Of a DNA stretch of 37,880 bases, positions 1 through 37,880 are shown in pieces (within the stretch, counting starts at the first letter, position 1; each line of letters begins with the position of its first letter). The position numbers and the translations under genes were made by a program. Source of the DNA: a virus. The notes beneath the pieces were generated by a model, which worked only from the letters and a program-made list of their open reading frames with translations, was not told where the DNA came from and did not search any database. The DNA lies in the IMG/VR virus record IMGVR_UViG_3300037193_001987, positions 1-37,880 of that record; one strand, 5' to 3'.

Positions 1-1
1 C

Positions 2-362
2 GACCTCGCCGACCCCGGCCGGCTCTGGCCCGCGGTGGACATCGAGCCCACCGGCACACCCGGTGACCAGGTCGTGAACTGGCCAGCGTGGACATGGGAC
101 TTCCTCGTTGCCTGGCGTGTCACGACCGGACTGCCGCTGCTCGTCTACTCCAGCGGCAGCTACTTCACCAGTTTGCTGGGCGGGACCGCGGACTGGCCGG
201 ACTGGGTACGGATCTGGGTCGGCCACTCCGAACGCTACGCCCGCCCCAAGGGGACGCCGGCGGAAGAGTGGGCGGGCCGCACGTGGTACGAGGCCGCGCG
301 TGCCGCGGTGCACCAGTACTCCACCACCGGCCCTGGCGGACATCACCCTCCGCGCCGCGTAG
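2..362 (+). CDS. GH25-like muramidase (endolysin), 5' partial, frame-broken at 3' end
   Basis: The gene enters from outside the window, already open at base 2. The visible part carries a D-x-E motif (DIEPTG, bases 38-55) followed by LLVYSSGSYF, WPDWVRIWVGHS and VHQYSTTG, the pattern of GH25-type lysozyme/glycoside hydrolase domains that cleave the MurNAc-GlcNAc bond. Up to about base 340 the reading frame is the one starting at base 2. Beyond that this frame reads only the out-of-frame start of the next gene, to a stop at 512-514. The frame shifted by +1 reads LADITLRAA and stops at 360-362, 36 bp before the amidase, so I take 362 as the natural end. The usual C-terminal VDLN-like strand is missing, so an indel or small deletion near 330-345 is likely. 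Together with the next two genes it forms a lysis cassette. Confidence 0.6.
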
Positions 363-398
363 CCGGCCGTACCTTCTACCGCCTCTTGGGAGGTGACC

Positions 399-1349
399 GT
401 GAGCATCGTCATTCCGCGCGCCACCTGGAAACCGCGCTACAGCAACGGCGCGACCAATCCTCAGGGGCAGCCGATCATCATCGGTACGACGGCATGGGAG
501 GCCGCCGGGCGTGAACTGTGGGCGCATCACAGCGTCACCAACCCGCCCGGCCCGGACGCCACGTTGGAGCAGGACTGCGCGCACATGCGCGAGTTCGAAG
601 CCATCGGGCAGGCGAACTTCGGACAGGGCATCTCCTACACGTGGGTGATCATGCCCAGCGGCCGGGTGTTCGAGGGCCACTCGATCGACCGCCGTGGCGC
701 GCACACCTACCAGCGCAACGACCGGTCGCGCGCGGTCTGCTTCGCGGGCAACTACGACGTCCGCGACTTGCCCGACCGCATGGCCAACGCCGCGGCGCTA
801 CTGCTCGCCGAGATCGACGCCGAGTTCGACGGCGGCCACCGCGACGTGTACCCGACCGCGTGCCCCGGCCGCTACGCCTACGCCCGCCTCGGCGACATCA
901 ACCGGCTATCCGTCGCGCAGAGGCGCGGCGACATCGACTTGTCCGAGGAGGACGACGTGTTCGACGACGCTGCGGCCGACCGGCTGCTCAACCGGGACGT
1001 GACCATCTCCGCGCCGGGTGACCCGAAGTACAGCGAGACCAGGAAGTTCAAGGACTGGGTCGGCAAGCCGTACTTCTGGGACTCCGACTCGTACCACACG
1101 ATCCAGCGGCTGGAAGCCAAGGTCGATGCGCTCTCCGGGCAGTTGTCCGACGGTGAGGCGGACATCCTGGCCGCCATCCGGGCAGCGGCGAACCCGGACG
1201 TCCCGACCGACTACGACCGGCTGGGCCAGTCGATCGCGGCCAACCTGCCCGCCCCGACGGGCGGCATCACCCCCGAGCAGCTGGAAGCCGAACTGACCGA
1301 ACTGTTCGGCCGCGTCTACCGCCTGAACGACACTGAGGAGCAGAACTGA
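399..1349 (+). CDS. N-acetylmuramoyl-L-alanine amidase (PGRP/T7 lysozyme-like endolysin)
   Basis: About 316 residues. It is predicted to cut the amide bond between MurNAc and L-alanine in host peptidoglycan. Residues 35-160 match the PGRP/amidase_2 fold: a zinc-ligand histidine in WAHHSVT (43/44), Tyr80 in GISYTWVI, and the HRDVYPTACPG segment giving H147 and C155, the eight-residue spacing of the T7 lysozyme H/C ligand pair. The remaining ~150 residues, including a coiled-coil-prone stretch (about 229-250), probably form a wall-binding or multimerising tail. I chose GTG at 399 because GGGAGG (388-393) sits 5 nt upstream; the in-frame GTG at 393 overlaps that site. Its stop overlaps the next start (TGATG). 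Confidence 0.88.
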   Translation: MSIVIPRATWKPRYSNGATNPQGQPIIIGTTAWEAAGRELWAHHSVTNPPGPDATLEQDCAHMREFEAIGQANFGQGISYTWVIMPSGRVFEGHSIDRRGAHTYQRNDRSRAVCFAGNYDVRDLPDRMANAAALLLAEIDAEFDGGHRDVYPTACPGRYAYARLGDINRLSVAQRRGDIDLSEEDDVFDDAAADRLLNRDVTISAPGDPKYSETRKFKDWVGKPYFWDSDSYHTIQRLEAKVDALSGQLSDGEADILAAIRAAANPDVPTDYDRLGQSIAANLPAPTGGITPEQLEAELTELFGRVYRLNDTEEQN

Positions 1350-1720
1350 TGACCCGTATCTTCGGCCGCGAGCCGGCCTACTGGCTGGCGCTGGCGTCCG
1401 GCCTGGTCGCCCTCGTCTCGGCTGCGGTCTTTCCGCTCAGCACGGACCAGCAGGGCGTGTTGAACGCGGCGGTGGCTGCGCTGGTCGGTGTCATCACCGC
1501 CTGGACCCTGAAGGGCGAAGGTCTGGTCGCGGCGCTGGTCGGGTTCTTCAAGGCCGCGATCGCCATCGGGCTGGCGTTCGGCTGGTCTCTCGCGCCCGAG
1601 GTGCAGGCATCGTTCATGGTGGTGATCGAGTTGGTGTTGACCGGCGCGCTCGTCCGGCCGAACGTCGTCGCGCCCGTACCCGCCAAACCCGCGGTTGCCT
1701 CGCGGTGGGTTGTGGAGTGA
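1349..1720 (+). CDS. Holin-like membrane protein
   Basis: 123 residues, mostly hydrophobic, with four candidate membrane segments: YWLALASGLVALVSAAVFPL (about 9-28), GVLNAAVAALVGVITAWTL, GLVAALVGFFKAAIAIGLAF and SFMVVIELVLTGALV. A short polar tail with prolines (VAPVPAKPA) follows. Its position directly after two endolysin genes, with a TGATG stop-start overlap, is the standard actinophage lysis arrangement, where such proteins permeabilise the membrane or control endolysin timing. Function is inferred from context and topology only; it could instead be a holin regulator or another envelope protein. It is the last gene of the rightward late operon. Confidence 0.7.
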   Translation: MTRIFGREPAYWLALASGLVALVSAAVFPLSTDQQGVLNAAVAALVGVITAWTLKGEGLVAALVGFFKAAIAIGLAFGWSLAPEVQASFMVVIELVLTGALVRPNVVAPVPAKPAVASRWVVE

Positions 1721-1783
1721 CAGGCAACCGCGAGTGGTAACACGCTCGTAGGTCGACCCCTGCCGACTTCCGTCTGGCAGGAC

Positions 1784-1813
1784 CTGCCCGTGCGGCGCAC
1801 CCCGCACGGGCAG
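1784..1813 (+). terminator. Hairpin downstream of holin gene
   Basis: A perfect 12-bp stem: CTGCCCGTGCGG (1784-1795) pairs with CCGCACGGGCAG (1802-1813) around a 6-nt loop. No T-run follows. A shorter CCTGCC/GGCAGG hairpin lies just upstream (about 1758-1779). Together with the next stem this makes a tandem stop region after the lysis genes. Confidence 0.55.
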
Positions 1814-1816
1814 AGG

Positions 1817-1866
1817 AACGCCCCCCTCACTTCGGCTCCGGCCGGGGTGAGGGGGGCGTTTCGTCG
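1817..1866. terminator. Bidirectional terminator between lysis operon and leftward gene
   Basis: A perfect 14-bp stem: AACGCCCCCCTCAC (1817-1830) pairs with GTGAGGGGGGCGTT (1847-1860). The tail TTTCGTCGTTTTC follows on the plus strand, and the stem is followed by T-poor sequence on the minus strand. It separates the convergent holin gene and the leftward membrane-protein gene and should stop transcription from both sides, most strongly rightward. Confidence 0.8.
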
Positions 1867-1874
1867 TTTTCGGG

Positions 1875-2231
1875 TCAGGCTGCCGCGGCGGTGCCGTCGT
1901 CGCTTCTCCGCGCGCCGACCAGCAGAACACCCAGGAGGGCCGCCGCGCCGAGGCCGGCGAGGATGAACCCGATCGTGCCGCGTGACCCTGCCGCTGTCTC
2001 GCACTTCTCCTGCCCCTGGGGCTCTCCTCGACCGCCGTACATCGCGTCCGTGATCCGGTCCGCGGATGCCCGCATCGGGTCGTACTCCAGGAACCAGGCG
2101 TTGCCGCACGACACGTCGTATCCGCCGGCCGTGGTCGTGACCGGCAGGAGCCCGAACAGCAAACCAGCGGCGAACAGGGCGACGCCGACGATGGCCAGGA
2201 GCTTGCGGCGGTCGGACTCGGCTGTGGACAT
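1875..2231 (-). CDS. Two-TM membrane protein with small extracytoplasmic loop
   Basis: 118 residues from ATG at 2231, chosen because GGAGGA sits about 7 nt upstream; the frame stays open further but without a start signal. Residues 11-30 (LLAIVGVALFAAGLLFGLLP) and 87-107 (IGFILAGLGAAALLGVLLVG) are membrane segments. Between them lies a ~55-residue loop with two cysteines (C42, C77) that could form a disulfide outside the cell. Both ends are polar, with basic residues flanking TM1 and following TM2, which suggests cytoplasmic termini. Lying in the lysogeny half and leftward, it may be a lysogenic-conversion or superinfection-exclusion gene. That is inference from position and topology; I do not recognise the family. 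Confidence 0.62.
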   Translation of the reverse strand: MSTAESDRRKLLAIVGVALFAAGLLFGLLPVTTTAGGYDVSCGNAWFLEYDPMRASADRITDAMYGGRGEPQGQEKCETAAGSRGTIGFILAGLGAAALLGVLLVGARRSDDGTAAAA

Positions 2232-2292
2232 GGCGGCATCCTCCGGGGGCGTGGCGACTGATGTGCTTCTCGCCGCGCGCCGGATGCGCGTT

Positions 2293-2328
2293 ACAAAACA
2301 CCCCCTCGCGTCGAAGGCGAGGGGGTGT
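2293..2328 (-). terminator. Intrinsic terminator for the leftward accessory operon
   Basis: A perfect 12-bp stem, ACACCCCCTCGC (2298-2309) with GCGAGGGGGTGT (2317-2328), around a 7-nt loop. Read on the minus strand it is followed by TTTTGTAA, a genuine T-run. It ends transcription from the genes at 2360-3278, leaving the 1875-2231 gene to need its own promoter. Confidence 0.8.
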
Positions 2329-2359
2329 CTCCCTTTCACAGGGGCGGGCCGGAGAGGGA

Positions 2360-2770
2360 TCAGTCGTCGTCTGGGTCAGCCGGGCCGTCCGTGTTCATGT
2401 TGCGGACGGCATGCCGGAACTCCTCGGGGTCCGGAGTAGGGATGCGTGCGTAGAAGTCGAACCCGGACCGCAGCAGGCACGTGAAGCACCTGAGCCCGTC
2501 GAAGCGGATCACCAGCCGCGGCCGGTCCTCCGCCGCCCACACCCCGCCGCAGCGGACACAGTGGATCTCGTCGTCGGTCAGCGCGAGCGTGGTGCCGCAT
2601 GTCGGGCACCGTCCCGTTCGGTTCTCCTCGGCGAGACCGGAGGGTGTCGCTTCGACGTCGCACAGCGCGGTCACGATGCCCTCGTCGTCCGGGGTGAGGG
2701 GATCCGTCCACTGGTGTGCTTGGCCGTCGGCGAATCGGAACGCCCAGACGTATCCGTCGAGCGGGCGCAT
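2360..2770 (-). CDS. Zinc-ribbon protein, unknown function
   Basis: 136 residues. CPTCG (C55, C58) and CVRCG (C71, C74) make a compact four-cysteine zinc ribbon, and a further C-x2-C pair follows at C95/C98 (RCFTC). The N-terminal ~40 residues (MRPLDGYVWAFRFADGQAHQW) look like a small beta domain. The start at 2770 overlaps the upstream stop as TGATG, so translation is probably coupled. It is the last gene of the leftward group and is followed by the terminator at 2293-2328. A zinc ribbon can bind nucleic acid or protein; nothing here decides which. Confidence 0.6.
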   Translation of the reverse strand: MRPLDGYVWAFRFADGQAHQWTDPLTPDDEGIVTALCDVEATPSGLAEENRTGRCPTCGTTLALTDDEIHCVRCGGVWAAEDRPRLVIRFDGLRCFTCLLRSGFDFYARIPTPDPEEFRHAVRNMNTDGPADPDDD

Positions 2771-3003
2771 CACGTGGCCTTCTCCGCGTAGTTGTTTTCC
2801 ACGTCCGCGTACCCGAGCGCCTCGAAGTGGTGCCTGCCGTCGGTCGTGGCGACACGCCGGTACAGGGCCGCCGCGCGCAGGTGGTAGGCGCGCCTCGCCG
2901 GTGGCGGCGCGTCCGGGGCGGGGGCCAGTCGCGGCAGCACGGTTTTCGCGTCTTCGAGGGTCGATGCGCGTTCGGCGTCCGCCCAGGTGGTCAGGCCGAC
3001 CAT
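2770..3003 (-). CDS. Small hypothetical protein
   Basis: 77 residues beginning MVGLTTWADAERASTLEDAK, with an alanine/arginine-rich middle (ARRAYHLRAAALYRRVA) likely to be helical. No motif recognised. Both ends are joined to neighbours by TGATG overlaps (3003 with the upstream stop, 2770 with the downstream start), which is the main support for this start and for real translation. No strong ribosome-binding site precedes it, so expression probably depends on coupling. Confidence 0.5.
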   Translation of the reverse strand: MVGLTTWADAERASTLEDAKTVLPRLAPAPDAPPPARRAYHLRAAALYRRVATTDGRHHFEALGYADVENNYAEKAT

Positions 3004-3278
3004 CACGACACCGCCTGCTGGTGCCTGCCACGGCTCGGGGTCCGTGTCGCCTGGTCGGGTAGTTGTGGCTGCGGGCGTGCCAGCGGGGTCGCGGCGTTCG
3101 TGCCTGTCATCCGGTCCTCCTGCGCGTGTGGGGTGCATCCACCGCGCGGCCGGACCCTGTCGGGGGATGGGGGTCCGGCCGCCGTGTCCTGCCCGCTCTG
3201 TGGGAGGCACAGCGGGCAGGCGTTGGGGTGCCTCGCCCCCGACAGCTCGGCGGTAGTCGGGAGCGAGGAACACTCCAT
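3003..3278 (-). CDS. Hypothetical small protein with a CxxC, start uncertain
   Basis: From ATG at 3278 the product would be 91 residues, starting MECSSLPTTAEL and containing CPLC. Third codon positions in this stretch are strongly G/C, supporting coding. However, no clear ribosome-binding site precedes 3278, while the internal ATG at 3110 has AGGAGG 5-6 nt upstream and would give a 35-residue protein (MTGTNAATPLARPQPQLPDQ at its start). Either start leads into the TGATG overlap at 3003. This is the first gene of the leftward accessory group and is divergent from the regulator at 3412. Confidence 0.4.
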   Translation of the reverse strand: MECSSLPTTAELSGARHPNACPLCLPQSGQDTAAGPPSPDRVRPRGGCTPHAQEDRMTGTNAATPLARPQPQLPDQATRTPSRGRHQQAVS

Positions 3279-3356
3279 GTCGGCGAAGGGCCCGGCAGGG
3301 AGTGCCCTCCCCGACGCACCGGAGTGCGTCGGACGGAGCACCACAGACCATACGTT

Positions 3357-3380
3357 GTAGGTCTACACGGCGCTACCTAC
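3357..3380. promoter_or_regulatory. Inverted repeat upstream of HTH-DUF5753 gene (candidate operator)
   Basis: GTAGGT (3357-3362) and ACCTAC (3375-3380) form a perfect inverted repeat spaced by 12 nt. The left half is itself part of a near-palindrome, TGTAGGTCTACA. It lies in the region shared by the divergent leftward genes and the regulator at 3412, so it is a candidate autoregulatory site. Confidence 0.4.
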
Positions 3381-3398
3381 TGGGGGGTGACACGCCGA

Positions 3399-3412
3399 TA
3401 GAATCATCGGCA
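3399..3412 (+). promoter_or_regulatory. -10 element giving a leaderless start
   Basis: TAGAAT (3399-3404) lies 7 nt before the ATG at 3412, so transcription would begin at or next to the start codon. No ribosome-binding site is visible. Leaderless starts of this kind are common in actinobacteria. No convincing -35 hexamer is present. Confidence 0.55.
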
Positions 3413-4287
3413 TGGCAACTCGCCCCAGCCCGACCCTCGCGGGCATGAAGCTCGGCACCACCCTCGCCGAGTGGCGCAAGCGCGCCGGGAAGTCGACCCG
3501 CGACGCAGCCGCCCATTTGGAGTGCACCCACCAGAAGGTGAGCCACGTCGAGGCCGCGCGGAACAAGATCAGCGTGTCGGAGCTGCGGGACCTGTGCGCC
3601 TTCTACGAGGTACCGCCCGAGGCTGCCGCTGAGATGGAAGCGATGCGGAGAGCATCTGCGCTACCGCGCTGGTGGTCCACCTACCGGCTGCCCCGATGGT
3701 TCGCCGACTACGTCGGACTGGAAGACGCGGCCGCCACTGTGCAGGAGTTCCAGGTGGAACTCATCCCTGGCCTGTTGCAGATCCCGGAGTACGTCCGGTC
3801 GGTTCAGGTGGTCCGGAGTCCGGAGGAGCAAGTCGCTGCCGAACGCGCAGCGACCGTGCGCTTGGAGCGACAGAAGCGGCTGGACTCCGAAGACAACCAT
3901 CTCCGCCTTGAGGTGGTGATCTCCGAGTCGGCTCTTCGGCGTGCGCTCAACGACACACGCGTGGGTGTTGCGCAAGTCCGCCATCTTGTCGCAATGGGGC
4001 AGCGGGAGAACATCGAGATCCAAGTGATCCCGTTCGCGGCGGGTCTCCACGCATCCATGTCCGGTTCCTTCACGCTTCTGGGGTTCGAAGACTCCCCATC
4101 CGTGGGGTATCAGGAGTACGCCGTCGGCGGTCACATCGTGGACGATCAAGACGTCGTAGGGCAGATGCATATCATCTGGCACAAGCTCCGCGCGCAGGCT
4201 CTCGATGTGGACGAGAGCCTGCGCTTCCTCGCGGAGCTGACAGGAGATGCAGCCCATCATGGAACAGTTGGTATGGAGGAAGTCTAG
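3412..4287 (+). CDS. XRE-family HTH regulator with DUF5753 domain
   Basis: 291 residues. An XRE-type helix-turn-helix occupies about residues 14-65 (LGTTLAEWRKRAGKSTRDAA, then HQKVSHVEAARNKISVSELR). A DUF5753 domain follows (about 95-275), with the family signatures LIPGLLQIPEYVRSV, LEVVISESALRRAL and IQVIPFAAGLHASMSGSFTLL. Such proteins are DNA-binding regulators usually encoded next to a DUF397 gene, as here (29-bp overlap). The pair is typical of actinobacterial chromosomes and is thought to act as a regulator/partner module, sometimes compared with toxin-antitoxin pairs. Its third codon positions are less G/C-rich than those of the phage core, fitting an acquired moron with its own promoter and terminator. 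Confidence 0.9.
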   Translation: MATRPSPTLAGMKLGTTLAEWRKRAGKSTRDAAAHLECTHQKVSHVEAARNKISVSELRDLCAFYEVPPEAAAEMEAMRRASALPRWWSTYRLPRWFADYVGLEDAAATVQEFQVELIPGLLQIPEYVRSVQVVRSPEEQVAAERAATVRLERQKRLDSEDNHLRLEVVISESALRRALNDTRVGVAQVRHLVAMGQRENIEIQVIPFAAGLHASMSGSFTLLGFEDSPSVGYQEYAVGGHIVDDQDVVGQMHIIWHKLRAQALDVDESLRFLAELTGDAAHHGTVGMEEV

Positions 4288-4435
4288 GCGGTCGGGCAAC
4301 CAGAACGCCTGTGTCGAGCTGGCGTGCGTACCCGACCGGCGGCTGGTTCGGGACTCGAAGAACCCGACCGGCCCGCGCTTGGCGTTCACGGCATCGGCGG
4401 TGAGTCGCCTGCTGGCGGACGTGCGTAACGTCTGA
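4259..4435 (+). CDS. DUF397 small protein, partner of the upstream regulator
   Basis: 58 residues from ATG 4259, or 62 from the in-frame ATG at 4247, which abuts the AGGAG at 4242-4246; I prefer 4259 because it gives the site a usable spacing. The sequence shows the DUF397 pattern: WRKSRRSGNQNACVELA at the N-terminus, then VRDSKNPTGPRLAFTASA. DUF397 proteins accompany XRE-DUF5753 regulators across Streptomyces and Pseudonocardiaceae and may bind them. The gene overlaps its partner and is followed by a strong terminator, so the two make a self-contained transcription unit. Confidence 0.88.
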   Translation: MEQLVWRKSRRSGNQNACVELACVPDRRLVRDSKNPTGPRLAFTASAVSRLLADVRNV

Positions 4436-4445
4436 CCCGAGTACA

Positions 4446-4487
4446 GGGCGACCCCGGAGGCCACGTGCCTCCGGGGTCGCCCCCTTT
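4446..4487 (+). terminator. Strong terminator after the regulator/DUF397 pair
   Basis: A perfect 16-bp stem: GGGCGACCCCGGAGGC (4446-4461) pairs with GCCTCCGGGGTCGCCC (4467-4482) around a 5-nt loop, followed by CCTTTG. It seals the regulator unit from the integrase region. Confidence 0.82.
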
Positions 4488-4488
4488 G

Positions 4489-4757
4489 TGCCCCAGATCT
4501 GCCCCAGGCGAGTGCGTAGGGCATCACTGATGGATTGCTTTGTGCTGGTCAGGGCTTCGCAGGTGGGTGTTCGACGACGTCCTCAGCCATAGATACCTTC
4601 TATTCCGAGGGCTCGGACAGGAAGAACTCTTGTGCGACACCTGGTCACCCGATGGTGGTTGATGCTGGTCATCAGCCTGCCGACGTGAGTCGCGCCGCGC
4701 CGTTCGCGGACACCTGGGACACCGGGACACTCGCGCTTGCCCCAAGCCGTGCCCCAG
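4489..4757. other. Candidate attP region with paired arm-type repeats
   Basis: Two pairs of direct repeats bracket the integrase 3' end: TGCCCCAG at 4489-4496 and 4500-4507 (11-bp period), and TGCCCCAA at 4738-4745 with TGCCCCAG at 4750-4757 (12-bp period, inside the integrase coding sequence). Paired repeats about one helical turn apart are what tyrosine integrases use as arm-binding sites, so the crossover core should lie at about 4508-4737. I see no tRNA 3' end in that interval and cannot name the core. The stretch 4488-4671 holds no gene that I can support. Confidence 0.5.
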
Positions 4758-5910
4758 ACAGCCGCCGCGACATCACGCCCCGCACCGGCTCGTGCCACGT
4801 CTCGGCCAGATGCGCGTACCGCTGAGTCATTTCGAGGTTGGTGTGACCCAGGATCTCCGCCACCACCTGCAACGACGTGCCGTCCTGCACCAGCCACGAC
4901 GCCGCCGTGTGCCTCAGGTCGTACACCCGCACCCGGCCCTTGGTGCCCGCGAGCTTCTTGGCTCGCGCGAACGGTCCGGTGCCCCACTTGCTGGACGAGT
5001 ACGGGGCGCCCTGCCGACCACGGAGCAGCAGATTGCCCCCGGGGCAGCGCGAGTGACGGTGGCGCAGGCCGCATGTGGCCATCTCCGGCAGCGTCTCCAA
5101 GTATGCCTGCGCCATCTGTGCGACCTCGGGTGAGAGCGGCACGTGCCGGCGTTCCTTGTCCTTCGGTACCGGCTCGATGACCTTGTCGTCCTGATCCCAG
5201 TTGTCCTGCACGGTGATCAGCTGTCGGTCGAAGTCGATGCGGCTTATGTGCAGGGCTCCCAACTCGCCCGGCCGCATGCCGGTGGTGCACGACAGCCACA
5301 GGATCAGCCGGTCCCGGTCGGATGTCATGAAGTGGTCGATCGCCTGCACTTCCTCCAGTGTCAGGAACCGCTCCGGCGGATTCGGGAGTGTAAGCCACTC
5401 CAGCCCTTCGGCGGGGTTCGCCTCCAGTCGCTTCGCGGCGACGGCTGCGTTGAGCGAGGCGTTGAGCAGGATCACCGCGCCGCGGATGGCGTGCAGCCCT
5501 CGGGGTTTGCCGGTCCACTGGTTTTCCCGCCTGCCGGGGAGGTGGGGCGTAGGTTCTTTCGAGAGCCGTTTGATCCACTTTTTGGCTTTGTGCAGGGTGA
5601 TGTCCCGAATCGGTGTTTCGCCCCAGTAGGGGCCGACGTGCAGATCGGCAGCCCGCCGGTAGGTGCGCTCCGTGTTACGGGAGACGTGGTGCGCGGACAT
5701 CCACTCCTCGAACCAGTCTCCCCAGTGGATCTTTCCTGCCTGCGAGCCGACTGCGTTGATGCGGTTGGCTTTGTCCTCCGCGACGGCCGCTTTGCGGAGC
5801 GCTTCGGTTTTCGTGTTGAACGGTCCGCCCGGCGCGGTTTGTTTCTGTCGGTCGGCGTCGCGGTAGACACCGCGCCATCGTCCGGTGCCGAGTTGCTCTG
5901 CCCACGGCAT
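4672..5910 (-). CDS. int: Tyrosine site-specific recombinase (phage integrase)
   Basis: 412 residues. It should catalyse attP x attB integration and, with the Xis-like protein, excision. The N-terminal arm-binding region (about 5-60) and a SAM-like core-binding domain (about 60-165, DWFEEWMSAHHVSRNTERTY) precede the catalytic domain: Arg213 in TGMRPGELGAL, probable Lys252 in KDKERRHVPL, Arg333 in YDLRHTAASWL, His356 in ILGH and nucleophile Tyr365 in QRYAHL. The first residue of the H-x-x-R box is Tyr330 instead of His. Residues C280, H284, H286 and C289 could form a small zinc knuckle. ATG 5910 follows GAGGAG, which overlaps the upstream stop. The gene reads toward the candidate attP. Confidence 0.92.
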   Translation of the reverse strand: MPWAEQLGTGRWRGVYRDADRQKQTAPGGPFNTKTEALRKAAVAEDKANRINAVGSQAGKIHWGDWFEEWMSAHHVSRNTERTYRRAADLHVGPYWGETPIRDITLHKAKKWIKRLSKEPTPHLPGRRENQWTGKPRGLHAIRGAVILLNASLNAAVAAKRLEANPAEGLEWLTLPNPPERFLTLEEVQAIDHFMTSDRDRLILWLSCTTGMRPGELGALHISRIDFDRQLITVQDNWDQDDKVIEPVPKDKERRHVPLSPEVAQMAQAYLETLPEMATCGLRHRHSRCPGGNLLLRGRQGAPYSSSKWGTGPFARAKKLAGTKGRVRVYDLRHTAASWLVQDGTSLQVVAEILGHTNLEMTQRYAHLAETWHEPVRGVMSRRLSGARLGASASVPVSQVSANGAARLTSAG

Positions 5911-5912
5911 GG

Positions 5913-6188
5913 TTACTCCTCGGTCTCTCTGAGCGTTTCCTCGTAGTCCTTCTGTGCGTGGGACTCCCGTCCGGGCCCGTGGTCGAGGTCGATGAGGGCG
6001 TGAAGGAGTGTGTGTGCCTGCTGCTCGGGGGGTAGCCCAGCGGGCAGGCCCAGCACGTGCTGGTCGTGGTCCACGCGGCTTGTGGCCGTGCGGATGTGTT
6101 GGATGGTGAGGTCGGTCAGAGTGGGGAGCATCTCGAACAAGCGGGAGATGGCGGCGTCTGAGGCGGACATCCCACGACTCTGGACCAT
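5913..6188 (-). CDS. Small hypothetical protein upstream of integrase
   Basis: 91 residues from ATG 6188, or 85 from ATG 6170 (MSASDAAISRLFEML); neither has a clear ribosome-binding site, so the start is unsettled. The stop lies 2 nt before the integrase start, and the integrase ribosome-binding site overlaps this gene's end, so they are co-transcribed. The sequence is acidic with helical stretches (SRLFEMLPTLTDLTIQHIRT and QQAHTLLHALIDLDHG) and no domain I recognise. Position suggests a role in controlling or assisting integration, for example a second directionality or regulatory factor, but that is inference only. Confidence 0.55.
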   Translation of the reverse strand: MVQSRGMSASDAAISRLFEMLPTLTDLTIQHIRTATSRVDHDQHVLGLPAGLPPEQQAHTLLHALIDLDHGPGRESHAQKDYEETLRETEE

Positions 6189-6218
6189 TCGTCCGGGTTA
6201 CACCCAGTCGGGCCGATA

Positions 6219-6234
6219 GTTACCTGTAGGTAAC
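6219..6234. promoter_or_regulatory. 16-bp palindrome upstream of the integrase operon
   Basis: GTTACCTGTAGGTAAC consists of perfect 7-bp arms around a GT centre, 31 bp upstream of the first gene of the leftward integrase operon. Related half-sites GGTTAC (about 6197) and GTAACC (about 6321) lie on either side. It is a plausible operator for lysogeny control. The whole interval 6189-6340 has no gene and nothing else I recognise. Confidence 0.5.
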
Positions 6235-6340
6235 CGCCCATTCGGTCCAACGTGGTCACTCAGTTGGCCAGCGGGGTTTGCCTGGAGTGTCGTCACTGAA
6301 CCGATCGTGATCTGCAATCCGTAACCATGCGGACAACCCG

Positions 6341-6685
6341 TCATGACCCGTCACCGCGCGTAGCGCCCGCTCGGTTCAGCTTGTCGAACTCCCGCGACAA
6401 ATTGTGCAAGAAGCGCCGCTGTGACGGCGTCAGGTACGCGCTCTCCGGACCCAGGACCATCGGCTCCCTCACCTCTGGCGGCAGGTCGGCCAACTCCCGC
6501 AGGCGACGCAACGGCAGGCCTGTGTTGTCCGCGATCTTCTCCAGCGTCTCCGGCTTCGGGGGGCGCCCCTTCAGCAGGCTGTCGGCTGTGGTCTTCGCGA
6601 TACCCACCGCATCGGCGAACTTCCGGGTGGTATCCAGGCCCTTCTTCTGCGCGTATTCCCTCAAGTACTCGACCAACGGAGTCAC
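6341..6685 (-). CDS. XRE-type phage repressor
   Basis: 114 residues starting VTPLVEYLREYAQKKGL. The GTG at 6685 is preceded by GAAGGGA 7 nt upstream; longer in-frame starts up to 6760 would run through the operator region. Residues 18-65 fit an XRE/Cro-CI helix-turn-helix (TTRKFADAVGIAKTTADSLL, then RPPKPETLEKIADNTGLPL). The C-terminal ~45 residues contain PSQRRFLHNLSREFDKL, possibly a dimerisation helix. It is transcribed away from the Cro-like gene at 6925, across a region with GTCCCG/CGGGAC repeats, the classic immunity-switch layout, so it is probably the lysogenic repressor. No protease domain for SOS-type autocleavage is present. Confidence 0.75.
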   Translation of the reverse strand: MTPLVEYLREYAQKKGLDTTRKFADAVGIAKTTADSLLKGRPPKPETLEKIADNTGLPLRRLRELADLPPEVREPMVLGPESAYLTPSQRRFLHNLSREFDKLNRAGATRGDGS

Positions 6686-6749
6686 GGCTGTCCCTTCGTT
6701 ACCGGGAGCCGTCCTCGCCACCGCCGAGGCTGGGACGACTCCCGCCGGT

Positions 6750-6778
6750 GTCCCGCGCATAGTTTGACGTGCCGGGAC
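6750..6778. promoter_or_regulatory. Operator-like inverted repeat GTCCCG-N17-CGGGAC (site A)
   Basis: Half-sites at 6750-6755 and 6773-6778, upstream of the repressor gene. The same spaced motif occurs at 6842-6869 and at 21393-21420, which argues that it is a binding site rather than chance in GC-rich DNA. Confidence 0.5.
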
Positions 6779-6841
6779 AGCAGTTGCCCAGCGGGTCTCA
6801 CTTTCCGTCGTTGATCGTGTACGCCGGACAGCGCCGTTACA

Positions 6842-6889
6842 GTCCCGTGTCCCGTGCAGCTTGCGGGACGCGGGCCAAGCGGCTAGCGT
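6842..6889 (+). promoter_or_regulatory. Early rightward promoter with overlapping operator (site B)
   Basis: TTGCGG (6861-6866) and TAGCGT (6884-6889) are separated by 17 nt and make a plausible sigma-A promoter for the Cro-like gene. The operator motif GTCCCG (6842-6847) N16 CGGGAC (6864-6869) overlaps the -35. A longer inverted repeat, CCCGTGTCCCG (6844-6854) with CGGGACGCGGG (6864-6874), has 10 of 11 matches. A repressor bound here would block polymerase. Confidence 0.6.
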
Positions 6890-6924
6890 GTCGACATGCC
6901 CACGAACGAGGGACGGAGGTAGCA

Positions 6925-7182
6925 GTGGATCTCGTGGATCACAAGGAGCTCGCCCGCCTCATGCGGGAGCAAGGCATGGGTGCCCGAAAGCTCGGAAACC
7001 GCGTCGGACTGGGAAAATCGACCCTGGACCGACTGCGCCGAGGTGAGCACAAGTCGACCCGAGAGGACGTCGCGAGGGCCATCGAGCGGGAGTTGAAGGT
7101 GGAGCCGGAGACGCTCTTCGTCATGCCCACCGTGTCCCGTGTCCCGTGCAATTGCCAGTGCCACGGGTCGGCTGCGGCATGA
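6925..7182 (+). CDS. Cro-like XRE helix-turn-helix protein
   Basis: 85 residues. GTG 6925 follows GGAGG (6915-6919) with 5 nt between. Residues 6-62 are an XRE-type HTH: HKELARLMREQGMGARKLGN, GLGKSTLDRLRRGE, then a third helix region REDVARAIERELKVEPETLF. The tail (VMPTVSRVPCNCQCHGSAAA) contains three cysteines and a histidine and has a recognisable echo in the small gene at 21477. Divergent from the repressor and first in the rightward early operon, it probably plays the Cro role of switching off the repressor. The stop overlaps the next start (ATGA). Confidence 0.75.
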   Translation: MDLVDHKELARLMREQGMGARKLGNRVGLGKSTLDRLRRGEHKSTREDVARAIERELKVEPETLFVMPTVSRVPCNCQCHGSAAA

Positions 7183-7403
7183 ACTGGCTGACTTCCGAAG
7201 AATGCGGAAAACGCGCGCGCCGGTCGTCTCGATCGGTGAATCGGGCGTGCGCCACCGGCCGGCTGCACAGCCACCAACAGGTCCAGCGGGGCAAACGCGT
7301 GGTCGCTGAACCCGTGTTGGACATCTGGCTGCAGGGCGGCAGCGAGACCGCCCAGCGGCAAGCCTGCGGGTGCCTTCGGGTTGCCGCACGCCGCTCGGCC
7401 TGA
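7179..7403 (+). CDS. Excisionase-like MerR/HTH_17-type DNA-binding protein
   Basis: 74 residues. The first ~55 follow the winged-HTH excisionase pattern: LTSEECGKRARRSSRSVNRA (recognition helix), ATGRLHSHQQVQRGKRVV (wing) and LDIWLQG (closing helix). Such proteins bend DNA at attP arms and steer integrase toward excision, or serve as small regulators. ATG 7179 overlaps the upstream stop by 4 nt. Being in the rightward lytic operon while integrase is leftward is consistent with an excision factor made only on induction. Confidence 0.68.
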   Translation: MNWLTSEECGKRARRSSRSVNRACATGRLHSHQQVQRGKRVVAEPVLDIWLQGGSETAQRQACGCLRVAARRSA

Positions 7404-7417
7404 CCAACCCAAGAAGA

Positions 7418-7472
7418 GAGCGGGCCGGTCGCCGCCGGATGCACCCCCGGCCTGATGGCGAACGACCCGCTC
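7418..7472 (+). promoter_or_regulatory. Long stem-loop between Xis-like gene and the early operon
   Basis: Bases 7418-7433 pair with 7457-7472 at 14 of 16 positions (outer GAGCGGG with CCCGCTC), and an inner GCCGG/CCGGC helix (7434-7438 with 7447-7451) closes the loop. No T-run follows, so it is unlikely to be a simple terminator; it may be an attenuator, a processing site or an antitermination target. The gap 7404-7502 has no gene. Confidence 0.5.
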
Positions 7473-7502
7473 ACAACACGAGACATCCTAGGAGGACCAC
7501 TC

Positions 7503-7826
7503 GTGCAACAAGCACATGATCGCACCCTGCGGGGTGTCACGCCAACCCAGCCGCCCGACCTGTGTGAATCGACGCTTGTCGTGCAGTGGCTGGCGATCGA
7601 GCATGACGTCACCGTGACGGTCTCGGACCAGATCCCCGACGCCCCGTGCGAGTCGTGCGGTGAGCGGCCGGCGCGGGCCCGGGTGCACGGCGACCCGGTG
7701 GACGACTCGACATCGACGGCGGTCGTGGACTGCTGCCCCTGGTGTGTCGGGGTCGTGACCGACCTCGCGCGGCGGGAGTTGCGGGACGGGTCGCGCGTCG
7801 GTGTCCGGCTGGAGGTGGCCGCGTGA
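7503..7826 (+). CDS. Small zinc-binding protein, unknown function
   Basis: 107 residues from GTG 7503, chosen because TAGGAGGA (7489-7496) lies just upstream; the earlier ATG at 7455 falls within the stem-loop. CESCG (about 49-53) and CCPWC (about 79-83) provide a C-x2-C pair and a CC-x2-C group, a probable zinc ribbon embedded in a small beta domain (STLVVQWLAIEHDVTVTVSD before it, DGSRVGVRLEVAA after it). It is the first gene after the leader stem-loop and is joined to the next gene by a GTGA overlap. No family recognised. Confidence 0.62.
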   Translation: MQQAHDRTLRGVTPTQPPDLCESTLVVQWLAIEHDVTVTVSDQIPDAPCESCGERPARARVHGDPVDDSTSTAVVDCCPWCVGVVTDLARRELRDGSRVGVRLEVAA

Positions 7827-8557
7827 CCGGGCTGACGCACACGGACGACCAGGCCGCCATCGACACCCCGGAGGACACCGCCGTGGCCGAGACGCCGCAG
7901 GACACCACCCCCGCCCCTGCGGGCACCGCGCCGCCCACGGCTCTCGTCGGCGAGCAGAACGAGCAGGCCGACACGTCGGTCGCGGCCGCGCTCAACGAAC
8001 TTCTGCTCCGTGCGGTCGTGGCGAAGTACAACGCCGACCGGGCCGAGGCGGATGCCGCTGAGGCAAAGCACGTGGTGGTGCAGACCTTGCGCCGGGGAGC
8101 GACGCAGGTCGCGGTCAGCCCGCTCGACGCGAACCAAGAACTCGCCCAGATCAACGTGTCCCAGACGACGTGGACCGCGGCCACGGTCGCCCGGACCGAG
8201 ACAGAGGAGTGGGTCAAGGCCCGCTACGCCGACAAGGTCGAGAAGAAGACCCGGCTGCTGCCTACCGTGACCGAGCAGGACGTGTTCAACGTGCTGCGCA
8301 CCTTCGCGCCCTACCTCCTCGAAGAGATCGACGTCGTCCCCGACCACGTGATCCGCGAACTGGAGTTGAAGTCCGAACAGGCCCACGAGCCGATGGGCTG
8401 GGGCGGCGAGATCGGCGACGCTGCACCCCCCGGAATCCGGGTGTTCCCGAGCAACCCGAAGGTCACCGTCACGTTCCGCGACACGCAGGCCATCGACGCC
8501 CTCGTCGACGCCGGTGTCATCACCGTGGACGGCCACATGGTCGGCGGTGCCCGGTGA
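7823..8557 (+). CDS. Phage protein of unknown function, paired with Sak4-like gene
   Basis: 244 residues. The first ~50 are disordered and acidic (repeated TPEDT/PQDTTPAPAG). A helical segment (AALNELLLRAVVAKYNADRA) and a mixed alpha/beta remainder follow, including EEWVKARYADKVEKKTRLL and a C-terminal strand-rich KVTVTFRDTQAIDALVDAGV. No catalytic motif is apparent. It overlaps the recombination ATPase gene by 4 nt. Genes in this position in actinophages are often hypothetical partners of the Sak4-type ATPase, so a role in ssDNA handling or annealing is possible, though unproven from sequence. Confidence 0.6.
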   Translation: MTGLTHTDDQAAIDTPEDTAVAETPQDTTPAPAGTAPPTALVGEQNEQADTSVAAALNELLLRAVVAKYNADRAEADAAEAKHVVVQTLRRGATQVAVSPLDANQELAQINVSQTTWTAATVARTETEEWVKARYADKVEKKTRLLPTVTEQDVFNVLRTFAPYLLEEIDVVPDHVIRELELKSEQAHEPMGWGGEIGDAAPPGIRVFPSNPKVTVTFRDTQAIDALVDAGVITVDGHMVGGAR

Positions 8558-9738
8558 CCGCGCTGCGCACCCGCCGCCCCACCGGCCAAGCCTCGTGGCC
8601 GCGGATCCTGGTCACCGGCGAGCCCGGCACCGACCCGGCGGAGATGGCCGCCGGATTCTCCGGCGACGAGCGGATCCTCACCACCTACTGGCTGGAGCTC
8701 AACCCCGGCTCCAGCGGGGACGTCTACGCCGCGGTGCCGGGCGCGGACTACGAGCTGCTGGACCACGACGGCACGTGGGCCGACATCTACGACCAGATCG
8801 ATGCCGCGTGGGCCGTCGCCCGGGAGGCCGCCGAGGCGGGTATGCCGAGCGCGCTGGTCGTCAACAGCATGAGCGCCGTGTGGTCGATGCTGTCCGACCT
8901 CGCCGACCTGCGCGCCCGCCACCGCACCGCCGAAGAGTTGATCGGCCGAGGCCTGGATCCGGCACCGGCCTACTCTTCCGAGGTCAAGGTCGTGGTCGAC
9001 CCCGATCTGTGGACGCTGGTCGGCCGGCGGCACAGCCAGATGATGGGCAAGATCCTGACGTGGCCGGGGCCGGTGATCCTCACCGCCCGCGAGAAGCGGG
9101 ATCGTGACGGGCGGTGGGTGCTCAAAGCCCAGGATCAACTCGGATTCGACGTCACCGCATGGGTTCGGCTGACCCGGGCGGAGAGGCCCGAGATCGTGTC
9201 GCTGCTCATTCCGAAGCGCGGCCGTCTGAACTCGACCCAGCGCCGTGCCCTGCGCACCAAGTTCAACCTGTCGACGCTGGTGTGGGACTGGTGCGGCTGC
9301 ACGGCCGACACCCCGCCCCCGCCGGTGCGCGTGCTCAACGCCGACCAGTCCATGCCCGGCGAGATGCCGCCTGTGCGTGCGGTGCCGAACCGGCGACCGG
9401 TCACGCCGCTGCCGATCGTCGTCGCGCCGGTCGCAACGGCGGACCCGCAGGGCGACGTGCCGATGTCGACGCCCGCCGCGGTCTCCCGCTTGTTTGACGA
9501 GTGGCTGACGCTTGAGGCGCGCGACAAGGTCGGGGAACTGTTCGAGCGGACGACCGCGGCAGGCGAGACCGCATTGGCCGCCAACGTCACCACGTGGCTG
9601 ACCGCACAGGAACACGGGGTGCTCGGGACCGTGCCCGGCGCCGGGCTGACGCTGAAGGACCTGGCGACCCACGCCGGCCGACACGTCACCAAGACAGGGA
9701 CGGCTGTCCGCCAGGTCACCTCGGCGGGTGCGGCATGA
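8554..9738 (+). CDS. Sak4-like RecA-fold ATPase with degenerate Walker motifs
   Basis: 394 residues. The first ~250 resemble the AAA_24/Sak4-like ATPases of actinophages: ILVTGEPG, then TTYWLELN, a Walker B-like strand ALVVNSMSAVW, ILTWPGPVILTAREK and DVTAWVRLTR. Where the family reads GEPGSGKS, this protein has GEPGTDPA (22-29), so the P-loop Gly, Lys and Ser/Thr are replaced by Asp, Pro and Ala. The Walker B Asp is Asn104. It should therefore not hydrolyse ATP in the usual way, though the fold seems intact. The C-terminal 140 residues are a proline-rich linker and a helical tail. Sak4 proteins promote single-strand annealing, so a structural or ssDNA-binding role remains possible. Confidence 0.62.
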   Translation: MTALRTRRPTGQASWPRILVTGEPGTDPAEMAAGFSGDERILTTYWLELNPGSSGDVYAAVPGADYELLDHDGTWADIYDQIDAAWAVAREAAEAGMPSALVVNSMSAVWSMLSDLADLRARHRTAEELIGRGLDPAPAYSSEVKVVVDPDLWTLVGRRHSQMMGKILTWPGPVILTAREKRDRDGRWVLKAQDQLGFDVTAWVRLTRAERPEIVSLLIPKRGRLNSTQRRALRTKFNLSTLVWDWCGCTADTPPPPVRVLNADQSMPGEMPPVRAVPNRRPVTPLPIVVAPVATADPQGDVPMSTPAAVSRLFDEWLTLEARDKVGELFERTTAAGETALAANVTTWLTAQEHGVLGTVPGAGLTLKDLATHAGRHVTKTGTAVRQVTSAGAA

Positions 9739-10349
9739 CCATCTGCTCCCGTCCGACCTGTGGCGAGAACGTCCACGCGCTCAAGCTGTGTCGCGCCCAC
9801 TACGTCAAGCATTACCGGGCCGGCCACGGCGACTACCGTCGCGTCGATCCCTCCGAAGTCGTGGAGCACATCGCCCGGCTTCGTGACCGCGGGTGGACGT
9901 GGACCATGTTGGGCGAGGCCTCCGGCCTGGCGCAGTCCGTGGCGTACCAGGTGGCCAACGGCATCCGCAAAAAGGTGTCGCGCTACGCGGCGACGAGGCT
10001 GCTGGCGATCCCGGTGGTGTGGGTGGAGTCACCGATCATCGTGGACATCGCGGGTACGCGCCGGCGGGTACAGGCACTGTCCCGGATGGGTTGGCCGGCC
10101 GACATGATCGCAGCCCGCGCAGACCTGTCCGAGACCACCCTGAGGCACGCGTTGGGGCGAGACCGGATCACAGCGCGCATCGCAACGCGGATCGCCCGGG
10201 TCTACGACGAACTGTCCGAGGTGCGCGGCCCATCGAGTCGCGCCGCCGCTCGCGCCGCGAACCGCGGCTACGCCCCGCCCGCCGCGTGGGACGACGACAC
10301 GATCGACGACCCGCGCACCAAGCCACAAGGCGTCAGGAGGGCGGCATGA
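9735..10349 (+). CDS. HTH DNA-binding protein with N-terminal Cys/His motif
   Basis: 204 residues. The N-terminus has C4-x4-C9-x9-C19-x2-H22 (CSRPTCGENVHALKLCRAHY), a probable zinc site. Two HTH-like segments follow: VVEHIARLRDRGWTWTMLGEASGLAQSVAYQV (about 37-68, given here in family outline rather than as a continuous motif) and RVQALSRMGWPADMIAARAD with SETTLRHALG. Repeated HTH units of this kind occur in actinophage early proteins. It is likely a transcription or replication regulator binding DNA through tandem helices. The start overlaps the ATPase stop by 4 nt and the end overlaps the next start. Confidence 0.65.
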   Translation: MTICSRPTCGENVHALKLCRAHYVKHYRAGHGDYRRVDPSEVVEHIARLRDRGWTWTMLGEASGLAQSVAYQVANGIRKKVSRYAATRLLAIPVVWVESPIIVDIAGTRRRVQALSRMGWPADMIAARADLSETTLRHALGRDRITARIATRIARVYDELSEVRGPSSRAAARAANRGYAPPAAWDDDTIDDPRTKPQGVRRAA

Positions 10350-10549
10350 GCGCGCTGGCGTTGCGTCCCAAGGGGAGGGTGGCCGCTGCTTGCTGCGGTG
10401 GCCACCGCCCCGCGGGTGAGTGCTGCTGGAAGTGCCCTGGCTGCGCGCCGGGTGTCCTCGACGGGTTGGGCGCGTTGTGCGCCGCTACCAGCCGTGCGGT
10501 CGAGGTGCTGCCTCTGGAGTACCCGACTGTGCAGGGGAGGCTGACGTGA
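10346..10549 (+). CDS. Cysteine-rich small protein
   Basis: 67 residues with seven cysteines, six of them clustered as C16, C17, C26, C27, C30 and C33 (ACCGGHRPAGECCWKCPGC) and a seventh at C45. A small zinc- or disulfide-stabilised domain is likely. AGGAGG (10335-10340) sits 5 nt before the ATG, a strong start. It is coupled to both neighbours by 4-nt overlaps. Function unknown. Confidence 0.58.
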   Translation: MSALALRPKGRVAAACCGGHRPAGECCWKCPGCAPGVLDGLGALCAATSRAVEVLPLEYPTVQGRLT

Positions 10550-10809
10550 GCGACAACAGCATGACCAGGTGGTCTCCGATCGACGACCGCCCGTTCGAGG
10601 CGCTGATCGAGCCCGAGATCGGCGGCGAAGCCCGCGTCACCGTGGACGGCTGGGGCCGGTGGGCGGTGTGGGTCGACGTTGTGCCCTACGAGTCTGTCGG
10701 CACCCACGCTGACGTGCCTCTCGCCCCGCGCGAAGCGGTCCGCTTGGCCGCCCGTCTCGTCATCGCCGCCGCTGTGTGCTGGCGACGCATCCGGAAGGAG
10801 GCGTCGTGA
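10546..10809 (+). CDS. Hypothetical protein
   Basis: 87 residues beginning VSDNSMTRWSPIDDRPFEAL. It has a short beta-rich middle (EARVTVDGWGRWAVWVDVVP) and a C-terminal helix (REAVRLAARLVIAAAVCWRR). The helix is amphipathic rather than a clear membrane segment. GGGGAGG lies 5 nt upstream of GTG 10546. No domain recognised; both ends overlap neighbouring genes by 4 nt. Confidence 0.55.
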   Translation: MSDNSMTRWSPIDDRPFEALIEPEIGGEARVTVDGWGRWAVWVDVVPYESVGTHADVPLAPREAVRLAARLVIAAAVCWRRIRKEAS

Positions 10810-11012
10810 GCCGCGCGCGAAAGGTGAGGAAGGCAGCGGCGGGGAGCCCGTCAGATCGCAGGTTCAACCGGCTATTCGACAAGCGCGCGGCATCCGACCC
10901 GACCTTCCTGGGCGGGCAACTCAAGGCGAGCGCGCCGGTCAAGTATGCGCGGTGCACGGTGTGCGTCGGGCGCCCGCACCACGCGCCGGACCTCGAAGGT
11001 GGTGTCGCGTGA
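10806..11012 (+). CDS. Small basic hypothetical protein
   Basis: 68 residues, strongly basic in its first half (VSRARKVRKAAAGSPSDRRF, NRLFDKRA), with a C-x2-C pair near the end (RCTVCVG) followed by two histidines (RPHHAP). It could be a tiny nucleic-acid-binding protein with a partial zinc site. GTG 10806 overlaps the upstream stop; its own stop overlaps the GTG of the lipoprotein gene. Confidence 0.52.
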   Translation: MSRARKVRKAAAGSPSDRRFNRLFDKRAASDPTFLGGQLKASAPVKYARCTVCVGRPHHAPDLEGGVA

Positions 11013-11426
11013 ACCGCCGACAACCGGTCAGCCTGCGCTACGTGCCGCTTGTCGCGGCAGCCCTCCTCGCCACCGGCTGCTCTGTGTTCGAGGAGCCGGA
11101 CGCCCAGTACGGCGGGATCTGCGTGGACGAGACGACGCAGGAACGCGTGGACGACGAGCGGTGTGGTGACTACGACGACGAAGGCCACGCCGGCAACGGC
11201 GGGTTCTTCTTCATGTGGATCGACACCAGTTCGACCCACACCGTCCCGGCGCGCGGGCAGAAGGTGCCCGCCACCATCGGGGGCACGCACGGTTCCTTCC
11301 GGAACGCCGATCGCGAAGGGTGTGCCCGCGGCTGGCGGGTCGATGCAGTCCATCCACCGTGGCGGGTTCGGTGCGAAGGCTGGAACGACGGGCGGCTACG
11401 GCAGCAAGTCGGGAGCGGGCTCGTGA
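11009..11426 (+). CDS. Small lipoprotein gene with internal +1 frame change
   Basis: The start at GTG 11009 gives a short basic N-terminus, a hydrophobic core (VPLVAAALLATG) and a lipobox LATGC with the lipidated Cys at 24, so the product should be anchored outside the membrane. This frame reads sensibly through DETTQERVDDERCGDYDDEG to about base 11298. It then continues through unlikely sequence and would fuse into the next gene. The frame shifted by +1 reads PSGTPIAKGVPAAGG, then RGGFGAKAGTTGGYGSKSG, and stops at 11424-11426, exactly where the next gene starts with a GTGA overlap. Glycine-rich tails of that kind fit this sort of small surface protein. A single-base indel, or less likely programmed frameshifting, near TCCTTCCGG (11294-11302) explains it. 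Confidence 0.55.
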
Positions 11427-11983
11427 CGGCCGCCGTTCAGCAGTACCGGGCGAAGTGTGGTGCCCCCGACTGCGACTGGGTGTTCGAAGGCGACCTCACG
11501 ACGACCGAGGCCAAGGCGGCACAGCACAAGGCCGATCACCGGGACGCCCGGCGGCGCTGGCAGGCCCGGTGCACGTGGGACCGCTGCGACTGGTCCACGA
11601 CCGGGTCGGAGAAGTGGGTGCGTGCCGCCTGGGAGCGGCACCGCACCGGGCACCGTGCCGCTGCTGGCGAGCGCGAAGCCCGCCGCGCGGCCCGCTACCG
11701 GTGGCGCGGCAAGCCCAACCCCACACAGCAACGCATCCTGGAGCAGGTACGCGCCAACTCGCTCGCTGCGCACTCGACCCTAATCACGGTCGTTGCCGCG
11801 AATCAGCAGTTCGTCCGCTGGTATCCGAGCAACCTCAGCCGCCGCGACTCCCTGTGGTGGCCCGCGCTGGTGGAAGCCGGACTCGTCGTCGCCCGACCCA
11901 CGTGGTTGCAAGGTGGGCAGCAGACGGGCGTGTGGCAGTTGACCGCAGCCGGGCGGCACCTGCTGAAAGGCGGTGCGTCGTGA
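11423..11983 (+). CDS. Tandem C2H2-like zinc-finger protein with winged-helix-like tail
   Basis: 186 residues. Two fingers have identical spacing C-x4-C-x17-H-x3-H: C12/C17/H35/H39 and C50/C55/H73/H77, each with CDW at the second cysteine (PDCDW, DRCDW). The basic stretch after finger 2 (GEREARRAARYRWRGK) could contact nucleic acid. Residues ~100-186 (QRILEQVRANSLAAHSTLIT to WQLTAAGRHLLKGG) look like a winged-helix fold. The overall design suggests a DNA- or RNA-binding regulator. GTG 11423 overlaps the end of the frame-shifted lipoprotein gene; the same frame is open upstream, which could mislead automatic start calling. Confidence 0.65.
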   Translation: MTAAVQQYRAKCGAPDCDWVFEGDLTTTEAKAAQHKADHRDARRRWQARCTWDRCDWSTTGSEKWVRAAWERHRTGHRAAAGEREARRAARYRWRGKPNPTQQRILEQVRANSLAAHSTLITVVAANQQFVRWYPSNLSRRDSLWWPALVEAGLVVARPTWLQGGQQTGVWQLTAAGRHLLKGGAS

Positions 11984-12465
11984 CGGACCGTCCGAAGTGG
12001 GGCAAGGCCGGGCAGCGGCTCGATCCCGAGTCCACGCGGCGTCGTCGGTCCAGCCGGGCATGGACGCAGCGTGTGGTCGAGGAGCACCGGGTCGAAGACG
12101 AGCAGGCCCGCCAGAAGTGGTTGATGGGTCTGGTTGTTCCCGCCCACATCACCATGGCCCTCGACGGCGCCGGACTGTACGGCCCCGAGGTCGACTGGGC
12201 GTGCGGGGTCCAAGAGCCCGCAGTGGACAACTGGGAAGCGGGCCGGCTGTACCCGTCGTGGGAGCAGATCCTGCGCCTCGCGGAGCTGACCGGGCGGCGG
12301 CCGTCGTACTTCATGGCCCCGGTGCACCAGGTGACGTCGCTCTACGACACGTCGATGCGGTTCCACCTCTCGTTCGCCGAGCGGCACCCGATGCTGCCGC
12401 TGCCGGTCCACCGGTTCAACCACCAGGCCCTGATCAACGCCCGGAAGTGGGGTGTGCGGGCATGA
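11980..12465 (+). CDS. HTH domain protein of unknown role
   Basis: 161 residues. The first ~45 are highly basic (RRRRSSRAWTQRVVEEHRVE). Residues ~55-115 fit an XRE-like helix-turn-helix: ITMALDGAGLYGPEVDWACG, QEPAVDNWEAGRLYPSWEQI and LRLAELTGRRPSYFM. A C-terminal segment (RFHLSFAERHPMLPLPVHRF) has no known match. It is probably a DNA-binding early protein; being in the middle of a long operon, it could act on distant phage or host promoters. Both ends overlap neighbours by 4 nt. Confidence 0.6.
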   Translation: MTDRPKWGKAGQRLDPESTRRRRSSRAWTQRVVEEHRVEDEQARQKWLMGLVVPAHITMALDGAGLYGPEVDWACGVQEPAVDNWEAGRLYPSWEQILRLAELTGRRPSYFMAPVHQVTSLYDTSMRFHLSFAERHPMLPLPVHRFNHQALINARKWGVRA

Positions 12466-13037
12466 AGCGCACCCCGTTCGGCCCCAGGGAATCCTCGCTG
12501 AAGCGCGTGCCGTTCAAGACCACAGGCGGCGGGCCGAAGCGCTCCACGCCGATGAAGAAGTCCGGCTCCCGCAAGACCAAGGCGGACAAGGCGAACGAGT
12601 GCCCGGAACTGCTGATCGGGGAGGGCATCGCCAAGGAGACCGTCAGCGGCCGGTCCGGCGGCTGGTGCGAGATCCGGCTACCGGGCTGCTTCGGTCGGGC
12701 GCTGGACTGGCACCACCGCCAGAACCGCACCCAGGGCGGCCTGTGGCAGGCCAGCAACGGAATCCACGGATGCCGCTTCTGCCACGAACAGATCACCAAC
12801 ACCCGCGGGAACCGGGCGCTGTACGAGTTCTACGGCTGGATCGTCCCGTCCCGTGTCGTGCCTGCCGGGGTGAAGACCCTCATCCACTGCCGGTACGGGC
12901 ACACGTGGGTGTTCCTCGACGACCAGGGAGACGTGACGTTGGCGCCGTTCCCGGAGTCCGTTCCCGGTGATCCGTTCACGCTGCCCGTGCCCGCGGTCGA
13001 CGACGTGGTCGGCGCCCGGAAGCGGGGTGTGGCATGA
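12462..13037 (+). CDS. HNH endonuclease-like protein
   Basis: 191 residues. A lysine-rich N-terminus (about 1-45) precedes an HNH-type core: C69 in WCEIRLPGC76, then LDWHHRQNRT with H84/H85 as the beta-beta-alpha metal site, N99, H102 and CRFCHE (C104, C107, H108). The four cysteines would hold a structural zinc and the histidines/Asn the catalytic metal. In actinophage early regions, comparable proteins are small HNH nucleases sometimes related to recombination (NinG-like) functions. The C-terminal ~70 residues are beta-rich and unassigned. It lies next to an MmcB-like nuclease gene. Confidence 0.75.
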   Translation: MKRTPFGPRESSLKRVPFKTTGGGPKRSTPMKKSGSRKTKADKANECPELLIGEGIAKETVSGRSGGWCEIRLPGCFGRALDWHHRQNRTQGGLWQASNGIHGCRFCHEQITNTRGNRALYEFYGWIVPSRVVPAGVKTLIHCRYGHTWVFLDDQGDVTLAPFPESVPGDPFTLPVPAVDDVVGARKRGVA

Positions 13038-13570
13038 CGTCGGAGTCGCTGTTTCCGCCAGCGCCGCGTCCGCTGGCCCGCCCGAAGCGCGGGCTGGAGG
13101 CCGCCGCGCTGGCGCGCGTCACCGAGGCCGACATACTCGACCTACTTACCCGCCGGTACAGCGTCGAGCACGGCAACGGGCCGCGATACGTGTCCGCCCG
13201 GCACGTCCGATCCCACGCAGGATTCGAGGCCCGCCGCACTGCCGACTTCATCGCCGTCGACACGTGGCCGTCGCATCTCGCGATCCACGGCCACGAGGTG
13301 AAGGTCAGCCGAGCGGACTGGCTCGCCGAGTTGCGGCAGCCGGAGAAGGCCCGCGAGTTCACCCCGTACGTGCACTACTGGTGGCTGGTCGTCTCGGACG
13401 CGAGTTTCGTTCGTGAAGGCGAGCTTCCCGCGACGTGGGGACTGATGGCCGTGCAGGGCAGCACCTTGCGGGTCGTGCGGCAGGCGCCGCGCCTGAACCC
13501 CGCGCTGTTGTCCACCTCCCGCCTCGCCGCGCTGCTGCGCGCGGTGTGGAAGACAGCGGGTGAGTCATGA
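13034..13570 (+). CDS. MmcB-like PD-(D/E)XK nuclease domain protein
   Basis: 178 residues. The core TADFIAVDTWPSHLAIHGHE followed by VKVSRADWLAEL carries D71, E88 and K90 in the D...E-x-K arrangement of the restriction-endonuclease-like fold. The sequence GHEVKVSRADW closely resembles the MmcB family linked to DNA repair. The strand YVHYWWLVVSD follows as expected. It could process recombination or repair intermediates of phage DNA. ATG 13034 overlaps the HNH gene stop. Confidence 0.72.
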   Translation: MTSESLFPPAPRPLARPKRGLEAAALARVTEADILDLLTRRYSVEHGNGPRYVSARHVRSHAGFEARRTADFIAVDTWPSHLAIHGHEVKVSRADWLAELRQPEKAREFTPYVHYWWLVVSDASFVREGELPATWGLMAVQGSTLRVVRQAPRLNPALLSTSRLAALLRAVWKTAGES

Positions 13571-13881
13571 GCCTCACCGGCGACCCACTCACCGACCGTG
13601 CTGTGGGCCCGGCCGCGCGTCTGGTCAAGAGCGTCCGCAAGCAGGACGCGGACATGGTGGCGGAGACGCTGGCCGAGGTCACGGCGGCCGGGACGGATGC
13701 GATCAACGCGCTGATCCTGACCCTGGCCGCGATGGTGCCCGACGACACCACCCCCGCGGTGCTGCTGGCATGGCTCGCGGACCCCGGCGAATACCGGCGC
13801 CTGCGTGCGCGGGGCGTCAGCGCGATCACGGCTGGAGCTCGGGTGCAACTGCGGGCAAGTCGCGGGAGGAAAACCGCGTGA
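13567..13881 (+). CDS. Small helical hypothetical protein
   Basis: 104 residues starting MSLTGDPLTDRAVGPAARL. It has mostly helical, alanine-rich sequence (MVAETLAEVTAAGTDAINAL, ILTLAAMVPDD) and a basic C-terminus (RVQLRASRGRKTA). No domain recognised. Overlaps both neighbours by 4 nt. Confidence 0.55.
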   Translation: MSLTGDPLTDRAVGPAARLVKSVRKQDADMVAETLAEVTAAGTDAINALILTLAAMVPDDTTPAVLLAWLADPGEYRRLRARGVSAITAGARVQLRASRGRKTA

Positions 13882-14585
13882 CTATTGCCGGAGACGACCT
13901 CAGAAAGTGGGAAATGTCAAACGTGGCCGCCGGAGAAACAGCGGTTCCGTCCAAGGAAGCCGTCTCCGCTGAACCGTGCCCTACGAGCGTCTACCTCTTC
14001 TTTGATCGTATCGGCATTCTGGTCTATGTCGGAGTCACGTCGCGGGGAGTTGTTCGCCAGCGCGAGCACAACGCCGACAAGGCTTGGTGGCCTTATGTGT
14101 CGCGGCAAGAGGTTGAGCATTATCCGACTCGTGCACGGGCGTTGATTCGGGAGCGTGAGCTGATCACGCTGATGTGCCCACCGTTCAACTCGGCCCACAA
14201 CCCGGACCGCGCGGCACGCAGCGCATACCTTGCTCTCGTGGCCATGAACGACAGCCCGGGGATTGAACCGGCAGGCAAGTGGATCCCCATGCGTGTCGGT
14301 CTCCAGCACGAAAATCTGCTCGTCGTTCTAACGCACATGAAGTACGCCGGAGCGACAGCGATGATCTCCACCGACGCGGGGTTTGTCGTGCGCGCTGCGG
14401 GTTTCAAGGTTCGTGGTGTCGTCGTTCGACGCATTGGGAGTGCGCTCGCTGTGGCGATGCACATCAAGGGTGCCCCGATGTGTGTTGATGCTCGGCTCAA
14501 GTACAAGCACGTACCGGGTGGTCGGCAGATCAAGTGTCTCGATCTCGTCTTCGCGCCCGATAGAGATTCGCGGGGCTCGACATGA
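13878..14585 (+). CDS. GIY-YIG-like nuclease domain protein, atypical codon use
   Basis: 235 residues from GTG 13878, with GGGAGG about 8 nt upstream. Residues 37-108 fit a GIY-YIG fold: SVYLFF (Y39), LVYVGVT (Y50, G52), an Arg in GVVRQREHN (R60/R62), a catalytic-type Glu in RERELITLM (E92/E94) and Asn in FNSAHN (N104). The C-terminal ~120 residues (from KWIPMRVGLQHENLLVVLTH) are a separate domain I do not recognise. Third positions are clearly less G/C-rich than in adjacent genes (for example TTT GAT CGT, ATT and TAT codons), suggesting recent acquisition. It may be a free-standing homing-type nuclease or a repair/restriction nuclease. Confidence 0.68.
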   Translation: MTIAGDDLRKWEMSNVAAGETAVPSKEAVSAEPCPTSVYLFFDRIGILVYVGVTSRGVVRQREHNADKAWWPYVSRQEVEHYPTRARALIRERELITLMCPPFNSAHNPDRAARSAYLALVAMNDSPGIEPAGKWIPMRVGLQHENLLVVLTHMKYAGATAMISTDAGFVVRAAGFKVRGVVVRRIGSALAVAMHIKGAPMCVDARLKYKHVPGGRQIKCLDLVFAPDRDSRGST

Positions 14586-14770
14586 ACAGTGCGCAGAAAG
14601 ATCCCGTAGGAACCACGCGGGTCACACCGATCGACATCCCGCAGCGCACCGACTTGTGGTACCGGATCGCCCTCGCCACGGCCGTGCTCAACCACCGGCC
14701 GCTGACCGAGGACACCGCCGCCGTGCTGCTGGCGATCCTCGACGGGAAGCGGATCGAGGACCTGACGTGA
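14582..14770 (+). CDS. Small hypothetical protein
   Basis: 62 residues (MNSAQKDPVGTTRVTPIDIP). A probable two-helix unit (LWYRIALATAVLNHRPLTED, TAAVLLAILDGKRIEDLT) ends the protein. ATG 14582 overlaps the GIY-YIG gene stop and GTG 14767 of the next gene overlaps its stop, so it is part of the coupled chain. No function assigned. Confidence 0.52.
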   Translation: MNSAQKDPVGTTRVTPIDIPQRTDLWYRIALATAVLNHRPLTEDTAAVLLAILDGKRIEDLT

Positions 14771-15087
14771 CCGGGGACCGTGCCCCCCTGCGTTCCACCG
14801 TGGACATCAGCGAACCGCTTGCCGCTGCTTGGAACAACGTCGCCGAAGCGGGCCCCGAAGACGGCCCGTGGGGCGAACTGATGGCCACCTACGTGGAACT
14901 GGGCGAACTGATGGAGCGGTGGAACCGCTCCGACTTGGACATGACCGACACCGAGTACATCGAGGCGTGCGACGAACTGGTGGAGCGCCTCCAAGTGCTC
15001 GGCTCCGCGCACAGCCGGTACTTGGATCAGCGGGACGCCGTTTACCACGCGCGGCTCGACAGTGACTTCCGGACGGAGAACGGCTGA
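14767..15087 (+). CDS. Acidic helical hypothetical protein
   Basis: 106 residues, strongly acidic (for example EAGPEDGPWGELMATYVELG and SDLDMTDTEYIEACDELVER). Helical heptad-like pattern in the second half suggests a small coiled coil. It sits directly upstream of the replication initiator, with the stop and next start sharing one base (TGATG), so it may be a replication accessory protein. That role is positional inference. Confidence 0.55.
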   Translation: MTGDRAPLRSTVDISEPLAAAWNNVAEAGPEDGPWGELMATYVELGELMERWNRSDLDMTDTEYIEACDELVERLQVLGSAHSRYLDQRDAVYHARLDSDFRTENG

Positions 15088-16262
15088 TGGCACGCGAGTA
15101 CGCCAACATCTTCACGGCGATCTGGCGTGACAGGGATTTCCGTGCGTTGGCGAGTGCCGACCAACGCATGTACTTCGTGCTTGTCACCCAGCCGGACATC
15201 ACCGCGGCGGGCACGTTGCCGTTGACGGCGGCCCGATGGGCATCTCTCGCCGTGGACACCACGGCCGACGGGGTGCGTGCGTCGCTGGGCAACCTCGCGG
15301 CAGCCCGGTTCATCGGCATGGACCACACGACCGAGGAGTTGTTGGTGCGGTCGTTCGTCCGGCACGACAAGGGGTACAGCAACCGCAAGCGGCGGCCGGT
15401 GATCCTGCGCGCGGCCGAGGAGCTCGTGTCGCCGGCGCTGGCGTTGATGCTCGCTGAGGAGTTCCTGGCGCTCGGTCTGCCCACCGATGCCCTATCGGAT
15501 GCCCTATCGGATAGGGCATCCGATAGCCGGTTCGGAAAGGGCGCGGAACCCCCTTCGGGAGGCGGGGTTGAGCCCTCTCCCGAAGGGTCGGTGCTATCGC
15601 TGGCACTGTCCACACACGACAGCCTGTTTCCGCAGGTGGATAGCCTATCCGATAGGGCATCGGATGCGACATCGGATAGGACATCGACTTCTGACGGGGT
15701 TGTGGTTAGTAACTTGAGTGGTTCTATCCCGCATCCCTCAACCCTCACACCCGCCGCCTCCGGCCGCGCCGCCGCCAGCGACGGACCCACAACGCCGAGG
15801 AAGCCCAAGCGGGCCGCCCAACTCCCCGCGTCCTGGCAACCGACCGACGACCACACCAAACGTGCGGCCGGCCTCGGCTTGGACCTGGCCCACCAAGTCG
15901 AGTTGTTCCGGCTGCACGCCGAGACCAACGGGCGGACCGCGAAGAACTGGAACGCCGCGTTCACCACGTGGCTCATCAAGGCCCCCGGCTTCGACCGCGG
16001 CAGCACGACCCATTCCGCACCGGTCCCGCCGAAACTCCCCGACAACGACGCCGCCGCCGAGTGGCTTCGCGCCGAGTGGACGGCAGGCCGCGTCCGGCAG
16101 GTCGAGCAGCGCACCGGCCTGCACTACCCGCGGCCCGATCTCCCCGCCAACGTGTCCGGGCGTGAGGCGTCCGAGCGGTGGGCCACGGACCACGCCCGCC
16201 AGTGGATCACCGCCAACCACGAACTGATCATCACCCGACTCACCACGAGGAACGCATCGTGA
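15087..16262 (+). CDS. Replication initiator/helicase-loader-like protein containing iterons
   Basis: 391 residues. The N-terminal ~115 (MAREYANIFTAIWRDRDFRA, LASADQRMYFVLVTQPDITA, RFIGMDHTTEELLVRSFVRH) resemble the winged-helix N-domain of phage replisome organisers. The C-terminal part (about 245-391: AGLGLDLAHQVELFRLHAET, NWNAAFTTWLI) resembles the domain that contacts helicase. Between them lies a disordered linker whose DNA carries two clusters of 12-nt repeats, in frame, encoding D-x-x-S tetrapeptides at residues 134-145 and 185-200. This mirrors lambda O and related initiators that bind iterons inside their own gene. The DnaB gene follows with a 4-nt overlap. Confidence 0.78.
   Translation: MAREYANIFTAIWRDRDFRALASADQRMYFVLVTQPDITAAGTLPLTAARWASLAVDTTADGVRASLGNLAAARFIGMDHTTEELLVRSFVRHDKGYSNRKRRPVILRAAEELVSPALALMLAEEFLALGLPTDALSDALSDRASDSRFGKGAEPPSGGGVEPSPEGSVLSLALSTHDSLFPQVDSLSDRASDATSDRTSTSDGVVVSNLSGSIPHPSTLTPAASGRAAASDGPTTPRKPKRAAQLPASWQPTDDHTKRAAGLGLDLAHQVELFRLHAETNGRTAKNWNAAFTTWLIKAPGFDRGSTTHSAPVPPKLPDNDAAAEWLRAEWTAGRVRQVEQRTGLHYPRPDLPANVSGREASERWATDHARQWITANHELIITRLTTRNAS
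15486..15528. repeat. Iteron cluster 1 (candidate origin)
   Basis: Three contiguous 12-mers: GATGCCCTATCG (15486-15497), the identical GATGCCCTATCG (15498-15509) and GATAGGGCATCC (15510-15521), then a partial GATAGCC. The last two make the palindrome GCCCTATCGGATAGGGC. In frame they encode DALS-DALS-DRAS. Confidence 0.75.
15551..15587. repeat. Inverted repeat between iteron clusters
   Basis: CCCTTCGGGAG (15551-15561) pairs perfectly with CTCCCGAAGGG (15577-15587), an 11-bp stem with a 15-nt loop, midway between the two iteron clusters. It may extrude or help organise the origin complex. Confidence 0.6.
15639..15730. repeat. Iteron cluster 2 with adjacent AT-rich stretch (candidate origin)
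   Basis: Four contiguous 12-mers: GATAGCCTATCC (15639), GATAGGGCATCG (15651), GATGCGACATCG (15663) and GATAGGACATCG (15675-15686). CGATAGGGCATC at 15650-15661 is the exact reverse complement of the 12-mer in cluster 1. Immediately to the right, 15701-15730 is about 57% A/T in an otherwise very GC-rich gene, a plausible unwinding element. Confidence 0.72.
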
Positions 16263-17641
16263 GCACCCCCGCCACCGACCCGCTGCGGCCCATCGACGCC
16301 GAGTCCTACCTCGTCAACCTCCTGACCCCCATCACCCGCCGCGCCCTGCGCGACGAGGCACTCACCCGGGTCGACCCCGGACATTTCAGCGACCCCATGT
16401 TCGAAGCCCTGTGGAACGCCGCACGGGCACTACGCGACGCCGACACCCCGATCAGCGCCCGGACCCTCATCGGCCGCCTGAAGGACGACCTGCCCAGCCG
16501 CAGCGCAGAACCCCACAACAGCGTCCAACGCGCCCAACGCTTCCTCGACCGCAACGCGGGCGTCATTCCCGAGGTGGCGGAGTTCCCGCACGCGATCCAG
16601 ACCGTCATCCGGTGCGGCAAGGTCCGCGGACTGCTGGTCACCCTCGACCAGATCAAGCAACTCGCGGTCGACGCGGACGACCCGTCACAGGCGCTCGGCA
16701 CGGCGTTCGAGATGCTCGGCAAACTCGACAGCCACACCGCCAGCGCCGACGCCAACGTCCACGAGTATGCCGACCTTCTCGACCAGTTCATCGAAGCCCA
16801 GAACAGCCCGGACACCGCGCTGGTGATTCCGACGCCGTGGCCCGATCTGAACGATCTTCTGCTGGGTGGTCTCCGCGCGGGCCGGATGTACGTGGTCGGC
16901 GGCAGGCCCGGTGACGGCAAGTCGATCTCTGCGTTGCAGATCGCCCAACACGCCGCCCAACTGGGGCATCACGCGCTGGTGTTCTCCGCCGAGATGGGGG
17001 CAGCCGAAGTCACCGACCGGATGGTATCCGCCGGTGCCGTGGTCGAGCAGTCCCAGATCACCCGCCGGGGACTGGACCGAGACGGGTGGCGGCGGGTCAA
17101 CGAATACACCGAGCGGGCTCGGTCATTCCCGATCACCGTGGTCGACAAGCCGAAGCTGACCATGCCCTACATCAAGGCGGTCGCCCGGGAAGCCAAGCGC
17201 AGGCACGGGACCAGCGTGGTCGCGGTGGACTACCTCCAGTTGGTGGGCAGCGACAGTCGCGGCCAGCAGCGGGAGCAGGAAGTGTCGGAGATCAGCCGCA
17301 GCATCAAGCAGTTGTCGCGCGAACTGGACGTCGCGGTCGTGGTCGCCGCGCAGCTGAACCGGGAGAACGTCCGCCACAACCGGCGCCCAGGTGCCGCGGA
17401 CCTTCGCGAGTCCGGAGGCATCGAAGCCGACGCCGACGTGATCATCCTGCACTGGCGGCCCCCGATCGAGGAGGGCGACCGCAAGGGCGAACCCAGCTTG
17501 GTCGTGCAGCTCGACGTGGCCAAAAACCGCATCGGCCGTACCGGCTGGGTCGAACTGGAATGGCGTGCCCACTACGCCACGATCGGCGACGTCTTCCGGC
17601 AGAGCAACGTGGTCGAGTTCCGCCCACGAGAAGTGTCATGA
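16259..17641 (+). CDS. dnaB: Replicative DNA helicase, DnaB family
   Basis: 460 residues, the normal length. The N-terminal helical domain (about 10-110, SYLVNLLTPITRRALRDEAL) is followed by the RecA-like motor: Walker A GGRPGDGKS (214-222), LVFSAEMGAAEVTDRM, Walker B VVAVDYLQL (D324), motif H4-like VVVAAQLNRENVRHNRRPGA and the DLRESGGIEADADVIILHWR segment with the arginine-finger region near its end. It unwinds the phage replication fork as a hexamer and is presumably loaded by the initiator encoded upstream. GTG 16259 overlaps the initiator stop. Confidence 0.93.
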   Translation: MSTPATDPLRPIDAESYLVNLLTPITRRALRDEALTRVDPGHFSDPMFEALWNAARALRDADTPISARTLIGRLKDDLPSRSAEPHNSVQRAQRFLDRNAGVIPEVAEFPHAIQTVIRCGKVRGLLVTLDQIKQLAVDADDPSQALGTAFEMLGKLDSHTASADANVHEYADLLDQFIEAQNSPDTALVIPTPWPDLNDLLLGGLRAGRMYVVGGRPGDGKSISALQIAQHAAQLGHHALVFSAEMGAAEVTDRMVSAGAVVEQSQITRRGLDRDGWRRVNEYTERARSFPITVVDKPKLTMPYIKAVAREAKRRHGTSVVAVDYLQLVGSDSRGQQREQEVSEISRSIKQLSRELDVAVVVAAQLNRENVRHNRRPGAADLRESGGIEADADVIILHWRPPIEEGDRKGEPSLVVQLDVAKNRIGRTGWVELEWRAHYATIGDVFRQSNVVEFRPREVS

Positions 17642-17850
17642 CGCGCCCGACATGCCAGGTGTGCGGCGGCCCGCGCATCCCGATCCCCGGCTGGCCGCCC
17701 AACCTGAAGATTCACCCGCTGTGCCTGCCCGAGGGGCACGTGGTGTGGACCCGCCAGCAGATGGCCGAATGGCTCGCCGTGCGCGAGCAGACCTCCGTCG
17801 ACACGACGTCCAGCACCACCGCCAGTGCGAAAGGAACCCGAGCCGCATGA
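17638..17850 (+). CDS. Small zinc-motif protein
   Basis: 70 residues. CQVCGG (C6, C9) and a later HPLC (about 26-29) give two cysteine pairs or a C-x2-C...H-x2-C site. The middle, VVWTRQQMAEWLAVREQT, is helical, and a Thr/Ser-rich tail follows. It lies between the helicase and a clamp-like gene with 4-nt overlaps at both ends, so a replication-associated role is possible. Confidence 0.55.
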   Translation: MTRPTCQVCGGPRIPIPGWPPNLKIHPLCLPEGHVVWTRQQMAEWLAVREQTSVDTTSSTTASAKGTRAA

Positions 17851-18599
17851 GTGTCCGCATGCTCACCATCGACCTGCTGTCCCTGCTCAACGACCTCGTT
17901 CTCACCGCATCCGACGAAGCCGGCCTCGCCGGATGCGCGGGCATCCTGCTCCACACCTCCCGAGTGGACGAAGGCACCGAGCCCGGGGCGACCAACGTCC
18001 TCGTCGGCACGTCCACCAACGGCACCGCGATCGGCCACTGCTGGGCCGAAGCTGGCGGCGACCTCACGGCGACGCTGCTGCCGATCCAGTACGTCAACGC
18101 CCTGCGCGTCGGGCTGGGCAAGCTGCTCAACAAGGACAACAAGGCCACCCACATCACCGACCTGCGCCGCGACGGCGACGAAGTGGTCATCGCCGAAGAC
18201 CCCGACCTGTTCGGCGGCGGCTTCACCCAACGCTTCGGCGCCGGAGACCTCGACGACTGGCCGAGAACGGCGTTCGTCGTGCTGGGCACCGTGCACCTCA
18301 CCCCGCCGATGGATGCCCGGCCTGTGGAGAACCGCACCGACTTCCCCTCGGCGCGGCTCGCCCCGTTCCTGACCATCGCCCAACGACACGGCGGCCAGAT
18401 CTCGCTGTACCGGGTGCACCAGGCGTTCAACGTCCACGTCCAGGTCGGCGTGCACTACCGGGGCGTGCTGGTGCCGTCGGGCCAGTGGAACGACGGATCG
18501 TCGGCCGAGGGCGGCGGCCCGGACATCGGCGTGTACCCGGCCGACCTGCCGCCGATCAAAACCGCCGAGGAAACCCAGCCTCAGCCTGCGAACGCGTGA
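17847..18599 (+). CDS. Sliding-clamp-like (DNA polymerase III beta-type) protein, tentative
   Basis: 250 residues. The alternating helix/strand pattern, with GTSTNGTAIGHCWAEAGGDL, TATLLPIQYVNALRVGLGKL, VVIAEDPDLFGGGF and a C-terminal RYHRG-like strand region, resembles shortened beta clamps of actinophages. Its place directly after the helicase supports a processivity role. The sequence is shorter than bacterial beta (about 370 residues), so it would contain two rather than three clamp domains per subunit. No catalytic motif is present. I cannot exclude an unrelated beta-rich phage protein. Confidence 0.45.
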   Translation: MSVRMLTIDLLSLLNDLVLTASDEAGLAGCAGILLHTSRVDEGTEPGATNVLVGTSTNGTAIGHCWAEAGGDLTATLLPIQYVNALRVGLGKLLNKDNKATHITDLRRDGDEVVIAEDPDLFGGGFTQRFGAGDLDDWPRTAFVVLGTVHLTPPMDARPVENRTDFPSARLAPFLTIAQRHGGQISLYRVHQAFNVHVQVGVHYRGVLVPSGQWNDGSSAEGGGPDIGVYPADLPPIKTAEETQPQPANA

Positions 18600-18616
18600 C
18601 GAGGAGACCACCACCC

Positions 18617-19117
18617 ATGACCCCACAACCCCCGCCGTCCGCTGAGCGGCTCAGCGAGCTGCTCGACGTCACCGAGACCGCGGCCCGGTTCATCCGCGAG
18701 CACGGCCTGTACGCCCACAGTCTCGAAGCCAAGCCCGGCTATGCCCACGCCACTCGGTTCAGCCACAACACCGGCCGGCACGAGCCGGTCAAGCCCACTG
18801 TCACCGTGATGATGTTCAACCGGCCCGTCGAGTTCCTCCGCTGGGTCGACCACCTCCAGGTCGGCCGGATCGTGGTGAAGCGCCGCGACCACGACACCTG
18901 CCTGTGGTTCTCGTGGGACCGCGAGCACGACGGCCAGGTCATCACATGGCACGCGGCCAGCACACTGCCTCGCCCCGCGGACAGTCCGCACCTGCCCGGG
19001 ATCGTGGTGGAGTGGGATCGGCTGCCGTCCGGGCGACGCGGCGACGACGCGTGGATCACAGCGGAGGATCTCCGTACGGCGATGACGAACCTGGGTGTCG
19101 TGGAGGTGTCGGCATGA
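18617..19117 (+). CDS. Hypothetical protein
   Basis: 166 residues from ATG 18617, preceded by GAGGAG. It starts MTPQPPPSAERLSELLDVTE, has a basic, aromatic middle (HATRFSHNTGRHEPVKPTVT, FLRWVDHLQVGRIVVKRRDH) and a beta-rich CLWFSWDREHDGQVITWHAA. No family recognised. It shares the N-terminal MTPQPP with the next gene, suggesting a common origin for the leader or a shared early duplication. Confidence 0.55.
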   Translation: MTPQPPPSAERLSELLDVTETAARFIREHGLYAHSLEAKPGYAHATRFSHNTGRHEPVKPTVTVMMFNRPVEFLRWVDHLQVGRIVVKRRDHDTCLWFSWDREHDGQVITWHAASTLPRPADSPHLPGIVVEWDRLPSGRRGDDAWITAEDLRTAMTNLGVVEVSA

Positions 19118-19500
19118 CCCCGCAACCCCCGGCCGCCACAGAGCCGCTGAAGCTTGCCGCTTCGCCGGACCCGCTCGACGTGGTGCGTGTGCTGCGCGAC
19201 GCCGCACTGGACTTCACACTGAACACCGGCGACACCGTGATGGACGAGCAGTACTTCGAGGAGCAGGCGCGCCGCCAACTCGCCGCGCTCGAAGCCGCCG
19301 GCCTGAGCATCCCTGTCCTGCCTGCCGAGGTGGGAGCGTGGCCGGAGTACGAGGTCCGCACCCCGGACGGCGAGCACGCCGTGCAGCGCGACGACGTCGG
19401 CGACGCCGTCGACTTCCAGCGGCAGGTGTGGCCTGACGCCACGATCAGACAGCGCACCGTGACCCGCATCTACGGCGCCTGGACCGAGGTGACCGAGTGA
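19114..19500 (+). CDS. Hypothetical protein
   Basis: 128 residues (MTPQPPAATEPLKLAASPDP). A central helical portion (DVVRVLRDAALDFTLNTGDT, QYFEEQARRQLAALEAAGLS) precedes a strand-rich end (WPEYEVRTPDGEHAVQRDDV, TVTRIYGAWTEVTE). No motif recognised. ATG 19114 overlaps the upstream stop by 4 nt. Confidence 0.55.
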   Translation: MTPQPPAATEPLKLAASPDPLDVVRVLRDAALDFTLNTGDTVMDEQYFEEQARRQLAALEAAGLSIPVLPAEVGAWPEYEVRTPDGEHAVQRDDVGDAVDFQRQVWPDATIRQRTVTRIYGAWTEVTE

Positions 19501-20231
19501 CCGCAGCCGAGACCGAGACGCAGCAGCGCGTTACCATCGCCCGCATCCCCGCTGGCCAGTCGCTGGAGTTGTTCTCCACGCTGTGCGGGTTCTTCGGTGC
19601 GGTGCTCGAAGGCTGCCAGATCTCCGCCGGAGACGGCTACGGCAACGCGGCCGACGTGGTCAACGGTGACGGCGTGACCGAGCGGGACATCGTCGTGGCC
19701 CTGCGCCGCGCCACCCGCAAGCTCGCCAAAGGGCTGCCTGCGGCGATTCCCGCAGACGAGCCGGACGGCACCGATGACCCGCTGATGCTCAACCGGATGA
19801 GCCAGACCGAGGAAGGTGGGGTCGAGTTCGGCATCGGGGGAGCGGTCGAAGCCGCCGCCGAGCTGGCCAAGCACCTGATCGCCGCGTTCATTCCGGCGCT
19901 GGAGGAGACGAACGCGGTCAACTACCTGTCGTGGGACGCTGTCGACGCGGAGACCCGCAAGCGCTACTCGCTGATCTTCGTCAAGCCGGACGGCCTCACC
20001 CCGCACGAGGCGCGGCAACAGGCGGAAGCCGAACGCGACAGGGAGCACGCGTCCCGACAGTCATGGGCCGAAGAAGCCGTCCGGCTCGAAGCTGCGCTCC
20101 GCGACGCCACCGCTGGCATGAGCAAGATGCTCCACGCCATCCCGTCCGAGCACGACAACCCAGAGTTCGACCACTACTACGCCCGCGCTGTCGTCGCCCT
20201 CGACGCACCCACCAGGGACGACGAGTCGTGA
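19497..20231 (+). CDS. Hypothetical protein with coiled-coil segment
   Basis: 244 residues from GTG 19497. A globular N-terminal part (SLELFSTLCGFFGAVLEGCQ, DIVVALRRATRKLAKGLPAA) is followed by LAKHLIAAFIPALEETNAVN. A long charged helix, HEARQQAEAERDREHASRQS with SWAEEAVRLEAALRDATAGM, is likely a coiled coil. No catalytic or DNA-binding motif is obvious. It lies in the replication-to-metabolism part of the early operon, with overlaps at both ends. Confidence 0.55.
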   Translation: MTAAETETQQRVTIARIPAGQSLELFSTLCGFFGAVLEGCQISAGDGYGNAADVVNGDGVTERDIVVALRRATRKLAKGLPAAIPADEPDGTDDPLMLNRMSQTEEGGVEFGIGGAVEAAAELAKHLIAAFIPALEETNAVNYLSWDAVDAETRKRYSLIFVKPDGLTPHEARQQAEAERDREHASRQSWAEEAVRLEAALRDATAGMSKMLHAIPSEHDNPEFDHYYARAVVALDAPTRDDES

Positions 20232-20704
20232 CCGCCCGCTACGTGGTGATCGTGACCGGCTCCCGCGACCTCGACAAGGACACCGGCCGCGCCCTCGTCT
20301 ACCGCGACCTCGACAGCCTGCACGCCACCACGGCCGCCGCCGGCCAGCAGCTCGTGGTCCGCCACGGCGCCCACATCTCCGGTGCCGACCTGTACGCCGC
20401 CGACTGGTGCACGCTGCACCCCGACGTCGTCGAGAACCGCCACCCCGCGGACTGGGGTGGCCCATGCCGCCGCACCTGCAAACCCGGCCACCGCCGCCCC
20501 GCCGCGAACGGGCACACCCGCTGCCCGGCAGCCGGGCCCTATCGCAACCGCGCCATGGTCGACCTCGGCGCGGACGAGATCTGCGCCTACCCGCTCCCCG
20601 GTTCGCGCGGTACCCGGGACTGCATCGACCACGCCCGCCGGGCAGGCATACCGGTGAGCATCCCGCCGGAACTGCTCACCCTCGCGGAGGCGCACCGTGT
20701 CTGA
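20228..20704 (+). CDS. DUF2493/SLOG-family nucleotide-binding-like protein
   Basis: 158 residues. A Rossmann-type start VVIVTGSRDLDKD (GSR 11-13), then VVRHGAHISGADLYAADWC, NRHPADWGG, PYRNRAMVDLGADEICAYPL and SRGTRDCIDHARRAGIPV match the order of motifs in DUF2493 (YspA-like, SLOG superfamily) proteins common in phages. The family is predicted to bind nucleotides or nucleotide-derived ligands. The insertion CRRTCKPGHRRPAANGHTRC in the middle could bind zinc. The exact substrate is unknown. Confidence 0.75.
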   Translation: MTARYVVIVTGSRDLDKDTGRALVYRDLDSLHATTAAAGQQLVVRHGAHISGADLYAADWCTLHPDVVENRHPADWGGPCRRTCKPGHRRPAANGHTRCPAAGPYRNRAMVDLGADEICAYPLPGSRGTRDCIDHARRAGIPVSIPPELLTLAEAHRV

Positions 20705-21071
20705 CACGTCAACCACGACCCGTGATTCGTACCGCATCGGTTCCGGACGCTGCTGGTACTGCGACGAACACGGCACTGTGGCCCCAGGGGACCGCGGCCG
20801 GATCCCGGAGTTGTGCCCGGACCGGGCGTGCCGTGCGGGATGGGAGCGGCTGCGCGCGTGGACCGGTCTCGCCGCAGGGCCGGGCCCGGCAACGCACGTC
20901 GTCGTGGGCAACGAGTGGGTGCCGCTACCACCCCCGCCGCCGGCACCGGTACACGAACGGCACGTCGAGCTGGAGGAAGCGATCACGCCTCCAACCCTTC
21001 CCGAGACGTGCCGACCGGTAGCAAAGCCCGGATCTTGGCTGTGGGGTCCGCGTCGGCGACGAGCGCTGTAG
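20697..21071 (+). CDS. Zinc-ribbon-like protein, end of early operon
   Basis: 124 residues from GTG 20697 (8-nt overlap with the preceding stop). CWYCDEHG (C18, C21) and LCPDRACRAGW (two further cysteines) form a likely zinc ribbon in the first 50 residues. The remainder is proline-rich and disordered, ending in a basic GPRRRRAL. It is the last gene before a bidirectional hairpin, so it closes the long operon that begins near 6900. Confidence 0.55.
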   Translation: MSDTSTTTRDSYRIGSGRCWYCDEHGTVAPGDRGRIPELCPDRACRAGWERLRAWTGLAAGPGPATHVVVGNEWVPLPPPPPAPVHERHVELEEAITPPTLPETCRPVAKPGSWLWGPRRRRAL

Positions 21072-21093
21072 CAGCCCGACCGCCCGCAGACAG

Positions 21094-21130
21094 AGATGTG
21101 CCCCGCCCTCTGAAAGAGCGGGGCACGTCT
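21094..21130. terminator. Bidirectional hairpin ending the early operon and the RHH gene
   Basis: AGATGTGCCCCGC (21094-21106) pairs with GCGGGGCACGTCT (21118-21130), 12 of 13 positions plus one G-T. An inner CTC/GAG extends the stem. It lies between convergent genes (20697-21071 rightward, 21165-21356 leftward). No T-run is present. Confidence 0.68.
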
Positions 21131-21164
21131 GCATCCCCGACCGAGATGCGTTGGCTGCGCCGGA

Positions 21165-21356
21165 TCAGTCTACCGGGTCTCGGTCTTCGGGCAGCGGTGG
21201 CCGTGCGGGGGCGGTGACGCCGGGTTCTCGCAGGTACCAGCGCACGAGGTGGTCGAGTGCCTCGGTCATGCCGCCCGAGAGGTGTGCGGTGCGCTTACGG
21301 AAGCGGTCTTTGCGGTCCGCGTTGAGGCGTAGGTGTAGGTCCGCGTTGCTGGCCAT
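21165..21356 (-). CDS. Ribbon-helix-helix regulator
   Basis: 63 residues from ATG 21356. Residues 5-43 fit the Arc/MetJ/CopG fold: strand ADLHLRLN, helix ADRKDRFRKRTAHL, turn SGG, helix MTEALDHLVRWYL. A proline-rich acidic tail follows. RHH dimers insert the strand into the major groove of palindromic sites, and 13-bp inverted copies of a GTGTACAC element flank the divergent promoter region upstream of this gene. It probably represses itself and the rightward operon beginning at 21477. It is the only leftward gene in the right half of the window. Confidence 0.7.
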   Translation of the reverse strand: MASNADLHLRLNADRKDRFRKRTAHLSGGMTEALDHLVRWYLREPGVTAPARPPLPEDRDPVD

Positions 21357-21374
21357 GCCGCTGATGGTAACGGG

Positions 21375-21452
21375 TTTCTGTGTACACACAATGTCCCGTG
21401 CCCCTCTTGTCAAGCGGGACGCGGGGCAGTAGTCTCGCCGTGTACACAGAAA
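21375..21452. promoter_or_regulatory. Divergent operator region with 13-bp inverted repeats
   Basis: TTTCTGTGTACAC (21375-21387) and GTGTACACAGAAA (21440-21452) are perfect inverted repeats, each containing the palindrome GTGTACAC, spaced symmetrically around the central CTTGTCAAG (21406-21414). This palindrome offers a -35 for both directions: TTGTCA rightward and TTGACA leftward. Site D, GTCCCG (21393-21398) N16 CGGGAC (21415-21420), lies inside. Confidence 0.68.
21407..21435 (+). promoter_or_regulatory. Rightward promoter of the second operon
   Basis: TTGTCA (21407-21412) and TAGTCT (21430-21435) with a 17-nt spacer. The expected start of transcription (about 21442) falls within the right 13-bp repeat, so a protein bound there would block initiation. 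Confidence 0.55.
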
Positions 21453-21476
21453 CCGGCAGAGATCAGGGGAAACAAC

Positions 21477-21623
21477 ATGCAGACGCGACAGGAGGCGCAG
21501 TGCGGCACCACCCGCGTCTTCGTCATGCCTATCGCGCCCCGCGTCCCGCACGTTAGCCAGATCGGCGGGGCAAATTCCAGCGTCCACGCCGGGCTCGACG
21601 AGATCCGCCGCACCTACTCCTGA
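21477..21623 (+). CDS. 48-residue protein sharing a tail motif with the Cro-like gene
   Basis: ATG 21477 has AGGGGA 6 nt upstream; the stop is at 21621-21623. The product starts MQTRQEAQCGTTRVFVMPIA and contains FVMPIAPRVPHVSQ, closely echoing FVMPTVSRVPCNCQ at the end of the Cro-like protein (6925-7182). The DNA of the two segments is also about 75% identical over some 45 nt. Its promoter likewise carries the same operator motif. It may be a remnant or minimised derivative of a Cro-like gene that lost its HTH, kept as a regulatory peptide. It is the first gene of the second rightward operon. Confidence 0.55.
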   Translation: MQTRQEAQCGTTRVFVMPIAPRVPHVSQIGGANSSVHAGLDEIRRTYS

Positions 21624-21634
21624 GGGAGCACCAG

Positions 21635-21805
21635 ATGACGCTCTCCACCACCACCGCCCCGCTCATCGGCCACCAGGCCGCCGCCGAAGCCCACGCCACC
21701 GGCCGCCCGCCGCGCTCGCACCGCCGTGCCGCGGTCGCCGACCGGCGGAAGGCCGCCGCCGAACTCCGCGCCGTGTGCGCCTCCCTGAAGGTGAGGACCC
21801 GGTGA
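21635..21805 (+). CDS. Small basic peptide, 56 residues
   Basis: ATG 21635, with GAGGGA upstream (21622-21627), reads MTLSTTTAPLIGHQAAAEAH and then an Arg/Ala-rich helix (HRRAAVADRRKAAAELRAVC). The stop overlaps GTG 21802 of the next gene (GTGA). The helix is amphipathic and basic, which would suit nucleic-acid or protein binding. No family recognised. Third positions are strongly G/C. Confidence 0.5.
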   Translation: MTLSTTTAPLIGHQAAAEAHATGRPPRSHRRAAVADRRKAAAELRAVCASLKVRTR

Positions 21806-22140
21806 GCACCGACACCACGAACCGCGCGCTCGCTCGCGCCGCCGCTCCCCGCTGCCGGATGGTCTGGGAAGGCGTCAACAACCGCCGCATCCCGTGCAAC
21901 CGCCCGGCCGCGAAGAAGTGGGACTACCGCTACTGCGGCAACTGCGCCGCCGACATGGCTTGCAAGCAGCTCAACAACGGCGGGCGCACCCACAAGCCCA
22001 ACTGCCTCGGCTGCGGACTCGACTGCTGCGGCGACCGCTCGAAGTGCGTCCCGGGCCGCTGCCGGGAGTTCGTCAACCGCCGCTTCCGCGACATCACCGC
22101 CGAGGACGTGGCCGCCGCCCGGGTGGTGACCACCCGATGA
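21802..22140 (+). CDS. Cysteine-rich zinc protein
   Basis: 112 residues with about a dozen cysteines. RCRMVWEGVNNRRIPCNRPA, YCGNCAADMACK, NCLGCGLDCCGDRSKC and GRCREF suggest two or more zinc sites, followed by a helix with RRFRDITAEDVAAARV. It may be a nucleic-acid- or protein-binding adaptor. Overlaps both neighbours by 4 nt. Confidence 0.58.
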   Translation: MSTDTTNRALARAAAPRCRMVWEGVNNRRIPCNRPAAKKWDYRYCGNCAADMACKQLNNGGRTHKPNCLGCGLDCCGDRSKCVPGRCREFVNRRFRDITAEDVAAARVVTTR

Positions 22141-22469
22141 GCCACGACCTCACCCCCACGCAGTTGGACCTCCGGCACCAGGTGCTCATCGACCAGCGGG
22201 CCGCGATCGGTGGCATGCCGATCGACACCCACGAGCAGAAGTTGGCCCGCTACGAGAAGCGCGCCGAGGTGAGCCTGGCGTTGGCCGAGGTGTACGCGAC
22301 CAAGCAGCGCGACGTCGAACCGGGCACGATCGTGTGGCAGGCGCTCGTGGTGGCCGAACGGGACAGCCGTGACTCCGCGGAACGCGCGCAGCAGATCGCC
22401 CGGAACGTCCGTTCTCGGATCGCGGCGGCCAAGAAGCAGGGCGACGACGCGGGCGAGGTGCCCCAGTGA
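22137..22469 (+). CDS. Helical hypothetical protein
   Basis: 110 residues (MSHDLTPTQLDLRHQVLIDQ). Almost entirely helical and charged, with two long segments (EQKLARYEKRAEVSLALAEV and ERAQQIARNVRSRIAAAKKQ) compatible with a helical hairpin or coiled coil. No motif recognised. Confidence 0.55.
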   Translation: MSHDLTPTQLDLRHQVLIDQRAAIGGMPIDTHEQKLARYEKRAEVSLALAEVYATKQRDVEPGTIVWQALVVAERDSRDSAERAQQIARNVRSRIAAAKKQGDDAGEVPQ

Positions 22470-22708
22470 GCGCCGACGTGTTCGCCCGCCTCCGCGACCT
22501 GAACAAGGCCGACCAGCACACGCCGGTGTGGAAGCCCGCCTGCTCCGGCGAGGGCGACCAGCCCTGGTCGGTCACCCGCCGCACCCCTGGCGAGTTCGTG
22601 CCGGTCGAGTTCGACCAGACCGCGAACGGCCGGATCCGCCACTACAGCCTGGAAGGCGCGGTCGCACGCGCGGAGTGCCTGAACGACGACGCGGCGGTGA
22701 CCAGGTGA
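22466..22708 (+). CDS. Small hypothetical protein
   Basis: 80 residues (MSADVFARLRDLNKADQHTP). A short helix is followed by a compact beta-rich part (GDQPWSVTRRTPGEFVPVEF, RIRHYSLEGAVARAECL). No domain recognised. GTG 22466 and the stop both lie in 4-nt overlaps. Confidence 0.52.
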   Translation: MSADVFARLRDLNKADQHTPVWKPACSGEGDQPWSVTRRTPGEFVPVEFDQTANGRIRHYSLEGAVARAECLNDDAAVTR

Positions 22709-22902
22709 GCACCGACGACCTGTCCGCGATCCGCTCCAGCGACGCCCTGCTCGACTCCCTCGGCGGACGCGACACCAAGCCCGTCGACACGGGAGACGCC
22801 CTCAACGCACGGCTGCTCGCGTTCCGGTCCGCAGCCGAAACCGGCCCGGACAAGAAGCCGGCGTCCGTCCACCCCATCAGCCACGCCCGGAGAACCCGAT
22901 GA
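22705..22902 (+). CDS. Small hypothetical protein
   Basis: 65 residues starting VSTDDLSAIRSSDALLDSLG. Polar and probably largely disordered, with a helix NARLLAFRSAAET in the middle and a basic end (HARRTR). No function can be assigned; support is the coupled overlaps and codon composition. Confidence 0.5.
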   Translation: MSTDDLSAIRSSDALLDSLGGRDTKPVDTGDALNARLLAFRSAAETGPDKKPASVHPISHARRTR

Positions 22903-23387
22903 CCGCGACCCTGTTCAACGCCAACGTCGCCCAGGCCGCCGACCGGATCGCCGCCGCCGACCACATCCCCGCCGCCTACGCCCACGACATCGTCTCCGCC
23001 ACCGCGCCGTTGATGTGCGCCACCAAACTCCGCGAGATCGCAGCCACCGCACACCAGACCGTCAACACCCTCAACGGCTGCTACCGGGTCGTCCGCGTCG
23101 ACGACCTCGTCAGGATCGCCGGCGTCCTGGACGCCGAAGCCGACCAGATCCTGCGGACCGTCGTCGCCGCCACCACCACCCGCCACCACCACGAGGAATC
23201 GGAAGCCGACCGGCTGCGCGCCGAAGTCGCCACGCTGCGCCGCCAGCGTGCCGCGATCGTCGAAGAGCTGGCGCACCGGCGACTGCTGGAGTGCGACCGC
23301 ATCGGCGAACACCCCCTCACCCCCGACCAGAAGACGGCCGTCGCCGACGAGTGCCGCGCGTACTGGCTGCACCTCGGGGAGGCGTGA
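22899..23387 (+). CDS. Hypothetical protein with C-terminal coiled coil
   Basis: 162 residues. The first ~95 are alanine-rich helices (NANVAQAADRIAAADHIPAA, TKLREIAATAHQTVNTLNGC). A histidine cluster (TTRHHHEE) precedes a coiled coil, ADRLRAEVATLRRQRAAIVE, continuing ELAHRRLLE. No known domain. The stop overlaps the ATG of the following membrane-protein gene by one base (TGATG). Confidence 0.55.
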   Translation: MTATLFNANVAQAADRIAAADHIPAAYAHDIVSATAPLMCATKLREIAATAHQTVNTLNGCYRVVRVDDLVRIAGVLDAEADQILRTVVAATTTRHHHEESEADRLRAEVATLRRQRAAIVEELAHRRLLECDRIGEHPLTPDQKTAVADECRAYWLHLGEA

Positions 23388-23566
23388 TGCTCACCGGCTT
23401 ACTCATCACCGGCTGCGCCCTGCTCGGCCTCGCGGTCGTGCTCGTCGTCGTCGACTGCGTCACCCGCCACGCCGACCCGCTCGACGCCGACCCCGCCGCG
23501 TTCCGCCGCGCCCTGGACAACCCGGACCGCCCCGACCACCGCGACGACCGGAAGGACCAGTCGTGA
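23387..23566 (+). CDS. Single-pass membrane protein, 59 residues
   Basis: One hydrophobic segment near the N-terminus (LLITGCALLGLAVVLVVVDC, about 5-24), followed by a short polar, aspartate/arginine-rich tail (NPDRPDHRDDRKDQS). The first residues MLTG suggest N-out/C-in topology. It is adjacent to a second membrane-protein gene, so the two may work together at the envelope. Function unknown. Confidence 0.58.
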   Translation: MLTGLLITGCALLGLAVVLVVVDCVTRHADPLDADPAAFRRALDNPDRPDHRDDRKDQS

Positions 23567-23868
23567 CCGCGCCGCACCCGCACACGAAACCCGCCGCCCA
23601 CCCCCACCTCGAAACCACCGTCGCGGTGCTCGCCTTGATCGTCGGCGCGGTCATCGAAGCCGTCACCGCGGTGGCCGGCTGGGTCGCCGACCTCACCGAA
23701 TGGGACCGGGTCCGCGCCGTCGTTCGGACCGTGCTGCTGGTGATCCTCGCGGTCGTGACGGTGGCGGTGCTGGCCGCGTGCCGTCCCCGCGACACCCGAC
23801 CCGGCCCGATCGAGCAGGACACCGCAACCGCCATCCACACCAGCGCCGTGAAGGTCGTGCAGCCGTGA
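23563..23868 (+). CDS. Two-TM membrane protein
   Basis: 101 residues. TM1 is TVAVLALIVGAVIEAVTAVA and TM2 is VVRTVLLVILAVVTVAVLAA, joined by a short GWVADLTEWDRVR loop. TM2 ends AACRP. N- and C-termini are polar. In temperate phages such small membrane proteins may exclude superinfecting phage or alter the envelope; here only topology is visible. GTG 23563 overlaps the preceding stop. Confidence 0.6.
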   Translation: MTAPHPHTKPAAHPHLETTVAVLALIVGAVIEAVTAVAGWVADLTEWDRVRAVVRTVLLVILAVVTVAVLAACRPRDTRPGPIEQDTATAIHTSAVKVVQP

Positions 23869-24335
23869 ACCAGACCCACGCCACCCAATACGCCGACCTC
23901 CTCGACGCCGTCAGCAGCCACCTGCGCACCCACCCCGAACTACCGGTCGTATACCCCGGGTCCGACGGCGACTTGCACATCGCGCCGCACTACCGCGACT
24001 CGCGCACCAGTGAACAGCACCTCATCGCGTGGGCCGACACGATGCCGGGCAGCACCATCACCGCCCTGCGCTACCACAGCAACATCGTCAAGGGCATCGG
24101 CGACGACGTCAGGATCACGATCCACGGGACAGTCGGCGGAGTCGACGTCCAGGTATGGCAGGCCATCAACGCCAGTTTCGTGCTCGGCTTGGAACACAAC
24201 CAGGAACGCGACCTCACCATCGACGAACTGCGCGCGCTGGCCGCGCCGACGGACGCCAGCCGCGCCGACGACCCTGGCGTATACGAGGACCAGGCCGTGC
24301 GCGCCGCCATCCGCGAGGTGACCAGCCGTGGCTGA
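23865..24335 (+). CDS. Hypothetical protein
   Basis: 156 residues. N-terminal helix TQYADLLDAVSSHLRTHPEL is followed by strands (LPVVYPGSDGDLHIAPHYRD, DDVRITIHGTVGGVDVQVWQ) and an acidic C-terminal helix. The fold looks like a compact alpha/beta domain, but I do not recognise it. It overlaps the next gene by 8 nt, with the next start at GTG 24328. Confidence 0.55.
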   Translation: MNQTHATQYADLLDAVSSHLRTHPELPVVYPGSDGDLHIAPHYRDSRTSEQHLIAWADTMPGSTITALRYHSNIVKGIGDDVRITIHGTVGGVDVQVWQAINASFVLGLEHNQERDLTIDELRALAAPTDASRADDPGVYEDQAVRAAIREVTSRG

Positions 24336-24540
24336 CCACATCCTCGACGGCTTCCGCGCTGGCGACCAGCACCGCGGCCTCACTCGCGAGGTCTTCTTCA
24401 ACGCCGACGGCCAGATCCTCACCGTCGCCGTCCGAGACAGCGACTCCGGCGACTACGAGGAGCAGCACTTCCGCCTCGTCGAGGTCCAGCAGCAGTGGGT
24501 GGAGATCAAAAAGCCGTGGGTGGAGGTTGACCATGGGTGA
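24328..24540 (+). CDS. Small beta-rich hypothetical protein
   Basis: 70 residues (MADHILDGFRAGDQHRGLTR). Mostly strands: EVFFNADGQILTVAVRD, QHFRLVEVQQQWVEIKKPW. The last part repeats WVE (QQWVEIKKPWVEVDHG). No function recognised. The end overlaps ATG 24533 of the next gene. Confidence 0.52.
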   Translation: MADHILDGFRAGDQHRGLTREVFFNADGQILTVAVRDSDSGDYEEQHFRLVEVQQQWVEIKKPWVEVDHG

Positions 24541-24943
24541 CTCCCCACGCGCTGTCGCGTTCGACGGCACCGTCCTCGGTATCCGACCCGACGGCCCCGA
24601 GGCCGACGTCTTCACCTTCGGCGACCTGGCCGTCTGGAACTGCTACCCGGAGCCGATGCCGGTCGTGGTGATGGCCCAAGAGGACTGCTGGGTCGAGTTC
24701 ATCGCCGAGAACGGCTGGGTCGGGTTCGTCCGCCACGAGCGGGAACTGGGCCGCCGCGAGCCGGACCCGTGGTGGCCGTTCCCCGACCCGCCGCCCACCG
24801 ACGAGGAGGGCGTGAAGCCCCGCGTTCCGCAGGCGTCCGAGATCAAGTTTCGTTGCTGCGGCAGCACACCGCCCTACCACAGCAGCGACTGCCGACCCGA
24901 CCGGCGCGGCACGACGACCGCCACCGACACCCAGGAGAGCTGA
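24533..24943 (+). CDS. Hypothetical protein with C-terminal CC...C motif
   Basis: 136 residues. The N-terminal ~75 are beta-rich and aromatic (RAVAFDGTVLGIRPDGPEAD, MPVVVMAQEDCWVEFIAENG). A proline-rich linker (WWPFPDPPPTDEE) leads to FRCCGSTPPYHSSDC, which could bind a metal. No family recognised. It lies just upstream of the DUF6745 repeat gene (4-nt gap). Confidence 0.52.
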   Translation: MGDSPRAVAFDGTVLGIRPDGPEADVFTFGDLAVWNCYPEPMPVVVMAQEDCWVEFIAENGWVGFVRHERELGRREPDPWWPFPDPPPTDEEGVKPRVPQASEIKFRCCGSTPPYHSSDCRPDRRGTTTATDTQES

Positions 24944-24947
24944 CGCG

Positions 24948-26231
24948 ATGACCTATCGCATCGACAAGCTGACCGCCGGGCAGGAAGACCAACTCCCGGC
25001 CATCCGTGACGAATGGCTCGCCCACGGCCTGTCCACCGCCCCCGCGAACCGCGAAGCCGCCGTCGCGGGCGTCAACGCCGCCTACCAGGCTGCCGGGCTG
25101 GAGCCGCCGCGCATCGTCATCTGGCTCGACTCGCCGCTCGCTGGCTGCATCGGTGCCGCCTACCTCCAAGCCATACTCGGGGACCAGGTCTGGAACCAGG
25201 TCTGGAACCAGGTCGGGGACCAGGTCCGGGGCCAGGTCGGGGACCAGGTCGGGGACCAGGTCTGGAACCAGGTCGGGGACCAGGTCGGGGACCAGGTCGG
25301 GGACCAGGTCTGGAACCAGGTCTGGAACCAGGTCTGGGACCAGGTCTGGGACCAGGTCCGGGGCCAGGTCGGGGACCAGGTCTGGAACCAGGTCGGGGAC
25401 CAGGTCCGGGACCAGGTCTGGAACCAGGTCTGGAACCAGGTCTGGAACCAGGTCGGGGACCAGGTCGGGGACCAGGTCGGGGACCAGGTCCGGGGCCAGG
25501 TCGGGGACCAGGTCTGGAACCAGGTCGGGGGCCAGGTCCGGGGCCAGGTCCGGGGCCAGGTGTACCGGCAGATGTCCAATGTGGTCTACGGACAACACGA
25601 AGCCGCCTGGCTCGCCTTCTGCGACACCTTCCGGCGCTTCGGCCTCGACGACGTGTGCGGCCGGCTCGCCGGGCTCATGCAGGTCGCCCAGTCCGCTGGC
25701 TGGTGGTGGCCGATGCGTGGTGCCGTTGTCCTCACCGAGCGCCCACGCGTGATCCACCGGGACAACCAGGGCCGGCTGCACTGCGAAACCGGCCCCGCGA
25801 TGGTGTACCCCGACGGCTGGCCGATCTACGCCTGGCACGGAACCCGTGTACCTGCGGATCTGATCGAGCCCGGCTGGTCCATCGAGCAGGTCTTCGAGGA
25901 GCGCAACGCCGAGGTCCGCCGATGCGCAATCGAACGACTCGGCTGGGACCAGTTCGTCCAGGAATCCGGACTCAGGCTGGTCGCGAAAGCCCCCGACCCG
26001 GGCAACGCCCCGTACTACCTGGCGCTCTACGACCTGCCCGAGTCACTGTCGGACATGTACGACGACGACGCCCGGATCCTGCTGTGCGTCAACGGGACCG
26101 TCGAGCCCGACGGCGAACGCCGCCGTTTCGGGCTGCCGGTCCCCGCTCACCACACCGACCCTGTCGCCGCGGCGGCCGACCTGTACGGCTGGCCCGTCGA
26201 GGCGTACCGCCAGCTCGAAGTCCGTCGCTGA
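24948..26231 (+). CDS. DUF6745-type protein with 32 tetrapeptide repeats
   Basis: 427 residues. The N-terminal ~77 (KLTAGQEDQLPAIRDEWLAH, AGCIGAAYLQAIL) is helical. Residues 78-205 are 32 consecutive tetrapeptides of the type GDQV, WNQV, RGQV or WDQV, encoded by a 12-nt tandem array. The C-terminal ~220 match the DUF6745 pattern: AGWWWPMRGAVVLTERPRVI, HCETGPAMVYPDGWPIYAWH, NAEVRRCAIERLGWDQFVQE, ILLCVNGTVEPDGERRRFGL. Proteins of this family are widespread in actinobacteria, often with QV repeats; their activity is unknown. The repeats may form a beta-solenoid with stacked Trp/Asn and Gly/Asp faces. The next gene appears to be its constant companion. Confidence 0.8.
   Translation: MTYRIDKLTAGQEDQLPAIRDEWLAHGLSTAPANREAAVAGVNAAYQAAGLEPPRIVIWLDSPLAGCIGAAYLQAILGDQVWNQVWNQVGDQVRGQVGDQVGDQVWNQVGDQVGDQVGDQVWNQVWNQVWDQVWDQVRGQVGDQVWNQVGDQVRDQVWNQVWNQVWNQVGDQVGDQVGDQVRGQVGDQVWNQVGGQVRGQVRGQVYRQMSNVVYGQHEAAWLAFCDTFRRFGLDDVCGRLAGLMQVAQSAGWWWPMRGAVVLTERPRVIHRDNQGRLHCETGPAMVYPDGWPIYAWHGTRVPADLIEPGWSIEQVFEERNAEVRRCAIERLGWDQFVQESGLRLVAKAPDPGNAPYYLALYDLPESLSDMYDDDARILLCVNGTVEPDGERRRFGLPVPAHHTDPVAAAADLYGWPVEAYRQLEVRR
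25179..25562 (+). repeat. 12-nt tandem repeat array, 32 units
   Basis: The units end in CCAGGTC (or CAGGTG in the last) and start with GGGGA, TGGAA, CGGGG, TGGGA or similar: the three common units are GGGGACCAGGTC, TGGAACCAGGTC and CGGGGCCAGGTC. The array is unbroken and in frame with the surrounding gene. It contains no stop codon in several frames, including on the minus strand, so it creates long false ORFs. Confidence 0.95.
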
Positions 26232-26271
26232 CCGGCGCCGGACCACAACCCCCTGAAGGGAAAACGAAACG

Positions 26272-26676
26272 ATGCTCGTCAAGGACGCCGTCAGCAAGTA
26301 CGGCATCGATGTCCTCGCCCACCTCGACCGCGAGGTGTCTGTCCCGATGGTCACCAGTGCCGCGTGCCAGGGCGACGTGTCGATCCTCCGGGTCACCAAG
26401 CAGCCCGCCTCCACCCCGGTCCCTGCCGCCGGTTACCCGGTGGTTCGGGGCGAGAACGGCGGCAACACCCACAGCCTGCACGGCGACGGACCGGTCTTCT
26501 ACGACGGTGTGCCCGAGCGGGACGGCTCGCTGCTGCTGGGCCGCCTGACCGTGCCCGAGGGCTCCGCAGCGGTCCTGGCGCACCCGGAGCACGGGTTCCT
26601 GGCTGTCGCACCGGGCACCTACGACATCGGCCGCCAGCGCGAGTACGCGGGCGAGTGGCGGATGGTCGCCGACTAG
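26272..26676 (+). CDS. Hypothetical protein accompanying DUF6745 gene
   Basis: 134 residues. GAAGGGA lies about 10 nt before ATG 26272. It starts MLVKDAVSKYGIDVLAHLDR, which may be a short DNA- or protein-binding helix, and continues as a beta-rich domain (GDVSILRVTKQPASTPVPAA, GSLLLGRLTVPEGSAAVLAH, YDIGRQREYAGEWRMV). The strand pattern suggests a small beta-sandwich. Genes of this type often neighbour DUF6745 genes in my recollection, which supports a functional pair, though the role is unknown. Confidence 0.58.
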   Translation: MLVKDAVSKYGIDVLAHLDREVSVPMVTSAACQGDVSILRVTKQPASTPVPAAGYPVVRGENGGNTHSLHGDGPVFYDGVPERDGSLLLGRLTVPEGSAAVLAHPEHGFLAVAPGTYDIGRQREYAGEWRMVAD

Positions 26677-26683
26677 TTGCGTT

Positions 26684-26713
26684 GGCGGCGGGCGTCAACG
26701 GATGCCCGCCGCC
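26684..26713. terminator. Strong stem-loop after the DUF6745 pair
   Basis: GGCGGCGGGC (26684-26693) pairs perfectly with GCCCGCCGCC (26704-26713) around a 10-nt loop. No T-run follows. It starts 8 nt after the preceding stop and may partly terminate or protect the transcript, separating the DUF6745 pair from the next set of genes. Confidence 0.55.
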
Positions 26714-26755
26714 CCGTGGTCCTGTAGCCCACCCCGCCACCGAGGAGTCCGCCTG

Positions 26756-27166
26756 ATGTCCGCTGACACCCCCGTCATTCCCGACGAAGCCGTGGCCGAC
26801 CTGCCTGCCGAAGTTGCCGCCCGACTCATCGCACCGCTTCCCGACCTCGGCGACCTGATGGCCCGTGCCAACGCCGTGCGCCATAACCGGGACCTGATCG
26901 AGGAGTACCGGCGGCGGGAGTCCGACGCCCCGGCGGAGCGGCTCGTCCGTCATCACGACCACTGGGCCGAGTACGAGTTCATCGCCCCGAACGCCTGCCG
27001 TTGGTGCGACACCTCCAGGGAGACACATCTCCAGCTGTACAGCCCATTCGTCGGCTGGCACCAGTGGGTAGAACCCACCGACCGGATGCGCCTGTCCCGA
27101 ATGCGTGGCCGCCGCGTCCGCCGCCAGCAGATCGCCCGAGCCCGAGAGGAGTCCCGCCGTGGCTGA
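26756..27166 (+). CDS. Hypothetical protein with CxxC-H motif
   Basis: 136 residues from ATG 26756, with GAGGAG 8 nt upstream. The N-terminal half is helical (IPDEAVADLPAEVAARLIAP, LMARANAVRHNRDLIEEYRR). CRWCDTSRETH (about 82-92) is a likely metal site, and the basic C-terminus (RMRGRRVRRQQIARAREESR) could bind nucleic acid. Overlaps the next gene by 8 nt. Confidence 0.55.
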   Translation: MSADTPVIPDEAVADLPAEVAARLIAPLPDLGDLMARANAVRHNRDLIEEYRRRESDAPAERLVRHHDHWAEYEFIAPNACRWCDTSRETHLQLYSPFVGWHQWVEPTDRMRLSRMRGRRVRRQQIARAREESRRG

Positions 27167-27320
27167 GCACACCCCCACCACCGACACCGTGACCCACACC
27201 CCCTGCTGCTCTTCGCACGGCGTGGACATGACGTGTGAGCGCTACCGCCGCACCCACTTCGTCGAGGTCCGGCCGTGCTGCTCGATCGACGCCGCAGCTT
27301 TGACCGCCGAGGAGGCGTGA
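27159..27320 (+). CDS. Small cysteine-rich protein, 53 residues
   Basis: GTG 27159 reads VAEHTPTTDTVTHTPCCSSH, then GVDMTCERYRRTHFVEVRPC and CSIDAA. Five cysteines (CC, C, CC) and histidines suggest a small metal-bound fold. GAGAGGAG lies upstream. It overlaps both neighbours, and its product is too small for a confident family. Confidence 0.5.
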   Translation: MAEHTPTTDTVTHTPCCSSHGVDMTCERYRRTHFVEVRPCCSIDAAALTAEEA

Positions 27321-27322
27321 CC

Positions 27323-27736
27323 GTGTCTGACACCCCCACCGCCGACACCGCTACCTTCCCCTGCGCTTGGTCCGGAGAGGACCGCAGCGGCGAGTTTCTG
27401 CTGATCGACGACCACAACGACGAGGTGTGGGTGTCACGGCAGGCGTGGGACGACCTGATCGAGAAGTCCGACCGAGAGCGGACTTTGATCACCTTCAAGG
27501 TTCTGCGGGTCACCACCGCCGAGGTGCTGTGCCCCCGCTGGTACACCCGGCCGGGCTGGACTCGCGCGCACCCCGTCGTCCTCGGCGCGACCTTGGGTGC
27601 CGAGAACTACTACGCGACCCGGTGCGGCAGTCCCTTCCCGCTCGTAGAGCCCGAGGCCGACCTGTCCGACCTCACCCCGTCGGACCTGCCCCACTGCATT
27701 TACTGCACCGACGTGCTTGCCGGACGGAGAGTCTGA
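27323..27736 (+). CDS. Hypothetical protein
   Basis: 137 residues from GTG 27323; GAGGAGG (27309-27315) is 7 nt upstream, whereas the GTG at 27317 is too close. The body, EFLLIDDHNDEVWVSRQAWD, TLITFKVLRVTTAEVLCPRW and SDLPHCIYCTDVLAGRR, contains a C-terminal C-x2-C (HCIYC) and an earlier Cys that may bind zinc. Fold unknown. Confidence 0.52.
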   Translation: MSDTPTADTATFPCAWSGEDRSGEFLLIDDHNDEVWVSRQAWDDLIEKSDRERTLITFKVLRVTTAEVLCPRWYTRPGWTRAHPVVLGATLGAENYYATRCGSPFPLVEPEADLSDLTPSDLPHCIYCTDVLAGRRV

Positions 27737-28410
27737 TGCCCGACCCCACCACCGACACCCCGGCCATCCCCGAAAAGGCCGTGACCGACGAGTGGACGCC
27801 CGCGCACAGCGCGATCCTGGATGCCGCGAAGTCCGCCGTCGAACCTGAGTCGCTGCTCGCCGCCCTCGACGACTTCCACGGCGTCGGGCACGGCATCTCC
27901 CCGGTCCTCGACCCGAAGGTGCGGTCCGGCGTCATCGACTCGGTCTTCAACCACATGGAGGCCGCTCTCCCGATCGCGCTCGCCGCCCGGGACGAGGCCG
28001 CTGACTCCGCGCCGAAGGACTGGGCCGCCCAGATCCGCCGCATGGCGGAGAGCTACCTCGGCGACACCGACCTCGCCATCACCGTGGGCGAGCAGATCGC
28101 CGAGCTGATCCGGCCCTGGCTCGCCGCCCGGGACAACGAGACCGCCGAACTCCGCGCCGAGAACGAGAGCTTGCGCGCCCAAGTGGTCAAGCTGCTCGCC
28201 GACCAGGACGAGGACCTGAAGGAAGTCGCGCGCTTGCACAAGTGGACTGAGGCCAAGGTCGCTGGCGTGCTGGACGACCTTGCCATTGAGATGGAGGCCG
28301 CACAGCGCCAGATGCGCAAGGAAGACGAGCGCACCATCCGGTCGTCCGGCTTGGGCGAGGGCGTGCGCATGGTCCGCGCCCGCGCCGCCTCCCTGCGAGG
28401 TGGGAAGTGA
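27736..28410 (+). CDS. Hypothetical coiled-coil protein
   Basis: 224 residues. N-terminal helical domain (HSAILDAAKSAVEPESLLAA, DSVFNHMEAALPIALAARDE) followed by a coiled coil of about 50 residues (NETAELRAENESLRAQVVKL, LADQDEDLKEVARLH) and a basic C-terminal helix (GVRMVRARAASLRGGK). The N-terminal part is reminiscent of small helical domains shared among actinophage accessory proteins. Its start shares a base with the previous stop. No catalytic motif. Confidence 0.55.
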   Translation: MPDPTTDTPAIPEKAVTDEWTPAHSAILDAAKSAVEPESLLAALDDFHGVGHGISPVLDPKVRSGVIDSVFNHMEAALPIALAARDEAADSAPKDWAAQIRRMAESYLGDTDLAITVGEQIAELIRPWLAARDNETAELRAENESLRAQVVKLLADQDEDLKEVARLHKWTEAKVAGVLDDLAIEMEAAQRQMRKEDERTIRSSGLGEGVRMVRARAASLRGGK

Positions 28411-29072
28411 GCGACCTTGACCCCAACACCGGCCACCAGGTGATCCGCGTGCGCCCGTTCAAGGTGTCGGCCGACCGAGTCGAGATCCGCGTCTCGCCCC
28501 GCGTGGGAGAGGGCATCACCCGGCTGTTCCTGAACGAGCACGGCGGGCGCGGTGGCTGCACCAGCATCGGCGTGTACCTGAACGACGAGCAGCGACGCGA
28601 CCTGATCGCCGTGCTGACCGCCCAGGAGCCGCCCGTGTCCTCCCAGGGCACACCCGCACCCCGACCGTGCACCGCGAAGGGCGTCGACCACGACACCCGC
28701 GAGATCATCGACTGCCAGCACGAGGACGGCCACAGCGGATCGCATCAGCAGGGCGACAGCTTCTGGCTGGCGGGCGCTCCGGAACACGTACTGGCCGCAC
28801 TGCGGTCGGAACAGGCGGCACCCGCACCCCGACAGCAGTGGGCCGTCGAGCACCCGGACATCATCACCACCGCCCACAACAGCGAGCACTCCACGCTCTA
28901 CACCCTCTCGAAGCTCCCCGGCGGCGTCATCGTCACCCGCCCCGGCCCCGACCAGCCGTGGACGGTCGAGACCGAGTGCATGTGCGTCACCGTGCCGGAC
29001 ACCGGGCACTACGCCGGTTGCCCCGCCGCGCTGTCGGAGGCCCCGACCCACCAGGCAGGCGATGCCCGGTGA
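28407..29072 (+). CDS. Hypothetical protein
   Basis: 221 residues. First ~75 residues are beta-rich (VIRVRPFKVSADRVEIRVSP, GCTSIGVYLNDEQRRDLIAV); the middle has a Cys/His-containing region, CTAKGVDHDTREIIDCQHED with GHSGSHQQGDSFW; and the end (TECMCVTVPDTGHYAGCPAA) again contains cysteines. Looks like two or three small domains, possibly zinc-bound, joined by proline-rich linkers. No family recognised. Confidence 0.52.
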   Translation: MSDLDPNTGHQVIRVRPFKVSADRVEIRVSPRVGEGITRLFLNEHGGRGGCTSIGVYLNDEQRRDLIAVLTAQEPPVSSQGTPAPRPCTAKGVDHDTREIIDCQHEDGHSGSHQQGDSFWLAGAPEHVLAALRSEQAAPAPRQQWAVEHPDIITTAHNSEHSTLYTLSKLPGGVIVTRPGPDQPWTVETECMCVTVPDTGHYAGCPAALSEAPTHQAGDAR

Positions 29073-29173
29073 CCGCGCCCCGACTGCCGGGAGGCGGCAC
29101 CCCACACCCCAACCCGCCAGAGACCGGCACCCACCTGACCGCCGCTGCGGCCGACCCTTGGAGTCACCGATGA
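29069..29173 (+). CDS. 34-codon gene translationally coupled on both sides
   Basis: GTG 29069 overlaps the previous stop (GTGA), and its own TGA at 29171-29173 overlaps ATG 29170 (ATGA). The peptide is proline/threonine-rich (VTAPRLPGGGTPHPNPPETG) and probably unfolded. It may be a bona fide small protein or just a coupling leader for the next gene. Confidence 0.4.
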   Translation: MTAPRLPGGGTPHPNPPETGTHLTAAAADPWSHR

Positions 29174-29418
29174 CACCGCAACCACGTGTGTGGCGCGACG
29201 AGGACGACATTGACCCGGACGTCGCCGAGGTCGTCGGAGGCCGCTCGGGCATCCTCTACACCCGCGTGTCCCCTCGCGGAAGCGCCGAATGGGCGCTGTG
29301 GCAGGGCTACAAGACCTCGGGTGAGGGCTTCCGCTACTGGACGGGCGAACTGCTCGATGCCGAGGGCCACGTCACGGAAGTGCTGTCCCCGGCGAACCCG
29401 GCAGGCGGCACCCCGTGA
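29170..29418 (+). CDS. Small hypothetical protein
   Basis: 82 residues beginning MTPQPRVWRDEDDIDPDVAE. A compact antiparallel sheet is likely: SGILYTRVSPRGSAEWALWQ, GEGFRYWTGELLDAEGHVTE. No function recognised. It overlaps the cytosine methyltransferase gene by 4 nt, so it is expressed with it. Confidence 0.52.
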   Translation: MTPQPRVWRDEDDIDPDVAEVVGGRSGILYTRVSPRGSAEWALWQGYKTSGEGFRYWTGELLDAEGHVTEVLSPANPAGGTP

Positions 29419-31088
29419 CGGCGCCGTGCGAGAAGTGCCGCGCCGAGATCGCCCACTGGTACGACTACCGGCTCACCACACCCGTGCCGTTCGCCAACCA
29501 CGCCGCCTACGACGACACCGCCGCGGGTCTGGCCGACAACCGGCGTGCACGGTACGAGCAGTGGCGCGACACCATCCGCTACCAGCAGGACCTGATCCGA
29601 CGGCAGTGCGCCGAGCAGCACCAGCGCTCGTCGTCGGCGGCGGACCGGCAGCCGCTCGTGATCGACGCCTTCGCAGGACCGGGCGGATGGGACACCGGCC
29701 TGCGCATGGCCGGTTGGACCGGGCAGATCCTCGGCATCGAGCACGACCACGCCGCCTGCCGCACAGCCGTCGCCGCCGGGCACTGGCGGGTACGCGCTGA
29801 CGTCGCCACGTTCCCGCTCGCCCACCTCGCCGGTCGGGTCGAGGGCCTGATCGCCTCGCCCCCGTGCCAAGCCTGGTCCGCCGCCGGTGACCGCAAGGGC
29901 GAACTGGACCGCCCCGCAGTGTTCCGCCGGATCGCAGCGTTCGCCGCGGGCCGGGAGCCCGACCGAGTGGAGTGGCACGACGAGCGGTCTGCGCTCACCG
30001 CCGAGCCGATGCGCTACGCCGTCGCCCTCCGGCCCCGCTGGATCGCGCTGGAGCAGGTGCCCGCTGTGCTGCCGCTGTGGCAGTACACCGCCGAACTGCT
30101 CCGCAAGCAGGGCTACCAGACGTGGACCGGCGAACTGTCGGCCGAGCGGTACGGCGTGCCGCAGACCCGCAAGCGCGCCATCCTCATCGCCTCGCTCGAC
30201 CAGGTCGTCACGGCACCCGAGCCGACGCACCAGGCGTACCGCGCCGGCCGGGCACTGGTCGAGCAGCCGGACCTGTTCGGCGACCCGCTGCCCCCGCCGG
30301 TCAGCATGGCCGAGGCGTTGGGCTGGACCAGCGACGGCGTGGTGGTGTCGAACTACGGCACCGGCGGCGACCCGGCCGACCGCGGTGAGCGGACATTCGA
30401 CGAGCCCGCGGCCACCGTGACCGGCAAGGCCGGGCGCAACCGGATCGTGGCGCAGGCCCGCAACCCCGGGCCGGGTGCCGAGCGCGACCCGCGGCCGGTA
30501 GACGCGCCGTCGTACACGATCCGCGCCAACGGCTCCGGCTCGCACCCGTCCAGCACCGAGTGGGTAATGCGCAACGGAAACCAGGCCAACGCCTGCGAGC
30601 GGCGAGCCTGCGAGCGGCGAGCCTGCGAGCGGCGAGCCTGCGAGCCGGCGGGCACGCTGTTCTTCGGCCAACGCTCAAACCTCGTCGAGTGGCGCATGTA
30701 CCCGGCCGGTTTGACCGGGTCCTACGACTACTCGCGCCCGGTGGATGACCCGTCCCCGACCATCAAGGGTGCCGGGTCGGGTGGCCAGTACGTGGCCGCG
30801 CCGGTGGAGCAGTACGAGCGGCAGGCGAACGGCGGCCGGCGGCCCTCGCCCTCGCCCTCGCTGACGGTCACCGCGTCGATCGACAACGGCAACCTCCGGT
30901 TCACAGACGGCGTGGCCTCGCGTCGCGTCACGGTGCTGGAGGCCGCCGTCCTCCAATCGTTCCCCGCCGACTATCCGTTCCACGGAACGAAGTCCGAGCA
31001 GTACCGCCAGGTCGGCGATGCCATGCCGCCGCTGCTGGCCACCGCCGTGCTGCGCCCGCTGATCACTCCCGCCGCCGCCGCGGCCTGA
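29415..31088 (+). CDS. DNA (cytosine-5) methyltransferase
   Basis: 557 residues. It transfers a methyl group from SAM to cytosine C5. The motifs are in normal order: motif I DAFAGPGGWDTG (84-95), motif IV SPPCQAWSAAG with catalytic C151, motif VI EQV (E213, family ENV), motif VIII QTRKRAILIAS (250-260) and motif X QVGDAMPPLLATAVL at the end. The long region between VIII and IX (about 260-500) should hold target recognition and contains a 15-nt repeat encoding CERRA. The N-terminal ~75 residues (CEKCRAEIAHWYDYRL) form an extra domain with a possible zinc site. No restriction-endonuclease gene is adjacent, so it probably protects phage DNA. Confidence 0.9.
   Translation: MTAPCEKCRAEIAHWYDYRLTTPVPFANHAAYDDTAAGLADNRRARYEQWRDTIRYQQDLIRRQCAEQHQRSSSAADRQPLVIDAFAGPGGWDTGLRMAGWTGQILGIEHDHAACRTAVAAGHWRVRADVATFPLAHLAGRVEGLIASPPCQAWSAAGDRKGELDRPAVFRRIAAFAAGREPDRVEWHDERSALTAEPMRYAVALRPRWIALEQVPAVLPLWQYTAELLRKQGYQTWTGELSAERYGVPQTRKRAILIASLDQVVTAPEPTHQAYRAGRALVEQPDLFGDPLPPPVSMAEALGWTSDGVVVSNYGTGGDPADRGERTFDEPAATVTGKAGRNRIVAQARNPGPGAERDPRPVDAPSYTIRANGSGSHPSSTEWVMRNGNQANACERRACERRACERRACEPAGTLFFGQRSNLVEWRMYPAGLTGSYDYSRPVDDPSPTIKGAGSGGQYVAAPVEQYERQANGGRRPSPSPSLTVTASIDNGNLRFTDGVASRRVTVLEAAVLQSFPADYPFHGTKSEQYRQVGDAMPPLLATAVLRPLITPAAAAA
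30592..30645 (+). repeat. 15-nt tandem repeat in the methyltransferase gene
   Basis: GCCTGCGAGCGGCGA is repeated three times, with a fourth, truncated copy, encoding CERRA units in the variable region. The perfect identity of the copies suggests recent expansion and length variation among relatives. Confidence 0.85.
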
Positions 31089-31104
31089 CCCCTGGAGACC
31101 CCCG

Positions 31105-32040
31105 ATGACCACCAGCGAGGCTGGCGCAGCGCGCATCGCCAAGGCCGCCGAACAACTGGCCCGAGCCCGCAAACTCGCCGAGGGGCCACCCGAGCCCCGC
31201 ATCTACTACCAGGACACGCACGTCACCCTGTGGTGCGGGGACATGCGGGACGTGCTGCCCATCCTCGCCAAGCAGGGGAAGCGGTTCGCCGCGTGCATCA
31301 CCGACCCGCCGTACCAGGAGACCTCGCTCGACTGGGACCGGTGGCAGGAAGGCTGGCTCGGCCTGGTCGCCCAGGTCACCGACAGCACGTGGTGCTGGGG
31401 GTCCGCCCGGATGTTCGGCGTTCGCTGGGCCGAGTTCGCAGCGGCCGGGTGGAAGTTGTCGCAGGACGTGGTAGGTGCGGACGACGACGGCACGCCGATC
31501 CTCCGCGACCGCGTGGCGGTGTGGGAAAAGGGCAACGGTTCCGGCGCGGTCAACGACCGGTTCCGCCGGGTCCACGAGTACGCCTATCACTGGTACACCG
31601 GGCTGTGGCGGGGCATCTACCACGAGACGCCGCGTGTGCCGGCGGTCGGCAGCCGCCTGCGACCCGGCGAGGTGGTCCAACGCCGCGACGGCCGTGTCAC
31701 ACACCAGGGCGACTGGATCGCGAAGCCGTACGTCAACGACGGCACACGCCTGATGCGCTCGGTGATCTACGCCAGCAACATGAGGGGCCGGGCGATCCAC
31801 CCCACCGAGAAGCCCGCCGCCGTCCTCATCCCGCTGATCGAGTACAGCGTGCCGCCGGGGGGGACGGTGCTGGATGTGTTCGCCGGGTCGTGCTCCCTCG
31901 GTCTGGCGATCCGCGAGCTGAACTCCCGCGAGCCCGACCCCGCGCGCCACCGCCGGGCCGTGCTGATCGAGGCCGACGAGGCCATGTGCGCGAAAGCCGT
32001 CGAGAAGCGCCTCTCCCACGCCGACCTGTTCACCGCCTAG
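31105..32040 (+). CDS. DNA N6-adenine/N4-cytosine methyltransferase (beta class)
   Basis: 311 residues. It methylates an exocyclic amino group using SAM. The order is DPPY (67-70) first, then a target-recognition region, then HPTEKP (232-237) and the SAM-binding DVFAGSCSLG (257-266), which is the beta-group arrangement. YYQDTHVTLWCGDMRDVLP precedes DPPY as usual. The length is normal. ATG 31105 has GGAG upstream, 16 bp after the preceding stop. Adjacent to the C5 methyltransferase and without a cognate nuclease nearby, it probably evades host restriction or controls phage gene expression. Confidence 0.88.
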   Translation: MTTSEAGAARIAKAAEQLARARKLAEGPPEPRIYYQDTHVTLWCGDMRDVLPILAKQGKRFAACITDPPYQETSLDWDRWQEGWLGLVAQVTDSTWCWGSARMFGVRWAEFAAAGWKLSQDVVGADDDGTPILRDRVAVWEKGNGSGAVNDRFRRVHEYAYHWYTGLWRGIYHETPRVPAVGSRLRPGEVVQRRDGRVTHQGDWIAKPYVNDGTRLMRSVIYASNMRGRAIHPTEKPAAVLIPLIEYSVPPGGTVLDVFAGSCSLGLAIRELNSREPDPARHRRAVLIEADEAMCAKAVEKRLSHADLFTA

Positions 32041-32049
32041 GAGACCCCG

Positions 32050-32346
32050 ATGACATACGCACACGATGAGGCGGCTACGCCGCTGGCCTCCGGCACTCCG
32101 GCCCAGACGTTCAGCATCGGCGAAACCGTGCGCTGGTGCTGGACCGGCGACAACGCCACCGGCCAGTGGTTCACCGCCCGCCTCACCGCACACCGCCCGA
32201 CCGAGTTCCCCTCCGGGTGGGCCGGTGAGCTGGTCGACCCCGGCACGTTCTACGCCGGCCCCGACGAGTACTGGCAGCTGCCTGCGGGCGAGACGGTCTA
32301 CCTGGACGAGCCGTCCATGACGCTGGTTGCGAGGGCCGACCGGTGA
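32050..32346 (+). CDS. Hypothetical beta-rich protein
   Basis: 98 residues. After a short N-terminal tail, most of the sequence is strand-forming: FSIGETVRWCWTGDNATGQW, FTARLTAHRPTEFPSGWAGE, TVYLDEPSMTLVARADR. It resembles a small SH3-like barrel in general outline, but no family is identified. GGAG lies 6-7 nt before ATG 32050. Confidence 0.53.
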   Translation: MTYAHDEAATPLASGTPAQTFSIGETVRWCWTGDNATGQWFTARLTAHRPTEFPSGWAGELVDPGTFYAGPDEYWQLPAGETVYLDEPSMTLVARADR

Positions 32347-32675
32347 GCGTGCCCACCAACCCAGCAGCCGACAGGCCGGACGAGCTGACCGAGTTCCGCG
32401 TGCCGGTGACCGTGTTCGCCAGCGTGCGCGCCGTCGACTACGCCGACGCCGTGTTCATCGCCGAGCGGGCCATGAGGCAGGCGTTCCGCACATCGTCACT
32501 GCACCGCCCCGACGGCCCGCTCACGATCCAGGCGCTGTTCGAGGCGCAGGAGAAGCCCGCCGTGCCTGTCGCGATCCACCGGATCTACGAGACCGGCGGC
32601 GCGGCTGCCAACGGCCTGCTCGCGATCGAGCCAACCGGAGTCGCCTACCGCAAGCCCGAGGAGCGTGCATCGTGA
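32343..32675 (+). CDS. Hypothetical protein
   Basis: 110 residues. The first half (TEFRVPVTVFASVRAVDYAD, AVFIAERAMRQAF) has a beta-alpha pattern; the second is less ordered (HRIYETGGAAANGLLAIEPT). GTG 32343 overlaps the preceding stop and its own stop overlaps the next start. No domain recognised. Confidence 0.52.
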   Translation: MSVPTNPAADRPDELTEFRVPVTVFASVRAVDYADAVFIAERAMRQAFRTSSLHRPDGPLTIQALFEAQEKPAVPVAIHRIYETGGAAANGLLAIEPTGVAYRKPEERAS

Positions 32676-33928
32676 CGACCAACCCCGAGCTTCGTGCCAG
32701 TCGCGACGGTAAGTACGTCGCGGTGCGTCACGGTGTCGGCTGGGTGCTGTGGTGGACGCATGCGCCCCTGGTCGTGGGGCATGTCGTCACCGACGCCGAG
32801 GTGGCCGACTGGCTTCCGCTCGTTCCCTCCCCGGTGTCCGGGGTGGCAGAGGACACCGGACTACGAGAGCGGCTGGCCCGCGCGATGCACGACGCGTCGA
32901 TCAACGACGGCTACGAGTTCGACGCGCCGTGGGAAGAGCGCAGCCAGAAGGTCCACCTGCGCTACCTCGCGCGGGTCGAAGCGGTGATGCCGGAGTTCGA
33001 CCGGCTCCGCTCCGAGCGGGACGCGCTGGCCCGCGACGCGGAACGGATGGGCAACGACACGGAGAACGCGGTCCGCGCCTACAAACTGGAGCGCGCGAAG
33101 GTCGAACGGCTGACCGCCGAGCGCGACGAGTGGAAGCAGGCAGCGGAAGCCGAAGCCGACCTGCTCGACGCTGAGGTGGCCCGCTCCGCACCCGCCATCC
33201 CGCAGGACGCGGAAGCGATCCTGCTCGGCGCGGCCACGGACTACGAGACCGAGATGAACGCCGAGTCGGGCGGTGAGCACAACATCGACCAGGCGTACTT
33301 CGCAGGGTTGGTGCAGTTCCAGGCGCTGATGCTCCGGGGCGCGCTGCCCGCTCCCGCTGCGGACCCCCAAGCCTCATCCAAGATCGACCAGGATTTGGGT
33401 GACGCCGCGCCCGGCGCGGACCTGGTCGTGTCGGTGTCGCAGTGGCTGTTGGACAACTGCTCCGACATCAACGGTGACCGGATGCACTACCACGCCACCC
33501 GGCCGATGGCGCGGAAACTGCTCGCACTGATCGCCGCTCACGACGCTGCGTCCCCGGCACCCGCCACAGGGGACGCGCCCTGCTCATGCAACGGCGGCTG
33601 GGTCGAAGACCAGAACTTCCAGCCCGAGGACTACGAGCGCAACGACCCGCTTCAGCCGGGCAAGGGGCTCATCCCGTGCGGGTTCTGCAACCACGGCGGA
33701 TGGGACGCGCCTTGGCCTCCGGAGCAGTCCGGGCAGGCCCCGGCACAGCCGACCGCAACCCCGGACGACGGCCGCTGCTCGGGTTGCAACTCCGCCGACG
33801 AGTACTGGTGCTCCTGCCCGGACGGCTACAGCCCCGCCGCAAGTGCGGTCACCGCGACCCCGGACGACGACTGCAACGACGACCTGAACGCCGGGTTCCT
33901 CCGCCCCACCACACCCGAGGGAGCGTGA
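32672..33928 (+). CDS. Large multi-domain hypothetical protein with coiled coil and Cys-rich region
   Basis: 418 residues. An N-terminal beta domain (KYVAVRHGVGWVLWWTHAPL) and a helical region with a coiled coil (FDRLRSERDALARDAERMGN, KLERAKVERLTAERDEWKQA) are followed by a helical segment (QAYFAGLVQFQALMLRGALP). Near the C-terminus are Cys-rich motifs: CSCNGGWVEDQNF, PCGFCNHGGW and CSGCNSADEYWCSCPDG. Those resemble zinc-ribbon or rubredoxin-like modules found in actinophage mosaic proteins, suggesting that the gene assembled from shuffled parts. Function unknown. Confidence 0.58.
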   Translation: MTTNPELRASRDGKYVAVRHGVGWVLWWTHAPLVVGHVVTDAEVADWLPLVPSPVSGVAEDTGLRERLARAMHDASINDGYEFDAPWEERSQKVHLRYLARVEAVMPEFDRLRSERDALARDAERMGNDTENAVRAYKLERAKVERLTAERDEWKQAAEAEADLLDAEVARSAPAIPQDAEAILLGAATDYETEMNAESGGEHNIDQAYFAGLVQFQALMLRGALPAPAADPQASSKIDQDLGDAAPGADLVVSVSQWLLDNCSDINGDRMHYHATRPMARKLLALIAAHDAASPAPATGDAPCSCNGGWVEDQNFQPEDYERNDPLQPGKGLIPCGFCNHGGWDAPWPPEQSGQAPAQPTATPDDGRCSGCNSADEYWCSCPDGYSPAASAVTATPDDDCNDDLNAGFLRPTTPEGA

Positions 33929-33931
33929 GCC

Positions 33932-34366
33932 GTGAAGACCCTGACCGTCCGTCAGCCGTGGGCATGGGCCATCGCCCGTGGCCACAAGCTCATCGAGAAC
34001 CGGCCACGCGCGACCAGTCACCGTGGCCCGCTGGCCATCCACTCCGGCAAGCAGTGGGACGACAGCGGCGTGGAAGCTCTGCGGTCTGTCGTGCACACCA
34101 TCCGGGCGCAGGGGGGCACACACCCGCCCGTGCTGGCCGGCGACCCACTCGCAGGTGCCGGTTTGGTGCTCGCGGTCGTGGACTTGGTCGACGTGTGCAC
34201 CGCCGCCCTTCGAGGTGAGGCGTGTGACTGCGGGCCGTGGGCGATGCCCCGCGCGGCGCACTGGCAGTTCGCCAACGCTCGTCCGCTGGCTGAGCCGTTC
34301 CCGGCGCGCGGCGCCCTGTACCTGTGGGACTGCGACGCGCCGGCCCTCACCGCAGGGGCGGTGTGA
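33932..34366 (+). CDS. ASCH/PUA-like domain protein
   Basis: 144 residues. The start KTLTVRQPWAWAIARGHKLI followed by ENRPRATSHRGPLAIHSGK is characteristic of ASCH domains (a PUA-like beta-barrel thought to bind RNA or modified nucleotides). The strand VLAVVDLVDVC and the C-terminal HWQFANARPLAEPFPARGAL complete the barrel. Some ASCH proteins are ribonucleases or RNA-binding regulators; others recognise modified bases, which may matter beside two DNA methyltransferases. GTG 33932 lies 3 nt after the upstream stop, with GGGAG upstream. Confidence 0.78.
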   Translation: MKTLTVRQPWAWAIARGHKLIENRPRATSHRGPLAIHSGKQWDDSGVEALRSVVHTIRAQGGTHPPVLAGDPLAGAGLVLAVVDLVDVCTAALRGEACDCGPWAMPRAAHWQFANARPLAEPFPARGALYLWDCDAPALTAGAV

Positions 34367-34367
34367 C

Positions 34368-34733
34368 GTGCCTCAGCGAGTACAGCGCAAGCGCGTCAAG
34401 GGCGAACCCGGCATGCCGCCCGGCGCGAAGTACGTCGGACGCCCCAGCGGATGGGGCAACCCGTTTCGTGTTGGTGAGCCGTTCCGCTACACGAGCCCGA
34501 CGCACGGTGTGCGCGTGGGTGTGATCCGCACTCCAGAGCAAGCCGCCGCCGAGTTCGACATCTACCTGAACGCTCGTACCGACCTGCACGAGGAGATCCG
34601 CCGCGAGTTGGGCGGCAGGGACTTGGCGTGCTGGTGCCCGCCGGGTCAGGCGTGCCACGTCGATTCGCTGCTTCGGGTCGCCAACTCCGCCCCCGTTGGG
34701 GAGTGCTGCAACACCGACACCGAGGAGGCGTGA
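34368..34733 (+). CDS. DUF4326 protein
   Basis: 121 residues from GTG 34368. The pattern GMPPGAKYVGRPSGWGNPF, then EQAAAEFDIYL, then RELGGRDLACWCPPGQACHV with DSLLRVA matches DUF4326, a small family frequent in phages whose conserved Cys/His/Trp residues suggest a metal site. The exact activity is unknown. It lies between an ASCH gene and further small genes, the common neighbourhood of nucleotide-related phage accessory genes. Confidence 0.8.
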   Translation: MPQRVQRKRVKGEPGMPPGAKYVGRPSGWGNPFRVGEPFRYTSPTHGVRVGVIRTPEQAAAEFDIYLNARTDLHEEIRRELGGRDLACWCPPGQACHVDSLLRVANSAPVGECCNTDTEEA

Positions 34734-34736
34734 GCC

Positions 34737-35033
34737 GTGAGCGCATTCACCGACCGTCTCGTCCAGGCAGCCGCGCTGCCTCTGGTCGACCACACACCGG
34801 ACGACCGCCACACCGACGAAGCCGCCCGCAAGGTGGCTGCGGCGGTGCTGGACGTTCTCGTGGACGACTTGGAGAAGTGGCAGCGGCGCATCCGCGAGGG
34901 TCGATCCGACGACCGGGCCAAGGCTGCACAGACCATCGGCTTGAGCCTCGTCTCGCTGAAGCTCGTTGACGCCGCCGACGAGATTCGGCACCCGCGTTCC
35001 GCCCCTGCTTCCCAGGAAGACGGGAACCGGTGA
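34737..35033 (+). CDS. Small helical hypothetical protein
   Basis: 98 residues (MSAFTDRLVQAAALPLVDHT). Predominantly helical: DEAARKVAAAVLDVLVDDLE and RAKAAQTIGLSLVSLKLVDA. GAGGAGG lies 8-9 nt upstream. The stop overlaps GTG 35030 of the next gene. It may belong to the set of small helical proteins in this region, but no function is known. Confidence 0.52.
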   Translation: MSAFTDRLVQAAALPLVDHTPDDRHTDEAARKVAAAVLDVLVDDLEKWQRRIREGRSDDRAKAAQTIGLSLVSLKLVDAADEIRHPRSAPASQEDGNR

Positions 35034-35368
35034 GCAATCCGACCAACGGTGAGATCGGTACCTGCGGCGCAGGGCTCTGCGACCGGCCCGCAGTCGCCTA
35101 CGTCTCCCGCACGACCGTCACCAGGACCAGCGGCGGACGGCTGCTCACGATCGTCGGCTCCCGCGCCGACTGGCTCGCCCACACCGGGCCTGCCGAGATC
35201 GCGGGCGTCACGCAGCTCCGGTGCCTCGACTGCGTCCACGGCGAACTCGACGAACTGATTCGCGAGGCAGCCGCCATCCCTGCCGCCCGTGAGGACGGCA
35301 ACCCGTGGGCCGATCCCTACGTGGACGGAACCACGCCCACCCCTCTTTCCGAGAAGGGATGCCAGTGA
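35030..35368 (+). CDS. Hypothetical protein with zinc-type cysteines
   Basis: 112 residues. CGAGLCDRPAVAYVSRTTVT near the N-terminus and LRCLDCVHGELDELIREAAA later provide a C-x4-C pair and a C-x2-C pair consistent with one zinc ribbon interrupted by a beta-hairpin (GGRLLTIVGS). The C-terminal 30 residues are disordered. Overlaps both neighbours. Confidence 0.55.
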   Translation: MSNPTNGEIGTCGAGLCDRPAVAYVSRTTVTRTSGGRLLTIVGSRADWLAHTGPAEIAGVTQLRCLDCVHGELDELIREAAAIPAAREDGNPWADPYVDGTTPTPLSEKGCQ

Positions 35369-35595
35369 GCGGCACCCATCACTACGCCGTCCGCGTCGTC
35401 CGTCACTGGCCGAAGTTCTACCGCTACCGGGTCGCCGAACCGGGCCTCTTCCGCTGGACGTGGAACGACTACCACAGCAAGACCAGCCGGGCACGGATCG
35501 GTTTCGCCGTCGTCATCGGACACCACGCCTACTGCGTGAAGTGGGCGGACAGCAAGGTCGCCTTCCGGCGGGAAGGCGGGAACACCCGTGGCTGA
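35365..35595 (+). CDS. Small aromatic/basic hypothetical protein
   Basis: 76 residues from GTG 35365 (AAGGGA is about 6 nt upstream). Rich in aromatic and basic residues: HHYAVRVVRHWPKFYRYRVA, FRWTWNDYHSKTSRARIGFA, HAYCVKWADSKVAF. Probably a compact beta domain that could bind nucleic acid. No family recognised. Confidence 0.52.
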   Translation: MSGTHHYAVRVVRHWPKFYRYRVAEPGLFRWTWNDYHSKTSRARIGFAVVIGHHAYCVKWADSKVAFRREGGNTRG

Positions 35596-35827
35596 CGAGT
35601 GGATCTACCCCGCCCCGGCGTGGAAGAAGGGTGACCGGGTCGCGATCGACGACGAAGGCCACCCGTGGCACGACGAGCACGGCACCGTCCTCGGACCCGA
35701 CGACCGTGACGCGGGCACCTGGTCGGTGCGGCTGGACAGCGGCGAGGTCGTCGAGGCGTACACACACGAGCTGACCGGCCTCCTCCGCGACGGCATGCGC
35801 CTCCGGGAAGGCGGGAACCGTGGCTGA
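35588..35827 (+). CDS. Small KOW/SH3-like hypothetical protein
   Basis: 79 residues. WKKGDRVAIDDEGHPWHDEH followed by GTVLGPDD, TWSVRLDSGEVVEAY resembles a KOW- or SH3-like barrel, with alternating strands and a Gly-rich turn. The family cannot be named. GTG 35588 overlaps the upstream stop and the stop overlaps the next start. Confidence 0.54.
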   Translation: MADEWIYPAPAWKKGDRVAIDDEGHPWHDEHGTVLGPDDRDAGTWSVRLDSGEVVEAYTHELTGLLRDGMRLREGGNRG

Positions 35828-36143
35828 AGCCCACCTCGACCACCCCGGCGACGTCCGCTGGTTCCACGGCCACGGCCCCGCCACCGTGCTCGGCGACTGC
35901 CCGCACACCGACTGCCCGCACGACCGCACCGGGGCTGTCGCCTACGGCCCGGACCATGCTCACTACGTCCTTGACGCCTGCAACGAACCCGAGGGTTGTG
36001 ACGGCACCTGCCGTGGCTGGTTCGGGGAGTGGCCCGCCGGTCACGTTCCCCGCTACCGGCCGCCGCAGCAGTGGCTACACGTGGACGTGGCCCGCCGGAC
36101 CTCCCCTCCCTCCCCGTCTCCCGAGAGGAACACCCAACAATGA
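35820..36143 (+). CDS. Small His/Cys-rich hypothetical protein
   Basis: 107 residues. HPGDVRWFHGHGPATVLGDC, PHTDCPHDRTGAVAYGPDHA and CNEPEGCDGTCRGWF contain many histidines and cysteines, suggesting one or two zinc sites. The last part is proline-rich. Joined to neighbours by overlaps; function unknown. Confidence 0.53.
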   Translation: MAEAHLDHPGDVRWFHGHGPATVLGDCPHTDCPHDRTGAVAYGPDHAHYVLDACNEPEGCDGTCRGWFGEWPAGHVPRYRPPQQWLHVDVARRTSPPSPSPERNTQQ

Positions 36144-36589
36144 GCACCCCTCCCGCACCGACCGCCGATGAGGCGATGGAGATCGCCAAGGCGTTCGTGG
36201 ACATCGCCGACACCGCCGCCGACGGCGACCTGGACAAGGCCGCTGAGATGTTCCGCATCTACCTCGGGTCCGATCCGATGATGGCCGCGTTCCGGCTGTG
36301 GTACTTCGCTGGCTGCGGCCCGGTCCTGGTGTGTGCCGCCGTGCGACGGCTCAACGAGGACCGCCTGACGGGTGGGGAGTTCTGGGCCATCCGCCCGGAT
36401 ACCACGGAGCCCTCCGCGCTGGCCGCTCTCCAGGCGGTCACGGCGATGCTCAACAACGACGAAGACGCCGCACACGACGCGTTGTCCGCGCACGCCAACG
36501 TGGCCGGGCTGGACGGGTTGCAGGAGTCGGTGCTCCACCTGATCCGGATGTTCGCCTCCGTGCAGAAGGAGAAGATGCGCCGTGGCTGA
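36140..36589 (+). CDS. Hypothetical helical protein
   Basis: 149 residues from ATG 36140. Almost entirely helical with repeating motifs: DEAMEIAKAFVDIADTAADG, LDKAAEMFRIYLGSDPMMAA, AAVRRLNEDRLTGGEF, ALAALQAVTAMLNNDEDAAH. The alternating helices resemble a TPR-like or solenoid repeat. No family is recognised. GAGAGGAACACC precedes the start. Confidence 0.55.
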   Translation: MSTPPAPTADEAMEIAKAFVDIADTAADGDLDKAAEMFRIYLGSDPMMAAFRLWYFAGCGPVLVCAAVRRLNEDRLTGGEFWAIRPDTTEPSALAALQAVTAMLNNDEDAAHDALSAHANVAGLDGLQESVLHLIRMFASVQKEKMRRG

Positions 36590-36953
36590 GTCCCTCACCA
36601 CCCCCGCAGACCCGCGAGACGCGGCCAACAGGATTGCGATGAGGGCGGCCGGCGTCTACAGGCAGTCTGTCGAACCCGAGCTGCGGGTGTCGAAGCTGTT
36701 CGCGCTCAACGTGGCCACTCAGGTGGTCAAGGCCCTCGCCGACGCCGGGCTGCTGTCCCTCCCCGAGAGAGACGCAGAGGCACCCGATGGGTCGCTTCGC
36801 TCCGGGGCCTCCGGCACTCCGGTGGACCCGGACGTGCTCACGGTCCTGCGCTACGTCTCCGCCGGCCGGGGCTACGTGGACGTTGAGCCCTACCCGGACG
36901 CCGCGGCACGCCGCGTGCTGGGCGCCATCGACACAGCGGCGGAGGAAGAGTAA
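36582..36953 (+). CDS. Hypothetical helical protein
   Basis: 123 residues from GTG 36582 (8-nt overlap with the previous gene). N-terminal helices (DAANRIAMRAAGVYRQSVEP, SKLFALNVATQVVKALADAG) precede a linker and a C-terminal alpha/beta portion (PVDPDVLTVLRYVSAGRGYV, DVEPYPDAAARRVLGAIDTA). No motif recognised. The stop is immediately followed by the next ATG (TAATG). Confidence 0.53.
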   Translation: MAESLTTPADPRDAANRIAMRAAGVYRQSVEPELRVSKLFALNVATQVVKALADAGLLSLPERDAEAPDGSLRSGASGTPVDPDVLTVLRYVSAGRGYVDVEPYPDAAARRVLGAIDTAAEEE

Positions 36954-37213
36954 TGCCCGACACTGTCGAATCCCTCGCGGCCAAGGCCGAAGCACACGCG
37001 ACCCGCCCGATCCCGCTGCGGTACGTCGAACTGCTCCGTGACCTTGCGTCAGGGCTGAACCTCAAGCAGATCGGCCGCAAGCACGGGATCAGCACGCGCG
37101 CGGCGACGCTGCTCGCCGCCCGCACCCGCCAACGTCTCGGCGTCAACACCAACGCCCAGGCCGTCTACGAGGCCGCCCACCTCGGCCTGCTCAAAGGAGT
37201 GCCACGACCATGA
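36953..37213 (+). CDS. LuxR/GerE-type HTH protein
   Basis: 86 residues. IPLRYVELLRDLASGLNLKQ, IGRKHGISTRAATLLAARTR and QRLGVNTNAQAVYEAAHLGL follow the GerE four-helix HTH, with the recognition helix STRAATLLAARTRQRLGV and the dimer helix NAQAVYEAAHLGLL. The small size means that it is the DNA-binding domain alone, without a receiver or sensor. It probably acts as a transcription regulator of phage or host genes. ATG 36953 shares a base with the previous stop, and its own stop overlaps the nuclease gene by 4 nt. Confidence 0.78.
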   Translation: MPDTVESLAAKAEAHATRPIPLRYVELLRDLASGLNLKQIGRKHGISTRAATLLAARTRQRLGVNTNAQAVYEAAHLGLLKGVPRP

Positions 37214-37698
37214 CCACCGCCACCGCCACCGCATCCGCCCGCGGCCGCGCCAACCGCCGCAAAGGCCACGACACCGAACGCCAACTCGCCCGCTGGTTCC
37301 GCACCCAAGGCTGGCCCGGAGCCGAACGTGCCGTCCGCACCGGCTTCACCGCCGCCGACCGCGCCGTCGCCGACCCCGGCGACATCACCGGCATGCCCGG
37401 CCTGGTCGTCCAGGCCAAGTACGTCGCCCGCGAACAGATCGACTCGTGGATGGCCGAGACCGAGCAGCAGCGCGCCGCCGCGGGCGCCGACTACGGCCTG
37501 CTCGTCGTGCGCCGCACCGGCCGCGCCGACCCCGGCCAGTGGTGGGTGTGGCTGCCGCTGCGCGGCCTCACCCGGATCGCCACCGGCCTTGGCGTGCCCG
37601 CCCCGCACGGCGACACACCGGTGCGCCTGGAACTCGGGCACCTCGTGCCGCTGCTGCGCGACGCCGGGTACGGCACCACGCCCGCAGAGGTGGCGTGA
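37210..37698 (+). CDS. PD-(D/E)XK nuclease (Holliday-junction-resolvase-like)
   Basis: 162 residues. After a basic N-terminus (ARGRANRRKGHDTERQLARW), E23 and DPGDITGMPGLVVQAKYVAR with D58 and Q68-A-K70 form the D...(E/Q)-x-K active site of the PD-(D/E)XK fold. The helix before it and strand YGLLVVRRTG follow as in phage resolvase-like nucleases. It probably cuts branched DNA during recombination or packaging, alongside the MmcB-like and HNH nucleases earlier in the window. ATG 37210 has AAGGAG upstream. Confidence 0.76.
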   Translation: MTTATATASARGRANRRKGHDTERQLARWFRTQGWPGAERAVRTGFTAADRAVADPGDITGMPGLVVQAKYVAREQIDSWMAETEQQRAAAGADYGLLVVRRTGRADPGQWWVWLPLRGLTRIATGLGVPAPHGDTPVRLELGHLVPLLRDAGYGTTPAEVA

Positions 37699-37880
37699 TG
37701 GGTGCCGGTTCCGACTTTCTGTTCCACGGCGGCGGCGCGGCCGTCGTGCGTCGGGGCTGGACCAGCGAGGCCGACCAGGAGAAGCGCCGGCGCGAACGCA
37801 TCGCGGCCGTGATCAGCGTCGCCGGTGCCCGATCCTGCCGGGACGCCGACGACCTGACGCTCCTGTTGGAACACCTCGGC
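37698..37880 (+). CDS. 3'-truncated hypothetical protein
   Basis: ATG 37698 shares a base with the preceding stop (TGATG). The first 61 residues are MGAGSDFLFHGGGAAVVRRG, WTSEADQEKRRRERIAAVIS, VAGARSCRDADDLTLLLEHLG. A charged helix dominates the visible part. The gene runs off the window end, so domain and length are unknown. Confidence 0.55.
   Translation, partial: MGAGSDFLFHGGGAAVVRRGWTSEADQEKRRRERIAAVISVAGARSCRDADDLTLLLEHLG

Follow-up and report, generated by a model that had tools for sequence, protein, structure and literature searches.

We analyzed a 37,880-bp viral record (hereafter the window, meaning the whole stretch of DNA at its full length) with a GC content of approximately 69%, whose genes include a tyrosine-type integrase, an endolysin, RusA, and a replication block. 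The replication initiator gene lies on the plus strand at positions 15087 to 16262 and encodes a protein of 391 amino acids. Residues 1 to 260 match phrog_3171, a PHROG family annotated as "replication initiation protein" (E = 5.9e-37), and phrog_8064 matches the N-terminal domain (residues 2 to 129, E = 6.3e-31). The initiator ORF overlaps by 4 nt with the ORF of a DnaB-like replicative helicase on the same strand (16259 to 17641), which we identified by matches to PF03796 (E = 9.1e-64) and phrog_19 (E = 7.3e-78). When we used the phrog_3171 profile to search a Micrococcales genome, we detected no match.

The AlphaFold2 model of the initiator has three parts. The N-terminal winged-helix domain (residues 1 to 130, encoded on the plus strand at 15087 to 15476) is predicted with pLDDT values mostly between 91 and 98 over residues 11 to 130. 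The linker that follows is predicted to be disordered, with pLDDT <50 for residues 149 to 218, and a confidently predicted small helical domain is located at about residues 241 to 300. The N-terminal domain aligns over 85 to 86 residues with 4pql (Z 7.1, 85 residues, rmsd 2.9) and 4pt7 (Z 6.9), both of which are entries for initiator N-terminal domains, although CRP-type domains tie with them. The N-terminal domain is the probable binder of the iterons described below. The C-terminal domain (residues 242 to 302, plus strand, 15810 to 15992) is DnaT-like, with a match to the DnaT family PF17948 (E = 0.00048) that scores 20.2 bits, under the curated cutoff of 25 bits, and it resembles phage records named "primosomal protein I." Judging by this sequence similarity, the domain probably contacts the helicase or binds single-stranded DNA. 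Neither RepA_N (PF06970) nor the lambda O profile was among the Pfam matches of the initiator up to E = 5. A sequence search of the full-length protein against the PDB returned no match, and a Foldseek search against the PDB returned no significant match.

The linker-coding part of the initiator gene carries seven 12-nt units, which we call iterons, arranged on the plus strand in two clusters. Cluster 1 (15486 to 15521) consists of GATGCCCTATCG, GATGCCCTATCG, and GATAGGGCATCC, with units starting at 15486, 15498, and 15510, and is directly followed by a partial unit, GATAGCCGGTTC, at 15522. Cluster 2 (15639 to 15686) consists of GATAGCCTATCC, GATAGGGCATCG, GATGCGACATCG, and GATAGGACATCG, starting at 15639, 15651, 15663, and 15675. 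An earlier note on this DNA had described seven 12-mers with the pattern GAT-N6-ATC or close variants; we recovered the seven units and their two clusters, but the core reads GAT-N5-ATC with a C or G after it. The note had also placed the units in codon phase within a disordered linker and had reported both direct and inverted copies, and these observations hold. All seven units start on the first codon base of the ORF and encode D-x-x-S (in order, DALS, DALS, DRAS, DSLS, DRAS, DATS, and DRTS), and the inverted copies include a perfect 17-nt pair (15492 to 15508 and 15510 to 15526). The core is nearly palindromic, such that one site can be read as either GATAGGGCATC (encoding D-R-A) or GATGCCCTATC (encoding D-A-L).

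We detected 10 GAT-N5-ATC sites in the 37,880 bp of the window, 7 of which are inside the 201 bp that hold both clusters. When we back-translated the same linker protein using the codon usage of the phage, we obtained 0 to 2 sites in 5,000 trials, compared to the seven observed. The probability of obtaining all seven cores given the encoded protein and phage codon usage is 10^-15.6, a value that is only nominal because it presumes independent units, and tandem duplication of some units would reduce their effective number. Overall, the linker of the initiator gene contains an array with non-random spelling. Elsewhere in the window, two of the three other GAT-N5-ATC sites (24946 to 24957 and 25920 to 25932) are found at the start of and within a gene at 24948 to 26231 (DUF6745), and the first of these overlaps the start codon, where it could be an operator or a chance occurrence.

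For comparison, we gathered related initiators from annotated phages and viral contigs and kept 121 non-redundant loci. The search of viral contigs used subsets A2 and A3, with A1 being too diverse to serve as a query. Because counts of repeated 9-mers and 10-mers over whole genes were swamped by GC-rich codon noise when compared to codon shuffles, we restricted the repeat test to the linker. Between -1500 and +2100 relative to the gene start, the excess of repeated 9-mers across the 121 relatives formed a single peak at nt 450 to 690. At this position, 68% of the relatives had an excess of at least 1.5, compared to 2 to 8% in other windows and 31% in the overlapping window at nt 300 to 540. 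Not all of the relatives yield detectable iterons; 40 of the 121 were significant against a codon shuffle that preserves the protein and its codons. Repeats in the same orientation were most often spaced by 12 nt (67 occurrences), followed by 24 nt (23), 11 nt (16), and 36 nt (8), with none at 13 nt. Among the 40 significant relatives, 29 use both orientations and 27 have motif copies in two or more codon frames, to which chance sites contribute in part.

The sequence of the iterons varies among phages: AACCCTTCC in P1312, Bran, and Whack, GAAGGGATC in Utz, GTTGACCCC in Eyre, and CTAACCCCC in Bubbles123. The close relatives L030, L031, L032, and L034 have GAT-type iterons in two clusters, as in the window, and L034 contains the exact window 11-mer GATAGGGCATC in another codon frame. 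In the complete records (the window, Whack, Eyre, Bran, Utz, and GAL1), the motif is approximately 9- to 26-fold over-represented in the initiator gene, which holds 8 of 15 motif matches in Whack, 8 of 12 in Bran, 8 of 16 in Utz, 8 of 23 in Eyre, and, more weakly, 4 of 25 in GAL1. The N-terminal domain and the iterons covary only weakly in sequence (Mantel r = 0.09, p = 0.05); in cross-scanning, iteron sharing climbs sharply above 70% identity of the N-terminal domain. The alignment of relatives that the earlier note had proposed as a check came out in its favor: the repeats are kept while the linker peptide changes.

We also ran the search in reverse, querying 2.9 million viral contigs purely by DNA pattern and leaving protein information aside. 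Three copies of AACCCTTC at 12-nt pitch occurred in 30 stretches, 26 of which are inside ORFs with the initiator N-terminal domain; the others are located 17 nt downstream of a short initiator (L191), in other replication-initiation families (L203 and L190), and at the edge of a stretch (one case). The GAT-array pattern occurred in 19 stretches, with 11 in the same initiator family. Outside the family, it was found beside a replisome-organizer ORF (L206), at a primase-like ORF (L210), and in DnaD-like or O-like ORFs (L213, L216, L219, and L224, with L222 being a near copy of L219), leaving only L217. A letter-reversed control at the same pitch detected three stretches, none in initiators. Searches at other pitches gave 11 stretches at 11 nt, including 5 in the initiator family, and 2 stretches at 13 nt, both in the family.

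In EastWest, Vibaki, L139, L087, and L191, and also in L206, the initiator ends soon after the N-terminal domain and the array is found past the stop codon, mostly at 12-nt pitch. Other small ORFs may extend into part of this DNA, and Vibaki has an annotated 47-residue hypothetical protein there; in the same phage, a CTCCTTAACTCC tract also comes after the post-stop array. In addition, the 11-nt pitch of some relatives traverses all codon frames. Together with the untranslated arrays of the same pitch, this weakens the earlier proposal that tetrapeptide phasing serves DNA and protein at once. Because arrays of the same kind occur untranslated after short initiators, we regard the array as a DNA element first and its phasing as a by-product, which, from the sequence comparisons, looks like the result of a C-terminal domain fused beyond an array that was already at pitch 12.

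Several other elements adjoin the iterons. Positions 15676 to 15728, containing GGGGTTGTGGTTAGTAAC, form an AT-rich stretch that is a candidate unwinding element. The AT content is 51 to 55% over 15676 to 15735 and 51% over 15687 to 15735, compared to 32% for the gene, confirming that an AT-rich stretch follows cluster 2, and 40-bp windows with an AT content of at least 0.525 make up just 0.17% of the record. The GTTGTGGTT portion of this stretch recurs in L030, L031, L032, and L034. A match to the DnaA box (CTGTCCACA, plus strand, 15606 to 15614) agrees with TTRTCCACA at 8 of 9 positions, and the box is perfect at the corresponding position in L030, L031, and L036. Among the relatives, exact DnaA boxes number 10 in linker bins compared to 3 in all other bins, an approximately 24-fold enrichment (Fisher p = 2e-7) contributed by nine relatives. 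A host DnaA box is common, but not universal, in iteron-type origins. In L112, L140, and L141, a perfect DnaA box (AGTTATCCACAG) is located approximately 90 to 120 nt past the stop codon of a short initiator and is followed by a hairpin-like inverted repeat.

A strand-asymmetric, G-depleted tract, TTCTATCCCGCATCCCTCAACCCTCACACCC, spans 15722 to 15752 on the plus strand, with four CCC runs and a G4-type motif on the minus strand. It is less regular than the tracts of relatives, most of which have a G- or C-depleted tract on one strand directly 3' of the iterons, often built of hexamers such as CTCCTA-CTCCTG or the inverse; in other phages, ACAGGA or TAAGGA hexamers trail the iterons. The longest strand-asymmetric tract is located at nt 540 to 660 in 73 of 108 initiator genes, and family-wide, AT content, strand skew, and 6-nt periodicity all peak in this interval. 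By analogy, the tract may be likened to the DnaA-trio. G4 motifs occur in 14% of 60-nt bins in the linker compared to approximately 1% elsewhere, but because they are found in just 46 of the 121 relatives, we claim no quadruplex role. Beside the tract, the palindrome TACGTA (often within GGTTACGTAAGTA) clusters family-wide at nt 600 to 720 of the initiator gene. The L219 (320 to 480) and L224 (1760 to 2100) stretches have GATAGGGTATCC arrays at 12-nt pitch in DnaD-like genes outside this initiator family, directly followed by perfect runs of ACAGGA hexamers (translated as GTGTGT), which parallels the layout of iterons plus tract.

Two further features do not contribute to our interpretation. 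The 11-bp perfect inverted repeat with a 15-nt loop that had been reported between the clusters exists (15551 to 15587, with arms at 15551 to 15561 and 15577 to 15587), but by eye it is not evident in the closest relatives, L030 to L034, and it is probably not core to the origin. The cumulative GC skew of the record tops at 15,721, which coincides with the proposed origin, with the best change point at 15,700 (permutation p = 0.0005) and a sign opposite to that of the usual bacterial origin. We dropped this change as independent support because it was not reproduced in six relatives.

In iteron-type origins, the initiator gene contains the repeats or lies near them; here, seven units are inside the gene and recur in relatives. 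Based on sequence comparison, we consider it very likely that positions 15486 to 15752, within the linker-coding part of the initiator gene, constitute the replication origin of this phage. The array could instead bind a protein for another purpose, such as autorepression of the replication operon, partition (parS-like), or the function of a different phage protein. Winged-helix proteins often autoregulate, the encoded protein is a putative binder of the array, and one study reports that some mycobacteriophages have a parS made up of five direct repeats on the downstream side of repA (PMC7157519). We nevertheless consider such a role improbable, given that the array is approximately 400 nt inside the gene, tracks initiator genes, and is adjoined by DnaA boxes, an AT-rich stretch, and a strand-asymmetric tract, which fit an origin. 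Even less credible is the view that a minisatellite grew neutrally in a disordered linker able to accept any 12-nt unit that keeps the frame: two units of cluster 1 are exact direct copies, and the linker is indeed predicted to be disordered, but slippage does not yield inverted copies, the rare codons GAT, CTA, GCA, ACA, and AGG are used throughout the units, arrays exist at 11-nt pitch in other frames and in untranslated DNA, and the array location is constant across diverged genes. That selection acts on the encoded D-x-x-S peptide, which might for instance serve as a flexible or modified SD-rich linker, is the least plausible explanation despite the perfect agreement of the seven window units, since same-pitch arrays of relatives encode NPSV, EGI/EPF, VDPS, and TPGP, the codon choice goes far past the needs of the peptide, and arrays continue past the stop codon of short initiators.

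If the region is an origin, the N-terminal winged-helix domain would bind the 12-bp iterons (GAT-N5-ATC) of both clusters, each helical turn taking up approximately one subunit or one dimer, and binding would wrap or bend the DNA. Under the resulting strain, the adjoining AT-rich stretch and the strand-asymmetric tract would open, assisted by host DnaA in those genomes that have a box. The domains of the initiator and the order of the genes suggest that the DnaT-like C-terminal domain, tethered by the disordered linker, would then bring the co-encoded DnaB to the exposed strand.

The principle of an origin embedded in its initiator gene is already known. The earlier note had compared this locus to the lambda design of iterons inside the initiator gene plus an AT-rich stretch, and this comparison is supported by the persistence of the repeats while the peptide drifts and by DNA-only searches that return to initiator genes. 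For lambda O, an origin inside the initiator gene is established, with iterons beside an AT-rich unwinding region and the helicase loaded next (PMC5043065). However, the four iterons of lambda are inverted repeats of 19 bp, and its loader, P, is separate from the initiator (PMC5043065), whereas here the units are 12 bp, a loader-like domain is fused to the initiator, the phage encodes its own DnaB helicase, and Pfam gives no lambda O match. For the RepA_N initiator of pSK41, the DNA that encodes the linker holds the origin, and the linker itself is dispensable as protein (PMC5703833). The window shares with this system an N-terminal winged helix, origin boxes within the codons of the linker, and a C-terminal domain, which in pSK41 contacts the replisome and here probably has a similar role (PMC5703833; PMC7145576). 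The pSK41 C-terminal domain contacts the DnaG primase, while the one studied here is DnaT-like and has a DnaB gene as its neighbor; the four pSK41 boxes contain 8-bp repeats that converge on a poly-A tract, compared to seven GC-containing 12-bp units without spacers in the window; and the initiator has no Pfam RepA_N match, its fold match to 4pql and 4pt7 being tied with CRP domains. A third comparison is with the RepA-like initiators of actinophages: for mycobacteriophage repA prophages, the accessible text of a 2020 study suggests an origin upstream of or within repA and identifies no iterons within repA (PMC7157519), and its phages Miko and Rachaly fall outside the present comparison.

In the openly accessible literature, we found no description of these actinophage iterons. 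That literature also appears not to describe unspaced iterons of 12 bp, the strand-asymmetric tract, arrays that move into and out of coding sequence, or the breadth of the pattern. More speculatively, and with somewhat less than even confidence, we suggest that a two-part origin may be common to phage winged-helix (DnaD-like) initiators across bacterial phyla. In such an origin, short iterons at approximately 12-bp pitch would be followed by a strand-asymmetric, hexamer-like tract (CTCCTN or its complement NAGGAG, and ACAGGA/TAAGGA in other phages) serving, much like the DnaA-trio, as an element for strand opening and single-strand binding, with both parts in linker codons or, if the initiator is short, just past the stop codon.

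Additional loci have in-gene repeats of interest. Thermobifida phage P1312 (L010) has twelve GGAAGGGTT-type iterons in ORF87, at about positions 56,731 to 56,990 of its record; the published skew-based guess places its origin near 38,440 (PMC4569894). A Micrococcales phage/prophage initiator (L004 / L007, 2560 to 3345) combines a different N-terminal domain with the same DnaT-like C-terminal domain, and its coding sequence contains GTCGCTAG-type repeats that may represent a further embedded origin. A RepA-like initiator in prophiGD102-1 (L026, about 1466 to 1690), again with a different N-terminal domain, has in-gene TTTGCGCGGA repeats spaced 11 nt apart.

To our knowledge, the origins of most actinophages, including mycobacteriophages and phages of Gordonia, Arthrobacter, and Corynebacterium, have not been mapped. 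The rule described here narrows the candidate origin to approximately 300 bp in many diverged phage genomes, making the start points of those genomes predictable and testable, and it puts compact replicons on offer for actinobacterial vectors. The rule also explains the repetitive, fast-changing linkers of these initiators. Arrays of a single kind are translated in some phages but lie outside the translated sequence in others; a low-complexity linker in a protein can thus be the shadow of an element in the DNA.
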